NCBI RefSeq assembly: GCF_002160865.1
Contig: NZ_NFLJ01000020.1
Coordinates: forward strand, 1-52,038
Direction of reading: 5' to 3'
DNA length: 52,038 nucleotides
DNA from: Massiliimicrobium timonense
Lineage (GTDB): Bacteria > Bacillota_I > Bacilli_A > Erysipelotrichales > Coprobacillaceae
Below are positions 1 to 52,038 of the stretch, in pieces (the first letter of the stretch is position 1; every line of letters starts with the position of its first letter). Position numbers and translations under genes: made by a program. The notes beneath the pieces are model-generated. The model saw only the letters and a list, made by a program, of their open reading frames with translations. It had not been told where the DNA came from and made no database searches.

Positions 1-114
1 CACCACTTCCTCCATCCTTAACATCACTGTTAACGACTTGTGGTTCACTACACTTGGCGGTAACTACCTGTGGTCGGTCTATCTCCGACTGAATCCGTGC
101 CATGCCCGGCACAC
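1..114 (-). mobile_element. Possible 5' end of a group II intron (cut by window edge)
   Basis: About 114 bases that are clearly richer in GC than the rest of the window and carry no convincing gene start. Read on the minus strand, the segment begins GTGTG (114 to 110), which fits the GUGYG 5' boundary of group II introns. Two hairpins follow: GTGCC/GGCAC around 97-111 and GTCGG/CCGAC around 74-90. It lies a few bases beyond the rho-independent terminator of the two-component operon, a preferred landing site for class C group II introns. No reverse transcriptase is visible because the window ends. Alternatives are the 3' end of a plus-strand structured RNA, or the edge of a minus-strand gene: one minus frame stays open and repeats Pro-Gln-Val-Val twice. 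Confidence 0.4.
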
Positions 115-120
115 AGCAAT

Positions 121-150
121 AAAAGCAGGTCAATCGACCTGCTTTTATTT
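121..150 (-). terminator. Bidirectional rho-independent terminator of the two-component operon
   Basis: An 11-bp perfect stem (121-131 with 136-146) has an AATC loop and T-runs on both sides. On the minus strand it overlaps the stop codon of the histidine kinase (145-147). On the plus strand it would end any transcript coming from the left edge. Confidence 0.85.
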
Positions 151-1482
151 TGCCTTTTGAAAAATAAAACAAACTCCTACTTCTTGATTCACAGCTGAAA
201 CATTATAACCAAACATCGAAGCAATCTTGCTGACAATGGACAATCCTAAACCAAACTGTCCTTTCACGCCTTTGACATAAGGATCAAATAAATAAGGTAA
301 AGTGGCTTCATCAATCGCTTCTCCATCGTTATAGATTTCCAAATAATCTTCCTTTAAAGTAATCTTAATCAATGTTTTCGCATAACGTGAAGCATTCTCA
401 ATAATATTTTCAATGGCTACGCGCCAATGTTCCTCATCACCAACAAAAGTCACATCTTCCAGTTCTGTTTCCAGTCTTATCTCCGGCTTTAATAAATCCA
501 TCTGTAAAACAATCTTTTCTATTAATTCTTTAATCGCAAAAGTTTCCAGTTGATTATCTTCACCCTGTAAGTAATCTAAACGATTGAGATATAAAAATGA
601 TTTGACTTTATGTTCTAAACGATCAGCATTTTCCAATATGACATCAATTGAACTATCTTTATCTCCATAAGGATAGACATCATCTTTAATACTTTGAGCA
701 TATGTTTGAATCAAAGCAATCGGTGTTTTTAAATCATGAGAAATATTATGTATCATTTCTTCTTTAATACTTTCCTGTTTATCCAAATCATCTTTCATCG
801 CAACCAATGCTTTAAACACAATACCAATCTCATCTTCACGTTGAATATTCAATTCACTTTCTTTATGATCTTTGATATTATCAATATAATTTTTAATCTT
901 TTTAAGTGGACTAATCAGTGATAAAACCCACAAAATCATAACTAGTGCCAATACTATAAAGAAACCATATTGAATATAAATAATCTGATTACGTAAAGAT
1001 GTGACTAATGATAAAGAATATTCGCTATCCACTAATGAAATCAAATATTGAGATGTATCATTAATATGCGTAATCATATAATAATACGTATTACCATTAT
1101 ATTGTCCTTTATTTTTAATGACGCTTTGATGGGTTTGAACAGCCTTAAACAAATCTTCTTTAAAAAGATAAGAATAAAAATTATAAACAACTTGATGACT
1201 ACTAATATTTGTTTCTGTAAATGTATTTTCATCACTTTCATAAATAATATGATAAACTTCTTTTTCTTGTTTATAAGGAATAATATTACTATAAATAATT
1301 GAAGTCTGTGATATAGTTAAACGTTCATACATTTGTTTATCGACAATCGAAGATAAGTTATAATCGACAACAGGCATCATCACAGCAACCATCAGTATAG
1401 CCATCGCACACAAAACAACAATCAGTTGCTGGACAAGAGATAATTTTTTAAAAAAGGATAAACGTTCTTTTATTTTTTTCAT
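145..1482 (-). CDS. Sensor histidine kinase of a two-component system
   Basis: A 445-residue membrane kinase that would sense an outside signal, autophosphorylate on histidine and pass the phosphate to the response regulator encoded just upstream. Visible parts in order: a basic N-terminus, TM1 (about 18-40), an extracytoplasmic region (about 41-165), TM2 (about 168-190), a HAMP-like linker, then the H-box HNISHDLKTPIALI with H249 as phospho-acceptor. The ATPase domain has an N-box (NIIENASRYAK), a G1 box (YNDGEA) and a G2 box (GQFGLGLSIV). It starts one base after the regulator's stop without a good ribosome binding site, so translation is probably coupled. The signal is unknown. Confidence 0.93.
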   Translation of the reverse strand: MKKIKERLSFFKKLSLVQQLIVVLCAMAILMVAVMMPVVDYNLSSIVDKQMYERLTISQTSIIYSNIIPYKQEKEVYHIIYESDENTFTETNISSHQVVYNFYSYLFKEDLFKAVQTHQSVIKNKGQYNGNTYYYMITHINDTSQYLISLVDSEYSLSLVTSLRNQIIYIQYGFFIVLALVMILWVLSLISPLKKIKNYIDNIKDHKESELNIQREDEIGIVFKALVAMKDDLDKQESIKEEMIHNISHDLKTPIALIQTYAQSIKDDVYPYGDKDSSIDVILENADRLEHKVKSFLYLNRLDYLQGEDNQLETFAIKELIEKIVLQMDLLKPEIRLETELEDVTFVGDEEHWRVAIENIIENASRYAKTLIKITLKEDYLEIYNDGEAIDEATLPYLFDPYVKGVKGQFGLGLSIVSKIASMFGYNVSAVNQEVGVCFIFQKAK

Positions 1483-1483
1483 A

Positions 1484-2140
1484 CTAATCTAATCGATATC
1501 CAAAGCCATAGATTGTTTTAATATTTAAATCAGGCATCTTTTTTCTTAAACGACGTAATGTATCATCAACAACACGATCACTACCAAAATAGTTTTCATC
1601 CCAGACTTTAGATAAAACCTGATCACGTGAAATAGCCAGACCTTTATTTTTGATAAAATAAAGTAATAAATCATATTCTTTTGTTGTTAATTCTATTTCA
1701 TGATTTTGATATAAAACTTTTCTTTTTTCTTCATCCACGGCATAACCATCAATATTAATCAATGCTGGATCATCCTTATAAACACGCTTTAAAACATTAT
1801 GTATTCTTAAAATCAACTCTTTAATATTAAATGGTTTTGTAATATATTCATCACAACCTTTTTCTAAGCCAATAATACGATCAAATTCCTGATCTCTGGC
1901 ACTCATAAAAACAATCGGCATATCGGGTTTACAGGCTTTGATTTCATTAAGTAAATCAAAACCACTATTTTTATCTAACATAATATCAATAATCCATAAA
2001 TGAACATCATCATCTTTATGCAAAAAAGCTTCCTCATACGTATAAAAAGAATAAACAATATAACCTTCTTTTTCTAAATAAGTTCTTACAAGATCATTTA
2101 AATTTTTTTCATCATCAATAATATTAATACGGTATTTCAC
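1484..2140 (-). CDS. OmpR/PhoB-family response regulator
   Basis: A 218-residue cytoplasmic transcription factor. The receiver domain (about 1-115) has the acidic pair D9/D10, phospho-acceptor D52 in 'WIIDIML', and the conserved Lys in 'ITKPF'. The C-terminal winged helix (about 125-218) carries 'TTKEYDLLLYF' and ends 'TIYGFGYRLD', typical of OmpR-type DNA-binding domains. The start is a GTG at 2140-2138, chosen because GAGGTG lies nine bases upstream; the ATG inside that stretch is out of frame. It is the first gene of the kinase operon. The regulon cannot be told from the sequence. Confidence 0.94.
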   Translation of the reverse strand: MKYRINIIDDEKNLNDLVRTYLEKEGYIVYSFYTYEEAFLHKDDDVHLWIIDIMLDKNSGFDLLNEIKACKPDMPIVFMSARDQEFDRIIGLEKGCDEYITKPFNIKELILRIHNVLKRVYKDDPALINIDGYAVDEEKRKVLYQNHEIELTTKEYDLLLYFIKNKGLAISRDQVLSKVWDENYFGSDRVVDDTLRRLRKKMPDLNIKTIYGFGYRLD

Positions 2141-2159
2141 AATCCATCACCTCTTATTC

Positions 2160-2200
2160 ATTATATACAAAATATTGCCATATTTCATGGCAATATTTTG
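2160..2200 (-). promoter_or_regulatory. 14-bp perfect dyad plus -10 box between glmM and the response regulator
   Basis: Positions 2168-2181 pair perfectly with 2187-2200 around a 5-base loop. Directly downstream on the minus strand is TATAAT (2165-2160), a likely -10 box for the two-component operon. The hairpin may end glmM transcription. It could equally be an operator dyad for the regulator, because it covers the position of a -35 element and no good -35 is visible. Confidence 0.55.
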
Positions 2201-2220
2201 TGATAATATGTGAAATTATA

Positions 2221-3570
2221 TTATTTTTCTACAGCATATCCTTTTTCTTTAATTTTATTCACAACTTTTAAAACATATTCATGACAAATCTCATCGCTTT
2301 GTGCTTCTACCATCACACGAATCACTGGTTCTGTTCCACTTTCACGCACAAGAATACGTCCTTCATCTCCTAAAGCTTCTTCAACTTCTTTAACAGCTTT
2401 TTGAACATCTGGATCATTTTGAGCTAAAGCCTTATCACTCACACGGACATTGATTAATAACTGTGGATAGATTTCTACCTGCTCTGTTAATTGAGCCAGT
2501 GTTTTTTTGTTTTCTACCATTGTTTCCATAATCTTTAAAGATGTTAAAATACCATCTCCTGTTGTCGCATGTTTAGAGAAAATAATATGTCCTGATTGTT
2601 CTCCACCAATACAATGACCATTTTTCACCATATTTTCATAAACATATTTATCTCCTACAGCTGTTTTTTCATATTGAATACCTACTTTATCCAATGATTT
2701 ATATAATCCAAAATTACTCATCACTGTTGTCACAATTGTGTTATTTAAAAGTTCACCTTTTTGTTTCATTTCTAAACCACATAGATATAGAATTAAATCT
2801 CCATTGACAACACGACCAAATTCGTCAACAGCGATACAACGATCAGCATCACCATCATAGGCAAATCCAACATCCAATCCATTTTCAACAACATATTTCT
2901 GTAAAACTTCAATATGTGTTGAACCACAGTTTGTATTGATATTTAAACCATCTGGCTGATTATTAATCACATGTGTTTGAGCACCTAAGGCATCAAAAAC
3001 ACTTTTGGCAATAGCACTAGAAGAACCATTGGCACAATCCAATCCTACTTTAATATCTTTAAAAGCACGTGTTGGAATACTCATTAAATAACCAATATAA
3101 CGATTTCTACCCATTGAATAATCAATTGTTCTACCAATCTTATCTTTTGTTGCATATGGAATAGGATCAGTTAAACCATCAATATATTGTTCAATCAATG
3201 TTTCAATTGTGGCTTCTAATTTATGACCTTTTCCATTAATGATTTTAATCCCATTATCATAATAAGGATTGTGTGAAGCAGAAATCATGATTCCACAATC
3301 AAACTCTTCACTTCTGACAACATAAGATACTGAAGGTGTTGTTGTGACATGTAATAAATATGCATCTGCTCCACTTGCAGTTAATCCAGCCACAAGAGCA
3401 TATTCAAACATATAAGAACTTCTTCTTGTATCTTTTCCAATCACAATTCTTGCTCGATGTGAACGTGAAAAATACCATCCTAAATATCTTCCAACTTGAT
3501 AAGCATGTTCCACAGTCAAATCAATATTTGCTTCTCCTCTAAATCCATCTGTACCAAAATATTTTCCCAT
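2221..3570 (-). CDS. glmM: Phosphoglucosamine mutase GlmM
   Basis: A 449-residue enzyme, normal length for GlmM. It interconverts glucosamine-6-phosphate and glucosamine-1-phosphate for UDP-GlcNAc and peptidoglycan synthesis. It begins MGKYFGTDGFRG. It has the phosphoserine loop 'ISASHNPYYDNG' (active serine S99), the metal-binding loop 'DGDADR' near 240, the sugar-binding loop 'GGEQSGHI', and the C-terminal phosphate-binding 'RESGTEPVIRVM'. It is the last gene of cdaA-cdaR-glmM, four bases after cdaR. In Bacillus, Lactococcus and Staphylococcus, GlmM binds and inhibits CdaA, so the arrangement suggests the same cross-control here. Confidence 0.97.
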   Translation of the reverse strand: MGKYFGTDGFRGEANIDLTVEHAYQVGRYLGWYFSRSHRARIVIGKDTRRSSYMFEYALVAGLTASGADAYLLHVTTTPSVSYVVRSEEFDCGIMISASHNPYYDNGIKIINGKGHKLEATIETLIEQYIDGLTDPIPYATKDKIGRTIDYSMGRNRYIGYLMSIPTRAFKDIKVGLDCANGSSSAIAKSVFDALGAQTHVINNQPDGLNINTNCGSTHIEVLQKYVVENGLDVGFAYDGDADRCIAVDEFGRVVNGDLILYLCGLEMKQKGELLNNTIVTTVMSNFGLYKSLDKVGIQYEKTAVGDKYVYENMVKNGHCIGGEQSGHIIFSKHATTGDGILTSLKIMETMVENKKTLAQLTEQVEIYPQLLINVRVSDKALAQNDPDVQKAVKEVEEALGDEGRILVRESGTEPVIRVMVEAQSDEICHEYVLKVVNKIKEKGYAVEK

Positions 3571-3574
3571 TGTC

Positions 3575-4972
3575 TTAATTCCTTTCTATATTAATTGTTA
3601 TTTTTGAAGATGATAACAATTTCATTGCTAATGTTTCATCATCTCCTGCAATTTTAACATTCACTTGATGTGTGCCAACACTCAAACCATCAATATCAAT
3701 CGTTGCCTGAATATTGTCAACCTTTAAAGCATTGATTTTATCCTCAGTTCCTGTTATGGAAACAGAAGCATATTGACCTTGTCCCGCAAAAGAAACCTTA
3801 TAATCATGAGAATTATTCAAAACCTTAATTGGAATGTTATCGAATTTTTTTGTAATGACTTTTTCTATTTCTACATTGACATCTACCGTATCCTGTGAAA
3901 ACTTATTAATTCCTGTGATTTTCTTCAATGACAAATCATTTAACGTTGTACTTGATTTTAAATCGCTGACATCAACATCAACTTCAACTTGGTTGACTCC
4001 CTTTAACTGTTCTTCTACTCCAAAAATAGTCACTTCATTTTGTGATAAAGTATATTCAGAAACCTGATATCCTGTTGGTAAATCTCCAACAATATTGGCA
4101 TGAATTGGAACAGTTTTACTATAAGAAGACACTTGACATGTGACATGAACATCACTAGGACGCACCTCTACTTTTAATTCGTCGCCATTACTGTCATAAG
4201 CTTTGATTTTTGCATTTTGTTCAAAGTCTTCTGTTTGATTAGAAACATCTATACAAGCCTCAACTTTTTCAACTTTCGATAACGTATCTTCACTGGCACG
4301 TAATTCTACGGTATCTAAATCCATTTGACTGACACTTACTGAATATTTACTATCCAGTTCATCTTCATTAATAAAGCGATACCCCAAATCAAAAGTACGT
4401 GTCACTTTTTTAGCAAGTGTGACTTTAATAGAGCTCGGTATCGAAACAACTTGCAAAGATTCCGGAAAATGACGTGTACGTAAGTTCAAAACATAGTCAC
4501 CCGCATTTAAATCTTGTAAATCCAAATAAACTTCATAATCTTTAGAAAAGTTCGTTTTATATATATCTAAAGAGGGACCAACCAACACAACCGAAACACT
4601 ATCGGGAATACCCGAAGCTTCCAGAGAATCATCAAGATTTTCTACATGTACTGGAACATTTTCTAATGTTGCTCCAGAAGTTGGGCTAGTTAAAATATCT
4701 TTTCCAGATACACTATAAAATAAAATACCAGCCATCATAAAAGACAAAATCATAATTGATACTTTACTAGAAAGTATTTTATCTAATATTTGATTCATAT
4801 AATTATAAAAACGAGCACCCGTATCAATCGCTTTGACTTTTTTTTCATTGACTGTGTCTTTACTTGTAGATTCTTTTGTCGATTGAGCCTTTTCTTTTTC
4901 TACAATCTTTAAAAAGAAATCTGTTGTTGTATCTTTTAAAGGTTTATTATTTTTTGCATTTCTAGGACTCAT
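3575..4972 (-). CDS. cdaR: CdaR, YbbR-domain regulator of diadenylate cyclase
   Basis: A 465-residue membrane-anchored protein with a cytoplasmic N-terminus (about 1-75), one membrane segment (about 76-98) and a long extracytoplasmic part made of several YbbR repeats. In the family it binds and modulates CdaA. The start at 4972 (MSPRNAK) is preferred over an in-frame ATG 45 bases upstream because AGGAGG sits seven bases before it. This leaves an 11-bp overlap with cdaA. The charged N-terminal tail before the membrane helix is longer than in Bacillus CdaR, which I note from memory. Confidence 0.92.
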   Translation of the reverse strand: MSPRNAKNNKPLKDTTTDFFLKIVEKEKAQSTKESTSKDTVNEKKVKAIDTGARFYNYMNQILDKILSSKVSIMILSFMMAGILFYSVSGKDILTSPTSGATLENVPVHVENLDDSLEASGIPDSVSVVLVGPSLDIYKTNFSKDYEVYLDLQDLNAGDYVLNLRTRHFPESLQVVSIPSSIKVTLAKKVTRTFDLGYRFINEDELDSKYSVSVSQMDLDTVELRASEDTLSKVEKVEACIDVSNQTEDFEQNAKIKAYDSNGDELKVEVRPSDVHVTCQVSSYSKTVPIHANIVGDLPTGYQVSEYTLSQNEVTIFGVEEQLKGVNQVEVDVDVSDLKSSTTLNDLSLKKITGINKFSQDTVDVNVEIEKVITKKFDNIPIKVLNNSHDYKVSFAGQGQYASVSITGTEDKINALKVDNIQATIDIDGLSVGTHQVNVKIAGDDETLAMKLLSSSKITINIERN

Positions 4973-5756
4973 GAGCTTGACCTCCTTCATCACTAGATTT
5001 AAACCACTGTAATTCATTAACCAGTGATGCTCTTAATTCTTTGATAGGAATCTTTCTTAATTCACCATTTGTCGCAAAAGAAATCGTTCCAGTTTCCTCA
5101 CTCACAACAACGGTTAAAGAATCCGTGATTTCACTAATCCCAATCGCTGCACGATGACGTGCCCCATATTTAGGACTTAATTCTTTATTCGTTGGTGGAT
5201 AAAAAGCCGCTGCACAAGCCACACGATCTCCTTGAATAATCGTTGCCCCATCATGTAAGGGTGTTCCTTCCCAGAAAATCGTTAAAAAAAGCTCACTACG
5301 AATATCAGCGTTAATCTTTGTACCAGTATTAATATAATCAATCATGGATTGAGTTCTTTCAAACGTAATCAAAGCTCCTGTCTGTTCCTTTGCCAGTGTT
5401 GATATAGCATCAACCAGTTCATCCATCAATCTTTCTTTTTCATCATTACTGATTTCTTTTTTTACACTCATTTTAGTTTGACCCATTTTTTCAAGCAAAG
5501 TACGAATTTCTGGTTGGAAAATGATAATAATGGCTAAAACGCCCCAATTAATAATACTATCTACAAGATAATTTAATGTTGTTAAACCTAATAAACTGGT
5601 TAAAAGTTTAACAATCAAAATAAAAAGAACACCTTTGAAAAGCTGCATGGTTTTCATATTTGTTTTAAACATCGAAATCAAATAATAGAGAATAAACCAT
5701 ACTGCAATCAAATCTATTGCTGATCTTATAAAGTTAATCACAATACTAAGATTCAA
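4962..5756 (-). CDS. cdaA: Diadenylate cyclase CdaA (c-di-AMP synthase)
   Basis: A 264-residue membrane enzyme that condenses two ATP into cyclic di-AMP, the essential second messenger for potassium and osmotic balance and cell-wall homeostasis in Firmicutes. Three membrane helices occupy about 10-85. The DAC domain holds the catalytic 'DGA' (169-171, in 'PLHDGATI') and 'RHRAA' (200-204). The start is TTG at 5756-5754, with AGGTGAT seven bases upstream; no in-frame ATG or GTG has a comparable site. It is the first gene of the operon. Confidence 0.96.
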   Translation of the reverse strand: MNLSIVINFIRSAIDLIAVWFILYYLISMFKTNMKTMQLFKGVLFILIVKLLTSLLGLTTLNYLVDSIINWGVLAIIIIFQPEIRTLLEKMGQTKMSVKKEISNDEKERLMDELVDAISTLAKEQTGALITFERTQSMIDYINTGTKINADIRSELFLTIFWEGTPLHDGATIIQGDRVACAAAFYPPTNKELSPKYGARHRAAIGISEITDSLTVVVSEETGTISFATNGELRKIPIKELRASLVNELQWFKSSDEGGQAHES

Positions 5757-5781
5757 TCTTTATCACCTACATTTCTTTTTT

Positions 5782-5810
5782 ATTATATCAGTTTTCTATC
5801 AAAAGTAAAA
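5782..5810 (-). promoter_or_regulatory. Likely promoter of cdaA-cdaR-glmM
   Basis: On the minus strand TATAAT (5787-5782) is preceded by a 17-base spacer and a weak -35, TTTTAC (5810-5805). It lies about 30 bases before the cdaA start. Confidence 0.5.
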
Positions 5811-5890
5811 CGTTACCTTTTTCATTTGTTGAAAATTAAGTCTTAAAAAAATAACATAAGATGTTTTTAGTAAAAATAAAACAAATTCCT

Positions 5891-5918
5891 TTGCAAATAG
5901 GCAAAAAAGTTGTAAGAT
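5891..5918 (+). promoter_or_regulatory. Likely promoter of pduL
   Basis: TTGCAA (5891-5896), a 16-base spacer and TAAGAT (5913-5918) lie just before the AGGAGG of the PduL gene. The -10 is only a fair match. Confidence 0.4.
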
Positions 5919-5942
5919 ATGTATGTTATAGGAGGATATTAT

Positions 5943-6509
5943 ATGGGAAAAACAATTTTAGTCGAAACTTCTGCAAGACATGTTCATTTATCACAAGCAG
6001 ATTTAGAAACTTTATTTGGTGAAGGATATGTTTTAACTAACAAAAAAGATTTATCACAACCTGGACAATTTGCCTGTCAGGAAAAAGTCACTGTCGTTGG
6101 TCCAAAAGGAGAAACAAAAATGTCTATCTTAGGTCCAACACGTGCTAATACACAAGTAGAAGTGTCTTTAACTGATGCCAGAGCATTAGGTGTCAAAGCA
6201 CTTATTAGAGAATCTGGAGATATCGAAGGAACTGCTGGTTGTAAATTGGTAGGTCCTGCTGGTGAAGTTGAAATTCCTTGTGGTGTGATTGCTGCAAAAC
6301 GTCATATTCATATGACACCTGCTGATGCAAAAGAATTTGGAGTACAAGATAAAGATGTTGTCAGTGTAGAAGTGAAATCTGCCGATCGTTCTTTAATCTT
6401 TGGAGATGTCATCTGTCGTGTAAGTGACAGTTATGCTCTTGCTATGCATATTGATACTGATGAATCAAATGCTGCTGGCGCTCCTTGTGAAGGAACAATT
6501 ATTAAATAA
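5943..6509 (+). CDS. pduL: PduL-type phosphate acyltransferase
   Basis: A 188-residue enzyme of the PduL family, which moves acetyl or propionyl groups between CoA and phosphate and is unrelated to Pta. Two matching beta-barrel halves each carry a histidine pair used for zinc: 'SARHVHLS' (H13, H15) and 'AAKRHIHMT' (H121, H123). The start at 5943 follows AGGAGG by seven bases; an ATG 24 bases upstream lies before that site and is rejected. No N-terminal microcompartment-targeting helix and no shell genes are nearby, so this is probably the free housekeeping form working with AckA (41.3 kb) to make acetate and ATP. Confidence 0.93.
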   Translation: MGKTILVETSARHVHLSQADLETLFGEGYVLTNKKDLSQPGQFACQEKVTVVGPKGETKMSILGPTRANTQVEVSLTDARALGVKALIRESGDIEGTAGCKLVGPAGEVEIPCGVIAAKRHIHMTPADAKEFGVQDKDVVSVEVKSADRSLIFGDVICRVSDSYALAMHIDTDESNAAGAPCEGTIIK

Positions 6510-6516
6510 AAAAAAG

Positions 6517-6546
6517 AAAACCTGCAGATCAAAATCTGTAGGTTTT
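6517..6546. terminator. Bidirectional terminator between pduL and hup
   Basis: A 13-bp stem (6517-6529 with 6534-6546, one G-U pair) has a T-run on the plus side and an A-run on the other. It serves pduL and the converging HU gene. Confidence 0.85.
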
Positions 6547-6554
6547 TTCATACT

Positions 6555-6833
6555 TTATTTTTCATTAACAACATTTTTTAAAGCTGCACTTGCTTTGAAA
6601 GCAGGAACTTTACTTGCAGGAATTTCCATTGTTTCACCAGTTCTTGGATTACGTCCTGTTCTGGCTTCTCTTGTACGAACTTCAAAAGTTCCAAAACCTT
6701 TTAAAGAAATCTTATCTCCTGCTTTTAAAACATCAGTTAAAGTTTCTAAAAAAGCATTAATAGCAGCTTCAGATTCTTTTTTTGTTAATCCTGATGCTAA
6801 AGAAACTTTTTCTAATAATTCATTTTTATTCAT
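6555..6833 (-). CDS. hup: HU-type DNA-binding protein
   Basis: A 92-residue histone-like protein that bends and compacts DNA as a homodimer. The family signature is complete: 'GFGTFEVRTREARTGRNP' runs into the DNA-binding arm with 'PRTGE', followed by 'FKASAALKN'. Length is normal. It is a single gene with its own promoter and a terminator shared with pduL. As the only HU in the window it is probably the housekeeping nucleoid protein. Confidence 0.97.
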   Translation of the reverse strand: MNKNELLEKVSLASGLTKKESEAAINAFLETLTDVLKAGDKISLKGFGTFEVRTREARTGRNPRTGETMEIPASKVPAFKASAALKNVVNEK

Positions 6834-6880
6834 ACTATAATCTCCATTTCTATGTATATTAGGGTTCTTCCCTAGACCCT

Positions 6881-6909
6881 ATTATAATACAACTCTTAAG
6901 TCTTGTACA
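6881..6909 (-). promoter_or_regulatory. Promoter of hup
   Basis: On the minus strand TGTACA (6909-6904), a 17-base spacer and TATAAT (6886-6881). A short inverted repeat AGGGT/ACCCT follows in the 5' untranslated region. Confidence 0.65.
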
Positions 6910-6921
6910 GTGGGATTTATT

Positions 6922-7938
6922 CTAAAGATTTTCAATCAACTGCACAAATGCATTGACAGCCTCTTTAGAAGTTGCCCATGATGTGACAATACGAATACGT
7001 TCACCACCTGAAACAGTACCCATATGTGTGACCATAAATTCTTTTTCAATCGCTTCTAAAGCCTTTTGTGGTAAATCGACAAAAATTTGATTTGTTTGAG
7101 AAGGTTCATAAATCGAAAAACCTTTTTGAATCAATGCCTGACGAATCAAATCAGCCATCTGATTTTCATAATGACCAATATCTTCATAAAGATGATCTTT
7201 CAATAATTCATAAAATTGAATACCTAAAAGACGACCTTTAGCCAACATAGCCCCTTTATTTTTCATATGATAACGGAATTGTGGTTTTAAATCATCATGA
7301 ATAATAACAAGTGCTTCACCAAATAAAGCTCCCATCTTTGTACCACCAATATAAAAAGCATCTACATTTTTAGCAATTTCTTCTAAAGTTGGTGCATCTG
7401 GTAAAGCTAAAGCACTCCCCAAACGTGCTCCATCCATAAAAAGATATAAACCATATTGACGGGTAGTTTGATATAAATCCTGTAATTCTTCACGTGTATA
7501 ATAAGTTCCTAGCTCCGTTGTCTGTGAAATATAAACCATACGTGGCTGAACCATATGTTCATCTTTGTGTTGTAAACAGATATCTTTAATCATATCACAA
7601 GTGACTTTTCCATGCACATGTGGACGAACCAGTATCTTGTGTCCAGCGCCTTCTACAGCCCCTGTTTCATGTACATGAATATGTCCCTCATCACAGGCAA
7701 TGACAGCCTGATAATGTTTAAGAGCATAGGAAATCATTAACATATTTGTCTGAGTTCCACCAACAAGAAAATGAACATCTGCATGAGGTTGACCTATTTT
7801 TTGAAGAATCACTTCTTTTGCTTTCGTACAATATTCATCTTCTCCGTAACCAACAGTTTGAATAAGATTTGTCTGATTTAAGGCTTCTAAAACGCGTGGA
7901 TGAGCCCCTTCACTATAATCATTTAAAAAACTATACAT
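6922..7938 (-). CDS. Low-specificity threonine aldolase family protein
   Basis: A 338-residue PLP enzyme of the beta-eliminating lyase/threonine aldolase fold, expected to cleave threonine or allo-threonine to glycine and acetaldehyde. Seen: 'FLVGGTQTN' for cofactor phosphate, the stacking His in 'HIHVHETGAVE', 'LFMDGARLGSAL' with the PLP-binding Asp, and the Schiff-base lysine K201 in 'IGGTKMGALFGEA'. GGAGAG precedes the ATG. It starts nine bases after an RpiR-type regulator and closes the fumarase operon. No terminator is seen before the HU promoter. Substrate choice within the family is not decidable here. Confidence 0.88.
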   Translation of the reverse strand: MYSFLNDYSEGAHPRVLEALNQTNLIQTVGYGEDEYCTKAKEVILQKIGQPHADVHFLVGGTQTNMLMISYALKHYQAVIACDEGHIHVHETGAVEGAGHKILVRPHVHGKVTCDMIKDICLQHKDEHMVQPRMVYISQTTELGTYYTREELQDLYQTTRQYGLYLFMDGARLGSALALPDAPTLEEIAKNVDAFYIGGTKMGALFGEALVIIHDDLKPQFRYHMKNKGAMLAKGRLLGIQFYELLKDHLYEDIGHYENQMADLIRQALIQKGFSIYEPSQTNQIFVDLPQKALEAIEKEFMVTHMGTVSGGERIRIVTSWATSKEAVNAFVQLIENL

Positions 7939-7947
7939 CTTTCTCTC

Positions 7948-8772
7948 CTATTCTCGATATAACAATCCATATCGTACATATATTAAATTTAATAAACTTA
8001 AAAAATTCATTGTTCCCTGTAAAGAAGATTCACTATATTGACTTTCTGTTCCATCAATGCGATATATCCAGTCAATATCTTCATTTTGATAAGTCTGATT
8101 CATTGTCAATAACAATATTTTAGGATGATGTTCTTTAACTTTATTGATCAAAGCATTCATTAGCTGTTCTCTGGCACGAACTGTAATAATAATGACTAAA
8201 CTGCTTTCATCAATCATATCTAATCTTTGAATTTCATCGCCACGTTCTACAAAGGCATAGATAAATTTTCGATGTTTCAGCATTTTCATCTGAAAATCAT
8301 TAGAAATGATCTTATTAAACTGATAACCTAACATATGAACTTTTTTAGCTTCATAGATCATTGCACAAATACGATCAATATCACTCATAGAAATGGAATT
8401 TTGAACGAGTGATAAAGATTCAATGGCTTCTTGATACATTTTATTTTTCAAATATTCAGCATCTTCTAAAATATTTTGATTGTCAGAAGGTGATAAATGA
8501 ATTTCATTTCTTGCAATTTCTAAAGCAATCGCAATTTCATTTTTAAAATTCACAAAACTCTTACAATTCATATCTTTACAAAAACGTGAAATAGTTGCTG
8601 GTGAAGTATAACATAAATCAGCCAAATCATTAATACTGATACTTGGGATTTGATCTATATGTGTTAAAATCGTGTGAGCAATCGAATAATACATATCCTG
8701 TGGGGAAGATACATTCACATAGGACATCAAAGTATATAAAATATCAACTTCATTATAATCATGAATGGACAT
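7948..8772 (-). CDS. MurR/RpiR-family transcriptional regulator (downstream copy)
   Basis: A 274-residue regulator with an N-terminal helix-turn-helix (about 1-77, recognition helix near 'TSPATISRFCKDM') and a SIS-like effector domain (about 120-255). SIS domains usually bind sugar phosphates. It overlaps the fumarase beta gene by 14 bp, so it is translated with the enzymes. A second regulator of the same type lies at the operon's upstream end; the two share the 'SPATISRFC' helix but differ widely elsewhere. The effector is unknown; given the neighbours it may be an organic acid or amino-acid product rather than a sugar. Confidence 0.85.
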   Translation of the reverse strand: MSIHDYNEVDILYTLMSYVNVSSPQDMYYSIAHTILTHIDQIPSISINDLADLCYTSPATISRFCKDMNCKSFVNFKNEIAIALEIARNEIHLSPSDNQNILEDAEYLKNKMYQEAIESLSLVQNSISMSDIDRICAMIYEAKKVHMLGYQFNKIISNDFQMKMLKHRKFIYAFVERGDEIQRLDMIDESSLVIIITVRAREQLMNALINKVKEHHPKILLLTMNQTYQNEDIDWIYRIDGTESQYSESSLQGTMNFLSLLNLIYVRYGLLYRE

Positions 8773-9325
8773 GTTTATGCTCCTTTATATATTGTTTTCT
8801 TCCCATTTCATATAAATCATTTCCCTGACTGTCAATAATGACTGTCAAAGGAAAATCCTTGACAACCAGTCGACGAATAGCCTCTGGTCCTAAATCTTCA
8901 AAAGCAATCACTTCACTTGATTCAACACAACGAGAAATATAGGCTCCTGCTCCACCAATGGCTCCAAAATAAACACAATGATATGTTTGCATGGCATCTT
9001 TGACGACTTGTTGACGATATCCTTTTCCAATCATGCCACGTAATCCCAGTTTCATCAAAGTAGGAGCATAGGCATCCATTCTACCAGCTGTTGTTGGACC
9101 ACCACTGCCAAAAACCTGATGAGGTTTTGCAGGTGTTGGACCGACATAATAAATGATTTGATCTTGCAAGCAAAAAGGTAAATCTTGACCTCGTTCAATC
9201 AGTGTAACCAAACGCTTATGAGCCGCATCTCTGGCTGTATAAATAACGCCTGATAAAAGAATCTGATCACCCGCTTTGAGTTCTTGTACTTGCTCTAATG
9301 TCAAAGGTGTTGTCATATGTTTCAT
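8759..9325 (-). CDS. Fe-S fumarate hydratase / tartrate dehydratase, beta subunit
   Basis: A 188-residue C-terminal-type subunit of the class I fumarase family. It carries 'LLSGVIYTARDAAHKRL', 'YYVGPTP' and 'GSGGPTTAGRMD', characteristic of FumA C-terminal or TtdB chains. It pairs with the alpha subunit just upstream, stop and start overlapping by one base. The complex hydrates fumarate to malate (or dehydrates tartrate) in the cytoplasm. The family match does not separate fumarase from tartrate dehydratase; fumarase is the likelier general role in an anaerobe. Confidence 0.92.
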   Translation of the reverse strand: MKHMTTPLTLEQVQELKAGDQILLSGVIYTARDAAHKRLVTLIERGQDLPFCLQDQIIYYVGPTPAKPHQVFGSGGPTTAGRMDAYAPTLMKLGLRGMIGKGYRQQVVKDAMQTYHCVYFGAIGGAGAYISRCVESSEVIAFEDLGPEAIRRLVVKDFPLTVIIDSQGNDLYEMGRKQYIKEHKHVHS

Positions 9326-10167
9326 TATAAGATAACCTCCTTATGTCTAGCCACATGGCAACAAATAGATACAGCCACCGGCATTCCTGCAATATGTGTT
9401 GGATAAGTTTCAATATTTAAAGATAAAGCTGTGATTTTGCCACCGTAACCAGCTGGTCCAATACCCGTCTGATTGATTTTCTCTAACAATTCTTCTTCCA
9501 ATTGTTGATATCGCTTATCTAAATGATGTGTCCCAATTTTTCTTAACATTGCCTTTTTCGCAAGATATGTGACATAATCAAACGTTCCACCAATTCCGAC
9601 ACCAATCACCATTGGTGGACAGGCATTAGGTCCAGCTTCTTCAACCACTTTCAACACAAAGTCCTTGATTCCTTCAACCCCATCACTTGGTTTTAACATT
9701 TTAACTTGACTCATGTTTTCACTACCAAATCCTTTTGGTGCTACAATAATTTTGAGTTGATTTCCTTCCACAATGTCATAATGAATATAAGCTGGTGTAT
9801 TATCCTGTGTATTGCGTCTTTCAAAAACCGGATCATCAACAATACTTTTTCTTAAATAGCCTTCCTGATAGCCCTGTCTGACACCTTCTTGTAAAGCTTC
9901 CTGTAAAGAACCTTGAATATGTACATCTTGACCTATTTCAACAAATAAACAGGCCATTCCCGTATCTTGACAAATGGGCATACGAGATGTTTTCGCAATC
10001 ATCGCATTATCTTCTAATATAGACAATGTCTGTTTTCCAAGCATACTATCTTCCTCTTGACAGGCATGATGCAATGCCTGTTGAACATCTTCAGGTAATT
10101 CATAATTGGCTTGAATGCACAGTTCTTTAACTGCCTGTATAATTTCTTCTTGTTTTATTTCTTTCAC
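9325..10167 (-). CDS. Fe-S fumarate hydratase / tartrate dehydratase, alpha subunit
   Basis: A 280-residue subunit that should bind the catalytic [4Fe-4S] cluster. Candidate ligand cysteines lie in 'MPICQDTGM', 'PNACPPMVIGVGIGG' and the C-terminal 'SICCHVARH'. The start at 10167 (GTG) has GAGGG eight bases before it; the GTG nine bases further upstream sits inside that site and is rejected. The exposed cluster makes this enzyme class oxygen-sensitive, which fits the anaerobic gene set. It follows the first RpiR gene by about 67 bases. Confidence 0.93.
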   Translation of the reverse strand: MKEIKQEEIIQAVKELCIQANYELPEDVQQALHHACQEEDSMLGKQTLSILEDNAMIAKTSRMPICQDTGMACLFVEIGQDVHIQGSLQEALQEGVRQGYQEGYLRKSIVDDPVFERRNTQDNTPAYIHYDIVEGNQLKIIVAPKGFGSENMSQVKMLKPSDGVEGIKDFVLKVVEEAGPNACPPMVIGVGIGGTFDYVTYLAKKAMLRKIGTHHLDKRYQQLEEELLEKINQTGIGPAGYGGKITALSLNIETYPTHIAGMPVAVSICCHVARHKEVIL

Positions 10168-10234
10168 GAATTTCACCCTCTTTTAATTATGTTTATTATA
10201 TATAATTTTCAAAACTATCACAAGAAAAAAAGAA

Positions 10235-11059
10235 TTAAAGAAGATGTCCCTTTAATTCTTGAAGTGATGGATAATATAAACAATAATATCTTAATGACAT
10301 TAATTCAACTGCTGTCAATAGACTATGTTTTCCCGTCTTTCGATTTTTAGAACGTCCTAAAACCAGTTGATGATGAACAGGTATTTTTAAATCCAGATGA
10401 GGATGGCACGTGATTAAAACAACCTGACAACCGGATTTTTTAAGATATTGTAGAAGCTTAGAATGACTGTTGGTAAAATAACCATTGACCGTCATAATAA
10501 TGGCGACACTATTTGACGTTAATTGTTTGGCACATTCTAACTGGCGAGATGAATCCATATAAGCCATTGTGAATTTTTCCAGCATTAATAAATCTGTCTG
10601 TAAATGCAAGGCTGCACTTTGTGAGAACTGCGTTCCAAAAAAAGCCACAGAATCACTATCATGAATCAATTTTAAAATAGCGTCCACTTCATTCCAATCA
10701 AGAAACTCAGGTAAATCAGATATATATTGAATCACCTGTTGAATATATTGTTGAGTTGCCAGCTGAGGATGTTCTTTCATTGTTTCTAAAGGGATATTAA
10801 TTAAATTGTTGAACTTTTTATCATGCGAATGAAAAGTATAACACTCCTGTTTTAAATGAGCAAAGTTTTCATACCCTAAGGCACGACAAAAACGTGAGAT
10901 GGTCGCTGGTGATACAAAACATTCAGCAGCCAGCTCACTAATACGCATATTCGCTATACGATAAAAATTATTGGCCATAAACCATGCAATATTATAATTT
11001 GTATCGTTTTCTTGTGCAGTATCCAAAAAAATAATCAGCCTATAGAACAAATTCTTCAC
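10235..11059 (-). CDS. MurR/RpiR-family transcriptional regulator (upstream copy)
   Basis: A 274-residue regulator with the layout of its neighbour at 7.9-8.8 kb: helix-turn-helix (about 1-77, 'VSPATISRFCRALGY') and SIS-like domain (about 120-250, 'VAFFGTQFSQSAA', 'VAIIMTVNG'). It overlaps the preceding lipoprotein gene by 4 bp (ATGA), so it belongs to the same transcript as the fumarase. Two regulators of one family within one operon suggest either two inputs or a hetero-oligomer. The target promoter is probably the one near 11.48 kb. Confidence 0.85.
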   Translation of the reverse strand: MKNLFYRLIIFLDTAQENDTNYNIAWFMANNFYRIANMRISELAAECFVSPATISRFCRALGYENFAHLKQECYTFHSHDKKFNNLINIPLETMKEHPQLATQQYIQQVIQYISDLPEFLDWNEVDAILKLIHDSDSVAFFGTQFSQSAALHLQTDLLMLEKFTMAYMDSSRQLECAKQLTSNSVAIIMTVNGYFTNSHSKLLQYLKKSGCQVVLITCHPHLDLKIPVHHQLVLGRSKNRKTGKHSLLTAVELMSLRYYCLYYPSLQELKGHLL

Positions 11060-11445
11060 AATAACGCCTCCTGTAATACATAATGTCCTGATAAATCAGC
11101 ACCTAAAAAATCATCTTCTTTTGTTGCTTTGACAATAACACAATCTTCCTCAAATGTAAATGTCAGTTGACAATCTTTTTGTGATGAAAGGACACATGTT
11201 GCCTGATGATGTGACTGATCTGTAAAAACAGCAAAATCCCCTATTCCTACACCATTGAGTTCAATTTGAAAAGAAAAACCATCTTGTTGAAAAGCTTTCT
11301 TATCAATAAACAATAACAAATCCTGATATTGATAAACATCTTGTTTTGTAGATGAAGTGATTTCATTTTCAACAACAGATTGACGAGGATGACATCCCAT
11401 CAACAATAATGCACATATGAGTGCTAATCCCCACTTTTTCATCAT
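11056..11445 (-). CDS. Small lipoprotein of unknown function
   Basis: A 129-residue protein with a lipoprotein signal peptide: MMKKW, a hydrophobic stretch, then the lipobox LLMG-C. The mature part is short and beta-rich with no family I recognise. The start at 11445 is chosen because GGAGG precedes it by eight bases; the ATG 15 bases upstream overlaps that site. It is the first gene of the RpiR-fumarase-threonine aldolase operon. A TATAAT lies at 11482-11477. A surface lipoprotein heading a cytoplasmic enzyme operon is unusual; it may have a sensing or binding role, but nothing shows that directly. Confidence 0.7.
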   Translation of the reverse strand: MMKKWGLALICALLLMGCHPRQSVVENEITSSTKQDVYQYQDLLLFIDKKAFQQDGFSFQIELNGVGIGDFAVFTDQSHHQATCVLSSQKDCQLTFTFEEDCVIVKATKEDDFLGADLSGHYVLQEALL

Positions 11446-11587
11446 CCATGCACCCTCCATTTTTCGACTTTATATGATTATAACATAAAATCTTAAAGGA
11501 AATATAGACCAATTTCTTCATCTTTTTTTCTATCACATATTTTTTGACAATTACATGAAATTTTAAACAAAATCATTTGTTATAGTG

Positions 11588-11663
11588 TATATGTAGTCAG
11601 AAATAATTTGTTTTCCCTTCAAATTTTGACTACTTCATGATATCCTTTCCCAAACTGATATCA
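11588..11663. other. Intergenic hairpins between the dipeptidase and lipoprotein genes
   Basis: Two hairpins precede the terminator when read on the plus strand: a long one (11593-11599 with 11627-11633, and inner 11605-11610 with 11620-11625) and TGATATC/GATATCA (11638-11644 with 11657-11663). No ORF fits. On the plus strand they end in the terminator at 11664-11698, so a small RNA is possible. On the minus strand they lie in the spacer before the lipoprotein promoter. Confidence 0.4.
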
Positions 11664-11698
11664 AAAAAGCAGATGAGGCTCCCACCCATCTGCTTTTT
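11664..11698 (-). terminator. Terminator of the dipeptidase operon
   Basis: A 12-bp stem (11664-11675 with 11687-11698) with an 11-base loop and T/A runs on both flanks. It lies just after the dipeptidase stop and could work in both directions. Confidence 0.85.
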
Positions 11699-11699
11699 C

Positions 11700-12689
11700 T
11701 TATAATAAAACATTTTGATAAACTCTTAAGACATTCTTATAAAAAATCTTTTCAATATCTTCAGTTGATAATCCTACCTCTTTTAAAGCTTTTTCTAACA
11801 TTGGCAAATAAGAAGCATCCTGCAATTCCAGATAAGGTGGAATACCATCAAAATCGCTTCCTAATCCAATACAATCAATACCTGCCAGATTTTTAATATA
11901 AAGGATATGTTTGACAATATCTTCAATCTTTGATACAGCATGTTCTTCATTGTTTTCATGTAAAAAGTCGGCAGCATAATTAATTCCCATGACCCCACCA
12001 CGACTGGCTAATTTTAAAATCATTTCATCAGTTAAATTACGAGCATGAGGGCAAACCTGACGGGCATTAGAATGTGAGGCAACAAAAGGTTTGGTTGTGT
12101 ATCGGAACACATCTTCAAATCCTGCATCACTCAAATGAGAAACATCAATGATGATGCCTAAACGTTCACATTCTTGAACATAAGCTTTTCCAAACTCTGT
12201 CAAACCATGAACATTATCACATGTATGATATCCATGATTAGGATCATCCATAGAAAAATTAGGATAACCTATTCCATTTGAAAAGTTCCATGTTAATGTA
12301 ATCATACGCACACCTAAATCATAATAATGCTGAAGATGTTGAATTTGGTTACGTACAACAGCTCCTTCTTCTAATGTCAATAAGGCACTCATACGCTGTT
12401 TTTGAATATTGTCTTGAATATCCTGATAGTTTTTCACAACACCTATTAAATCTGGATATTGATTAACTTCATGATAAAATGTATCAATCAGATCATGGGC
12501 ATATTGCCATGCATCATCAGTCATATTTAATGGTGTAAACATCGCAAAGTTCTGTAATAAATAATCACCTTTTTGCATTTTTTCTAGACTTAGATGCAAA
12601 TCATTATGCTTTAAAGAAATAGACTGTCCTTCTTTTTGTTGAAGATGGATAGCTGAAATAGTATCACAATGCATATCAACAACTTTCAT
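11700..12689 (-). CDS. Membrane dipeptidase family (peptidase M19)
   Basis: A 329-residue zinc dipeptidase of the renal dipeptidase family, here without a signal peptide and so probably cytoplasmic. Metal ligands are visible in 'DMHCDT' (H7, D9), 'LTLEEGA', 'DVSHLSD' and 'ASHSNARQV'; the C-terminal 'GLGSDFDG' is also typical. In the family it cleaves dipeptides, including D-residue-containing and proline dipeptides. AAGGAGG precedes the start. It is last in an apparent operon with the HAD phosphatase and an 80-residue protein. Confidence 0.92.
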   Translation of the reverse strand: MKVVDMHCDTISAIHLQQKEGQSISLKHNDLHLSLEKMQKGDYLLQNFAMFTPLNMTDDAWQYAHDLIDTFYHEVNQYPDLIGVVKNYQDIQDNIQKQRMSALLTLEEGAVVRNQIQHLQHYYDLGVRMITLTWNFSNGIGYPNFSMDDPNHGYHTCDNVHGLTEFGKAYVQECERLGIIIDVSHLSDAGFEDVFRYTTKPFVASHSNARQVCPHARNLTDEMILKLASRGGVMGINYAADFLHENNEEHAVSKIEDIVKHILYIKNLAGIDCIGLGSDFDGIPPYLELQDASYLPMLEKALKEVGLSTEDIEKIFYKNVLRVYQNVLL

Positions 12690-12701
12690 ACAACTTCCTC
12701 C

Positions 12702-12944
12702 TTATGAAAAATATATTTCTGTTTCCTGATACTGCTTTGTCAGCATTTGTGTATCTTTAAGCCAGTTGATTGCTTCATCAATTTCTTCCTGTGTTAATTC
12801 CACAATCCCGTAAGTTGCCAGTTGGCATATATCATAAAGACTTTGCCAGAGATCATCAAAATCATGAGTCTTTTCATCAGCCTGTTCACTTTCTATATAA
12901 GCACTCATAGCATGAGCTTTTTGAATTGCTTCTTCTTTTGTCAT
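12702..12944 (-). CDS. Small acidic protein of unknown function (80 aa)
   Basis: I do not recognise this family. The protein is acidic and mostly helical by composition, with no membrane segment and no cysteine pattern. It overlaps the upstream HAD gene by 4 bp (ATGA) and ends 12 bases before the dipeptidase. That tight packing supports it being a real translated gene. Its place between two hydrolases gives no specific hint about its role. Confidence 0.65.
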   Translation of the reverse strand: MTKEEAIQKAHAMSAYIESEQADEKTHDFDDLWQSLYDICQLATYGIVELTQEEIDEAINWLKDTQMLTKQYQETEIYFS

Positions 12945-13726
12945 TCATATTCTCCTTCCTCAATCAATCCTAGTTGAAGACAAGCATAATAAATACCATC
13001 TTCATCAATCGGTTTTGTAATGAATGTTGCTATTGATTTCAACTGTTCATTACCCTGTCCCATCGCAACACTTTGACTGGCGTGTTGAAACATATCAACA
13101 TCATTTAACGAATCTCCAAAAGCAATATATTCATCCAAATTCAATAAATGCATTAATTTTTGAATTCCAGTGGCTTTAGACAATCCGGCAATGGTTATAT
13201 CCGCATAAGTTGATTCTCCCGGTAAAACATGAACACCTTTGACTTTTTGAAAAGGGGCATAATCATATCCCAGTGGTCCATAAACAATCATTGCTTCAAC
13301 ATCCTGTCCATGATAAGTTCCTACTGGTGGAATCTGATTTTGAAAATATTGTTGTGTCTGCAATACATAAGCATCGGGTTCTTTGGTAATGACACGTTGC
13401 GTTGATTTTAAAGTCACTGCATAATGATATTTTTCAGCAATATCTAAAACATCTAAAACAGCCTGAGGATCCATCAAAGCATGAAAGATTTCATGTTTGT
13501 TGGCATCTAAAACACGCTGTCCATTATTACAGACAAAACCATCCCATTCAAACATATCCATGAGTCCTGTTTTTGTTAATGAATCTAACCCACGTCCTGA
13601 AGAAATAATCATATGATAACCTTTTTTCTTTAATAATTGCAGTGTTTTTTGGGTAGATAAACACACTTGATGGTTGACATTATCCCTTAATGTTCCATCA
13701 ACATCAAAACATAATAAAGGCTTCAT
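12941..13726 (-). CDS. Cof-type HAD-superfamily hydrolase
   Basis: A 261-residue cytoplasmic phosphatase of the Cof subfamily (HAD class IIB). It has motif I 'CFDVDGTLRD' with both catalytic Asp residues, motif II 'ISSGRG', and the late motif 'KATGIQKL...AFGDSLNDVDMF' with the conserved Lys and Asp pair. Family members remove phosphate from sugar phosphates or cofactors such as PLP or FMN; the substrate cannot be assigned here. AAAGGAGGG precedes the start. It begins the three-gene unit with the 80-residue protein and the dipeptidase. Confidence 0.92.
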   Translation of the reverse strand: MKPLLCFDVDGTLRDNVNHQVCLSTQKTLQLLKKKGYHMIISSGRGLDSLTKTGLMDMFEWDGFVCNNGQRVLDANKHEIFHALMDPQAVLDVLDIAEKYHYAVTLKSTQRVITKEPDAYVLQTQQYFQNQIPPVGTYHGQDVEAMIVYGPLGYDYAPFQKVKGVHVLPGESTYADITIAGLSKATGIQKLMHLLNLDEYIAFGDSLNDVDMFQHASQSVAMGQGNEQLKSIATFITKPIDEDGIYYACLQLGLIEEGEYE

Positions 13727-13791
13727 CGTTTCCCTCCTTTACTTTTTATATTATATCGAAAATAAACTTATAGATAAAGAAAAGAATTTGT

Positions 13792-14322
13792 TTAATCAAC
13801 AAACTCTCCATATTCATTCACTTTCTGTTCATAAAGACAATGATATTGTAAACTCTTTTGAACATCAATGATTCTTTGATTAGATGAACCTTTATAAATT
13901 AATTCTAAACTTCTTAAAGATAAAACAAAACGTCCATCGACTAAAGTATCACATAGACAAAGGAGCTCAATAGCTTCTTTACCTAATGTAAAAATTTCTT
14001 CATAAGTATAACCACTATAAATCATGATATGTAAATGTGTCTGCTTTTTTATCTGATTTAATAAAGCAATTAAAGGTTGACATTGAAGAAAAGGTTCTCC
14101 ACCAGAGAGAGTGATTCCATCTAAAAGTGGATTTTTCATGATATCCGCTATAATATGATCAATATCTTCTAAATAGCCTCCATTTTCATCCCAGCTCTCA
14201 GGATTATGGCAACCTTGACAATGATGTGGACATCCTTGTGTAAAGATAGTATAGCGTAATCCCGGTCCATCTACAATAGAATCATTCACAACACCATATA
14301 ATCTAATCTTTGTTGATATCAT
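13792..14322 (-). CDS. nrdG: Anaerobic ribonucleotide reductase activating protein NrdG
   Basis: A 176-residue radical SAM activase that makes the glycyl radical on NrdD. The cluster motif is 'GCPHHCQGCHNPESW' (CxxxCxxC) and the SAM-binding 'SGGEPFLQ' follows. The start is taken as MISTKIRLYG at 14322: an AAGGA site lies upstream, and it gives the usual NrdG N-terminus. Longer in-frame starts run deep into nrdD. The 20-bp overlap with nrdD implies coupled translation. Confidence 0.95.
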   Translation of the reverse strand: MISTKIRLYGVVNDSIVDGPGLRYTIFTQGCPHHCQGCHNPESWDENGGYLEDIDHIIADIMKNPLLDGITLSGGEPFLQCQPLIALLNQIKKQTHLHIMIYSGYTYEEIFTLGKEAIELLCLCDTLVDGRFVLSLRSLELIYKGSSNQRIIDVQKSLQYHCLYEQKVNEYGEFVD

Positions 14323-16603
14323 GTTTGACACGATCCTTTTCTTCGGCTTTTTTAGCGTCATTAAAACGGTCCAATGTCCCAACTAAATAACCCGTAATAC
14401 GACGAATTCTTTCAAAACCTTCATATGGTGTTTCATGACGTCCACATTTTGGACAGACATCATTAATAATTCCATTATAGCCACAGACCGGATCACGATC
14501 AACAGGATGATTTATAGCTCCATAACCCATATTGGCATCATGCATCGCTCTGACTATTTTTTCAAAAGCTGGTAAATTTTTGGTAGGATCTCCATCCATT
14601 TCAATATAGCTGATATGTCCACCATTTGTTAAAGCATGATAAGGTCCTTCAATCTTAATCTTTTCAAAAGCACTGATAGGATAATATACAGGAACATGAA
14701 AACTATTTGTATAATATTCACGATCCGTCACTCCTTCAATTTTCCCATAAATCTTTCTATCTAATTTGACAAAACGTCCAGATAATCCTTCGGCTGGAGT
14801 CGCAATTAAAGAAAAATTCAAATGATATTTTTGAGCTGCTTCATCTACACGACGGCGCATATGGGCAACAATCTGCAAACCAAGAATTTGAGCTTTTTCA
14901 CTTTCTCCATGATGATAACCAATCAATGATTTTAATGTTTCAGCTAAACCAATAAACCCAATTGTTAATGTTCCATGTTTTAAAACTTCTCTGACTTCAT
15001 CGGTTGGTTTTAATTTTTCAGAATCCAGCCAGACACCCTGCCCCATTAAAAACGGATAATTCATGACTTTACGTTTACACTGTATTTCAAATCTTTCTAA
15101 CAACTGATCAATACACAAATCAATCAATTGATCAAGTTTTATAAAAAATTCATCAATATCACCTTTTGACTTAATGGCAAGTCGTGGTAAATTAATAGAA
15201 GTAAAGCTCAAATTTCCTCGTCTTGGTGAGATTTCACGTGTGGGATCATAGACATTTCCCATTACACGCGTACGACATCCCATATAGGCAATTTCTGTTT
15301 CAGGTGTTCCTTTATAATACTGTTTATTAAACGAAGCATCCACAAATGAAAAATTAGGAAAGAGTCTTTTGGCTGAAACACGACAAGCTAACTGGAATAA
15401 ATCATAGTTAGGTTCCCCTTTTTGATAATTAATACCTTCTTTGACTCTAAAAATCTGAATCGGAAAGATTGGTGTTTCTCCATGACCTAATCCTGCTTCC
15501 GTTGCCAGTAAAACATTACGAATAGCCATACGCCCTTCAACAGATGTATCCATTCCATAATTCAATGAGCTAAAAGGCACTTGTGCTCCCGCACGAGAAT
15601 TCATTGTATTTAAATTATGAATCAAGGCTTCCATTGCCTGATAAGTTTCTTGATTCGTATCTTGATAAGCCTGTTCTCTGGCATACTTTTGTATACGTTC
15701 TACAACATCCAAAGTGATTCCATGCTTACAAAAAATATCTTTTTCAACTTCAAAATAACTTTCATCACTTAAAGATGGTTGAACAGATAAAGATTGTAAC
15801 TCTTGTATAAGTTCATCCTGATTATCAATCAATAATTTCAAAGCTCCTTTGATAGCTTTCAAATACCATTTCACATAAGACTTTTTCACACCTTCAGCCA
15901 TTCCATAATCAAAATTGACAATCGCCTGTCCCCCATGTTGATCATTTTGATTTGATTGAATCGCAATACATGTCAAAGCTGAATAAGTCGTAATACTATT
16001 AGGCTCACGTAAAACACCATGACCCGTTGAAAAACCACCATGAAACAAATCTATAATATCAATTTGTGTACATGTTGTTGTTAGGGTTAAAAAATCCATA
16101 TCATGAATATGAATGTCACCAGAACGATGAGCAGCACTATGTAAAGGATTCAGGACAAACATTTCATTAAACTGTTTAGCTGCTTCTGCACCATATTTCA
16201 ACATTGTCCCCATTGGAGCATCAGCATTCACATTCGCATTTTCTCGTTTCAAGTCACTATCCTTAGCATCTTGAAAAGTAATTTCTTCTAATGTTTTCAT
16301 CAAGCGTGATTTACGATCTCTTGAACGTGTGCGCTCAGCACGATACAAAATATAAGCTTTCGCAATACGTACATAACCTTTTTCAATTAAGGTTTCTTCT
16401 ACCGTATCTTGTACCAATTCCACTGTAGGTAATTCAGTATGTCGTTCTTCTAATTTATGTTCTACAACATGAGCCAAGTCAATAGCCGCATCCAATCCAT
16501 ATTTTGCTTCTGTAGCCTGAAAAGCCTTATAAATGGCTCCTGCAATTTTATTAACATCGAATTGATCCATTCGTCCATCTCTTTTTCTAATATATTGAAT
16601 CAT
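14303..16603 (-). CDS. nrdD: Anaerobic (class III) ribonucleoside-triphosphate reductase NrdD
   Basis: A 766-residue oxygen-sensitive reductase that makes dNTPs from NTPs. An ATP-cone allosteric domain fills about 1-95 ('IRKRDGRMDQFDVNKI'). The barrel follows. Near the C-terminus four cysteines ('DPVCGYNG', 'DVCPKCGRHE') form the zinc site, then the glycyl-radical loop 'RRITGYLVG' with G738. AAAAGGAGG precedes the start. With nrdG it is the only ribonucleotide reductase in the window, in keeping with anaerobic life. Confidence 0.97.
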   Translation of the reverse strand: MIQYIRKRDGRMDQFDVNKIAGAIYKAFQATEAKYGLDAAIDLAHVVEHKLEERHTELPTVELVQDTVEETLIEKGYVRIAKAYILYRAERTRSRDRKSRLMKTLEEITFQDAKDSDLKRENANVNADAPMGTMLKYGAEAAKQFNEMFVLNPLHSAAHRSGDIHIHDMDFLTLTTTCTQIDIIDLFHGGFSTGHGVLREPNSITTYSALTCIAIQSNQNDQHGGQAIVNFDYGMAEGVKKSYVKWYLKAIKGALKLLIDNQDELIQELQSLSVQPSLSDESYFEVEKDIFCKHGITLDVVERIQKYAREQAYQDTNQETYQAMEALIHNLNTMNSRAGAQVPFSSLNYGMDTSVEGRMAIRNVLLATEAGLGHGETPIFPIQIFRVKEGINYQKGEPNYDLFQLACRVSAKRLFPNFSFVDASFNKQYYKGTPETEIAYMGCRTRVMGNVYDPTREISPRRGNLSFTSINLPRLAIKSKGDIDEFFIKLDQLIDLCIDQLLERFEIQCKRKVMNYPFLMGQGVWLDSEKLKPTDEVREVLKHGTLTIGFIGLAETLKSLIGYHHGESEKAQILGLQIVAHMRRRVDEAAQKYHLNFSLIATPAEGLSGRFVKLDRKIYGKIEGVTDREYYTNSFHVPVYYPISAFEKIKIEGPYHALTNGGHISYIEMDGDPTKNLPAFEKIVRAMHDANMGYGAINHPVDRDPVCGYNGIINDVCPKCGRHETPYEGFERIRRITGYLVGTLDRFNDAKKAEEKDRVKHDINKD

Positions 16604-16675
16604 GAAACAACCTCCTTTTTATAAGTATCTCATATCTGACAACGATTCTCAAATTATTTGTATGATTACCCCAAC

Positions 16676-16703
16676 AAAAAAGGTATCCATTATAGAATAC
16701 CTT
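16676..16703 (-). terminator. Terminator of the HPr-like gene
   Basis: Stem AAGGTAT/ATACCTT (16680-16686 with 16697-16703). On the minus strand it is followed by six Ts. It lies seven bases after the stop. Confidence 0.8.
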
Positions 16704-16709
16704 ATCACC

Positions 16710-16985
16710 TTATTCAATTGTAGAAATTCCTAATTCATTGATTTTATCTTTAATCACTTCAATCGCTTTCTTTTCATCTTCTCCCTCAGTCACAATTTCT
16801 ATTTGAGCTTTGGTTGGAATTCCTAAAGATAAAACCCCCATCATACTTTTCAAATTAACACTTTTATTTCCATAATTTAATGTCACATGACAATAAAACT
16901 GTTTGACAGTATTCACTAATTCTGTCGTAGGAGTTGCATAAAGTCCAACTGGATCTGTAACCGTAAATTTTAAATTTTGAGCCAT
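16710..16985 (-). CDS. HPr-like phosphocarrier-fold protein lacking the active histidine
   Basis: A 91-residue protein clearly of the HPr family, with 'FTVTDPVGLYATPTTELV' and 'VNLKSMMGVLSLGI'. Ordinary HPr has His at the position read here as Y16, inside GIHARPA, and Arg where this has T18. It therefore cannot take phosphate from EI on histidine. The regulatory serine is kept (S47, matching Ser46). That combination is like Bacillus Crh, which has Gln instead of His and acts only in CcpA signalling. A single gene with its own promoter (TATAAT at 17019-17014), a strong AGGAGG and a terminator; no EI or PTS genes are nearby. Confidence 0.88.
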   Translation of the reverse strand: MAQNLKFTVTDPVGLYATPTTELVNTVKQFYCHVTLNYGNKSVNLKSMMGVLSLGIPTKAQIEIVTEGEDEKKAIEVIKDKINELGISTIE

Positions 16986-17055
16986 ATATGATTCCTCCTT
17001 TACCTATATTTATATTATAACATAAAGATATGGAAAATTTAAAAAAATATAACTT

Positions 17056-17649
17056 TCATTTTAAAAATTTATTGACTATATTTTTGATTTTCTGACTATT
17101 TAATAAGCACTCCATATATTCTTCTCTTGGCATGATCACATCAATAGAAACATTTGAATTTCGAGCATAATCTTCCAATAACAATTGCAGATTTTCTTTT
17201 GATTTCATATAATCTTCAATAATTTGTTGATGACTTATACCTAGACAAAGCAAAAGTAAAGCAGATACCACACCTGTACGATCTTTTCCTGCTGAGCAAA
17301 AATAAAAAACGCCTGAAGAAGCATGACATATTTGATAAATAATATTGATCATTGTAGAATCAACCATAGACATATAAGAAATACTTACTTCTTCTGGGGT
17401 ACTAGGAATCGTATTGGCTCCTGTTATAGGTGTGTGATATAACATAAATCTTGAATCTCCTTCAAAAGCACTTGGCAACATAGAACATTCTTTTTCACTA
17501 CGCAAATCAAAAATGGTATAGATATTTTGATGAATAAGCCACTGTTTTTCATCTTCTGTCATTTTCATGGGAACATCACTTCTTATCAATGGTATATCAT
17601 GCGATAATAGATAACGTGTATTATATGTATTCTGTAATAAGGATGCCAT
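17056..17649 (-). CDS. Tyrosine-protein-phosphatase-like protein
   Basis: A 197-residue cysteine phosphatase of the bacterial tyrosine/serine phosphatase type. It has the signature loop 'FCSAGKDRTGVVSALL' (CX5R, with the Lys common in this group) and an upstream 'FDLRSEKE'. No signal peptide or membrane segment is seen. The start at 17649 (MASLLQ) has GGAGG eight bases upstream; a start seven codons earlier lies before that site. It is divergent from a MerR regulator. Substrates could be phosphoproteins or phosphoinositides; the sequence does not say. Confidence 0.88.
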   Translation of the reverse strand: MASLLQNTYNTRYLLSHDIPLIRSDVPMKMTEDEKQWLIHQNIYTIFDLRSEKECSMLPSAFEGDSRFMLYHTPITGANTIPSTPEEVSISYMSMVDSTMINIIYQICHASSGVFYFCSAGKDRTGVVSALLLLCLGISHQQIIEDYMKSKENLQLLLEDYARNSNVSIDVIMPREEYMECLLNSQKIKNIVNKFLK

Positions 17650-17827
17650 AAAACAATCCTCCTTTATCAAGTTGAGTCTTCTATAGTTTTTTATATCACT
17701 TCCATCTTAACATAGATCAAAACAAAATAAAAACACGAAACAAAGTGTACTCATCAAGAATTGTATAGTAGAACCAGTCTGTCATAACTCATTTATTAAA
17801 AAATTTCAATGTTGAATAACAAAATGC

Positions 17828-17858
17828 TTGACTGTATTCTTAGCATATAGTGTAAGAT
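17828..17858 (+). promoter_or_regulatory. MerR-type promoter with long spacer
   Basis: TTGACT (17828-17833) and TAAGAT (17853-17858) are 19 bases apart. MerR proteins typically act on such over-long spacers, so the regulator downstream may control its own promoter. Confidence 0.5.
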
Positions 17859-17882
17859 ATAGCTAGGAAAGGAAGAAATGAT

Positions 17883-18722
17883 ATGAAAACACATGAAGTT
17901 GAAGATATGCTTGGTATCACGAAACAGGCACTCATTTATTATGAAAAAGAAGGACTTATTCACCCACAACGTTTAGATAATCGTTATCGTGATTATACAC
18001 AAAAAGACATTGATATTTTAAAACTCATTTTATTATTACGTTCTATGGAAATCTCTATTGATGAAATCAAACTGATTTTAAACAATCAATTATCTATAAG
18101 AGAGGCTTTACAACAAAAACAAGATTTTATCCATGATTCACAAAAAAGGTTGGAAGAACTTAATCAAAGAATTCATGACTATATGAAAAGAAGGGAAGTC
18201 AAGGTATCCTTTTATAAGCAAGATATTGACCAATGGAAAGGCTATGATACACTCTATTGCAATGATGGATATATCCAATATAATGAAATTCTTATTGAAT
18301 TATCAGACATCAAAGAAATTCAAATTTCTATGTATAGTACCAATGGCATTCTCCATGCAGGTGCAGGTGCATTTGGAATGGCTGGTATGTATTTTCAATA
18401 TTTTATTGATTTAGATATTCTCACAACGAAAGACACCTATTCATTTTCTATTCTTAATAATAATCTGGTTTGTGATATGTTTGATTATTTTATGAATAAC
18501 CATATTCTTATCAATGATCCCCTTCACTTAGTGACACTTTATCATGATAAAAGAGATCCTGTTGTGTTAAATAATTATATCAATCTTCATTTTAAAGATT
18601 GGGCAAAACAATATCATCTTGATAATCCACGCAAGTCATTTTTAAGCTATTGTCAAAAAAGTGAACCAAAGAAAAAAGATTCACTAGGTTGGAATCTTAT
18701 TCAAAAACTTTTCAAAAAATAA
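17883..18722 (+). CDS. MerR-family transcriptional regulator
   Basis: A 279-residue regulator. The N-terminal winged helix is typical ('MKTHEVEDMLGITKQALIYYEKEGLI', then 'NRYRDYTQKDIDIL'), followed by a long coiled coil (about 75-110). The C-terminal 160 residues contain a Gly/Ala-rich segment 'HAGAGAFGMAGMY' and resemble no effector domain I know. AAGGAAG precedes the ATG. The gene is divergent from the tyrosine-phosphatase-like gene, a natural candidate target together with its own promoter. The ligand is unknown. Confidence 0.87.
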   Translation: MKTHEVEDMLGITKQALIYYEKEGLIHPQRLDNRYRDYTQKDIDILKLILLLRSMEISIDEIKLILNNQLSIREALQQKQDFIHDSQKRLEELNQRIHDYMKRREVKVSFYKQDIDQWKGYDTLYCNDGYIQYNEILIELSDIKEIQISMYSTNGILHAGAGAFGMAGMYFQYFIDLDILTTKDTYSFSILNNNLVCDMFDYFMNNHILINDPLHLVTLYHDKRDPVVLNNYINLHFKDWAKQYHLDNPRKSFLSYCQKSEPKKKDSLGWNLIQKLFKK

Positions 18723-18736
18723 TATGGAATTATTCA

Positions 18737-19114
18737 TTATTTAATCCCACTTTGAATAAACTGAATAATTTCTTCTTCTGTATCAAATGCATCATAATCA
18801 CCAACATGTTGATTTTTATAGTGATATTGGATTCCTTTATCACTATTTTCTTTTAATTTTCTTGCAAGTTCATCTTCTCCATATTGTTGGATATAGTAAC
18901 AGAATGTTCTGATTCTTAGTTTATATAAAAGACTATCTTCACATGGAAAATCAGGACATTCAAAACAATATTGATAATTTTGAGTTGTACAACATTGATA
19001 ATTTTTACATATTTCCTTTTCTGGGCATCCACCCTGTTTACAGCCCACGCACTCTTGATTATCTTGACAGTAATCACAAGCCAAACCACAATATCCAAAT
19101 CCCTTAGTCGTCAT
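18737..19114 (-). CDS. DUF3795-like cysteine-rich protein
   Basis: A 125-residue cytoplasmic protein with 14 cysteines, most within the first 65 residues in CxxC-type spacings ('YCGLACDYC', 'ECVGCKQGGC', 'CFECPDFPC'). This matches the DUF3795 family of small metal- or Fe-S-binding proteins whose function is unknown. The last third is a plain helical tail. AAGGAGG precedes the start. It converges on the MerR gene with only 14 bases between stops. Confidence 0.8.
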   Translation of the reverse strand: MTTKGFGYCGLACDYCQDNQECVGCKQGGCPEKEICKNYQCCTTQNYQYCFECPDFPCEDSLLYKLRIRTFCYYIQQYGEDELARKLKENSDKGIQYHYKNQHVGDYDAFDTEEEIIQFIQSGIK

Positions 19115-19204
19115 GGAATACTACCTCCTTCAAATCATTAACTCACATTTTATCTTAGATTATTTAAACGACATATTCTTGTTATGGAACTGACTTCATT
19201 ATAT

Positions 19205-19230
19205 AATAATGTAGCCTATAATACATTATT
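19205..19230 (+). promoter_or_regulatory. Operator-like dyad over the -10 box of a small membrane-protein gene
   Basis: AATAATGTA (19205-19213) and TACATTATT (19222-19230) are perfect inverted arms. A TATAAT (19217-19222) lies in the gap between them. A protein bound here would block the promoter; as RNA, the dyad would be a hairpin just before the ribosome binding site. Confidence 0.45.
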
Positions 19231-19254
19231 GTATTTTTATAAAGGAGAATCAAT

Positions 19255-19608
19255 ATGGAAAATATTATTTTTGTCATCATTAGTGTTCATCTAATCTATT
19301 TTATCTTTTGGTTTTTCACAAATAAAATCAAAAATTCACATCTTCAAATAGTAGGAGAATGGGATAATGGATATGAATTTTATGAAACATTAAATCCAAT
19401 TGATAAAGAAAAATATTGGAAAGAAGATACAAAAAATTTAAACTATTTCTTTTGTGTTCTTCTCTTTTTCATGGAAATTATGTTTTATGGCCTTTATAGA
19501 AATTGGACTTCTTTATGGATTTTATCATTAATTATAGGTTTAATAATATCTTCTATTGTTTATATAGTATTGGATAAGAAATTAAAGAAAAAATATATCA
19601 TAAAATAA
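19255..19608 (+). CDS. Small membrane protein of unknown function
   Basis: A 117-residue protein with three membrane segments (about 3-20, 62-80 and 85-105) and a hydrophilic stretch between the first two. It ends in a lysine-rich tail. AAAGGAG stands eight bases before the ATG. I recognise no family. It has its own promoter with an operator-like dyad. No plus-strand terminator follows; transcription would run antisense into the two tRNA genes. Confidence 0.6.
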   Translation: MENIIFVIISVHLIYFIFWFFTNKIKNSHLQIVGEWDNGYEFYETLNPIDKEKYWKEDTKNLNYFFCVLLFFMEIMFYGLYRNWTSLWILSLIIGLIISSIVYIVLDKKLKKKYIIK

Positions 19609-19662
19609 AAAAAGCAGGTTCCCCTGCAAACGATATAAAGAAAAAAAGTCGATGCCTCGACT
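19607..19662 (-). terminator. Tandem terminators of the tRNA operon
   Basis: Two minus-strand hairpins follow tRNA-Trp: GTCGA/TCGAC (19648-19652 with 19657-19661) with seven Ts, and GCAGG/CCTGC (19614-19618 with 19623-19627) with another seven Ts. Confidence 0.8.
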
Positions 19663-19672
19663 CACTTTTGAA

Positions 19673-19746
19673 TGGCAGGGGTGGCAGGAATCGAACCCGC
19701 GTCCACGGTTTTGGAGACCGATGCTCTACCATTGAACCACACCCCT
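19673..19746 (-). tRNA. tRNA-Trp (anticodon CCA)
   Basis: The cloverleaf is complete: acceptor AGGGGTG/CACCCCT, anticodon loop CTCCAAA with CCA, T-arm GCGGG-TTCGATT-CCTGC with one G-U pair, and an encoded 3' CCA. It is second in a two-tRNA unit, three bases after tRNA-Glu. Confidence 0.96.
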
Positions 19747-19749
19747 ATT

Positions 19750-19825
19750 TGGTGACCTGTACGGGATTCGAACCCGTGAATGCATGCGTGAAAGGCATGT
19801 GAGTTAACCGTTTCTCCAACAGGCC
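19750..19825 (-). tRNA. tRNA-Glu (anticodon TTC)
   Basis: The cloverleaf is complete, 76 bases with the 3' CCA encoded. The anticodon stem CATGC/GCATG holds loop CTTTCAC (anticodon TTC), and the T-arm is ACGGG-TTCGAAT-CCCGT. It lies first in the unit, about 20 bases after the promoter. Confidence 0.96.
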
Positions 19826-19843
19826 AATTGTTACTGCTTGGTT

Positions 19844-19872
19844 ATAATAACACATAAAATATAGAAAAGCAA
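19844..19872 (-). promoter_or_regulatory. Promoter of the tRNA-Glu/tRNA-Trp unit
   Basis: On the minus strand TTGCTT (19872-19867), a 17-base spacer and TATTAT (19849-19844). Confidence 0.6.
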
Positions 19873-19924
19873 TAGAAAAAAGAAAGAAATAGTGATATTA
19901 TAGATAAGTATTGGAGGAAATAAA

Positions 19925-20290
19925 ATGTTTGGTTTTAAAAAGAAAGAAATAATTAAAAGTTTAGATATTAATGAAGGTTATCGTCGTTATTTAAAACATC
20001 CTGAACAAATCACAATTATATGTTTAGATGAGATTAAAGATTATGATGATTTACATATTGCTGATGCTCAATGTTTTCCATTTCGTTTATTAGATAAGTT
20101 TAAAGAAACTTATCCTGATCAGAACATGAAATATTATTTTTATGCTGTCAATAAAGTTTTTAGTGAAAAAGCATGTAGAAAACTTATGAAACAAGGTTAT
20201 GATGTTTATGATTTAGGTTCTTTTATGAATTATAGGGAAAAAACAGAAGGACTTTTATCATCAAGAAAAAATAGAAGAAGAAAAAAATAA
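19925..20290 (+). CDS. Degenerate rhodanese-like protein
   Basis: A 121-residue cytoplasmic protein whose pattern follows a single rhodanese domain: 'ITIICLDEIKDYDDLHIADAQCFP' resembles the usual start, and 'ACRKLMKQGYDVYDLGSF' the usual end. The active loop, normally CxxGxRS, reads 'YAVNKVFSEKA', so the persulfide cysteine is missing and sulfur transfer is unlikely. The tail is strongly basic (RKNRRRKK). GGAGG lies before the ATG, and a terminator follows at once. It probably serves as a binding or regulatory module; the function is unknown. Confidence 0.65.
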   Translation: MFGFKKKEIIKSLDINEGYRRYLKHPEQITIICLDEIKDYDDLHIADAQCFPFRLLDKFKETYPDQNMKYYFYAVNKVFSEKACRKLMKQGYDVYDLGSFMNYREKTEGLLSSRKNRRRKK

Positions 20291-20299
20291 ATAGGATTG

Positions 20300-20330
20300 A
20301 TCATCTTTTTTAGCAAAGATGATTTTTTTT
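20300..20330 (+). terminator. Terminator of the rhodanese-like gene
   Basis: A 9-bp stem ATCATCTTT/AAAGATGAT (20300-20308 with 20315-20323) is followed by a run of Ts. Confidence 0.9.
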
Positions 20331-20376
20331 ATTTTCTATATATATGTTATAATGATGAAAAGGAGATGAATATTTT

Positions 20377-20682
20377 ATGAATTATTGTGAAAATTGTTAT
20401 CATCTAACCAATCAAGAAAGATGTCCTTATTGCCACTCAGCAGCCTTAAGAGAAGTTCATGATGATGATTATTGTTTTTTGATTACTCAATCAGCTATCT
20501 GGTGTGAAGCAATTAAAGAAACACTGGAACAACATCATATTGTTTATGAATGTATTCAAGAGATGGGAAGTGGCTTATCATTAAAAGTCGGACCATATCT
20601 TGAAAACTATCATTTTTATGTTCCTTATCATCAATACGCACAGGCACAAGAATTAATGAAACGCTTTGAGGATAGTCAATAA
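20377..20682 (+). CDS. Zinc-ribbon protein with DUF2007-like domain
   Basis: A 101-residue protein. The first 22 residues form a zinc ribbon (CxxC ... CPYC). The rest looks like the DUF2007 putative signal-transducing domain: 'AIWCEAIKETLEQHHIVYEC' and a final 'FYVPYHQYAQAQELM'. DUF2007 is a small alpha-beta fold related to PII and ACT shapes, role unknown. AAGGAG precedes the ATG. The stop overlaps the start of the acetyltransferase gene by one base (TAATG), so the two are co-translated. Confidence 0.72.
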   Translation: MNYCENCYHLTNQERCPYCHSAALREVHDDDYCFLITQSAIWCEAIKETLEQHHIVYECIQEMGSGLSLKVGPYLENYHFYVPYHQYAQAQELMKRFEDSQ

Positions 20683-21203
20683 TGCAAATAAGCAACAAAG
20701 ATATTCTTATTCGCAGGGCAACTCAACACGATGCCACACTTTTAACAACTTGGTGGAATGATGGAAAAATCATGGCACATGCTGGTTTTCCTCATGGTAT
20801 TCACACTTCTGTTGAAGAAGTTATACAACAATTAATAACTGATAATAAAAAAAGACTCATCATTGAATATCAACATCAACCCATTGGTGAAATGTGCTAT
20901 TTTTCTCATAGTTCTCATTGTGTAGAAATTGGTATTAAAATTTGTGTTTTGAATCTACAAAATCACGGTTTAGGAAAACAAGCTTTAAAACTTCTTATAT
21001 CATATTTATTTTCTAAAGGATATAAACGTATTATTTTAAGTACTGACCTATCTAATAAACGTGCCCAACATGTTTATGAAACACTCGGTTTTCAAATTTA
21101 TGATATTCAACATGACTATTGGCAAGATCCACAAGGACAGATGCATTCAGCCATCTTTTATGAACTCTTTCCATCCACATTCATTTCTACAAAAAAGCTG
21201 TAA
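20682..21203 (+). CDS. GNAT-family acetyltransferase (RimJ/RimL-like)
   Basis: A 173-residue acetyl-CoA-dependent N-acetyltransferase. It shows the N-terminal 'ILIRRATQHDATLLTTWWND', the central strand 'EIGIKICVLNLQNHGLGKQAL' with the pyrophosphate-binding Q/R-x-x-G-x-G/A loop (here QNHGLG), and 'STDLSNKRAQHVYETLGF'. The acceptor could be a protein N-terminus or a small amine. It is translated with the zinc-ribbon gene upstream and ends in its own terminator. Confidence 0.88.
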   Translation: MQISNKDILIRRATQHDATLLTTWWNDGKIMAHAGFPHGIHTSVEEVIQQLITDNKKRLIIEYQHQPIGEMCYFSHSSHCVEIGIKICVLNLQNHGLGKQALKLLISYLFSKGYKRIILSTDLSNKRAQHVYETLGFQIYDIQHDYWQDPQGQMHSAIFYELFPSTFISTKKL

Positions 21204-21229
21204 CGATATATGAATTCGTTCAGCTTTTT
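21192..21229. terminator. Terminator after the acetyltransferase
   Basis: AAAAAGCTG (21192-21200) pairs with CAGCTTTTT (21221-21229), with an inner ACG/CGT pair. It overlaps the stop codon. T-runs on both strands make it possibly bidirectional. Confidence 0.75.
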
Positions 21230-21301
21230 CTATAATTTTCTCAATAATCCTAGAGTTAAATCAAATCATATTTATAAACATTCTTCGCATCTATAATTTC
21301 A

Positions 21302-21781
21302 TCATCTATATACTGGAAGTTGAAATAATGCTATATCATCTGTATAAGGTGTATGGAATTTTAAAAAAAGATCCTTTGTATTTTTATGAATAGAATATGC
21401 AATTTGAGCTGAATAGGTTTGATTTTTCTTTATGACTTTAGGTTTATTATGAATCAATGAACAATCAATATATTCTATTGTCTGGTCCGCATCATCGATA
21501 ACATCAAAATTCTTATGATCAATTATAAAATTTTCTTCAATATGATTATTTTGATAGGTCAAATCGATAATCACGATCTCATGATTTAAATAAGTTTGTA
21601 CTTTTGATATATGATCAATAGTCAAAGTATAGAGTTGTTTATCATTGACTTGAACTCCATATTCTGTTCCAATAGAAAGAGGTTTTTCATTCATTTTTTC
21701 ATTTCTACCCATAAAATTAACAAATATCATAACAACAATCATTCCTACTAATATAACCGGTATTATTTTCTTTATTTTCAC
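21302..21781 (-). CDS. Membrane-anchored exported protein of unknown function
   Basis: A 159-residue protein with a basic N-terminus and one membrane segment or uncleaved signal (about 5-24). The outside domain is beta-rich and resembles the immunoglobulin-like DUF4352 type ('GVQVNDKQLYTLTIDHI', 'HEIVIIDLTYQN', 'TYSAQIAYSI'), a weak match. The start is GTG at 21781, with AGGAGAG six bases upstream. It follows the next gene upstream by 30 bases and is probably in the same transcript. Confidence 0.65.
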   Translation of the reverse strand: MKIKKIIPVILVGMIVVMIFVNFMGRNEKMNEKPLSIGTEYGVQVNDKQLYTLTIDHISKVQTYLNHEIVIIDLTYQNNHIEENFIIDHKNFDVIDDADQTIEYIDCSLIHNKPKVIKKNQTYSAQIAYSIHKNTKDLFLKFHTPYTDDIALFQLPVYR

Positions 21782-21811
21782 ACTTATCTCTCCTTGATCA
21801 CTCTTTAGTCT

Positions 21812-22339
21812 TTATTGTTTTAAAGCTTCTTTTATATTTTGTTTATACTCTTCTAATGTTTGACTTGTATCATGAGCTTCTCCTTTTACAATTTCATATG
21901 CACCTAAATTTCCACCACAAATCATCTTCACTTGAGAAGCAACAGGTCCTTTATAATCATAAAGATAAAGTATATATTGGTGATTGATTTCAAGTGGTGT
22001 AAACATGTCTTGTTCCCTTAAAATAGTGATACTGTCTTTTAATTCAGATTGAGAATATAATATATCCGTCATATGAAATGTGATTTTAACAAAGGAAACG
22101 CCTTCATATTCAAACGAAGGACTTATATCTGTAACTGTTCCTTCAAGAATATAAGGTGCCTTGATAAGATCAGCATTATCTAAATAATCTCCTACGACTT
22201 TTACAGATGAATAATCAGGAATATGTTTTACCACATTGATCTGTTTATGATAAGAAAAAAATAGCCATATTATAGAAATGAAGATAATCATTATAAAACA
22301 AAAAAACCATAACTTTCCCTTTTTGAGCACTCTTTTCAT
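21812..22339 (-). CDS. Membrane-anchored exported protein of unknown function
   Basis: A 175-residue protein with a basic N-terminus and one long membrane segment (about 11-30). The outside domain starts near 'YILEGTVTDISPSFEYEGVSF' and has beta-strand character like the small Firmicute exported proteins that track a ligand or lantibiotic, but I cannot name a family. It is first of a two-gene unit facing away from the ABC pair at 22.7 kb. The divergent placement suggests a link with the ABC pair, which is inference only. Confidence 0.6.
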   Translation of the reverse strand: MKRVLKKGKLWFFCFIMIIFISIIWLFFSYHKQINVVKHIPDYSSVKVVGDYLDNADLIKAPYILEGTVTDISPSFEYEGVSFVKITFHMTDILYSQSELKDSITILREQDMFTPLEINHQYILYLYDYKGPVASQVKMICGGNLGAYEIVKGEAHDTSQTLEEYKQNIKEALKQ

Positions 22340-22717
22340 ATAACCCCATCCTCTCCTGTATTATTAAAAAGCCACACTCCCATCTTCATTCTCTACTTCA
22401 TAAATAGAAAATGAAATTTACGCTCGTCTTTCTCTTATGCTTTTATAAAATATGATTTTTTTAAATCACTATTATCTTCTTTCATCATACCTTAAACCAC
22501 AAGAAATAACAATAAACTCTGCATAAAAAATAAAATCAAGTCTGAAAAACACTTTATCAAGAATATCTTACTAAAAACATTAAATAAAGATTTTTAATCT
22601 TTCCTTTCATGCAAAAAAGTGTATTTTATTATGCTTATATTGCCTATTCCTTAAAAAAAATATATGATATAAATAAGAAAAGAAGTTTTAGAATAATATA
22701 TACAGGTGGTGAAATCA
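22340..22717. other. Intergenic region, no gene seen
   Basis: A very AT-rich 378-base spacer between two divergent units. It must hold the promoters of both. I see no convincing ORF, tRNA or terminator. A short minus frame ending just before 22367 lacks a start codon. Confidence 0.6.
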
Positions 22718-24766
22718 ATGAAACTATCACATATTCATAAAGTATATCATAATAAAAACAATGATATTCATGCCTTAAAAGATATCAACTTAACAATTGC
22801 TAATCAAGGTTTAACTTATATCATAGGACCTAGTGGATGTGGCAAAACAACATTATTGAATATCATATCTGGTAAAGATAAGGATTATGATGGACAAGTC
22901 GAAAATAGTGGTCTTGTAGAATGTGTTGAACAAAATATTCATTTAATAGAAAATATGAGTGTCTTGGATAATTTGTTATTGGTTATCAATGATCAAAATA
23001 AAATCATGGAAATGTTGGAACATTTTGAATTAAATGATTTTATACATTCCAAAGTGAAAAAGTTATCTGTAGGTCAGAAAAAAAGAATTCAAATCATACG
23101 TTCACTATTAGTTGATTGTGATTATCTTATTTGTGATGAGCCTACATCAGCACTGGACTATGAAAACAGTCATCTTGTGATGGATTTATTACAAGAAATT
23201 TCACACAAGAAAAGTGTTATTATAGTCACTCATGAATTAGCTTTGATAGATGAATATGTAGGGCATGTTATTCGTATGGGAAAAGGTGTCATTGAAGAAT
23301 ATCAAGAGATTCAAGATGAGCCTATTACCATGAAAAAGAAGATTTCTTTACATCATATCAAAGAACATTTTTCACTTATTATCAAAATCATTCAAACAAG
23401 ATATGCGACTTTACTTGTTAAAATATTATTTACTTTTTTTATAGGATGTTTTATTTTTGTAGGTATATCCTTATTCCCCTCTCTTGATCAGATGATTCAG
23501 CAAAATGGAAAATGGCAAACACGTGATAATCTCATTATCACTCAAAGCCGTGATCATCAGATGTCTTCAAAAACTGGAGATTTATATGATGACCAAGATA
23601 TTCAAATTGTTAGAGATAATGTCAATGGCGTTATTGGTTATCAGTTTGGCTGGCAGGCTGCACAAGTGAGTTTTAATTCTGTATTTTATCCAGAAATGTA
23701 TATTGATGATATCAAAGAAGCCTTATCAACAATGAAACCAGAAGATCAAAATAAAGATTTTTATCAAACATGTTTATCTATATTAGAAAATGATGTCAAA
23801 TCATATGAAAAGGAAAGTGGTCAATCTTTTCCAAAAGATATTCCTTTATACATGGATTATCGAAATATTGAAACATTTCAAGATGGAGAAGATTCTTCTG
23901 TTCTTGATTCGGTGAATTTTTCTGATTATTCATTTGATGTGCAATATTATCAACTGTTTAAAGATTGTCAAATCAATTTATTAGCTGGAAGAATGATGGA
24001 AAATAATCAAGAGGTTGTGATTTCACAAAATCTTGCTTTAGAACTTTATAAAGCTAAACATTTAGAAAGCATGGAACAGCTGATTGGTATGAATGAAGTT
24101 TTACAATTAAATAAAGGACTATCTGAAGAACTTCAAATTGTAGGTATTGCTTATGCCCAAAATCAAGATGATTATATGATTTTTTTACAGGAAGGAACAA
24201 TGGAAAACTTATTAAGTCATCATCATATAACCAATAAAGATAAAGTGAAATATCTTTATATATCTTTTATTAGTGATGTTCAAGAAGATGAAACAACTAT
24301 TGCTCAAAATATTAATCAAGTATTAAACAGTCAAAAAAGTGAATTTGTTGTTTATACAGATTCTATTTTAGTTGATGATTCATCTGTTGAAAATCTTCAA
24401 TCTCTATATTTCTATTGGCTTATTGGTGGTGGATTCATTGTCTTGATAGCTATTTATATCTTAATATTATTCTTTGATAGAAAACGTTATCGAAAAGAAA
24501 CTGCTATTTATCAACATTATGGTTATCAGCCATTGATTCTTTATGATGTCATCATTGCATTAAGTTTACTTATTGTTTTTATATTACAAACAATCTTTTC
24601 TACAACTCTTTATCATTTCTTTAATACCATTGCAGTTCAATTAGGTTATCCGTTAGTATCATCATCACCCCTTGTATCTTATCTCCTGACTTTCTTGATC
24701 ACAGCTATTATCATTATTTTTATAGAAGGGGTGAATGCTTATGCAACTCGCACTTCAAAACATTGA
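22718..24766 (+). CDS. ABC transporter, ATP-binding domain fused to FtsX-like permease (first of pair)
   Basis: A 682-residue protein. The ABC ATPase (about 1-215) has Walker A 'GPSGCGKTT' (37-45), signature 'LSVGQKKR', Walker B 'LICDEPTSALD' and the switch His in 'VTHE'. A MacB/FtsX-like permease follows: one membrane helix near 232-254, a large outside domain (about 255-550) and three C-terminal helices. The start at 22718 has AGGTGGTG six bases upstream; an in-frame GTG 12 bases earlier lies inside that site. It overlaps the next gene by 26 bp. Such proteins export peptides or act on envelope proteins by mechanotransmission rather than import nutrients. Confidence 0.88.
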   Translation: MKLSHIHKVYHNKNNDIHALKDINLTIANQGLTYIIGPSGCGKTTLLNIISGKDKDYDGQVENSGLVECVEQNIHLIENMSVLDNLLLVINDQNKIMEMLEHFELNDFIHSKVKKLSVGQKKRIQIIRSLLVDCDYLICDEPTSALDYENSHLVMDLLQEISHKKSVIIVTHELALIDEYVGHVIRMGKGVIEEYQEIQDEPITMKKKISLHHIKEHFSLIIKIIQTRYATLLVKILFTFFIGCFIFVGISLFPSLDQMIQQNGKWQTRDNLIITQSRDHQMSSKTGDLYDDQDIQIVRDNVNGVIGYQFGWQAAQVSFNSVFYPEMYIDDIKEALSTMKPEDQNKDFYQTCLSILENDVKSYEKESGQSFPKDIPLYMDYRNIETFQDGEDSSVLDSVNFSDYSFDVQYYQLFKDCQINLLAGRMMENNQEVVISQNLALELYKAKHLESMEQLIGMNEVLQLNKGLSEELQIVGIAYAQNQDDYMIFLQEGTMENLLSHHHITNKDKVKYLYISFISDVQEDETTIAQNINQVLNSQKSEFVVYTDSILVDDSSVENLQSLYFYWLIGGGFIVLIAIYILILFFDRKRYRKETAIYQHYGYQPLILYDVIIALSLLIVFILQTIFSTTLYHFFNTIAVQLGYPLVSSSPLVSYLLTFLITAIIIIFIEGVNAYATRTSKH

Positions 24767-26438
24767 TAAATCATTTGGAAATCATATTGTTTTTCAAAAT
24801 CTTTCTTTTGATTTTTCCAATTGTGGATTTTATCTTTTATGTGGGAAAAGTGGAAGTGGAAAATCAACCTTATTAAATATTTCAGCTGGATATGAAGATA
24901 TCGAGAGTGGTCAAAGAATTGTAGATGCATCTATTCATATCACGAGTATTTTTCAGACCTATGAACTGATTGACGAACTGACAGTATATGAAAACTTAAA
25001 AATGATAGAAGATATCTATCATGAAGATGTGTCTATGGATACGATTATGTCACAACTTGGTTTGCAGGAAATTCAAGATCATTACCCTCATGAACTTTCT
25101 GCAGGACAACAACAAAGAGTTGGTATAGCAAGAGCCCTCATGCAAAAACCACAAGTTATTATCTGTGATGAACCAACGGAATCATTAGATATAGAAAATA
25201 AAAAGATCGTTTTAGATTTACTCAAAAAACTATCAGCAACCTGTGTCGTGATTGTGGCTTCTCATGAACAACAACTGATGTTACCTTATTGTGATTATTG
25301 TTATGAAATCAAAGACCATCAACTGCATTGTCTTTTATCATCACCAACCAATAAACTTCCAATACCACCTCAACTACAATATCATCAAAAATCTATTCAT
25401 CATTATTTTCATCAAATATTTCATAAAAAGATGATGATCATGTCATTGATACTCACATGTCTAGTTTTAATAGAAATGGTATGTGTGCAAATTGATCATT
25501 CTTTATTCATGTTAGAACATGGTAAAGATGCTCTTAATTATCAAAGTCTTTATATTACAGATTATCGATCTTCTTTACAAGATATAGATGATTACCATCG
25601 CTTGATTCCTTTTCAACCTATAGAAATCAATCATCAACTCAAAAAAGTTAATATTTATCCTTGTCCAGATTCTTCTAGAATACATGATAATGAAATCATT
25701 ATCAATAAACAACTAGCTGATGCCCTGCAACAACAAGTGGGTTCAACCATTGAATTATCTTATCAACTACAAGAAGAAAGCTATCCTCTCACATTTATTA
25801 TTAAAGAAATCATTGAAGAAAAAGATGTTCATCAAATGCAAATATATTATTCGTATGATTATTTAATCAATACATTAAAAAACACACCTTATTCTTTAAA
25901 ATATCCTACTCAATATGATTTATTAACAGATGAAACTTTATCTTATGAAATCATCATTGATGGTGATATTGAACAGGCATATGAACAATATGCAAGTCAA
26001 AGCACTCTTTCAGTTTATCATAGTGTCCTTACAGATTGGCTTATCCAACAAAAAGATAATCATTTCTATCATCATATCTTTATTATTGTGGAAATTCTGA
26101 TTGCCTTTTTGATCTTATGCTTCTTATTTTATGATGTTTTTAAAAACATGAAAAAGAATCAAAAAAATTTATCTATTATGTATTCATTAGGGATTCCTTT
26201 ATCTTTATTAAAGCATATGTATTTGATTAAACAAGTCAAAATATTATTCATATTTTTCATGATTCCTGTTTTAGAATGCCTTTTGGCTTCGCTCTTTGGT
26301 ATTGATTTTTCTTTCATCATGATATTATTGATATTAAGTATTATGATTATATATATACTTGTTCTCAAACTTAGACTCCATGCTTTAAAAGTTACACATA
26401 TATCATCTATATTGAAAATATCTCAAGATGAATCATAA
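24741..26438 (+). CDS. ABC transporter, ATP-binding domain fused to FtsX-like permease (second of pair)
   Basis: A 565-residue partner with the same plan: Walker A 'GKSGSGKST' (35-43), signature 'LSAGQQQRVGIARAL', Walker B 'IICDEPTESLD', switch His in 'ASHE', then a shorter permease with a first membrane helix near 232-250, an outside domain and three C-terminal helices. The start at 24741 follows GGGGTG by seven bases. The overlapping genes suggest a heterodimer. Its outside domain is much shorter than that of the first protein, so the two halves are not interchangeable. Confidence 0.88.
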   Translation: MQLALQNIDKSFGNHIVFQNLSFDFSNCGFYLLCGKSGSGKSTLLNISAGYEDIESGQRIVDASIHITSIFQTYELIDELTVYENLKMIEDIYHEDVSMDTIMSQLGLQEIQDHYPHELSAGQQQRVGIARALMQKPQVIICDEPTESLDIENKKIVLDLLKKLSATCVVIVASHEQQLMLPYCDYCYEIKDHQLHCLLSSPTNKLPIPPQLQYHQKSIHHYFHQIFHKKMMIMSLILTCLVLIEMVCVQIDHSLFMLEHGKDALNYQSLYITDYRSSLQDIDDYHRLIPFQPIEINHQLKKVNIYPCPDSSRIHDNEIIINKQLADALQQQVGSTIELSYQLQEESYPLTFIIKEIIEEKDVHQMQIYYSYDYLINTLKNTPYSLKYPTQYDLLTDETLSYEIIIDGDIEQAYEQYASQSTLSVYHSVLTDWLIQQKDNHFYHHIFIIVEILIAFLILCFLFYDVFKNMKKNQKNLSIMYSLGIPLSLLKHMYLIKQVKILFIFFMIPVLECLLASLFGIDFSFIMILLILSIMIIYILVLKLRLHALKVTHISSILKISQDES

Positions 26439-26442
26439 TATA

Positions 26443-26488
26443 AAAACTATCCTGATTGAAATTACATTTTCAAAAAGGATAGTTTTTT
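26443..26488. terminator. Bidirectional terminator after the ABC pair
   Basis: AAAACTATCCT (26443-26453) pairs perfectly with AGGATAGTTTT (26476-26486), with an inner TTGAAA/TTTCAA pair and T-runs on both sides. It serves the ABC pair and the converging cysteine-desulfidase gene. Confidence 0.85.
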
Positions 26489-26494
26489 ACATAC

Positions 26495-27763
26495 TTAACG
26501 ACACATTAATTTAATAATTTCCTTATCTGTTTCCTTCATTCCATCACGTGATAATTCTCCGATATTACGAATCGTATTTTCGACACCTTTTAAAACAAGT
26601 CCTTCGCCATCTTTAAACTCACAGCCATTTTTATACATATAGTATCCTAATATTCCTGCATCCACACTGGCAGCAATCTTTCCAGCACAAGATGGTTTAG
26701 CTCCATCACAGATGATTCCTGATACAATCGCTAAACCATTAACCATTGTATGACAGATGGCTTCATAATCACCACCAAGTAAATAGGCAATACCACATCC
26801 AGCCCCAATACCAGCACTCACAGCACCACAATAGGCAGATAGTCTTCCAATCCCAGTTTTTTGATGGATTGTACATAAATTGGATACAATCAATGCACGA
26901 TAAAGTTCTTCCTCTGTTTTCTTGAATTCTCTGGCATAGACAATGACTGGTAGAGATGCAGTCATCCCTTGATTCCCACTTCCTGAATTAATAATGACTG
27001 GCATTTCACAGCCACTCATTCTGGCATCACTACCAGCCGCAGCATAAGCTTTTGCTTTAAATTTGACATCATCACCATATGTTTTCAGTATTGTTTGTCC
27101 AACACAGGCACCCCAGTGATGATTTAATCCTTCTGTTGCTATTGCAAAATTATAATCAATCTGTCTTTGTAAAAGGTCTTTGACTTGATCGAGTTCAACA
27201 TTATTCGCAAATTCATAAATATCATGAATATTTAATAAACTGCGATCTGTTAATGATTGATCTGCTGAAGCGACAACTCCCATTTCAAAAACAACATCAT
27301 GATCTCTTTCAATAAAAACAATATTAGTATGGAAACCAGCAATGCGTACTTTTGCCTGATGTTCTTTTCCAATCAGTTCTACACATATATCTAAAGCACA
27401 TTCACTCTCTAATGGTGAAATATCTATAGGAATATGTTGTAACCATTCATGCATTTTTTGTTTTTGTTGTTCACTAACTTCAGCAATCACCTCTAAGACT
27501 TTTTCTGTTTTTCCGGCAACAATCCCTGCTGCAATACTTGACGCAATTCCTTTAAGTCCTCCCGTATTAGGAACAACAACACTTTTAACATTCTTAATAA
27601 TATTTCCACTAACTTGCACATGAGCTTTGATGATTTCATCATTTAAAACATCACGACATTTACTGGCACAATAAGCTAATGCAATGGGTTCAGTACATCC
27701 CATTGCTGGAACTAATTCTTCTTTTAAAATTTGAATATAATGTTGATAATTCTTTGCTTCCAT
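26495..27763 (-). CDS. L-cysteine desulfidase family protein (UPF0597)
   Basis: A 422-residue enzyme of the family that holds archaeal CdsA and bacterial YhaM, expected to break L-cysteine into pyruvate, ammonia and sulfide with an Fe-S cluster and no PLP. It opens with 'PAMGCTEPIALAYC', the conserved cysteine region. Later cysteines in 'IICDGAKPSCAGK' are the likely cluster ligands. The start at 27763 follows GGAGAG by six bases; the ATG 15 bases upstream overlaps that site. Serine-dehydratase-type activity is an alternative. It stands alone beside the spoVA cluster. Confidence 0.86.
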   Translation of the reverse strand: MEAKNYQHYIQILKEELVPAMGCTEPIALAYCASKCRDVLNDEIIKAHVQVSGNIIKNVKSVVVPNTGGLKGIASSIAAGIVAGKTEKVLEVIAEVSEQQKQKMHEWLQHIPIDISPLESECALDICVELIGKEHQAKVRIAGFHTNIVFIERDHDVVFEMGVVASADQSLTDRSLLNIHDIYEFANNVELDQVKDLLQRQIDYNFAIATEGLNHHWGACVGQTILKTYGDDVKFKAKAYAAAGSDARMSGCEMPVIINSGSGNQGMTASLPVIVYAREFKKTEEELYRALIVSNLCTIHQKTGIGRLSAYCGAVSAGIGAGCGIAYLLGGDYEAICHTMVNGLAIVSGIICDGAKPSCAGKIAASVDAGILGYYMYKNGCEFKDGEGLVLKGVENTIRNIGELSRDGMKETDKEIIKLMCR

Positions 27764-27822
27764 AATCTTCTCTCCCATTCTTTTCTATTCTACCATTATT
27801 TCCAAAAACTGAAAAGAGAGGA

Positions 27823-29106
27823 TTATGCATTTGTTTGATTCTGTTTGGGTTGACGAATGAAAAAACGTAAAAGTTCTCGACCATGAAAAGGATATAAGGG
27901 ATATAAATAAGATACTCCAAAAGTCTTAATACGAGCTAAAGCTATCCATACAATAAGATTAAAAACAATAAAACCATAAACATTGAAAAACATCATACAA
28001 AAAATCATCATGACTTTTATATATTTATTGGTCAGTGATAATTCATAATTTGGTGTTGCAAAACCACCCACCGTACCGATAGCACAAAACATTAAAATAT
28101 CTTCTGAGAAAAAACCTAATTGAATCGCAAATTCTCCTAATAAAATAGCAGCAATCAATCCCATAGCATTCGATAAAGATTGGGGTGTATGAACGGTTGC
28201 TATACGTAAAAGCTCAATAGAAAGTTCGACAATCAGAATTTGTATAAAAAAGGAATAATCCCATTTTAAAAAGGATGAACATAAAGCAAAGATAGGCACA
28301 AGATAAATAGATAGGAAAACGGCAACCATACGAATCAAACGGATAAATGTCCCAATTAATGGTGTTTGACGATGTTCTTCGACATGTTCTAAAATTTCAA
28401 ATAAAGTTGTTGGCAACATGACAACGGAAGATGATGTATCACATAGAATCGCAATATAACCATGTTGAATATGTGTTGCGACAATATCTGGTCTTTCACT
28501 ATATCTAACCAAAGGAAATGGATTATATCCCTGCTGTAGCAGAACTTCTTCAATAGCACGATCACTCATTATAAATTCTTGTGATTGAACTTGAGAAATA
28601 CGCTGTAATAATTGATTTAAAACATCATTATTCACTTTATCTTCTAAATAAGCTACAGCTATATCAATTGGATTTTGTGTTCCCATTGTGGTCAAATGAA
28701 AACATAATTCTGGTGTCTTGATACGTCGACGAATCAGTCCTGTATTATTTAAAATAGATTCATTAAAACCATCTTTAGCCCCTCGTACACTCTTTTCTGT
28801 TTCTGGTTCTTCTATAGAACGATTAGGATAGTTTTTGGTATCCATTAAATAAGTCGTTTCACCATCAAATAAAGCACTATTGCCACCTAACAGGGCTTTT
28901 TGTATTTTATCAATATCATTTGTAGAAACAATCACAACATCTCCCATATGAATACAATTCTCTAAATCTTTTCCTTCTTTGCTTTCAATCCCTTCTACCA
29001 GTCGAGAAATCAAAACATCGTTAGATAAACTTGCTAAAAAATAAAGATGGACAAGTCTTCCTTTATAATTTAAAATACGATGTTTTAAATCATAAGAATC
29101 GTTCAT
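27823..29106 (-). CDS. spoVAF: Stage V sporulation protein AF (GerA-A family)
   Basis: A 427-residue membrane protein related to the A subunits of spore germinant receptors. Residues 1-235 are soluble ('GDVVIVSTND', 'GLIRRRIKTPELCFHLTTMG', 'NPFPLVRYSERPD'). Several membrane helices follow from about 245 to 400, with the family's 'HTPQSLSNAMGLIAAILLGE' and 'GTVGGFATPNYELSL'. In Bacillus, SpoVAF is an accessory of the SpoVA channel in the spore inner membrane and boosts germination. Its start overlaps spoVAE by 4 bp. Confidence 0.92.
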   Translation of the reverse strand: MNDSYDLKHRILNYKGRLVHLYFLASLSNDVLISRLVEGIESKEGKDLENCIHMGDVVIVSTNDIDKIQKALLGGNSALFDGETTYLMDTKNYPNRSIEEPETEKSVRGAKDGFNESILNNTGLIRRRIKTPELCFHLTTMGTQNPIDIAVAYLEDKVNNDVLNQLLQRISQVQSQEFIMSDRAIEEVLLQQGYNPFPLVRYSERPDIVATHIQHGYIAILCDTSSSVVMLPTTLFEILEHVEEHRQTPLIGTFIRLIRMVAVFLSIYLVPIFALCSSFLKWDYSFFIQILIVELSIELLRIATVHTPQSLSNAMGLIAAILLGEFAIQLGFFSEDILMFCAIGTVGGFATPNYELSLTNKYIKVMMIFCMMFFNVYGFIVFNLIVWIALARIKTFGVSYLYPLYPFHGRELLRFFIRQPKQNQTNA

Positions 29107-29453
29107 GATTTTGGTTTAAATATCATCGCAGCCAAAAACGCAAAAAGAATAGCTGCACTGATGCCTGCCGCTGTTAAATCAAACATTCCCATCGCAATAC
29201 CAAAAATACCATATTCTTGCGTAGCTGCCATAGCTCCATGCATTAAAGAATGTCCAAAACTGGTAATGGGAATTAAAGCTCCGGCATGAAAAATATCAAC
29301 CAGACGATCATAAATATGGAAAAGATCTAAAAAAGAACCTAAGACAACAAATAAACTCGTAATATGTCCCGGAGTTAAACGACTATGATCATAGATAAGC
29401 TGTGCAATCAGACAAACAAAACCACTAAATAAAAACGCTAATAGATAATTCAT
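29103..29453 (-). CDS. spoVAE: Stage V sporulation protein AE (SpoVAE/AEb)
   Basis: A 116-residue protein with about four membrane helices, matching the SpoVAEb type: 'RLTPGHITSLFVVLGSFLDLFHIYD', 'HAGALIPITSFGHSLMHGA', 'LTAAGISAAILFAFLAA'. With SpoVAC it belongs to the channel that takes calcium-dipicolinate into the forespore and releases it at germination. It overlaps both neighbours by 4 bp. Confidence 0.95.
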   Translation of the reverse strand: MNYLLAFLFSGFVCLIAQLIYDHSRLTPGHITSLFVVLGSFLDLFHIYDRLVDIFHAGALIPITSFGHSLMHGAMAATQEYGIFGIAMGMFDLTAAGISAAILFAFLAAMIFKPKS

Positions 29454-30457
29454 TCTACCGCCTCCAGACTAATGGCATGGGCAATACATGGAATGCTTTC
29501 TTTTTGAGCACTCATCATTGGTGACAACAAAGCCCCTGTTGAAACAACGAGAATCCTTTTTAATTTTTTGTCTTTAAGTTGTGGGTACAAAGAACCCATT
29601 GTCACTAAAGCACTACAGGCACAGCCACTGCCTCCTTGAAAAACGGGCTGATGAGATAAATCATAAAGCATACAACCACAATCGTTATAACGAACAACGT
29701 CTATTTTTTGACGTTGTAACATTTCTTTTAAAATCTGATGTCCATACATTGATAAATCACCTGTCACAACCAAATCATAATCATGAAAACTACGTTTTAA
29801 ATCTTGAAAATGATTCATCAATGTGTCAAATGCTGCAGGAGCCATCGCACGTCCCATATCATTCGCATCTGTCTGTCCATAATCAATGACACGTCCTAAA
29901 GTGATGGCTTCAACTTTCACAAGTTGCTTTTGAGATGTTAGTAAAGTTGCTACTGCTCCGGTTGCTGTAAAGGTTGTTGTTGCTTTCTTTTGTACACCAT
30001 ATTCAACAGGATAACGATATTGCCTTTCTGCCGAAGCATTATGACTTGATACCATTGTCATCACTCTATCAACAAATCCTGCTTCTACAAGCAAAGAACC
30101 TAAAGCTAATGATAAAGCAAAACCTGAACAAGCCCCATAAACACCAATAAATGGTTTCATTATTTCTCTAGCTAAATAATTAACAGAAGTGATCTGATTC
30201 AATAAATCACTTCCTAAATATAAATCTACATCATGATATTTTAATCGTTCTCTTTTTAAACAGATATCCAAAGCATCTCTTAACATTTTTCTTTCTGCTT
30301 TTTCAAATGATTTTTCACCATAGTGATAATCTTGAATACTTTTATCAAAACAGCTGCCTAATGGTCCTAAGTACTCTAAAGGTCCACAGACAGTACCAGA
30401 AGATGCGATAAAGACATTTTCTAAAGTGACTGAATTACCCAAAAAGTGTAATGACAT
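29450..30457 (-). CDS. spoVAD: Stage V sporulation protein AD
   Basis: A 335-residue thiolase-fold protein that binds dipicolinic acid and works with the SpoVA channel. Seen: 'VFIASSGTVCGPLEYLGPLG', 'LGSDLLNQITSVNYLAREI', 'GVYGACSGFALSLALGS' and 'GSGCACSALVTMGSLYP', all typical for SpoVAD. GGAG precedes the start by nine bases. It overlaps spoVAC by 23 bp and spoVAE by 4 bp. Confidence 0.96.
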   Translation of the reverse strand: MSLHFLGNSVTLENVFIASSGTVCGPLEYLGPLGSCFDKSIQDYHYGEKSFEKAERKMLRDALDICLKRERLKYHDVDLYLGSDLLNQITSVNYLAREIMKPFIGVYGACSGFALSLALGSLLVEAGFVDRVMTMVSSHNASAERQYRYPVEYGVQKKATTTFTATGAVATLLTSQKQLVKVEAITLGRVIDYGQTDANDMGRAMAPAAFDTLMNHFQDLKRSFHDYDLVVTGDLSMYGHQILKEMLQRQKIDVVRYNDCGCMLYDLSHQPVFQGGSGCACSALVTMGSLYPQLKDKKLKRILVVSTGALLSPMMSAQKESIPCIAHAISLEAVE

Positions 30458-30878
30458 AACGTATCACTCCTAACAGGGCAGAACTGACAATTCCATAGGT
30501 AATAACTGTTCCTCCTAATTTAAACATGTTACTGCCAATTCCCATAATCAGTCCTTCACTTTGACTATCTATGGCACTTGAGGTCATACTATTTGCAAAA
30601 CCGGTAATAGGAATGAAAGTTCCTGCTCCGGCTTTTTGTGCTAATTTATCATAAATACCTAATCCCGTTAATAAACAACTGATGAAAACTAATGTAATCG
30701 TCATCATGGGTGTTGCTTCTTTTTGACTGATATCATAAACATTCATAAAAAATTCTAAGACACCCTGTGCCAGAATCCCAATAATCCCTCCATAGATAAA
30801 AGCAAAAAAAGCATTTTTCATTTTATGCCCAACTGGTTTTAATGTTTCAGCTAACTGATCATATTCTTTATGATCCAT
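30435..30878 (-). CDS. spoVAC: Stage V sporulation protein AC
   Basis: A 147-residue membrane protein, the mechanosensitive channel member of the SpoVA complex. It shows 'FIYGGIIGILAQG', 'SCLLTGLGIYDKLAQKAGAGTFIPITGFANSM' and 'GSNMFKLGGTVITYGIVSS'. The start at 30878 (MDHKEY) is preferred over a longer frame because GAGGTG stands just upstream. It is first of spoVAC-AD-AE-AF. The cluster lacks spoVAA and spoVAB, as in many clostridia. I could not fix a SigG promoter with confidence. Confidence 0.94.
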   Translation of the reverse strand: MDHKEYDQLAETLKPVGHKMKNAFFAFIYGGIIGILAQGVLEFFMNVYDISQKEATPMMTITLVFISCLLTGLGIYDKLAQKAGAGTFIPITGFANSMTSSAIDSQSEGLIMGIGSNMFKLGGTVITYGIVSSALLGVIRYVITLFG

Positions 30879-30963
30879 TTTCATCACCTCTTTTTTAGTG
30901 TTTACATTTTTTGACTTTTCAAACATAATTTTTCAATATCAACATACACTTATTTTGAAAGGA

Positions 30964-31074
30964 ATGAAAAATTTGTCTATGAAAAACATATTAACTCGTC
31001 TTTTTGAATATTTTTTTGAGGTTGTTGAAGTCGATGAAGATGGACATGAAATAAAAAAACAACAGGACTCTTAA
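30964..31074 (+). CDS. Candidate small ORF (36 aa) divergent from spoVAC
   Basis: A short plus-strand frame MKNLSMKNILTRLFEYFFEV... ending in an acidic tail 'VDEDGHEIKK', followed directly by a terminator. AAAGGA abuts the first ATG, too close to be ideal; a TTG four codons in would be better spaced. It shares the spoVAC upstream region and may be expressed in the forespore. The evidence is weak and conservation would decide it. Confidence 0.35.
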   Translation: MKNLSMKNILTRLFEYFFEVVEVDEDGHEIKKQQDS

Positions 31075-31086
31075 TCCTTGTTGTTT
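31057..31086. terminator. Terminator between the small ORF and the FolT-type gene
   Basis: AAACAACAGGA (31057-31067) pairs with TCCTTGTTGTTT (31075-31086) with one bulged base, then TATTTTT. It works on the plus strand and probably also ends the minus-strand transporter gene, whose stop it overlaps. Confidence 0.75.
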
Positions 31087-31900
31087 ATTTTTCTAAGTGT
31101 ACCCATATTCTTCTTAAAAATGGGATTAAACTATATCCAATAAATATTTCAATAGGCAATATAGCACATTCTTTCACTACACGAATACATAAAGAAATCG
31201 TCCATGGGATATGATACATCATATCCAGCCATAATGGTGTTAAACATAATGTCACAACAATTTCTGTCAGTACTACACACAAAATCCAAGTTGAAAAAGT
31301 TTTGGCTTCTTGTGTATTAATCTTACGTTTTAAAAAGAGAATGATCACAACAAAAAGAAGTGATAATAAAAGACATAGTGAAATTAATGTTATTTTATCC
31401 TGTAGTTTTAATGAATAAGCCGTATCTGAAATACTAACGACATCTAACTGACTGATATATAAAGAAGCCCCTACTCCTAATATAACAATCAAACCAATCA
31501 CAATCATTAAAACTTTTGTTGGACTCACTCTTTTAAAGTGAACATGAACCATTGAAGGAATGACACTGACTAAAATTGTTCCTAGTGTAAATCCAAAGAA
31601 AGGAAATCCTGTGGGGACAATAATCAATCCTATCACATCACTACATAGCCCAACCAGAAAAGCATAGCTTGGAGATAAAAAATATCCTGCTAACATCAAG
31701 GGAATATATTCAAATCCAATCTTTAAACTCTCTGTTCCAAATAAAGGAATCATAATCGCTAATCTTTTACAAATAGCTGTCAAAATAATGAAAATAGCGG
31801 CTATCACTAATTTCATCACATTTCCTTTTTCAAAAGGATAAAATTTAAAAACATAAAAACCTAGTGCAATAATAATCATTGCAATTACAACTTGTTCCAT
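31085..31900 (-). CDS. ECF transporter S component, folate family (FolT-like)
   Basis: A 271-residue membrane protein that would bind a vitamin, probably folate, and dock on a shared ECF energizing module not found here. The FolT pattern is 'LKIGFEYIPLMLAGYFLSPSYAFLVGLCSD', 'PFFGFTLGTIL' and a C-terminal 'TPLWLDMMY' with 'IRVVKECAILPIEIFIGY'. Usual FolT is about 170-180 residues. The extra length sits at the N-terminus and in a middle insertion (about 125-205) that adds hydrophobic segments. The start has no clear ribosome binding site and is preceded by a transposon remnant, so translation may be weak. Confidence 0.8.
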   Translation of the reverse strand: MEQVVIAMIIIALGFYVFKFYPFEKGNVMKLVIAAIFIILTAICKRLAIMIPLFGTESLKIGFEYIPLMLAGYFLSPSYAFLVGLCSDVIGLIIVPTGFPFFGFTLGTILVSVIPSMVHVHFKRVSPTKVLMIVIGLIVILGVGASLYISQLDVVSISDTAYSLKLQDKITLISLCLLLSLLFVVIILFLKRKINTQEAKTFSTWILCVVLTEIVVTLCLTPLWLDMMYHIPWTISLCIRVVKECAILPIEIFIGYSLIPFLRRIWVHLEK

Positions 31901-31904
31901 AACA

Positions 31905-32013
31905 TCATGCTACATATAACAAATTTTCCTGCTTCATCCTCATTTCTAGTCCACAGGCGTTAATTCCGATTATATTTATATAACCGTACATGCTTTGCTA
32001 CTAACGTAGACTC
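31905..32013 (-). mobile_element. IS200/IS605-type tnpB 3' remnant with omega-RNA-like fold
   Basis: On the minus strand a 28-codon frame (31991-31905) ends 'INACGLEMRMKQENLLYVA'. 'ACG' followed by 'MKQE' is the typical C-terminal end of TnpB proteins. The surrounding bases fold: 32006-32012 pairs with 31948-31954, and 31979-31985 with 31968-31974. The DNA ends with the GAAGCAGG-like stretch seen at the 3' end of tnpB genes and their guide RNAs. No catalytic part of TnpB and no TnpA is present, so this is a decayed end piece or a solo guide RNA. Confidence 0.5.
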
Positions 32014-32048
32014 CTCCTTCTTTTTTTATTTTTTATATCATACATGAT

Positions 32049-33443
32049 TTATTCATTATTGACAATATTTCTTTCTTCACCTTTTAAAAATGAAAGTATA
32101 TTTTCATAAACTTCATTGACACAACGTTGTCTAGCTTCAATAGACCCCCAAGCAATATGTGGTGTTAAAATCACTTTATCCATATCCTGTATAGAATAAA
32201 TCACATCATCTTCTAATAATGGTTCATGTTCAAAAACATCTAAACCAACCCCAGCCAGATGTCCTTCATTTAAAACTTTTACCAAAGCCTTTTCTTCAAT
32301 AATACCACCACGTCCAACATTAATTAAATAAGCTGTTTTTTTCATCTTTCTTAAAGCTTCTTCATCAAATAAATAATGTGTCTGTTCATTTAAAGGCGCA
32401 TGAATAGTTATAATATCAGATGTCTTTAATAACGTTTCAAAATCAACTTGCTGGTAATCACTTGTTGCATTTTTGCCACTTGTTGAATAATATTGAACTT
32501 TTGCCCCCATCGCCTTAGCAATACCAGCCACTGCCCTTCCAATATGTCCTAATCCAACAATACCCCAAGTCATAGATGACACATCATGAAAAACATCATC
32601 AAAATAACTAAAACGTTCACTATGACAATATGCTTTAGACTTCACAAAATGATCATAGGCAACATTCTTTTCAATAAGATGCATTAATAATGCTAAAGTA
32701 TGTTGAGCAACTGTTGTCGTTGAATAATCTTTAACATTAGCCACCTTGATTCCATGATCATGACAATATTTCAAATCAACATTATTTGTTCCTGTGGCAA
32801 ATAAACAAATCAGTTTCAAATGCTTTAATCCTTCTAAAACATCTTGATTCATAACATTTTTATTTGTAATGACAATATCAGCCCCTAAGATACGTCCTCT
32901 TATTTCAGATTGTTTTGTATCTTCATACATTGTCACTTGCCCAAGTGAACAAAGTTTAGATAAATCAACATCTTTGCCAACAGAAGCACTCTGTAAAACA
33001 ACAATATGAACATCTTCCTGACGAAGTAAAGTCATAAAATCTTCTAATGATACATCTTGAAATAATTTTCCCAGATGAATGGCTTCATTTAAATCTAAGA
33101 TATCTGTAGATAAAGCCACACCACACATTGCATTATCCACAATTTCAAATTTTAAAATATGTTGGATCATCGCAACTCCTAATGCTTTAGAAGTCATTGT
33201 TTTATCATCATCAATTGTTTCTAAAATATGTTGTTTAAAATGTTTTTCCTGTTGTTCACATTGATAAATACATTCTTGAAGTGATGTATATGATAAAATC
33301 TGATCTCTGACCAAATCATGATAAAGAAGTGGCAAAACAACATCATAAAGTTCCAATGGTACTGGTTTTCCATAACCTTTTGTAAAATTATACAGCAATG
33401 CTGTTCCTAATTCTTCATCTTTCATTCTATCTACTAGTTTCAT
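32049..33443 (-). CDS. D-2-hydroxyacid dehydrogenase with extra N-terminal ABC-3C middle-component-like domain
   Basis: A 464-residue protein. Residues about 146-460 are a complete NAD-dependent D-2-hydroxyacid dehydrogenase: 'FATGTNNVDL', nucleotide loop 'GIVGLGHIGRAVA' (GxGxxG from 297), active Arg in 'INVGRGGII' (R378), Glu in 'LDVFEHEP' and His in 'LTPHIAWG' (H429). The first 140 residues do not belong to that enzyme. Their pattern 'LGTALLYNFTKGYGKPVPLELYDVVLPLLYHDLVRDQILSYTS' (in part) and later 'AIHLGKLFQDVSLEDFMTLL' resembles the middle component of three-component ABC systems (DUF6521-like). The start at 33443 follows GGAGG by eight bases and overlaps the metallophosphoesterase gene by 17 bp. 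Confidence 0.8.
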   Translation of the reverse strand: MKLVDRMKDEELGTALLYNFTKGYGKPVPLELYDVVLPLLYHDLVRDQILSYTSLQECIYQCEQQEKHFKQHILETIDDDKTMTSKALGVAMIQHILKFEIVDNAMCGVALSTDILDLNEAIHLGKLFQDVSLEDFMTLLRQEDVHIVVLQSASVGKDVDLSKLCSLGQVTMYEDTKQSEIRGRILGADIVITNKNVMNQDVLEGLKHLKLICLFATGTNNVDLKYCHDHGIKVANVKDYSTTTVAQHTLALLMHLIEKNVAYDHFVKSKAYCHSERFSYFDDVFHDVSSMTWGIVGLGHIGRAVAGIAKAMGAKVQYYSTSGKNATSDYQQVDFETLLKTSDIITIHAPLNEQTHYLFDEEALRKMKKTAYLINVGRGGIIEEKALVKVLNEGHLAGVGLDVFEHEPLLEDDVIYSIQDMDKVILTPHIAWGSIEARQRCVNEVYENILSFLKGEERNIVNNE

Positions 33444-34896
33444 CTTCATTTCCTCCCTCAAATAAATAAACTTCAACTCGCTGTCTTTCTGCTTTCGCTT
33501 TATCATCATAAAAAATCATACATAGTTTCATTTTTTTCTCTTGAATATCATATTTCATAATATTATATGAAATATAACGACTACGACTTTCTTTTAAACC
33601 ACCTGTAGCACTACCGGCACCAATATAATAACAGCCATCTACCTCTCTAAAAAAAGGTAAATGCTTATGTCCATGAAATACATAATGTATGTTTCGTTTC
33701 TGTAACCATTCAATCAATAACGGTGCATCTACTAAAACCTTTGATGTTTCTACAATTCGATTAATAAATGTTTTTTCATGCCATTTGGTTTTAATAAATT
33801 GAGCCTTATCAATAGGATAAACATGATGATGCAACAAAACCAATAAAGTATAGTCTTCCAAATGATCAATTGCTGATAACTCATCATCAATTTCCATTAA
33901 TTGTCTTTTTCCTATTTTCCCTCTAGCAAGATTTCCTTCACTGGTTGTATCCATTTTAATAATAATAATTTTTTCTTTTTCCAGAACCTTAATATTTTCA
34001 CCTAACAAATAAGCAATGACTTTACTTTTTTGATTTCTAGCAAAGTTAAATCCATGCACAATCACATCATGATTTCCCAATATAAAAGTCACATTCGCTT
34101 TATATCGTTTCTTTAAACTATTCATAAAATCATTGGCTAAATACATATTTTTACGATTAGGAGATTCCATTAAATCGCCTGTAATTAAAATATTCACAGG
34201 CCATAATGAAGGAAGTCTTGGCATCAATTCATCTAATGAAGCATAGAGTCTTGCCAATCCTTTTTGACGTTTATTTTTACCTAAATGCAGATCACTTAAC
34301 TGAATAAAATAAGCGTCATTTTGATAGTGTTGATATATATCAAACAAAGGTAATTGCTGTTCAATAGCCTTTTTGAGTTGAGTGAAATCTTCGATTCGTT
34401 TTATAGGAACAAAAACCATCTTCTGTTCTTGAAAAATCAAACATCCCGGCCATGAATCCACATGATTTAAAGCACAGAAGAAAGCAGGAAAAGGATCGAA
34501 AAATGATAAATTGTCTTTTTGAAAATGAGTAGAAATCGCATAAAAATAGATGTTTTCATATGTAGGAAAAGATGTCATTTTCAAATTATTTTCATCAAAT
34601 CCGGGAACATATACAATATGAATTGCTTTTTCATAAGTTTGTGCGATTGTTTCCATTTCTACTGAAAAAGGAATATGTAAAATATGATCAACATCTTCAA
34701 CTTTCATTAAATAAGATAATAAGGCATATTCATCCTTTGTAATAGATTCTAAAACAGGGCATGAAATATGACGTTGATTTAACCATTGAATAAAACTTTG
34801 AAGATAGTCATAGGACATGAGAAAATCACGCATATATGCCAATTCATTACGATAAACAATATTAAAAAAGGTATTGATAAAGAAGATTTCATTCAC
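33427..34896 (-). CDS. Metallophosphoesterase with unknown N-terminal domain
   Basis: A 489-residue protein. The calcineurin-like domain runs from about 195 to 440 with all metal motifs: 'IQLSDLHLG', 'LITGDLMES', 'LGNHDVIVHG', 'LLHHHVYP' and 'FHGHKHLPF'. About 190 residues before it ('HILHIPFSVEMETIAQTYEKAIHI...') belong to no family I recognise. The start is probably GTG at 34896, with GAGGTG nine bases upstream; a GTG 12 bases earlier lies in that site. It has its own promoter (TATAAT at 34925-34920) and is translated with the dehydrogenase fusion. Substrate unknown: nucleic acid, nucleotide or phosphoprotein are all possible. Confidence 0.82.
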   Translation of the reverse strand: MNEIFFINTFFNIVYRNELAYMRDFLMSYDYLQSFIQWLNQRHISCPVLESITKDEYALLSYLMKVEDVDHILHIPFSVEMETIAQTYEKAIHIVYVPGFDENNLKMTSFPTYENIYFYAISTHFQKDNLSFFDPFPAFFCALNHVDSWPGCLIFQEQKMVFVPIKRIEDFTQLKKAIEQQLPLFDIYQHYQNDAYFIQLSDLHLGKNKRQKGLARLYASLDELMPRLPSLWPVNILITGDLMESPNRKNMYLANDFMNSLKKRYKANVTFILGNHDVIVHGFNFARNQKSKVIAYLLGENIKVLEKEKIIIIKMDTTSEGNLARGKIGKRQLMEIDDELSAIDHLEDYTLLVLLHHHVYPIDKAQFIKTKWHEKTFINRIVETSKVLVDAPLLIEWLQKRNIHYVFHGHKHLPFFREVDGCYYIGAGSATGGLKESRSRYISYNIMKYDIQEKKMKLCMIFYDDKAKAERQRVEVYLFEGGNEDETSR

Positions 34897-34944
34897 TGTT
34901 CTTTTCACCTCGTAGATTTATTATACTACAAATAAAAATAGAAA

Positions 34945-34972
34945 AACATGGAAATTCATATTTTTCCATGTT
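34945..34972 (-). terminator. Terminator of asnS
   Basis: A 10-bp perfect stem (34945-34954 with 34963-34972). On the minus strand it is followed by TTTTTCTATTTTT. It separates asnS from the metallophosphoesterase promoter. Confidence 0.85.
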
Positions 34973-34986
34973 CCTGTCAAATCTTT

Positions 34987-36372
34987 TTAGAATTTTAAAT
35001 TTCTTGGTGTTCTTGGGAATGGTTCCACATCACGAATATTTTGCATACCTGTCAAATACATTAAGAAACGATCAAAACCAAGACCGAATCCTGCATGTTT
35101 ACATCCACCAAATCTTCTTAAATCCATATACCACTGTAATCCTTCTTTTGACATCTGTTTTTCATCCATGATTTTTTCAAGAACATCATATCTTTCTTCA
35201 CGCTGACTTCCACCAACAAGTTCTCCAATACCTGGTACTAACAAGTCACAGGCTGCAACTGTTTTTCCATCATCATTTAAACGCATATAAAAGGCTTTGA
35301 TTTCTTTTGGATAATCGGTTAAGAATACTGGTCCACCCACGATTTGTTCACAAATATAGCGTTCATGTTCACTATTGAGGTCCATACCCCATTCAACTTT
35401 ATTTTCAAATTTGACATCAGCTTTCTTTAAAATATCAATCGCTTCAGTATAAGTCATACGTTTAAATTCACTATTTCTTACATGTGTAATTCTTTGAATA
35501 CATTCCTTATCAATCATTTGTTCAAAGAACTTCATTTCTTCTGGAGCATTTTCTAAAACATAATCAATACAGTATTTTACCATATCTTCAATTAAATCCA
35601 TATCATCTTCCAAATCTGCAAAAGCAATTTCTGGTTCAATCATCCAGAATTCACTGGCATGGCGTGATGTATTTGAATTTTCTGCTCTAAATGCTGGTCC
35701 AAATGTATAAACATCTCTAAACGCCATACAGAAAGCTTCCACATGTAATTGTCCTGTCACTGTTAAAAAGGCTTCTTTTCCAAAGAAATCTTTACTGAAA
35801 TCAGTATCATCAATCGTTGTCGCTCTAAACATTTCACCAGCACCTTCACCATCATTACTTGTAATAATAGGTGTATGCACATAGACAAATCCCTGTGACT
35901 GGAAAAATTCATGAATCGCCATTGATAAAACACTTCTTAATCTAAAAATAGCATAAAAAGTATTAGCTCGTGGACGAAGATGTGGAATTTCACGCATATA
36001 TTCAAAAGAATGTCTTTTCTTTTGTAAAGGGAAATCATCATCACAAGCCCCTTCTACAACAACTTGTGTTGCTTCTATTTCAAAAGGCTGCTTAGCCTGT
36101 GGTGTTAATTTTAATTTTCCTAAAACACGAATTGCACTTCCCGTACTAATATGTTTCACTTCATCGTAGTTTGTTAAAGTGTCCTGTAAATAAACAATTT
36201 GACAGTTTCTAAAGTAAGTTCCATCATTTAAAGCAATAAAACCAACTTTTCCATTATCACGATTTGTACGTACCCAACCATCTAATTCAACATATTCGAT
36301 ACTCTCCGTTTCAAATTCTTCCCCAGATAAAATCATTTCATATAATTCTCTGACTGTCATAAATTCAAACAT
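34987..36372 (-). CDS. asnS: Asparaginyl-tRNA synthetase
   Basis: A 461-residue class IIb synthetase that charges tRNA-Asn in the cytoplasm. The OB-fold anticodon domain is N-terminal ('[24 protein letters not shown]'). The catalytic core has motif 1 around '[15 protein letters not shown]', motif 2 '[21 protein letters not shown]' (in part) and motif 3 '[13 protein letters not shown]'. It reads 'HLRPRANTF' rather than aspartate-enzyme patterns. The start at 36372 follows GGAGG. It is controlled by a T-box leader with an Asn specifier. Confidence 0.97.
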
Positions 36373-36394
36373 AACTCTCTCCTCCTTCTTATTA

Positions 36395-36625
36395 AAAAAG
36401 TCGTTCCTCAAAAGGAACGACTATATCGCGGTACCATCCTTATTTGTATTCTTAACAAATACACCCTTTTTAAATAACGCCTCTAAGCGGGATAGTCTAC
36501 TTTTATTTCTCCTATCCGGTTCATTGAGTGTTCCATATCATTCCCATTTCTTTTGCTTTCACCATCCAAAAGTCGCTCTAAAACTTATGAATGATATGTT
36601 CTCAAATCATTACCTGTATATTTAT
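36395..36625 (-). promoter_or_regulatory. T-box riboswitch leader of asnS
   Basis: On the minus strand the T-box proper reads ATGGTACCGCG (36437-36427), with the terminator hairpin AGTCGTTCC/GGAACGACT (36399-36407 with 36414-36422) and T-run right after. Stem I is closed by ATATCATTC/GAATGATAT. Near its 3' side the specifier AAC (36532-36530) matches asparagine, in agreement with the gene. Uncharged tRNA-Asn would prevent termination. A promoter TTGAAA-17-TAATAA lies just upstream. Confidence 0.93.
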
Positions 36626-36657
36626 TATTAACATTTTTTCAATAAAATTTCAACACT

Positions 36658-37296
36658 TTATTCATCATTCACATGCATTTTTAAAACCAGTTCCTGAATA
36701 GCCACAACAACATCAACTGTTTGTACGACAACATCATCTCTGACTGTAAAATGTGTATGAGTAAAATCAACAATACCTTTAATACCTAAATCCATCAAAC
36801 GATCGACTGTTTCCTGAACATTTTCACTGATTGCTAAAATGGCAATTTTACATCCATCAGGAAATGTTTTTTCTAAATCATCAATATGATAAAGTTTAAC
36901 ACCAAAACGTTCTCCAACTTTATTTTGATCTAAATCATAACCACAGACAATCTTTCCTACTGTATATTGCCAACGGTTATATTTTAAAATAGCACTTCCT
37001 AAATTACCCACACCAATTAAAATAATAGATTCATCCAAACCTAAACCTAAAACATTATTTAAAATATTAATAATATCTTTTGTATCATAACCTATTCCGC
37101 GTTTTCCTAAAGCTTCTTTACTTGTTAAAAAACTGAAGTCACGACGAATCGTTGTATCTAAAATTCCCGTTGCTTCAGATAATTCACTAGATAAAAAATT
37201 ATTCTTTCCTTCATGTTGCATATTGCGTAAAGCTTTTAAATAAACAGGGAAACGGGACATCGTTGCTTTTGATATTTTATGTTGTTTTTTTTCCAT
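36658..37296 (-). CDS. rex: Redox-sensing transcriptional repressor Rex
   Basis: A 212-residue repressor that senses the NADH/NAD+ ratio and controls fermentation genes. The winged-helix N-terminus (about 8-80) has 'ISKATMSRFPVYLKALRNM' and 'ATGILDTTIRRDFSFL'. The Rossmann domain has 'IILIGVGNLGSAIL', and the C-terminal domain-swap helix is present ('VDVVVAIQELVLKM'). It starts two bases after tsaD and so is transcribed with the t6A operon. Likely targets in this genome are acetate, ethanol or butyrate pathway genes. Confidence 0.97.
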   Translation of the reverse strand: MEKKQHKISKATMSRFPVYLKALRNMQHEGKNNFLSSELSEATGILDTTIRRDFSFLTSKEALGKRGIGYDTKDIINILNNVLGLGLDESIILIGVGNLGSAILKYNRWQYTVGKIVCGYDLDQNKVGERFGVKLYHIDDLEKTFPDGCKIAILAISENVQETVDRLMDLGIKGIVDFTHTHFTVRDDVVVQTVDVVVAIQELVLKMHVNDE

Positions 37297-37298
37297 GA

Positions 37299-38306
37299 TT
37301 ATTCACCAAGACTTTCCATTTCTAAATCATATGATGGTTTCACCATCAAATCAAGCGATGAAAATTGCTGATGTTCATACATAATACGGGCTGCTGAAGC
37401 AATCATGGCAGCGTTATCTGTACAATAACGCATAGGTGGAAATAATACTGGAATATCACTACGTTTTGTCAGTGCTTCTCTTAATCCCTGATTGGCACTG
37501 ACACCTCCAGCAACAATAATTTCTTTGACTTGATAATCCTTTGCTGCTTTCAGTGTTTTCGATACAAGAACATCTACTGCCACCTCTTGAAATGAACATG
37601 CTAAATCTTCTGGAACAATGTCTTCTCCTCTTTGAGAAGCATTATGACAAAGATTAATCACAGCTGATTTTAAACCACTAAAAGAAAAATGATAGCTGTC
37701 ATCATTCATTGGAAGTGGCAATTGATAGCTATGCTTTCCTTCTTTCGCCATGCGATCAATGACTGGCCCACCAGGATAAGGCAAATGCAATACACGTCCT
37801 ACCTTATCATAAGCTTCACCAATCGCATCGTCTAAAGTTTGTCCAATGACTTCAAATGAAAATTCATGTTTCATATAAACAAGTTCACTATGCCCCCCAC
37901 TGACAACTAAACACAGACATGGATATTGGATATCCTCTACAAGCTCATTAGCATAAATATGTCCAGCAATATGATGAACTCCAATCAAAGGTTTATGATA
38001 AGCTAAAGCCAATGTCTTTGCTGCCTGCATCCCAACATGCAATGAACCAACAAGACCGGGTCCTTTTGTAACAGCAATCGCATCAATATCCTGCATATTG
38101 ATTTTTGCCTCATTGAGAGCTGTCTTTAAAACCGTAGACACACATTCTACATGCATACGACTAGCAATTTCAGGAACAACACCACCAAATAAACGATGTG
38201 TATCAATTTGTGATGCGACCACATTACATAATAATTCACGTTGATCTTTTAAAATGGCTACGGCCATTTCATCACAGCTTGATTCAATCGCTAAAATAAG
38301 ACTCAT
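37299..38306 (-). CDS. tsaD: tRNA N6-threonylcarbamoyladenosine transferase TsaD
   Basis: A 335-residue ASKHA-fold enzyme that puts the threonylcarbamoyl group on A37 of tRNAs reading ANN codons, acting with TsaB and TsaE. It has 'ILAIESSCDEMAVAI', 'GGVVPEIASRMHVE', the metal-binding pair in 'GVHHIAGHIYAN' (HxxxH), 'LVVSGGHSELVYM' and 'IIVAGGVSANQGLR'. Length is normal. It overlaps rimI by one base. Confidence 0.97.
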   Translation of the reverse strand: MSLILAIESSCDEMAVAILKDQRELLCNVVASQIDTHRLFGGVVPEIASRMHVECVSTVLKTALNEAKINMQDIDAIAVTKGPGLVGSLHVGMQAAKTLALAYHKPLIGVHHIAGHIYANELVEDIQYPCLCLVVSGGHSELVYMKHEFSFEVIGQTLDDAIGEAYDKVGRVLHLPYPGGPVIDRMAKEGKHSYQLPLPMNDDSYHFSFSGLKSAVINLCHNASQRGEDIVPEDLACSFQEVAVDVLVSKTLKAAKDYQVKEIIVAGGVSANQGLREALTKRSDIPVLFPPMRYCTDNAAMIASAARIMYEHQQFSSLDLMVKPSYDLEMESLGE

Positions 38307-38746
38307 TATTTTTCCCTCCTTTTCGTCATTAAATAGGCATCTTCATGATTATCCTGATAATAATCGGGACGAACTGCCTGAACTAAAAATCCATATTTTT
38401 GATATAAAGCTATCGCTTTATGATTTGATTTTCTTACTTCTAAACTGATTGTTTCTACATCATCATTCATAACATCTAAAGCATACTGCAAAAGTTTTGC
38501 TCCATAACCTTGTGACTGATATCGTTTTTCAACAGCAATTGATGCAATTTGTGCCTGTTCATACATGATCCAGACATCAATGTAACCAATCACTTCTTTT
38601 TCTTTTTTGAATACAAAAAGATGTGCAAAAGGATTATGAAATAATTCATATTCAAAATCTTCTTGCGTCCAAGGTGAAGGCATCACATTTTTTTCTAAAA
38701 GAACAATAGCCTCAAGATCATCTTCACGACATTTTTCTATAGGCAT
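38306..38746 (-). CDS. rimI: Ribosomal-protein-S18-alanine N-acetyltransferase RimI
   Basis: A 146-residue GNAT enzyme in its usual place between tsaB and tsaD. It shows 'AQIASIAVEKRYQSQGYGAKLLQYAL' with the acetyl-CoA loop QSQGYG, and 'ISLEVRKSNHKAIALYQKYGF'. In E. coli RimI acetylates the N-terminus of S18; in Firmicutes its targets may be broader. It overlaps tsaB by 10 bp and tsaD by one base. Confidence 0.93.
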   Translation of the reverse strand: MPIEKCREDDLEAIVLLEKNVMPSPWTQEDFEYELFHNPFAHLFVFKKEKEVIGYIDVWIMYEQAQIASIAVEKRYQSQGYGAKLLQYALDVMNDDVETISLEVRKSNHKAIALYQKYGFLVQAVRPDYYQDNHEDAYLMTKRREK

Positions 38747-39342
38747 ATCTTTTTAGCCTCAACATCTTTAAGATAACGTGGAACCAAAGCATCCACATTT
38801 TCACAAGCAGATTCATTTTTGGCTAATTCATGTAAATGACTAGCTAAATTCACTTCTACATGCTCATATCCTACCACTTCATTTTGTCCTACGACTTGAA
38901 AATCTTGATAATTCTGCATAAATTGAGGAAAATCTGCAATTGCCATCATTTGTTCAGAAATTAACGCTTTTCCTTGATCATAGGCACAAACAAAGACTTT
39001 TTGACTACGAGCATCAATCACTGATACACATTTTTGTAAACCAGCATAAGCCGCTAAAGATGAAATGGCTTTAATACGAACAGATGAAATCACACTTAAT
39101 GTTTTTGCGATTGTCAAAGCCACTCTTTCACCGGTATAAGAACCCGGTCCAATGGTAATAACCATTTCATCAACATCCAATAGTTCTTTATGATATTTAT
39201 TTAACAGTTTTTCCAAATAAGGAATAGCATTTTCTGATTGACGTTTCGATCCCATTTCTTGGATAGCTTCTAAACATTGATCATCTTCATATAAAGCAAC
39301 CATTAAATATTGATTAGATGTATCCATGATTAATTGCAACAT
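38737..39342 (-). CDS. tsaB: t6A biosynthesis protein TsaB
   Basis: A 201-residue ASKHA-fold partner of TsaD. It begins 'LQLIMDTSNQYLMVALYEDD' and has 'VITIGPGSYTGERVALTIAKTL' and 'SVIDARSQKVFVCAY', typical for TsaB. It lacks the metal-binding histidines of TsaD, as expected for the scaffold subunit. It overlaps tsaE by 13 bp and rimI by 10 bp. Confidence 0.95.
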   Translation of the reverse strand: MLQLIMDTSNQYLMVALYEDDQCLEAIQEMGSKRQSENAIPYLEKLLNKYHKELLDVDEMVITIGPGSYTGERVALTIAKTLSVISSVRIKAISSLAAYAGLQKCVSVIDARSQKVFVCAYDQGKALISEQMMAIADFPQFMQNYQDFQVVGQNEVVGYEHVEVNLASHLHELAKNESACENVDALVPRYLKDVEAKKICL

Positions 39343-39779
39343 ATGTTCATCTCCTTTAATAATTGCTGATATTGTTGACCATGTGCAACAAAAGTCATAT
39401 GACGAGTCTGATCTTTATTTTTTGTCATATGAATTTCTAATCTATTGTCTGGAAGTATATCTTGAATATACATTGGCCATTCAATGACACAGACACCACC
39501 ATCTTCAAACATTTCTTCAAATCCCAGTTCTTCATTTTCTCCTTCTAAACGATAAGCATCAAAATGATAGAATGGCACTTTTCCTTGATATTCCTTAACA
39601 ATCGTAAAAGTAGGTGAATTAATAATCTTTGTCACCCCTAATCCTTTTCCTATTCCTTTTGTAAAAGTTGTTTTCCCAACACCCAATTCTCCTTCTAATG
39701 TAATCACAGTATTCGGAAATAAATGTTTTGCCAGTTCTTCTCCAAAATCAATCATATCCTGTTCATTTTGAAAATCCAT
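39330..39779 (-). CDS. tsaE: t6A biosynthesis ATPase TsaE
   Basis: A 149-residue P-loop ATPase that drives the TsaB-TsaD cycle. Walker A is 'LEGELGVGKTTFTKGI', followed by 'SPTFTIVKEYQG', 'FYHFDAYRL' and 'CVIEWPMYI'. The start at 39779 (MDFQNEQ) is chosen for GGAG eight bases upstream; the longer frame runs deep into the preceding gene. Overlap with that gene is 17 bp. Confidence 0.95.
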   Translation of the reverse strand: MDFQNEQDMIDFGEELAKHLFPNTVITLEGELGVGKTTFTKGIGKGLGVTKIINSPTFTIVKEYQGKVPFYHFDAYRLEGENEELGFEEMFEDGGVCVIEWPMYIQDILPDNRLEIHMTKNKDQTRHMTFVAHGQQYQQLLKEMNICCN

Positions 39780-40326
39780 GATGACCTCTCCTTTTTCTAT
39801 AATTTCCACTTTGATAATAATGATACCAGTGTTGTGCAAAACCCGGTCTAAAAGGTCCTGACATATTCATCGCCATATCAATCAATTGTGAAAGCTGAAG
39901 ATGTAATATATCATCCAATTCATCACTATAATTCATAGCAGCTTTATGCTGCTGATATTCTTCTTCATCTAAAATCTTATATTTATAATCAGGAAAAACC
40001 TTTAAATCTAAATCATAATCAATATATTTCAAGGCTTCACCATCATATAACGTTGGAGATGCGATATTACAATAAAAATGTACCCCTGTCTTACGAATCA
40101 TACAAATCACATTATACCATTTTCGCTTAGGGAAATAACATATGGCTGGTTCTCTTGTATACCATTTACGACCATCAGCTTCTGTTACAAGCGTTCTATT
40201 GTTGACAACAATAAAATGATGTGGTGTTTCCTCTAAAACAAGCCCTTTATCCCAGCAGCGATGAATACTTCCATCATGTTTATAACAATGAATAAGGATA
40301 TTTTGACCAACAAATGTCTTATTCAT
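39763..40326 (-). CDS. ntdp: Nucleoside tri/diphosphatase, DUF402 family (YgaC/Ntdp-like)
   Basis: A 187-residue protein that lines up with Bacillus YgaC as I recall it: 'HCYKHDGSIHRCWDKG', 'RTLVTEADGRKWYTREPAICYFPKRKWYNVI', 'FYCNIASPTLYDGEALKYIDYDLDLKV' (in parts). The family hydrolyses nucleoside tri- and diphosphates using metal held by the Asp/Glu-rich YIDYDLD region. The start at 40326 has AGAGG nine bases upstream; a TTG two codons earlier is less likely. It opens the operon that runs on into tsaE-tsaB-rimI-tsaD-rex. Confidence 0.9.
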   Translation of the reverse strand: MNKTFVGQNILIHCYKHDGSIHRCWDKGLVLEETPHHFIVVNNRTLVTEADGRKWYTREPAICYFPKRKWYNVICMIRKTGVHFYCNIASPTLYDGEALKYIDYDLDLKVFPDYKYKILDEEEYQQHKAAMNYSDELDDILHLQLSQLIDMAMNMSGPFRPGFAQHWYHYYQSGNYRKRRGHHGFSK

Positions 40327-40414
40327 AATCAATAACCTCTTTCTATAACAGAATTATTATACACAAGTTCACCTCTTTTTTAAAGTAAATTTACTATTTT
40401 CTAACGTATTAAAA

Positions 40415-40435
40415 AATCTCTCATAAAGAGAGATT
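40415..40435 (-). terminator. Terminator of thiT
   Basis: An 8-bp perfect stem AATCTCTC/GAGAGATT (40415-40422 with 40428-40435). On the minus strand it is followed by TTTTTAA. It overlaps the thiT stop by two bases. Nearby AGTAAATTTACT (40384-40395) is a perfect palindrome of unknown meaning. Confidence 0.8.
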
Positions 40436-40985
40436 AGTGAAAAGCATTTTTTAAACGTGAATATAATAATGGAACAACAATCATACATAATATAAGCGTT
40501 GGAGCAACATAAATCGCATTATATCTTAATGAATAAACAATAGGATTCATACCTTCAGGAGCGTAACTGGCAAACAAGAATGCCCCTGATGCAAAATGCG
40601 ATAAATATTTTAAAAACATAACAAAAACAACACCCCAGCAAATGGAAATATGACCTATTTTTTGAGTTTTGATTAATGGTGTTAAACCACAAACTGCCAG
40701 CGGTAAAACATAGTCAAGCAAAACTGACCATGGCCCATAATATTGAGCAATTCCTAATACAAATTGCAATAAAGCGACACCAACACCACAGATCACCCCA
40801 TAACCGGCTCCCATCAAATATCCACATAACATAATCGCAATAACATCAACTGAAATCGTTCCACCTTGTGGCAGTGAAGGAATCACTTCATTGACATAAC
40901 TTAAAACAAGTGTAATCGCCATAAACATCGCAAGCATACACATGTTTCTAATTGAGTATTCTACTCGCATAACATTTTTCATCAT
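40434..40985 (-). CDS. thiT: ECF transporter S component ThiT (thiamine)
   Basis: A 183-residue membrane protein with six hydrophobic segments. It binds thiamine and needs a separate ECF module. Family patterns include 'YVNEVIPSLPQGGTISVDVIAIML', 'YYGPWSVLLDYVLPLAVCGL' and 'YLSHFASGAFLFASYAPEGMNP' (parts), where aromatic residues line the thiamine pocket. GGAG precedes the ATG by seven bases. The TPP riboswitch just upstream confirms the substrate. Confidence 0.95.
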   Translation of the reverse strand: MMKNVMRVEYSIRNMCMLAMFMAITLVLSYVNEVIPSLPQGGTISVDVIAIMLCGYLMGAGYGVICGVGVALLQFVLGIAQYYGPWSVLLDYVLPLAVCGLTPLIKTQKIGHISICWGVVFVMFLKYLSHFASGAFLFASYAPEGMNPIVYSLRYNAIYVAPTLILCMIVVPLLYSRLKNAFH

Positions 40986-41015
40986 CTTTTTTCTCCTTTC
41001 ATTCAGCCAACAAAT

Positions 41016-41147
41016 AAAAAAAGACTTTTCTACCCACGTAAAAAAGTCACAATTTCATTATTTGCACTCTCTACGCTGGCATTACCCAGTTCAGATCATA
41101 AGGGATAAGGTTTCCACCTTTCTCAGCAAAATGCACCCCCGGCCTTT
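41016..41147 (-). promoter_or_regulatory. TPP riboswitch with terminator, controlling thiT
   Basis: On the minus strand the aptamer (about 41143-41062) shows GGGGGTGC, CTGAGA, then CCCTTATGATCTGAACTGG, GTAATGCCAGC and GAGAGTGC: the complete thi-box. The expression hairpin GACTTTT/AAAAGTC (41023-41029 with 41042-41048) with seven Ts follows before the thiT start. High TPP would stop transcription. Confidence 0.95.
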
Positions 41148-41259
41148 TTCTATTATAATCCTTTTTAGAAAAAATACAAATATTTTTGATAAAACATTTT
41201 TTTCTAGTTTTTTTATAAATAAATGTTATAATAAAAGGGAATTAAGGGAGGATAAGAAA

Positions 41260-42450
41260 ATGGCAAAAATTATTGCAGTTAATGCAGGAAGTTCATCACT
41301 AAAATTCCAATTATTTGAAATGGATGATGAATCTGTAATTACTTCTGGAGTGATTGAAAGAATTGGTTTAGAAGACTCTATTTTTACAATTAAATTTAAT
41401 GGTCAAAAAGATGTTCGTACTTTACCTATTCCAACACATAAAGAAGCTGTTCATTTATTATTAGATACATTATTAGAAAAAAATATCGTATCATCACTTG
41501 AAGATATTAAAGGTGTTGGACATAGGGTTGTTCAAGGTGGTTCTTATTTTAAAGAATCTGCCATTATTGATGATGATGTTGTAAGTAAAATTGATGAATT
41601 AAAATCATTAGCTCCTTTACATAATCCTGCTCACTTAACAGGATACTATGCTTTTAAAGAAGCTATTCCAAATGCTGGAGCAGTGGCTGTTTTTGATACA
41701 GCATTCCATCAAACATTAGAACCAAGATGTTATATCTACCCAATTCCATATAAATTCTATACTGATTATAAAGTGAGAAAATATGGTGCACACGGAACTT
41801 CACATTATTATGTTTCTCAAAAAGTCATTGAAAAATTAGGAAATCCTGAACATTCTAAAATCATTGTTGCTCACTTAGGAGCTGGAGGATCTCTTACAGC
41901 TGTTAAAGATGGAAAATCTATTAATACTTCAATGGGATTTACACCATTAGCTGGAATTATGATGGGAACTCGTAGTGGTGATTTGGATCCTTCTATTATT
42001 GACTACTTAATTGAACAAGTTGGTATGGATATGAAAGATGTTATTCATATGTTAAATAAAGAATCTGGTTTATTAGGTGTTTCTGGTGTATCAAGTGATT
42101 TTAGAGATGTCTTAAATGCAGCTAATGAAGGAAATGAAAGAGCAAAACTTGCGATTGATATTTTCTTTAGACGAGTTATTGCTTATATCGGAAGATATTT
42201 CATTGCATTAGGTGGATGTGATGCCATTGCCTTTACAGCAGGTATTGGTGAAAACTCTGCTTATGCAAGAAAAGAAATTTTATCATTAGTAAGCGAAGCT
42301 TTAGGTATTGTTGTTGATGATGATGCTAATGAAAATGGTGAAGGAGAACGACTAATTTCTGCACCAGAATCAAAAATTAAAGTTTATGTCATTCCAACAA
42401 ACGAAGAACTTGTGATTGCTAGAGATACAAAACGCTTATTAAATTTATAA
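41260..42450 (+). CDS. ackA: Acetate kinase
   Basis: A 396-residue ASKHA enzyme that makes acetate and ATP from acetyl phosphate. Seen: 'IIAVNAGSSSLKFQLF', 'GVGHRVVQGGSYF', 'FDTAFHQTL', 'RKYGAHGTSHYYVSQ', 'VAHLGAGGSLTAVKDG', 'GTRSGDLDP' and 'FTAGIGENS'. The start at 41260 follows GGGAGGATAAGAAA; the long open frame upstream covers the riboswitch and is not coding. A -10 TATAAT lies at 41227-41232. A single gene; its acyl-phosphate supplier is probably PduL at 5.9 kb. Confidence 0.97.
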   Translation: MAKIIAVNAGSSSLKFQLFEMDDESVITSGVIERIGLEDSIFTIKFNGQKDVRTLPIPTHKEAVHLLLDTLLEKNIVSSLEDIKGVGHRVVQGGSYFKESAIIDDDVVSKIDELKSLAPLHNPAHLTGYYAFKEAIPNAGAVAVFDTAFHQTLEPRCYIYPIPYKFYTDYKVRKYGAHGTSHYYVSQKVIEKLGNPEHSKIIVAHLGAGGSLTAVKDGKSINTSMGFTPLAGIMMGTRSGDLDPSIIDYLIEQVGMDMKDVIHMLNKESGLLGVSGVSSDFRDVLNAANEGNERAKLAIDIFFRRVIAYIGRYFIALGGCDAIAFTAGIGENSAYARKEILSLVSEALGIVVDDDANENGEGERLISAPESKIKVYVIPTNEELVIARDTKRLLNL

Positions 42451-42452
42451 TT

Positions 42453-42487
42453 AAAAAGATGCAGAGATTTCTCCCTGCATCTTTTTT
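42453..42487. terminator. Bidirectional terminator between ackA and the adhesin gene
   Basis: AAAAAGATGCAG (42453-42464) pairs with CTGCATCTTTTT (42475-42486). T-runs on both strands serve the two converging genes. It overlaps the adhesin stop codon. Confidence 0.88.
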
Positions 42488-45400
42488 ACATATTGTCTTC
42501 TTTTTTTGATCTATACTTCAACATGATCATCAAACCAAGACTTCCTCCAGCTAATATCACCATATTCATGATATTGGATGAGTCCCCAGTTTTTACAATC
42601 ACTGGTATTCTAGTATTTTCATACTGTAAACTATGAATGTTTCCAACACCTTCAAGTTGATCATCAATCACTATTTTTACAACTTCATCAGACAACTGAT
42701 AACCTTGTGGTGCTTTAGTTTCTTTAAGATAAACAATCTGACCATATGCTAAATCCGTAAAAGTCACTATTCCTTTATTGATATTGGCTTTGATTGTCTT
42801 TAATGGATTCTGACACTTTTCATCTGAATATATTGTAAATTCAAAATCATTATGAACAATGTTTTGATGTGTCTGACTATCAATCTTATTGACCTGAATA
42901 TCCGTTAAAATACGATCATCCGTCATTGTCAATATCATATCCTGTGTCTGATCCACAGTAAAAACAATTGATGATGCTTTCTTATATCCTTCTGGTGTTT
43001 TGATTTCAGTAAGTGTATAAGTTTCACCTGCTTTTAACCCTTTAACAACATGATATGTACCATCTGTCGTCCATTCATCAATGATGTTATTTTGCTGGTC
43101 AGTTATCTGTAAAATAGCATCCTTAACAATATTTCCATTATCATCTTTCTTTTGAACACTGACTCTTGTATCAATCATTGATAAGTGCATATCTTCATCT
43201 TCTTTAACGATAAATGGTATTTCATTAGCTGTCACATATCCATCAGGTGTTTTGATTTCTCGTAAAATATAAGTTTCACCAACTTTCAATCCTTCTACAA
43301 GATGTTTGGATTCATCACTAACCCATTGATCAACAATATCCTTTGTTTTGGTACTAACCACCTGTAATGTGGCTCCTTTGACAGGTTTTTCATTGGCACC
43401 TAATTTTGTCACATCTACCTGTGTGTCATTCATCACAATCGTCTGTTTGTTTTTGGACATTGTAAATTTCACATCTTTGGCATAAGTATATCCAAGTGGT
43501 GTCAAATCTTCACGATAGATATAATCTTTTCCCATGACAAGTCCTTTAATTAAGTGCGTTTGTCCATCACTTGTCCACTGTTCTACAATTTCTCCAGTTT
43601 CAGCATCTATCACAGTGTATTCTCCACCTTTGAGTTCTGTTCCATTAAGATCCTGCTTAGAGAAATATGTTTCTGTTAGCTTGTTATTGACTGTCTTTTC
43701 CACTACATATTCTTTCGTTGTATTGTCTTTCATTTCAAACACAAAGGTCACAGGTTCATCCAAAAGTACATAGCCATCAACAGTCTTGATTTCTTCAACT
43801 TTATATTGTGCTCCATCTGTTCCAAGTGGTAAATCCTTTAATTCCAGTTTTCCACTTTCATCAATCATATAAATACCATCAGTTGCAGTGTCCATATTGA
43901 CAGGTTCACCTTTTTTGTAGATGAGCTTTCCAGTTGTTGGATCAACGATATCGCTGTTAGCTGTCACTTTGAACTGGGCTCCACCAACTGCTGTGTCTTT
44001 ATCTAACTCAAATGTCTTGTGCAAAATCAAATGACCTGTTGGTTTTTCATTGACAAATGTTACTTCAATGACTGGCTGATGATCTTCATCAAAAATGATG
44101 TCCTGACGATCAGAAGAAATTTCAACCTTGATGTCATCACCTATTAAGAATCCTTCAGGTGTTTTCAATTCCTCAATGGTATATATTCCTGATTTGACCA
44201 TATCATCCAAGACAACATACCCCTTTTCATCTGTTGTCCATTCGTCTTTATAAACTAAACCGACTTTCTGTTTGACATAATTTCCGTCTTCATCTTTTAG
44301 CTTAAATGTGGCATGAGATAAAGTCACCTTTTGTCCTTGATCATCAGTTTTAACAATCTTTAGCCATGCCTTGAATGGAGCATTGTTGACCATTCTGTAT
44401 TCCATTTCCTGATCCTGATCAATGGTGATAAAGAAATCACCACTGGCATAATAATTTTCTGGTGTCTTTGTTTCCTTGACTTGATAAATACCATAAGGCA
44501 AATCAACAGATGTATCTCGTCCTGTTTGATCTGTGACGAGCACATCATACGTTTTAGCTTTTTCCCATCCATTCTTTTGAACATCTGAGTAAAGTTTGAT
44601 TGTAAATTCAACACCTGCCAAACCTTGTGTAATACCACTTGATCCATCAGAACCCATCTTAGCGACTTCAAGTTTTCCTTTGATGACCTGTTCTTTAGAA
44701 ACAACATTTTGAGTCACAACCTGTTGTGTTGAATTGGAAGATGCCAATGACACAATCTGTGGTGAATCTAATAAATATCCAACACTTGGTTTTGTTTCTT
44801 CAACACGATATACTCCCATTGGTAAGTTAGACCAAGAAATCTTCGCATTGTTGTCTGTTTTCTTTGTTCCTGTATCGCCCCAAACGCCATTACCAACTGT
44901 TTTTTGAAAAATGACTTCATCTTTTGTATAAAGCACTGTACCATCAGCCGGACTGAGAATATTGTCATTGGCTTTCAAGACATATTCTGCTTCTTTTAAA
45001 GTGGCATCACCCTGTGCACTATTACCTGTTTCTTTGTCCTGTTTTTCGAGTTCAATTTTCCCTAGAACAGGCTCATTATAGATTTCAATCGCATAAGTTT
45101 TGCCATTTTCAGTCACACTTTGGTTCTTTTCCAGTGTCACAATGACATAGTTTTGTGGTGCTTCTTTTTCAAGAATCGTATATGTTCCATAATCAAGCAA
45201 ACCTGTTTTGGCAATACCTTCATTATTTGTAGAGATTGTTGAAACAACTTGATTGCCACTTAATACTTCAAACTTTGTCCCAGCTTTCTTGACAATCTCG
45301 CCGGTTTTCTTATCTTTCTTGACAACTTGAATATAACCTTGTTTCCAGTTATTTGTTTGTGTAAATGAAGCTGTCTGTCCAGCTTTTAATTCGACTGAAT

Positions 45401-46601
45401 GAACTGTTGAATCCAAAACAAGATGATCTGGCACTTTAACTTCCTGTATATAGACAGTGGCTGGTTTTAATTGACTGATGGTTACTGTTCCATCTTTACC
45501 AGTTGTATATGTGCCTAGACTTGGATTCATATTGGCATTATAAGAGATTTTAAACTGAACATCTGAAATATAATTTCCTTTGTTGTCTTTCTTTACTATC
45601 TTTAAAGCAGACGTTCCAATCTTGATTTTAAAGAAAGCACTTGGTAAAGCTTCATCCAGTTTTCCAGCAATCGCAACTTTTTGATAACTTTCAGAACTGT
45701 CTAGACAAATAAGCTGTCTTTTGTTTAAATCTAGACTGTTGGTTGCTGAAACAGTTTTAGTATCTTCAAAAGAAGCATTGGCTGTTATTTTTAAAATATT
45801 TCCGCTTTTATCAAATGATAGCCCATCAGATTTGAAATCATATCTATCCAAGACACCATTTTGATCGTTCATCTCCATATAATAATGACTGTCATCAAAG
45901 TCCGTCATTTCATAAGTCTTGGCTAAACTTTCACTCTTAGCAGCAAAACTAGGAATTTTGCTCCAAGAAGCCAATGTTTCACTATAGGAATCATAGTATT
46001 TTTTGACATTGGATTTGGTTGTTGCATTATCCCAGTTCAATGCATTATAGACAGAAGTTGCCCCACTCGTTGTGACTCCTCGATAGCTGCCATCCGCCTT
46101 TCTTTCACCTACCATGATTTCCCATACAATGATCTGAGCAGCATACCATTGATAGGCATTACCCTTAACTGCTTTCAATGAGCCACTCGTATTGTATTCT
46201 ACATTGATTTTAGTAGGAGCAAGACTTAAAACTCTACTAATCAATATTTCTTTTTGTGAAGCACTTAAGTATTTGTTTTTCTGTGCTTCCTCAATCAAAT
46301 CAATCGTATCAGTAGGTGTATACTGTGTTCCATCATGAACAGCTTTACCATGTTCAAGACAATAAAAATACTGTCCATTTGTTGTTAAAAGGACAGTCAC
46401 ACCTTCATCATAGGCACTTTCATCCAAGATTGTACCATCATTGAGTTTGGCTCCATCTTTTGTCGTGACACCCGGTAAATAATTGTAGGTGTTCATCTCA
46501 TAAGATGCTGCGTGAACTTGACCTATGTTTAACGCAAATAAACAAGATAAAATTGATAATAAAACTTTTTTAAATCCATGAAATAGTTTATGTTTATTCA
46601 T
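42486..46601 (-). CDS. Thioester-domain surface adhesin with about ten SpaA-like repeats
   Basis: A 1371-residue cell-surface protein. The signal peptide ends near A31/A32 ('GQVHAASY'). The N-terminal part (about 70-220) has the marks of a thioester domain: C81 in 'YFYCLEHGK' and Q156 in 'YAAQIIVWEI', which can form a Cys-Gln bond that attaches covalently to host amines. About ten prealbumin-like (SpaA/Cna_B) repeats follow, each ending like 'TPEGY' or 'APQGY', with Lys, Glu and Asn set for isopeptide bonds. The C-terminus is a sorting-signal-like 'VIVKTGDSS', a hydrophobic helix and RSKKEDNM. The motif lacks the usual Pro of LPxTG. GGAGGG precedes the start. No sortase is in the window. Confidence 0.92.
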   Translation of the reverse strand: MNKHKLFHGFKKVLLSILSCLFALNIGQVHAASYEMNTYNYLPGVTTKDGAKLNDGTILDESAYDEGVTVLLTTNGQYFYCLEHGKAVHDGTQYTPTDTIDLIEEAQKNKYLSASQKEILISRVLSLAPTKINVEYNTSGSLKAVKGNAYQWYAAQIIVWEIMVGERKADGSYRGVTTSGATSVYNALNWDNATTKSNVKKYYDSYSETLASWSKIPSFAAKSESLAKTYEMTDFDDSHYYMEMNDQNGVLDRYDFKSDGLSFDKSGNILKITANASFEDTKTVSATNSLDLNKRQLICLDSSESYQKVAIAGKLDEALPSAFFKIKIGTSALKIVKKDNKGNYISDVQFKISYNANMNPSLGTYTTGKDGTVTISQLKPATVYIQEVKVPDHLVLDSTVHSVELKAGQTASFTQTNNWKQGYIQVVKKDKKTGEIVKKAGTKFEVLSGNQVVSTISTNNEGIAKTGLLDYGTYTILEKEAPQNYVIVTLEKNQSVTENGKTYAIEIYNEPVLGKIELEKQDKETGNSAQGDATLKEAEYVLKANDNILSPADGTVLYTKDEVIFQKTVGNGVWGDTGTKKTDNNAKISWSNLPMGVYRVEETKPSVGYLLDSPQIVSLASSNSTQQVVTQNVVSKEQVIKGKLEVAKMGSDGSSGITQGLAGVEFTIKLYSDVQKNGWEKAKTYDVLVTDQTGRDTSVDLPYGIYQVKETKTPENYYASGDFFITIDQDQEMEYRMVNNAPFKAWLKIVKTDDQGQKVTLSHATFKLKDEDGNYVKQKVGLVYKDEWTTDEKGYVVLDDMVKSGIYTIEELKTPEGFLIGDDIKVEISSDRQDIIFDEDHQPVIEVTFVNEKPTGHLILHKTFELDKDTAVGGAQFKVTANSDIVDPTTGKLIYKKGEPVNMDTATDGIYMIDESGKLELKDLPLGTDGAQYKVEEIKTVDGYVLLDEPVTFVFEMKDNTTKEYVVEKTVNNKLTETYFSKQDLNGTELKGGEYTVIDAETGEIVEQWTSDGQTHLIKGLVMGKDYIYREDLTPLGYTYAKDVKFTMSKNKQTIVMNDTQVDVTKLGANEKPVKGATLQVVSTKTKDIVDQWVSDESKHLVEGLKVGETYILREIKTPDGYVTANEIPFIVKEDEDMHLSMIDTRVSVQKKDDNGNIVKDAILQITDQQNNIIDEWTTDGTYHVVKGLKAGETYTLTEIKTPEGYKKASSIVFTVDQTQDMILTMTDDRILTDIQVNKIDSQTHQNIVHNDFEFTIYSDEKCQNPLKTIKANINKGIVTFTDLAYGQIVYLKETKAPQGYQLSDEVVKIVIDDQLEGVGNIHSLQYENTRIPVIVKTGDSSNIMNMVILAGGSLGLMIMLKYRSKKEDNM

Positions 46602-46667
46602 CCTTTTCCCTCCTTTTTGTGGCTAAACATAACTTTCTTGTCTACATCACCTCCTTTCATGCTAAAC

Positions 46668-46690
46668 AAAAAGACAGGTTTTCTCCTGTC
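46668..46690 (-). terminator. Terminator of azlCD
   Basis: Stem GACAGG/CCTGTC (46673-46678 with 46685-46690), followed on the minus strand by five Ts. It lies about 35 bases after the azlD stop. Confidence 0.75.
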
Positions 46691-46722
46691 ATGAAATTGA
46701 ATTGATAATGAAAAAATCCCAT

Positions 46723-47037
46723 TTAAAATGGGATCACAATTTGGGCTATAAAACTACATATCACTGTCATACAGGCTACAAAAACAAGCCCTTTTTGTCG
46801 ATAAGCAAAATAAATACCTGCCAGTCCTCCTATAAAAGCACTGACCATATTTCCAGTTGCATAAAAAATACTTGGAAAAGTTAAAGCCGATAGTACAGCA
46901 TAGGGAACATAATATAAAAGTGAGCGGATAAAGCGAGAATGAATTTCTTTTTTAAAAAAAGTTAATGGCAACATTCTAGGTAAATAAGTCATGACAGCCA
47001 TCACTAAAACAGTCATCAGCAAATAACTTGTCATCAT
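46723..47037 (-). CDS. azlD: AzlD-family branched-chain amino-acid exporter small subunit
   Basis: A 104-residue protein with four hydrophobic segments. It matches AzlD: 'TYLPRMLPLTFF', 'FIRSLLYYVPYAVLSALTFPSIFYATG', 'SAFIGGLAGIYFAYRQKGL' (parts). AzlC and AzlD together export branched-chain amino acids or their analogues. The start overlaps azlC by 4 bp (ATGA), so subunits are made in step. Confidence 0.92.
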   Translation of the reverse strand: MMTSYLLMTVLVMAVMTYLPRMLPLTFFKKEIHSRFIRSLLYYVPYAVLSALTFPSIFYATGNMVSAFIGGLAGIYFAYRQKGLVFVACMTVICSFIAQIVIPF

Positions 47038-47729
47038 TCTTTTTCCTCAATTGGATAACGCCAAGCGCCATACAATGCTGCCAGTAACGTTGCGATAATC
47101 AATTGAAATCCACTCGATAATTCTTGAAACAAAGGAGTCACATACATTAACGTTGAAAGAATAGCTGCCAATAAAACGACTTCTCCAAAAGCACGTGATT
47201 TTGAAGATGCAGGAATAATAATGGCTAAAAACATACCATATAAAGCGAGTCCCATTGCATTTTGTAAAGAGGCTGGTAATAAATTGGTTAATGTTTCTCC
47301 TGCCAGTGTTCCACTTGTCCATCCAATAATCGGTATCAGTATAAAACCTGCCATATAAGGAAAAGAGAGAGTCTTCTGTTCTAATGATGCCAGACTAAAT
47401 GTTTCATCTGTAATGCCAAAAGAAATCACCATTCTTTCAAGTGTTGACATCTTTTGATCAATCTTTTGGCTTAAAGACAGTGACATTAAAAAATAACGTG
47501 CATTAATCATCAAGAGTGTCAAAGCGGTTTCCATATAAGATGCCTGAACAAGCATTAAGGACACACCCGCAAACTGTCCTGATGATGTTAAATTTGTTAT
47601 AGAAATCAAAGTTGCCAGTCCTAACGGCAAGCCACTTGAAGCCACAAAAACACCAAAAGAAAAAGAAACCGGAAAATATCCTAAAGCAATCGGTAAAGAT
47701 CTTCTACACCCACTCAAAAATTCCTCCAT
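47034..47729 (-). CDS. azlC: AzlC-family branched-chain amino-acid exporter large subunit
   Basis: A 231-residue protein with about six to eight membrane segments. It has 'CRRSLPIALGYFPVSFSFGVFVASSGL' near the start, 'SGQFAGVSLM' and 'ARYFLMSLSLSQKI', 'SFGITDETFSLAS', all of the AzlC/YgaZ family. The start at 47729 (MEEFLSG) follows GGAGGGG by six bases; the frame upstream is longer but unsupported. It follows the PemK-like gene by about 42 bases. Confidence 0.92.
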   Translation of the reverse strand: MEEFLSGCRRSLPIALGYFPVSFSFGVFVASSGLPLGLATLISITNLTSSGQFAGVSLMLVQASYMETALTLLMINARYFLMSLSLSQKIDQKMSTLERMVISFGITDETFSLASLEQKTLSFPYMAGFILIPIIGWTSGTLAGETLTNLLPASLQNAMGLALYGMFLAIIIPASSKSRAFGEVVLLAAILSTLMYVTPLFQELSSGFQLIIATLLAALYGAWRYPIEEKE

Positions 47730-47771
47730 CAAATCCCCTCCATATATCCCTATATGATACATGAATCAAGA

Positions 47772-48293
47772 TTACTTATCAAATAAATTTTTTTCAATAA
47801 ATGTCATAATTTCTTCTCTTGATGTTAAAACTTGATAAAAAGACTTTCTTAAATCTAATCTTTGAATATCTACTGAGCGAATATCACTCAATTGAATACG
47901 ACAATATGTTATATGTGTATCAGTTTTTATTTTAATATCTTTTTCAAACAGTGGATTGACAGGTGTCGAATCTTTCTTTATAGATGTACATGGAACAACA
48001 AGCATCTTATATCCCATATCTTTTAAAACATAACACCAATGTCCATCCATTAATTCTTTAGGAAAACCTCGTCCAATATTAAAATAGGCTAATTCATGGA
48101 TATGTGGTCTTTTATGTACGTGATAGAAAGTCTGATTACAATCTCCATCTTTAACAAGATGACAATAAAAATATTCCAGCTGACTTGTTTGATGCAACAG
48201 GGCATAACTATATTTTTCAACATCATAAACACCGGATTCTTCTAATTTTTTTAAAGATTTATTCATTTCTAGTAAATTATTACGTATACTCAT
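47772..48293 (-). CDS. PemK/MazF-like fold protein, possibly toxin-related
   Basis: A 173-residue cytoplasmic protein. The N-terminal 60 residues are helical. The rest resembles the PemK/MazF barrel: 'AYFNIGRGFPKELMDGHWCYVLKDMGYKMLVVPCTS' (in part) recalls 'GxGxExxxxRPxlVl', and 'YCRIQLSDIRSVDIQRLD' recalls the MazF strand with Ser-Asp-x-Arg. No antitoxin gene sits next to it, and the azlCD genes follow. It could be an mRNA-interferase-like enzyme used in regulation, or a non-toxic binding module. AGGAGGG precedes the ATG. Confidence 0.6.
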   Translation of the reverse strand: MSIRNNLLEMNKSLKKLEESGVYDVEKYSYALLHQTSQLEYFYCHLVKDGDCNQTFYHVHKRPHIHELAYFNIGRGFPKELMDGHWCYVLKDMGYKMLVVPCTSIKKDSTPVNPLFEKDIKIKTDTHITYCRIQLSDIRSVDIQRLDLRKSFYQVLTSREEIMTFIEKNLFDK

Positions 48294-48430
48294 AATAACC
48301 CTCCTATTATATATATACGCATATTTTTCTCATTTTTCTTTTTTTTAAACGAAATTTTTTTATTTTTTTTATTTTATAGATGTGATGCAGTGATTTTTAA
48401 AATATGAAAACTATTGTTTCATCTTTCATG

Positions 48431-48436
48431 TATAAT
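48431..48436 (+). promoter_or_regulatory. -10 box of the glmS transcript
   Basis: TATAAT about 31 bases before the ribozyme cleavage site. No clear -35 is visible at the right distance. The 130 bases before it (from 48294) hold only AT-rich DNA between divergent genes. Confidence 0.5.
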
Positions 48437-48466
48437 AGCAGTGTTGATGGAGTTTTTTAAAAATGA

Positions 48467-48610
48467 AGCGCCTGGACTTTTTTCAAAGTTGACGAGGACC
48501 AGATTTATCGAAAGATTCGGCGGATGATCTGGAGGTATGATGCTACCTGAACGATGAGCAAAAATAATGAGTGATCATTAAACAAATATCATCAGGCATC
48601 ACTTCATCAT
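48467..48610 (+). ncRNA. glmS ribozyme: glmS ribozyme-riboswitch
   Basis: The self-cleaving GlcN6P-sensing RNA is easy to read: AGCGCCTGGAC with cleavage between A48467 and G48468, then AAGTTGACGAGGACCAG, a small P3 hairpin, ATTCGGCGGATGATCTGGAGGT, and TGCTACCTGAACGATGAGCAA, followed by the P4 region. All core segments known from Bacillus are present. Cleavage leads to mRNA decay when GlcN6P is plentiful. The 3' limit is approximate. Confidence 0.95.
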
Positions 48611-48641
48611 ATAATCAATTGAATATATGGAGGAAGATTTT

Positions 48642-50444
48642 ATGTGTGGAATTACAGCTTATTGTGGAAAAGGAGAAGCTTTGCCTTTTTTAATGCAAGG
48701 TTTATCTAAATTGGAATATCGTGGTTATGATAGTGCCGGTATTACAACATTAGAAAACAGTCAATTAGTCACTATCAAATGTAAGGGAAGATTGGAAAAT
48801 TTAGAAAATAAACTGAAAAGTCATCAATTACATGGACATGTAGGTATTGGACATACAAGATGGGCAACACATGGTATACCATCTAATCTCAATTCACATC
48901 CACATACCAATCAAGATGAAACAATCGCATTAGTGCATAATGGTATCATCGAAAATTATCGTGAATTAAAAGATGAACTTATCAAAAAAGGATATCAGTT
49001 TCAATCTGATACTGATAGTGAAGTCGTTGTCTTGCTTTTGGATAGTCTTTATGAAGGGGATCTTTTAGCAGCAACACAAAAAGTATTAAAACAAATCAAA
49101 GGAAGTTATGCATTATGTATTCTTTCAACACTTGAACCAGATCATATCATTGTGGCGAAAAAGGATAGCCCATTAATCATTGGAAAAACAAATGATGCCT
49201 ATGTCGCTGCAAGTGATATTCCTGCTTTATTAGAGTATACAAAAGATGTCTATTTTTTAAATGATTATGAAATGGCTGTTTTATCTTGTGATCATATTGA
49301 TTTTTACAATCATGATGGACAAAAGATTGAAAAAACTTCAACAACAATTCCTTATGATTTAGAGGCAGCTAAAAAAGATGGCTATGATACTTTTATGTTG
49401 AAAGAGATACATGAACAGCCTCATGTCATTGCAGAAACATTAAGAGGACGTATTCATCAACAACATATTGTCTTAGATGAATTAAAAGACATTGATTTTT
49501 CAAAATTCAACAAAGTCTATTTTGTAGCCTGTGGGACAGCCTATCATGCTTCATTATGTGGGGCTCATGTTTTAAAGAAAGTTGCTCATCTTCCCGTGTT
49601 AAGTGAAGTCGCAAGTGAATTTCGTTATAATGATCCATTGATTGATGAAAAGACATTAGCCATCTTTGTATCACAATCTGGAGAAACCGCTGATACTTTG
49701 GCAGCATTACGTTTAGCTAAAGAAAAGAAAGCCACAACTCTTGCTGTTGCGAATGTTTTAGGAAGCACCATTTCTCGAGATGCAGATTATGTATTGTATA
49801 CATGTGCTGGTCCAGAAATTGCTGTTGCATCAACGAAAGCTTATACAACACAGCTTGTTCTTTTAATTTTATTAGCTTATTATATAGCACAAAATTTAAA
49901 TCAGGATGTTCACGATGATGTCATTAAGCAATTACAGCTTATTCCTCAATATGTGGACAATATTTTAAAAGATGAACCTGTGTTTGCACAATATGCGCAT
50001 ATGTTAAAGGATATGCATGATGCTTATTTTATTGGAAGAAATTTAGATTATGCCAGTGTGCTTGAAGGAGCTTTAAAACTCAAAGAAGTTTCTTATGTTC
50101 ATGCCGATGCTTATGTGGCTGGTGAATTAAAACATGGTCCAATTGCCTTAATTGAAGATGGGTCTGTTGTTATTGCTGTCGCAACCCAGCCTCATATTGC
50201 TCAAAAAACAATCAGTAACATCCAGGAAACGATTGCCAGAGGAGCCCGTGTCATTTTACTGACAACACATCATGAAGAAGTTAAAAATGTACAAAACACT
50301 TACTATTTACCCGATGTTGAACCAACATTACAAGCAATTCTGGTTGCCATTCCTTTACAGCTTATAGCTTATTATACAGCTTGTCTTAAAGGTTGTGATG
50401 TTGATAAACCACGTAATCTGGCTAAATCAGTGACGGTTGAATAA
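48642..50444 (+). CDS. glmS: Glutamine-fructose-6-phosphate aminotransferase GlmS
   Basis: A 600-residue enzyme that makes glucosamine-6-phosphate from fructose-6-phosphate and glutamine, the first step toward UDP-GlcNAc. The start at 48642 gives MCGI with the catalytic Cys right after Met, and GGAGG lies eight bases upstream. The N-terminal glutaminase has 'YRGYDSAGI', 'IGHTRWATHG' and 'NSHPH'. Two SIS sugar domains follow ('ACGTAYHASLCG', 'SQSGETADTLAAL') and the C-terminus ends 'DKPRNLAKSVTVE'. It feeds GlmM at 2.2-3.6 kb. Regulated by its own ribozyme. Confidence 0.98.
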   Translation: MCGITAYCGKGEALPFLMQGLSKLEYRGYDSAGITTLENSQLVTIKCKGRLENLENKLKSHQLHGHVGIGHTRWATHGIPSNLNSHPHTNQDETIALVHNGIIENYRELKDELIKKGYQFQSDTDSEVVVLLLDSLYEGDLLAATQKVLKQIKGSYALCILSTLEPDHIIVAKKDSPLIIGKTNDAYVAASDIPALLEYTKDVYFLNDYEMAVLSCDHIDFYNHDGQKIEKTSTTIPYDLEAAKKDGYDTFMLKEIHEQPHVIAETLRGRIHQQHIVLDELKDIDFSKFNKVYFVACGTAYHASLCGAHVLKKVAHLPVLSEVASEFRYNDPLIDEKTLAIFVSQSGETADTLAALRLAKEKKATTLAVANVLGSTISRDADYVLYTCAGPEIAVASTKAYTTQLVLLILLAYYIAQNLNQDVHDDVIKQLQLIPQYVDNILKDEPVFAQYAHMLKDMHDAYFIGRNLDYASVLEGALKLKEVSYVHADAYVAGELKHGPIALIEDGSVVIAVATQPHIAQKTISNIQETIARGARVILLTTHHEEVKNVQNTYYLPDVEPTLQAILVAIPLQLIAYYTACLKGCDVDKPRNLAKSVTVE

Positions 50445-50465
50445 AAACACTTTCGAGTGTTTTTC
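50443..50465 (+). terminator. Terminator of glmS
   Basis: A compact hairpin AAAAACACT-TTCG-AGTGTTTTT that begins in the stop codon and ends in a T-run. Confidence 0.88.
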
Positions 50466-50556
50466 TTTTGGTCAAAAGTATTTCATGTGAAAAATCAATC
50501 TTTATTCTTCACAAGAAGTTATGAAATTGATATAATAGTAAACGAGGTGATGAATC

Positions 50557-51816
50557 GTGGAAAAACGTGAACCAAAAGATTTAACAAATTATGATAAACG
50601 TTTTGAAGAAGATCCAAGCTCATTTAATGATTTTCAAGCTATGGATTATGTAAAGGAATTGAAAAATCAAGGACGCACTGATGATGCAATTGAAGTAGGA
50701 AAGACTTTCTTACAAGTTGGTGAAGGTTTAAGTGGTTTTATTAATCATTATGGTTATGCACTTTATAATAAATATATCAATATTGATGAAGACAAAATCA
50801 AAGAAAAAGAAGATTTATTTTTCTCTATTGTTGATGAAATCACAAATTTATGTAAACAAGAAAAGTATTCTCCTTTAGAAGCAACAATCAATAAAGCAAT
50901 GAAGTATGTCATGAACCAGAAACCTGTGAACTATCAAAAATTATCTACTCTTTTAGATAAACTTGATGTTCAAACATTAAGCATTGATCCTTTTATCAAC
51001 AATGCTGGTAAAGAATTTGAATCTAAAAAAGAAAAATGGTATCGTTTAAAAGTCAGATGCTCATATGAGTTAGAAGATTATAAAGCCTGTGTAGAATATG
51101 CTAATAAAGCATTGACACAACCTATCAAATGGCATTATAACAACCTTAACTGGGTGAAATATTATCGTGCATCTTCACTTGTCCATTTACAAAGATATGA
51201 AGAAGCAGAAAATGAATTCTTAGCTTTAGGTAATAGAATTCCTCATGTTGATTCTTTCCAGGTTCTTTATGATTTATATATGCATACTGGAAAAGTTAAA
51301 GAAGCTTATACAAATTTGATTTATAAATTCTTTAAATCTGGATATAATCTTGATGAATTATCAACTTATGAAATGATTTTAGATATGGTTAAAACTGGTC
51401 AAAATCAAGAAATCATCAATCTAGCCAATGCTTTTGTTTATCAAATCAAAGCAGAAAATCAAAAAGAAATTTCACAAAACACTATTTTAGAACAATATCA
51501 GAATATGGATAGCAGTTCTTTATATGATCGTTTATATAATCAATTAATGGAACATCTTGATGAATATATTGATCGTTATGAAGCAAAAGTTGTATATTAT
51601 AACAAAGATAAAGAATTTGGTAGTCTTTATTTAGAAGATGATGATCCATTATTCTTTAGACAATCTGATTATATTTATGATGAAGTTGTTGAAAAATATG
51701 ATGTAGTTGAATATAGTTTAATGAAAACTTATGATTTCAAAAAACAAAAACCATCTTCAAAAGCCATTTTATTAAAAACATTATATGAAGATATTCAATA
51801 CGGTAATCTAAAATAA
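50557..51816 (+). CDS. TPR-repeat protein with cold-shock-like C-terminal domain
   Basis: A 419-residue cytoplasmic protein. Helical TPR-type repeats fill most of it, clearest at about 25-75 ('YVKELKNQGRTDDAIEVGKTFL'-like), 165-190 ('VRCSYELEDYKACVEYANKAL') and 200-260 ('ASSLVHLQRYEEAENEFLAL', 'YMHTGKVKEAY'). Residues about 343-408 match a cold-shock/OB pattern: 'AKVVYYNKDKEFGSLYLED' and 'PLFFRQSD' take the place of KGFGFI and VFVH. Key aromatics are partly kept. The start is GTG at 50557 with GAGG nine bases upstream. The combination suggests an RNA-binding scaffold; the family may correspond to DUF7017, from memory. Confidence 0.72.
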   Translation: MEKREPKDLTNYDKRFEEDPSSFNDFQAMDYVKELKNQGRTDDAIEVGKTFLQVGEGLSGFINHYGYALYNKYINIDEDKIKEKEDLFFSIVDEITNLCKQEKYSPLEATINKAMKYVMNQKPVNYQKLSTLLDKLDVQTLSIDPFINNAGKEFESKKEKWYRLKVRCSYELEDYKACVEYANKALTQPIKWHYNNLNWVKYYRASSLVHLQRYEEAENEFLALGNRIPHVDSFQVLYDLYMHTGKVKEAYTNLIYKFFKSGYNLDELSTYEMILDMVKTGQNQEIINLANAFVYQIKAENQKEISQNTILEQYQNMDSSSLYDRLYNQLMEHLDEYIDRYEAKVVYYNKDKEFGSLYLEDDDPLFFRQSDYIYDEVVEKYDVVEYSLMKTYDFKKQKPSSKAILLKTLYEDIQYGNLK

Positions 51817-51845
51817 CACGGGGTTGTGGGGTTTTGGATTATAAG

Positions 51846-51877
51846 AAATTGTGGGAAGAACAGCCTTCCCACAATTT
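51846..51877. terminator. Hairpin terminator after the TPR gene
   Basis: A 13-bp stem AAATTGTGGGAAG/CTTCCCACAATTT (51846-51858 with 51865-51877). It is followed on the plus strand by TTTAAAA and on the minus strand by TTTCTTATAA. It probably serves genes converging from both sides. Confidence 0.65.
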
Positions 51878-52038
51878 TAAAACTGTATAGGAGAATCATG
51901 ATCTGATGATGGGTCATGATTCTTTTTTTCTGCTTTTTCTATCAGTTTATCTAACTTCAGATTGATTTCCTGAGTCAAGTCATCCAGTTCATCTGCATAT
52001 TCGTATATCATATTGAGTCTGTATAGTATGTCTTCCAG
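51877..52038 (-). CDS. Partial gene at right edge, C-terminal end only
   Basis: An open minus-strand frame of 53 codons enters from the window edge and stops at 51877-51879. The product is acidic and looks like a coiled coil ('LYRLNMIYEYADELDDLTQEI') with a loose Asp/Ser/His tail. I recognise no family. Base composition is a little richer in GC than its neighbours. The plus-strand terminator inside it makes the call uncertain. Confidence 0.35.
   Translation of the reverse strand: MEDILYRLNMIYEYADELDDLTQEINLKLDKLIEKAEKKNHDPSSDHDSPIQF
51892..51929 (+). terminator. Second terminator after the TPR gene
   Basis: AGAATCATGA/TCATGATTCT (51892-51901 with 51914-51923) followed by a T-run on the plus strand. 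It lies inside the partial minus-strand frame, so one of the two readings may be accidental. Confidence 0.6.

Follow-up and report, generated by a model that had tools for sequence, protein, structure and literature searches.

The minus-strand segment 31901-32019 of the 52,038-nucleotide stretch of Massiliimicrobium timonense DNA analysed here (the window) serves as the mRNA leader for a gene of the folT family, which encodes an ECF transporter S component, and it is likely to derive from the guide-RNA scaffold of an IS607 TnpB system, domesticated as a cis-acting leader with a split ribosome-binding site whose core is looped out between the Shine-Dalgarno sequence (SD) and the AUG. The comparative sequence evidence pointing to this origin comprises homology, location, a distribution within a single clade, covariation, a constant effective SD-AUG spacing, and the absence of THF riboswitches.

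The leader is flanked by a 2-hydroxyacid dehydrogenase gene (32049-33509) and the folT-family gene (31085-31900), both on the minus strand. The latter is a complete ORF of 271 aa (TIGR04518, E 3.7e-41), and the element is hence a leader and not, as an earlier note on this DNA had it, a replacement of the 5' region of the transporter gene. The SD AAGGAGGAG (32011-32019, minus strand), which contains AGGAG, a target-adjacent motif of IS607 TnpB (PMC11061315), is followed by the putative domesticated element as delimited by comparative searches (31901-32010, minus strand), which reaches to the AUG; in the window no SD adjoins the folT start codon. A weak promoter-like site just upstream (TTGTCA-17-TATGAT, 32037-32065, minus strand), with 10/12 matches, a quality of which chance alone yields 1.7 sites in the region, would place the element at the start of the folT transcript. 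The dehydrogenase is of the D-2-hydroxyacid type, and its N-terminal region weakly matches ABC-three-component Middle Component 3 (PF20131, E 3.3e-5). Elsewhere in the window a T-box leader (36410-36619, minus strand), a TPP riboswitch (41050-41150, minus strand), and a glmS ribozyme (48456-48603, plus strand) exceed their Rfam thresholds.

To our knowledge, the domestication of TnpB has so far been seen in its proteins (Cas12, TldR); in the present case it is the RNA part of the system alone that appears to have been turned into a host gene-control element. A literature search with preprints and most subscription journals outside its coverage found no description of a TnpB guide RNA turned leader. 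The TldR proteins, which are nuclease-dead TnpB repressors, are comparable in that a TnpB system was domesticated for the control of host genes (PMC13418256), whereas at folT only the RNA survives, without a protein, and apparently acts in cis on its own mRNA. The case allows the path that led from a mobile element to a structured leader RNA to be traced, and makes testable both the emergence of riboswitch-like RNAs from guide RNAs and the use of an extensive fold within a ribosome-binding site as a translational switch.

Homology to the IS607 guide RNA and the insertion site

No Rfam family matches the leader segment above threshold, and the only sensible match in a relaxed search is RAGATH-18 (31926-31957, minus strand; 25.8 bits, E 0.018), which falls below the gathering score of that family (RF03064, 44.9 bits); homology to a riboswitch class, which the earlier note regarded as grounds for abandoning a guide-RNA origin, was found in neither the strict nor the relaxed search. 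In TnpB systems of the IS607 family, RAGATH-18 forms the guide-RNA (reRNA) core (PMC11061315). A covariance model built from the leader elements only (R1) detects most of the IS607 reRNAs in related genomes at 34-44 bits with E values from 4e-12 to 6e-9 (roughly 1e-8 at the weak end), along with weaker matches to a few divergent IS607 guide RNAs; the true RAGATH-18 copies of these relatives have tnpA and tnpB upstream. The homology spans about 58 positions and takes in the P2 hairpin, a GGAAUU(U/A)ACG joint, and the P3 hairpin. In the window the conserved core with its 5' flank occupies 31928-31992 (minus strand; 78.4 bits with R1), within which P2 (CGGU...AUCG, 31967-31986) is defined by fold and covariation and P3 (CCUGU/GCAGG, 31928-31957) has a k-turn-like internal loop (GGA/GAUGA) in common with RAGATH-18. 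The leader further resembles the RAGATH-18 reRNA (RF03064/ISFba1) in the upstream AGGAG and in the right end GAGUAGCA: four of the five leaders from a second family of the order (f2) still terminate in GAGTAGCA, the right end of IS607 copies, and the GUAGCA of the window corresponds to the IS607 right end ...GAGTAGCAG. This agreement in sequence and structure points to a common ancestry of the leader core and the RAGATH-18 reRNA. Unlike the latter, the leader has neither tnpA and tnpB nor a conserved guide, is fixed before folT, and has a short P3 loop and no clear PK2.

The earlier note had thus rightly recognized a TnpB-guide-RNA-like sequence, although the relative is an IS607 and not an IS200/IS605 element. 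It had also read the minus strand as the 3' end of TnpB: a frame encoding GINACGLEMRMKQE does exist, but in the IS607 copies examined (e.g., L097) the stop of tnpB immediately precedes the guide RNA, and the lengths of several homologues break the frame, so the element is conserved as an RNA and not as a peptide, and a TnpB coding remnant is rejected.

The insertion site itself suggests how the element may have arrived. The target-adjacent motif of IS607 TnpB is AGGAG or GAGGG (PMC11061315). Multiple IS607 copies in two genomes (G161, G018) contain GGAGG in the left junction and have the right end ...TTTTGAGTAGCAG, and ten of fifteen IS607 right ends are followed within 3-15 nt by the start codon of an ORF of at least 60 codons; judged by sequence, these ORFs include an ABC transporter and a response regulator. 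IS607 elements in the relatives frequently sit between a Shine-Dalgarno sequence and a start codon, as is to be expected when the target motif is an SD core. Genomes of f2 that encode a long FolT without the element have an SD directly before the ATG at the folC-folT junction (e.g., AAGGAAGGGATATCGATG), and the element-bearing leaders show the order SD, element, GUAGCA, about ten bases, and ATG, the empty and filled sites being compared across different species. We propose that, in an ancestor within the Erysipelotrichales, an IS607 element, whose target motif AGGAG is an SD core, inserted right behind the folT SD and before the start codon, and that tnpA and tnpB were lost while the guide-RNA scaffold and right end would have been retained and domesticated. 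The agreement of target motif and SD core suggests a route by which such elements would often land between SD and AUG. Two IS607 copies in G161 (L088 and L091) are deleted internally with both ends kept, so that in these bacteria tnpA/tnpB sequence does get lost while the guide RNA stays.

Fold and spacing of the leader

For a structure made up of P2, P3, and an inner stem of two pairs, 97% of the cells are paired across 34 distinct cores and seven of the 12 pairs show changes on both sides; none of 500 shuffles was as good on any of five measures. The variants of P3 include CCUGU/GCAGG, CCCGU/GCGGG, CCCAU/GUGGG, CCUAG/CUAGG, CUUAU/GUAGG, and UCUGU/ACAGA, and between genera with FolT proteins only about 35-45% identical the core loops (GGAAUUAACG, GGA/GAUGA) hardly change. 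In 38 folT-element genomes, the 5' leaders of a single gene family share a conserved structured RNA with covariation. The paired arms described in the earlier note accordingly hold up beyond chance on comparative evidence, but not on that of the single sequence, for which the segment gives a z of -1.03, within chance; single-sequence folding was set aside as proof, the values overall being modest at -1.0 to -2.0.

When the segment is folded by itself, P2 and P3 are enclosed in the lowest-energy structure by P0, which pairs CUAC (32006-32009) with the GUAG (31910-31913) of the conserved GUAGCA, and by P1, which pairs AGCAAA (31994-31999) with UUUGUU (31918-31923), all on the minus strand. The inner four pairs of P0 hardly vary, and G010 has a different closing helix of 9 bp with no CUAC/GUAG. 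In an arm-swap test that ignores relatedness and, sharing a one-clade history, contains few independent events, the 5' and 3' arms of the same leader gave a mean of -12.2 kcal/mol as against -9.37 ± 0.44 kcal/mol for swapped arms, with 0 of 10,000 permutations as good. The raw separation of SD and AUG is 102-243 nt across the leaders; with P0 closed, and computed over all leaders that have it, the distance is 13-16 nt in all but one (18 nt), including those with three modules described below.

The distant SD, the intervening fold, and the constant effective spacing together mark the leader as a predicted split ribosome-binding site, in which closed P0/P1 would loop out the core, made up of P2 and the k-turn-like P3, and put the SD at a working distance from the AUG. 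Comparable fold-bridged sites are those of phage T4 genes 25 and 38, where an intervening RNA fold brings SD and AUG effectively closer together (PMC3014915); the folT bridge differs from these in spanning about 100-240 nt, in being transposon-derived, and in its conservation in two bacterial families. In G096 the upstream SD is lost and an SD instead adjoins the AUG, so the bridging arrangement is not universal.

Distribution and descent

A DNA search recovered the segment from all five genomes of the genus and from 34 of the 43 genomes of the window's family (f1), one of these (G007) being a short chance match; the covariance model scores the same remaining 33 of 43 highly, and in all 33 the element stands directly before folT. 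Across the 316 genomes of the order, R1 also finds folT leaders in the f2 genomes G068, G200, G063, G090, and G096, each again directly before folT, and most of the other higher-scoring f2 matches that were fetched adjoin tnpB. This conservation before folT, together with the compensatory changes, points to a cis-acting leader and agrees with the domestication that the earlier note had considered. In genus g8 the core occurs as three tandem modules before folT; in the leaders L049, L050, L051, L054, L055, and L134 the three P2-P3 modules lie within one closing helix, at a raw SD-AUG distance of about 240 nt. At G001:C1:2835341-2836152 folT is seemingly split in two, with an in-frame TAG, and the leader element is intact.

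A midpoint-rooted tree of FolT unites the proteins with the element, from the two families alike, in a single group (support 96/95), with the proteins lacking the element outside it and the FolTs associated with THF riboswitches further out. Given this single supported clade, one insertion followed by vertical descent would fit best; an early transfer between the families would be compatible as well. Full IS607 copies related to the element exist in relatives, the lack of which the earlier note would have taken as a refutation; the window's genome has no second copy of the segment and no other RAGATH-18 match. A recent hop was rejected, copies being found neither in this genome nor in phages or plasmids.

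Regulation and competing readings

Since translation would depend on the fold, and since the element stands where relatives have a THF riboswitch, the leader probably regulates folT in addition to bridging its ribosome-binding site. The THF-I riboswitch (RF01831), present in 159 of the 316 genomes of the order, is likewise a structured leader of folT-family genes in these bacteria. It occurs in none of the 38 folT-element genomes, an absence that again shares a one-clade history and represents few independent events, and RF01831 has no match in the window. The eight f1 genomes that carry it all lack the folT element, and in at least six f1 genomes a short FolT follows it immediately. Genus g44 contains both leaders, the element in G096 and the riboswitch in G094, G076, G296, and G297. 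This mutual exclusion suggests similar roles for the two leaders, and sensing of a folate-type ligand is plausible. In our estimate it is a serious possibility, somewhat short of even, that a pocket for THF or a related compound arose in the scaffold and that the latter took the place of the THF-I riboswitch before folT. The gene order folC-element-folT in several genomes, the tandem modules, as in some riboswitches, and possible alternative pairings of the arms are in keeping with such a pocket; the exclusion, however, tracks FolT type and clade, so that few independent events underlie it. The element has no sequence or Rfam match to THF-I, which belongs to the other FolT type.

With the folT start included, RNAfold returns an alternative fold about 7 kcal/mol better than a native-like one (-27.7 as against -20.3). 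There the core is paired to the 5' arm, and a hairpin takes in the start codon; such a fold could represent an off state or an artefact of the energy model, as k-turn and tertiary contacts fall outside RNAfold scoring. Local 3' hairpins competing with P0/P1 recur, but are mostly no better than shuffles, and no terminator was found, both of which count against a folate-class riboswitch. A fuller proposal, in our view less likely than not, is that a nuclease-less transposon guide-RNA scaffold was exapted as a new class of metabolite-sensing folT leader, opening and closing a fold between SD and start codon and replacing the THF riboswitch in this lineage.

The constant effective spacing and the coevolving closing helix need no more than a passive scar, that is, tolerated IS607 debris whose fold keeps SD and AUG close under selection for translation only, with neither regulation nor ligand. 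Such a scar, which we regard as rather unlikely, sits poorly with the near-invariance of the core loops across divergent genera, and with the three tandem modules of one genus, which go beyond the needs of a bridge.

As to a guide function, the earlier note correctly held the nuclease to be gone: there is no tnpB at the locus, and no match to the TnpB zinc-ribbon (PF07282) over the cut-off in the window's genome, so a guide RNA for a resident TnpB is rejected. The note's further suggestion of a TnpB encoded elsewhere, widened here to guidance in trans of a TnpB or a nuclease-dead TnpB (TldR), would accord with the scaffold homology to the IS607 reRNA and with the TnpB genes that some element-bearing genomes do carry. 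It is nevertheless very improbable, as the zinc-ribbon match is absent from 23 of the 33 element-bearing f1 genomes (the window's and 22 of the 32 others), the sequence behind GUAGCA, i.e., behind the scaffold end where the guide would lie, is not conserved, and the P2 loop has no clear complement in the 3' end, the longest being 2 nt in the window and 1-4 nt in other leaders, a poorly separating comparison with IS607 controls at 2-5 nt. In ISFba1, mutation of the corresponding PK2 impaired the formation of the complex (PMC11061315). The leader is thus probably not a working guide RNA.

Convergence of an ordinary orphan riboswitch on a k-turn hairpin, which the sub-threshold Rfam score and the recurrence of k-turns in unrelated RNAs (PMC8191799) might recommend, is hardly tenable and in the main refuted by the extent of the homology through P2, joint, and P3, the right end GAGUAGCA in f2, the insertion-site geometry, and the scoring of true reRNAs at E 6e-9 or better by a leader-only model.

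The preferred reading of the folT element as a domesticated IS607 scaffold concerns this leader; a few solo guide-RNA-like matches occur apart from it. L203 and L212 (both G274) and L208 (G041:C56) have no tnpB match within about 2 kb, L208 being a second copy in a genome that carries the folT element too. Another, L200 (G093:C278, about locus position 2071-2130; 42.7 bits), with no tnpB detected nearby, lies upstream of an ORF whose start resembles trigger factor by eye, and may be a second leader-like relic.
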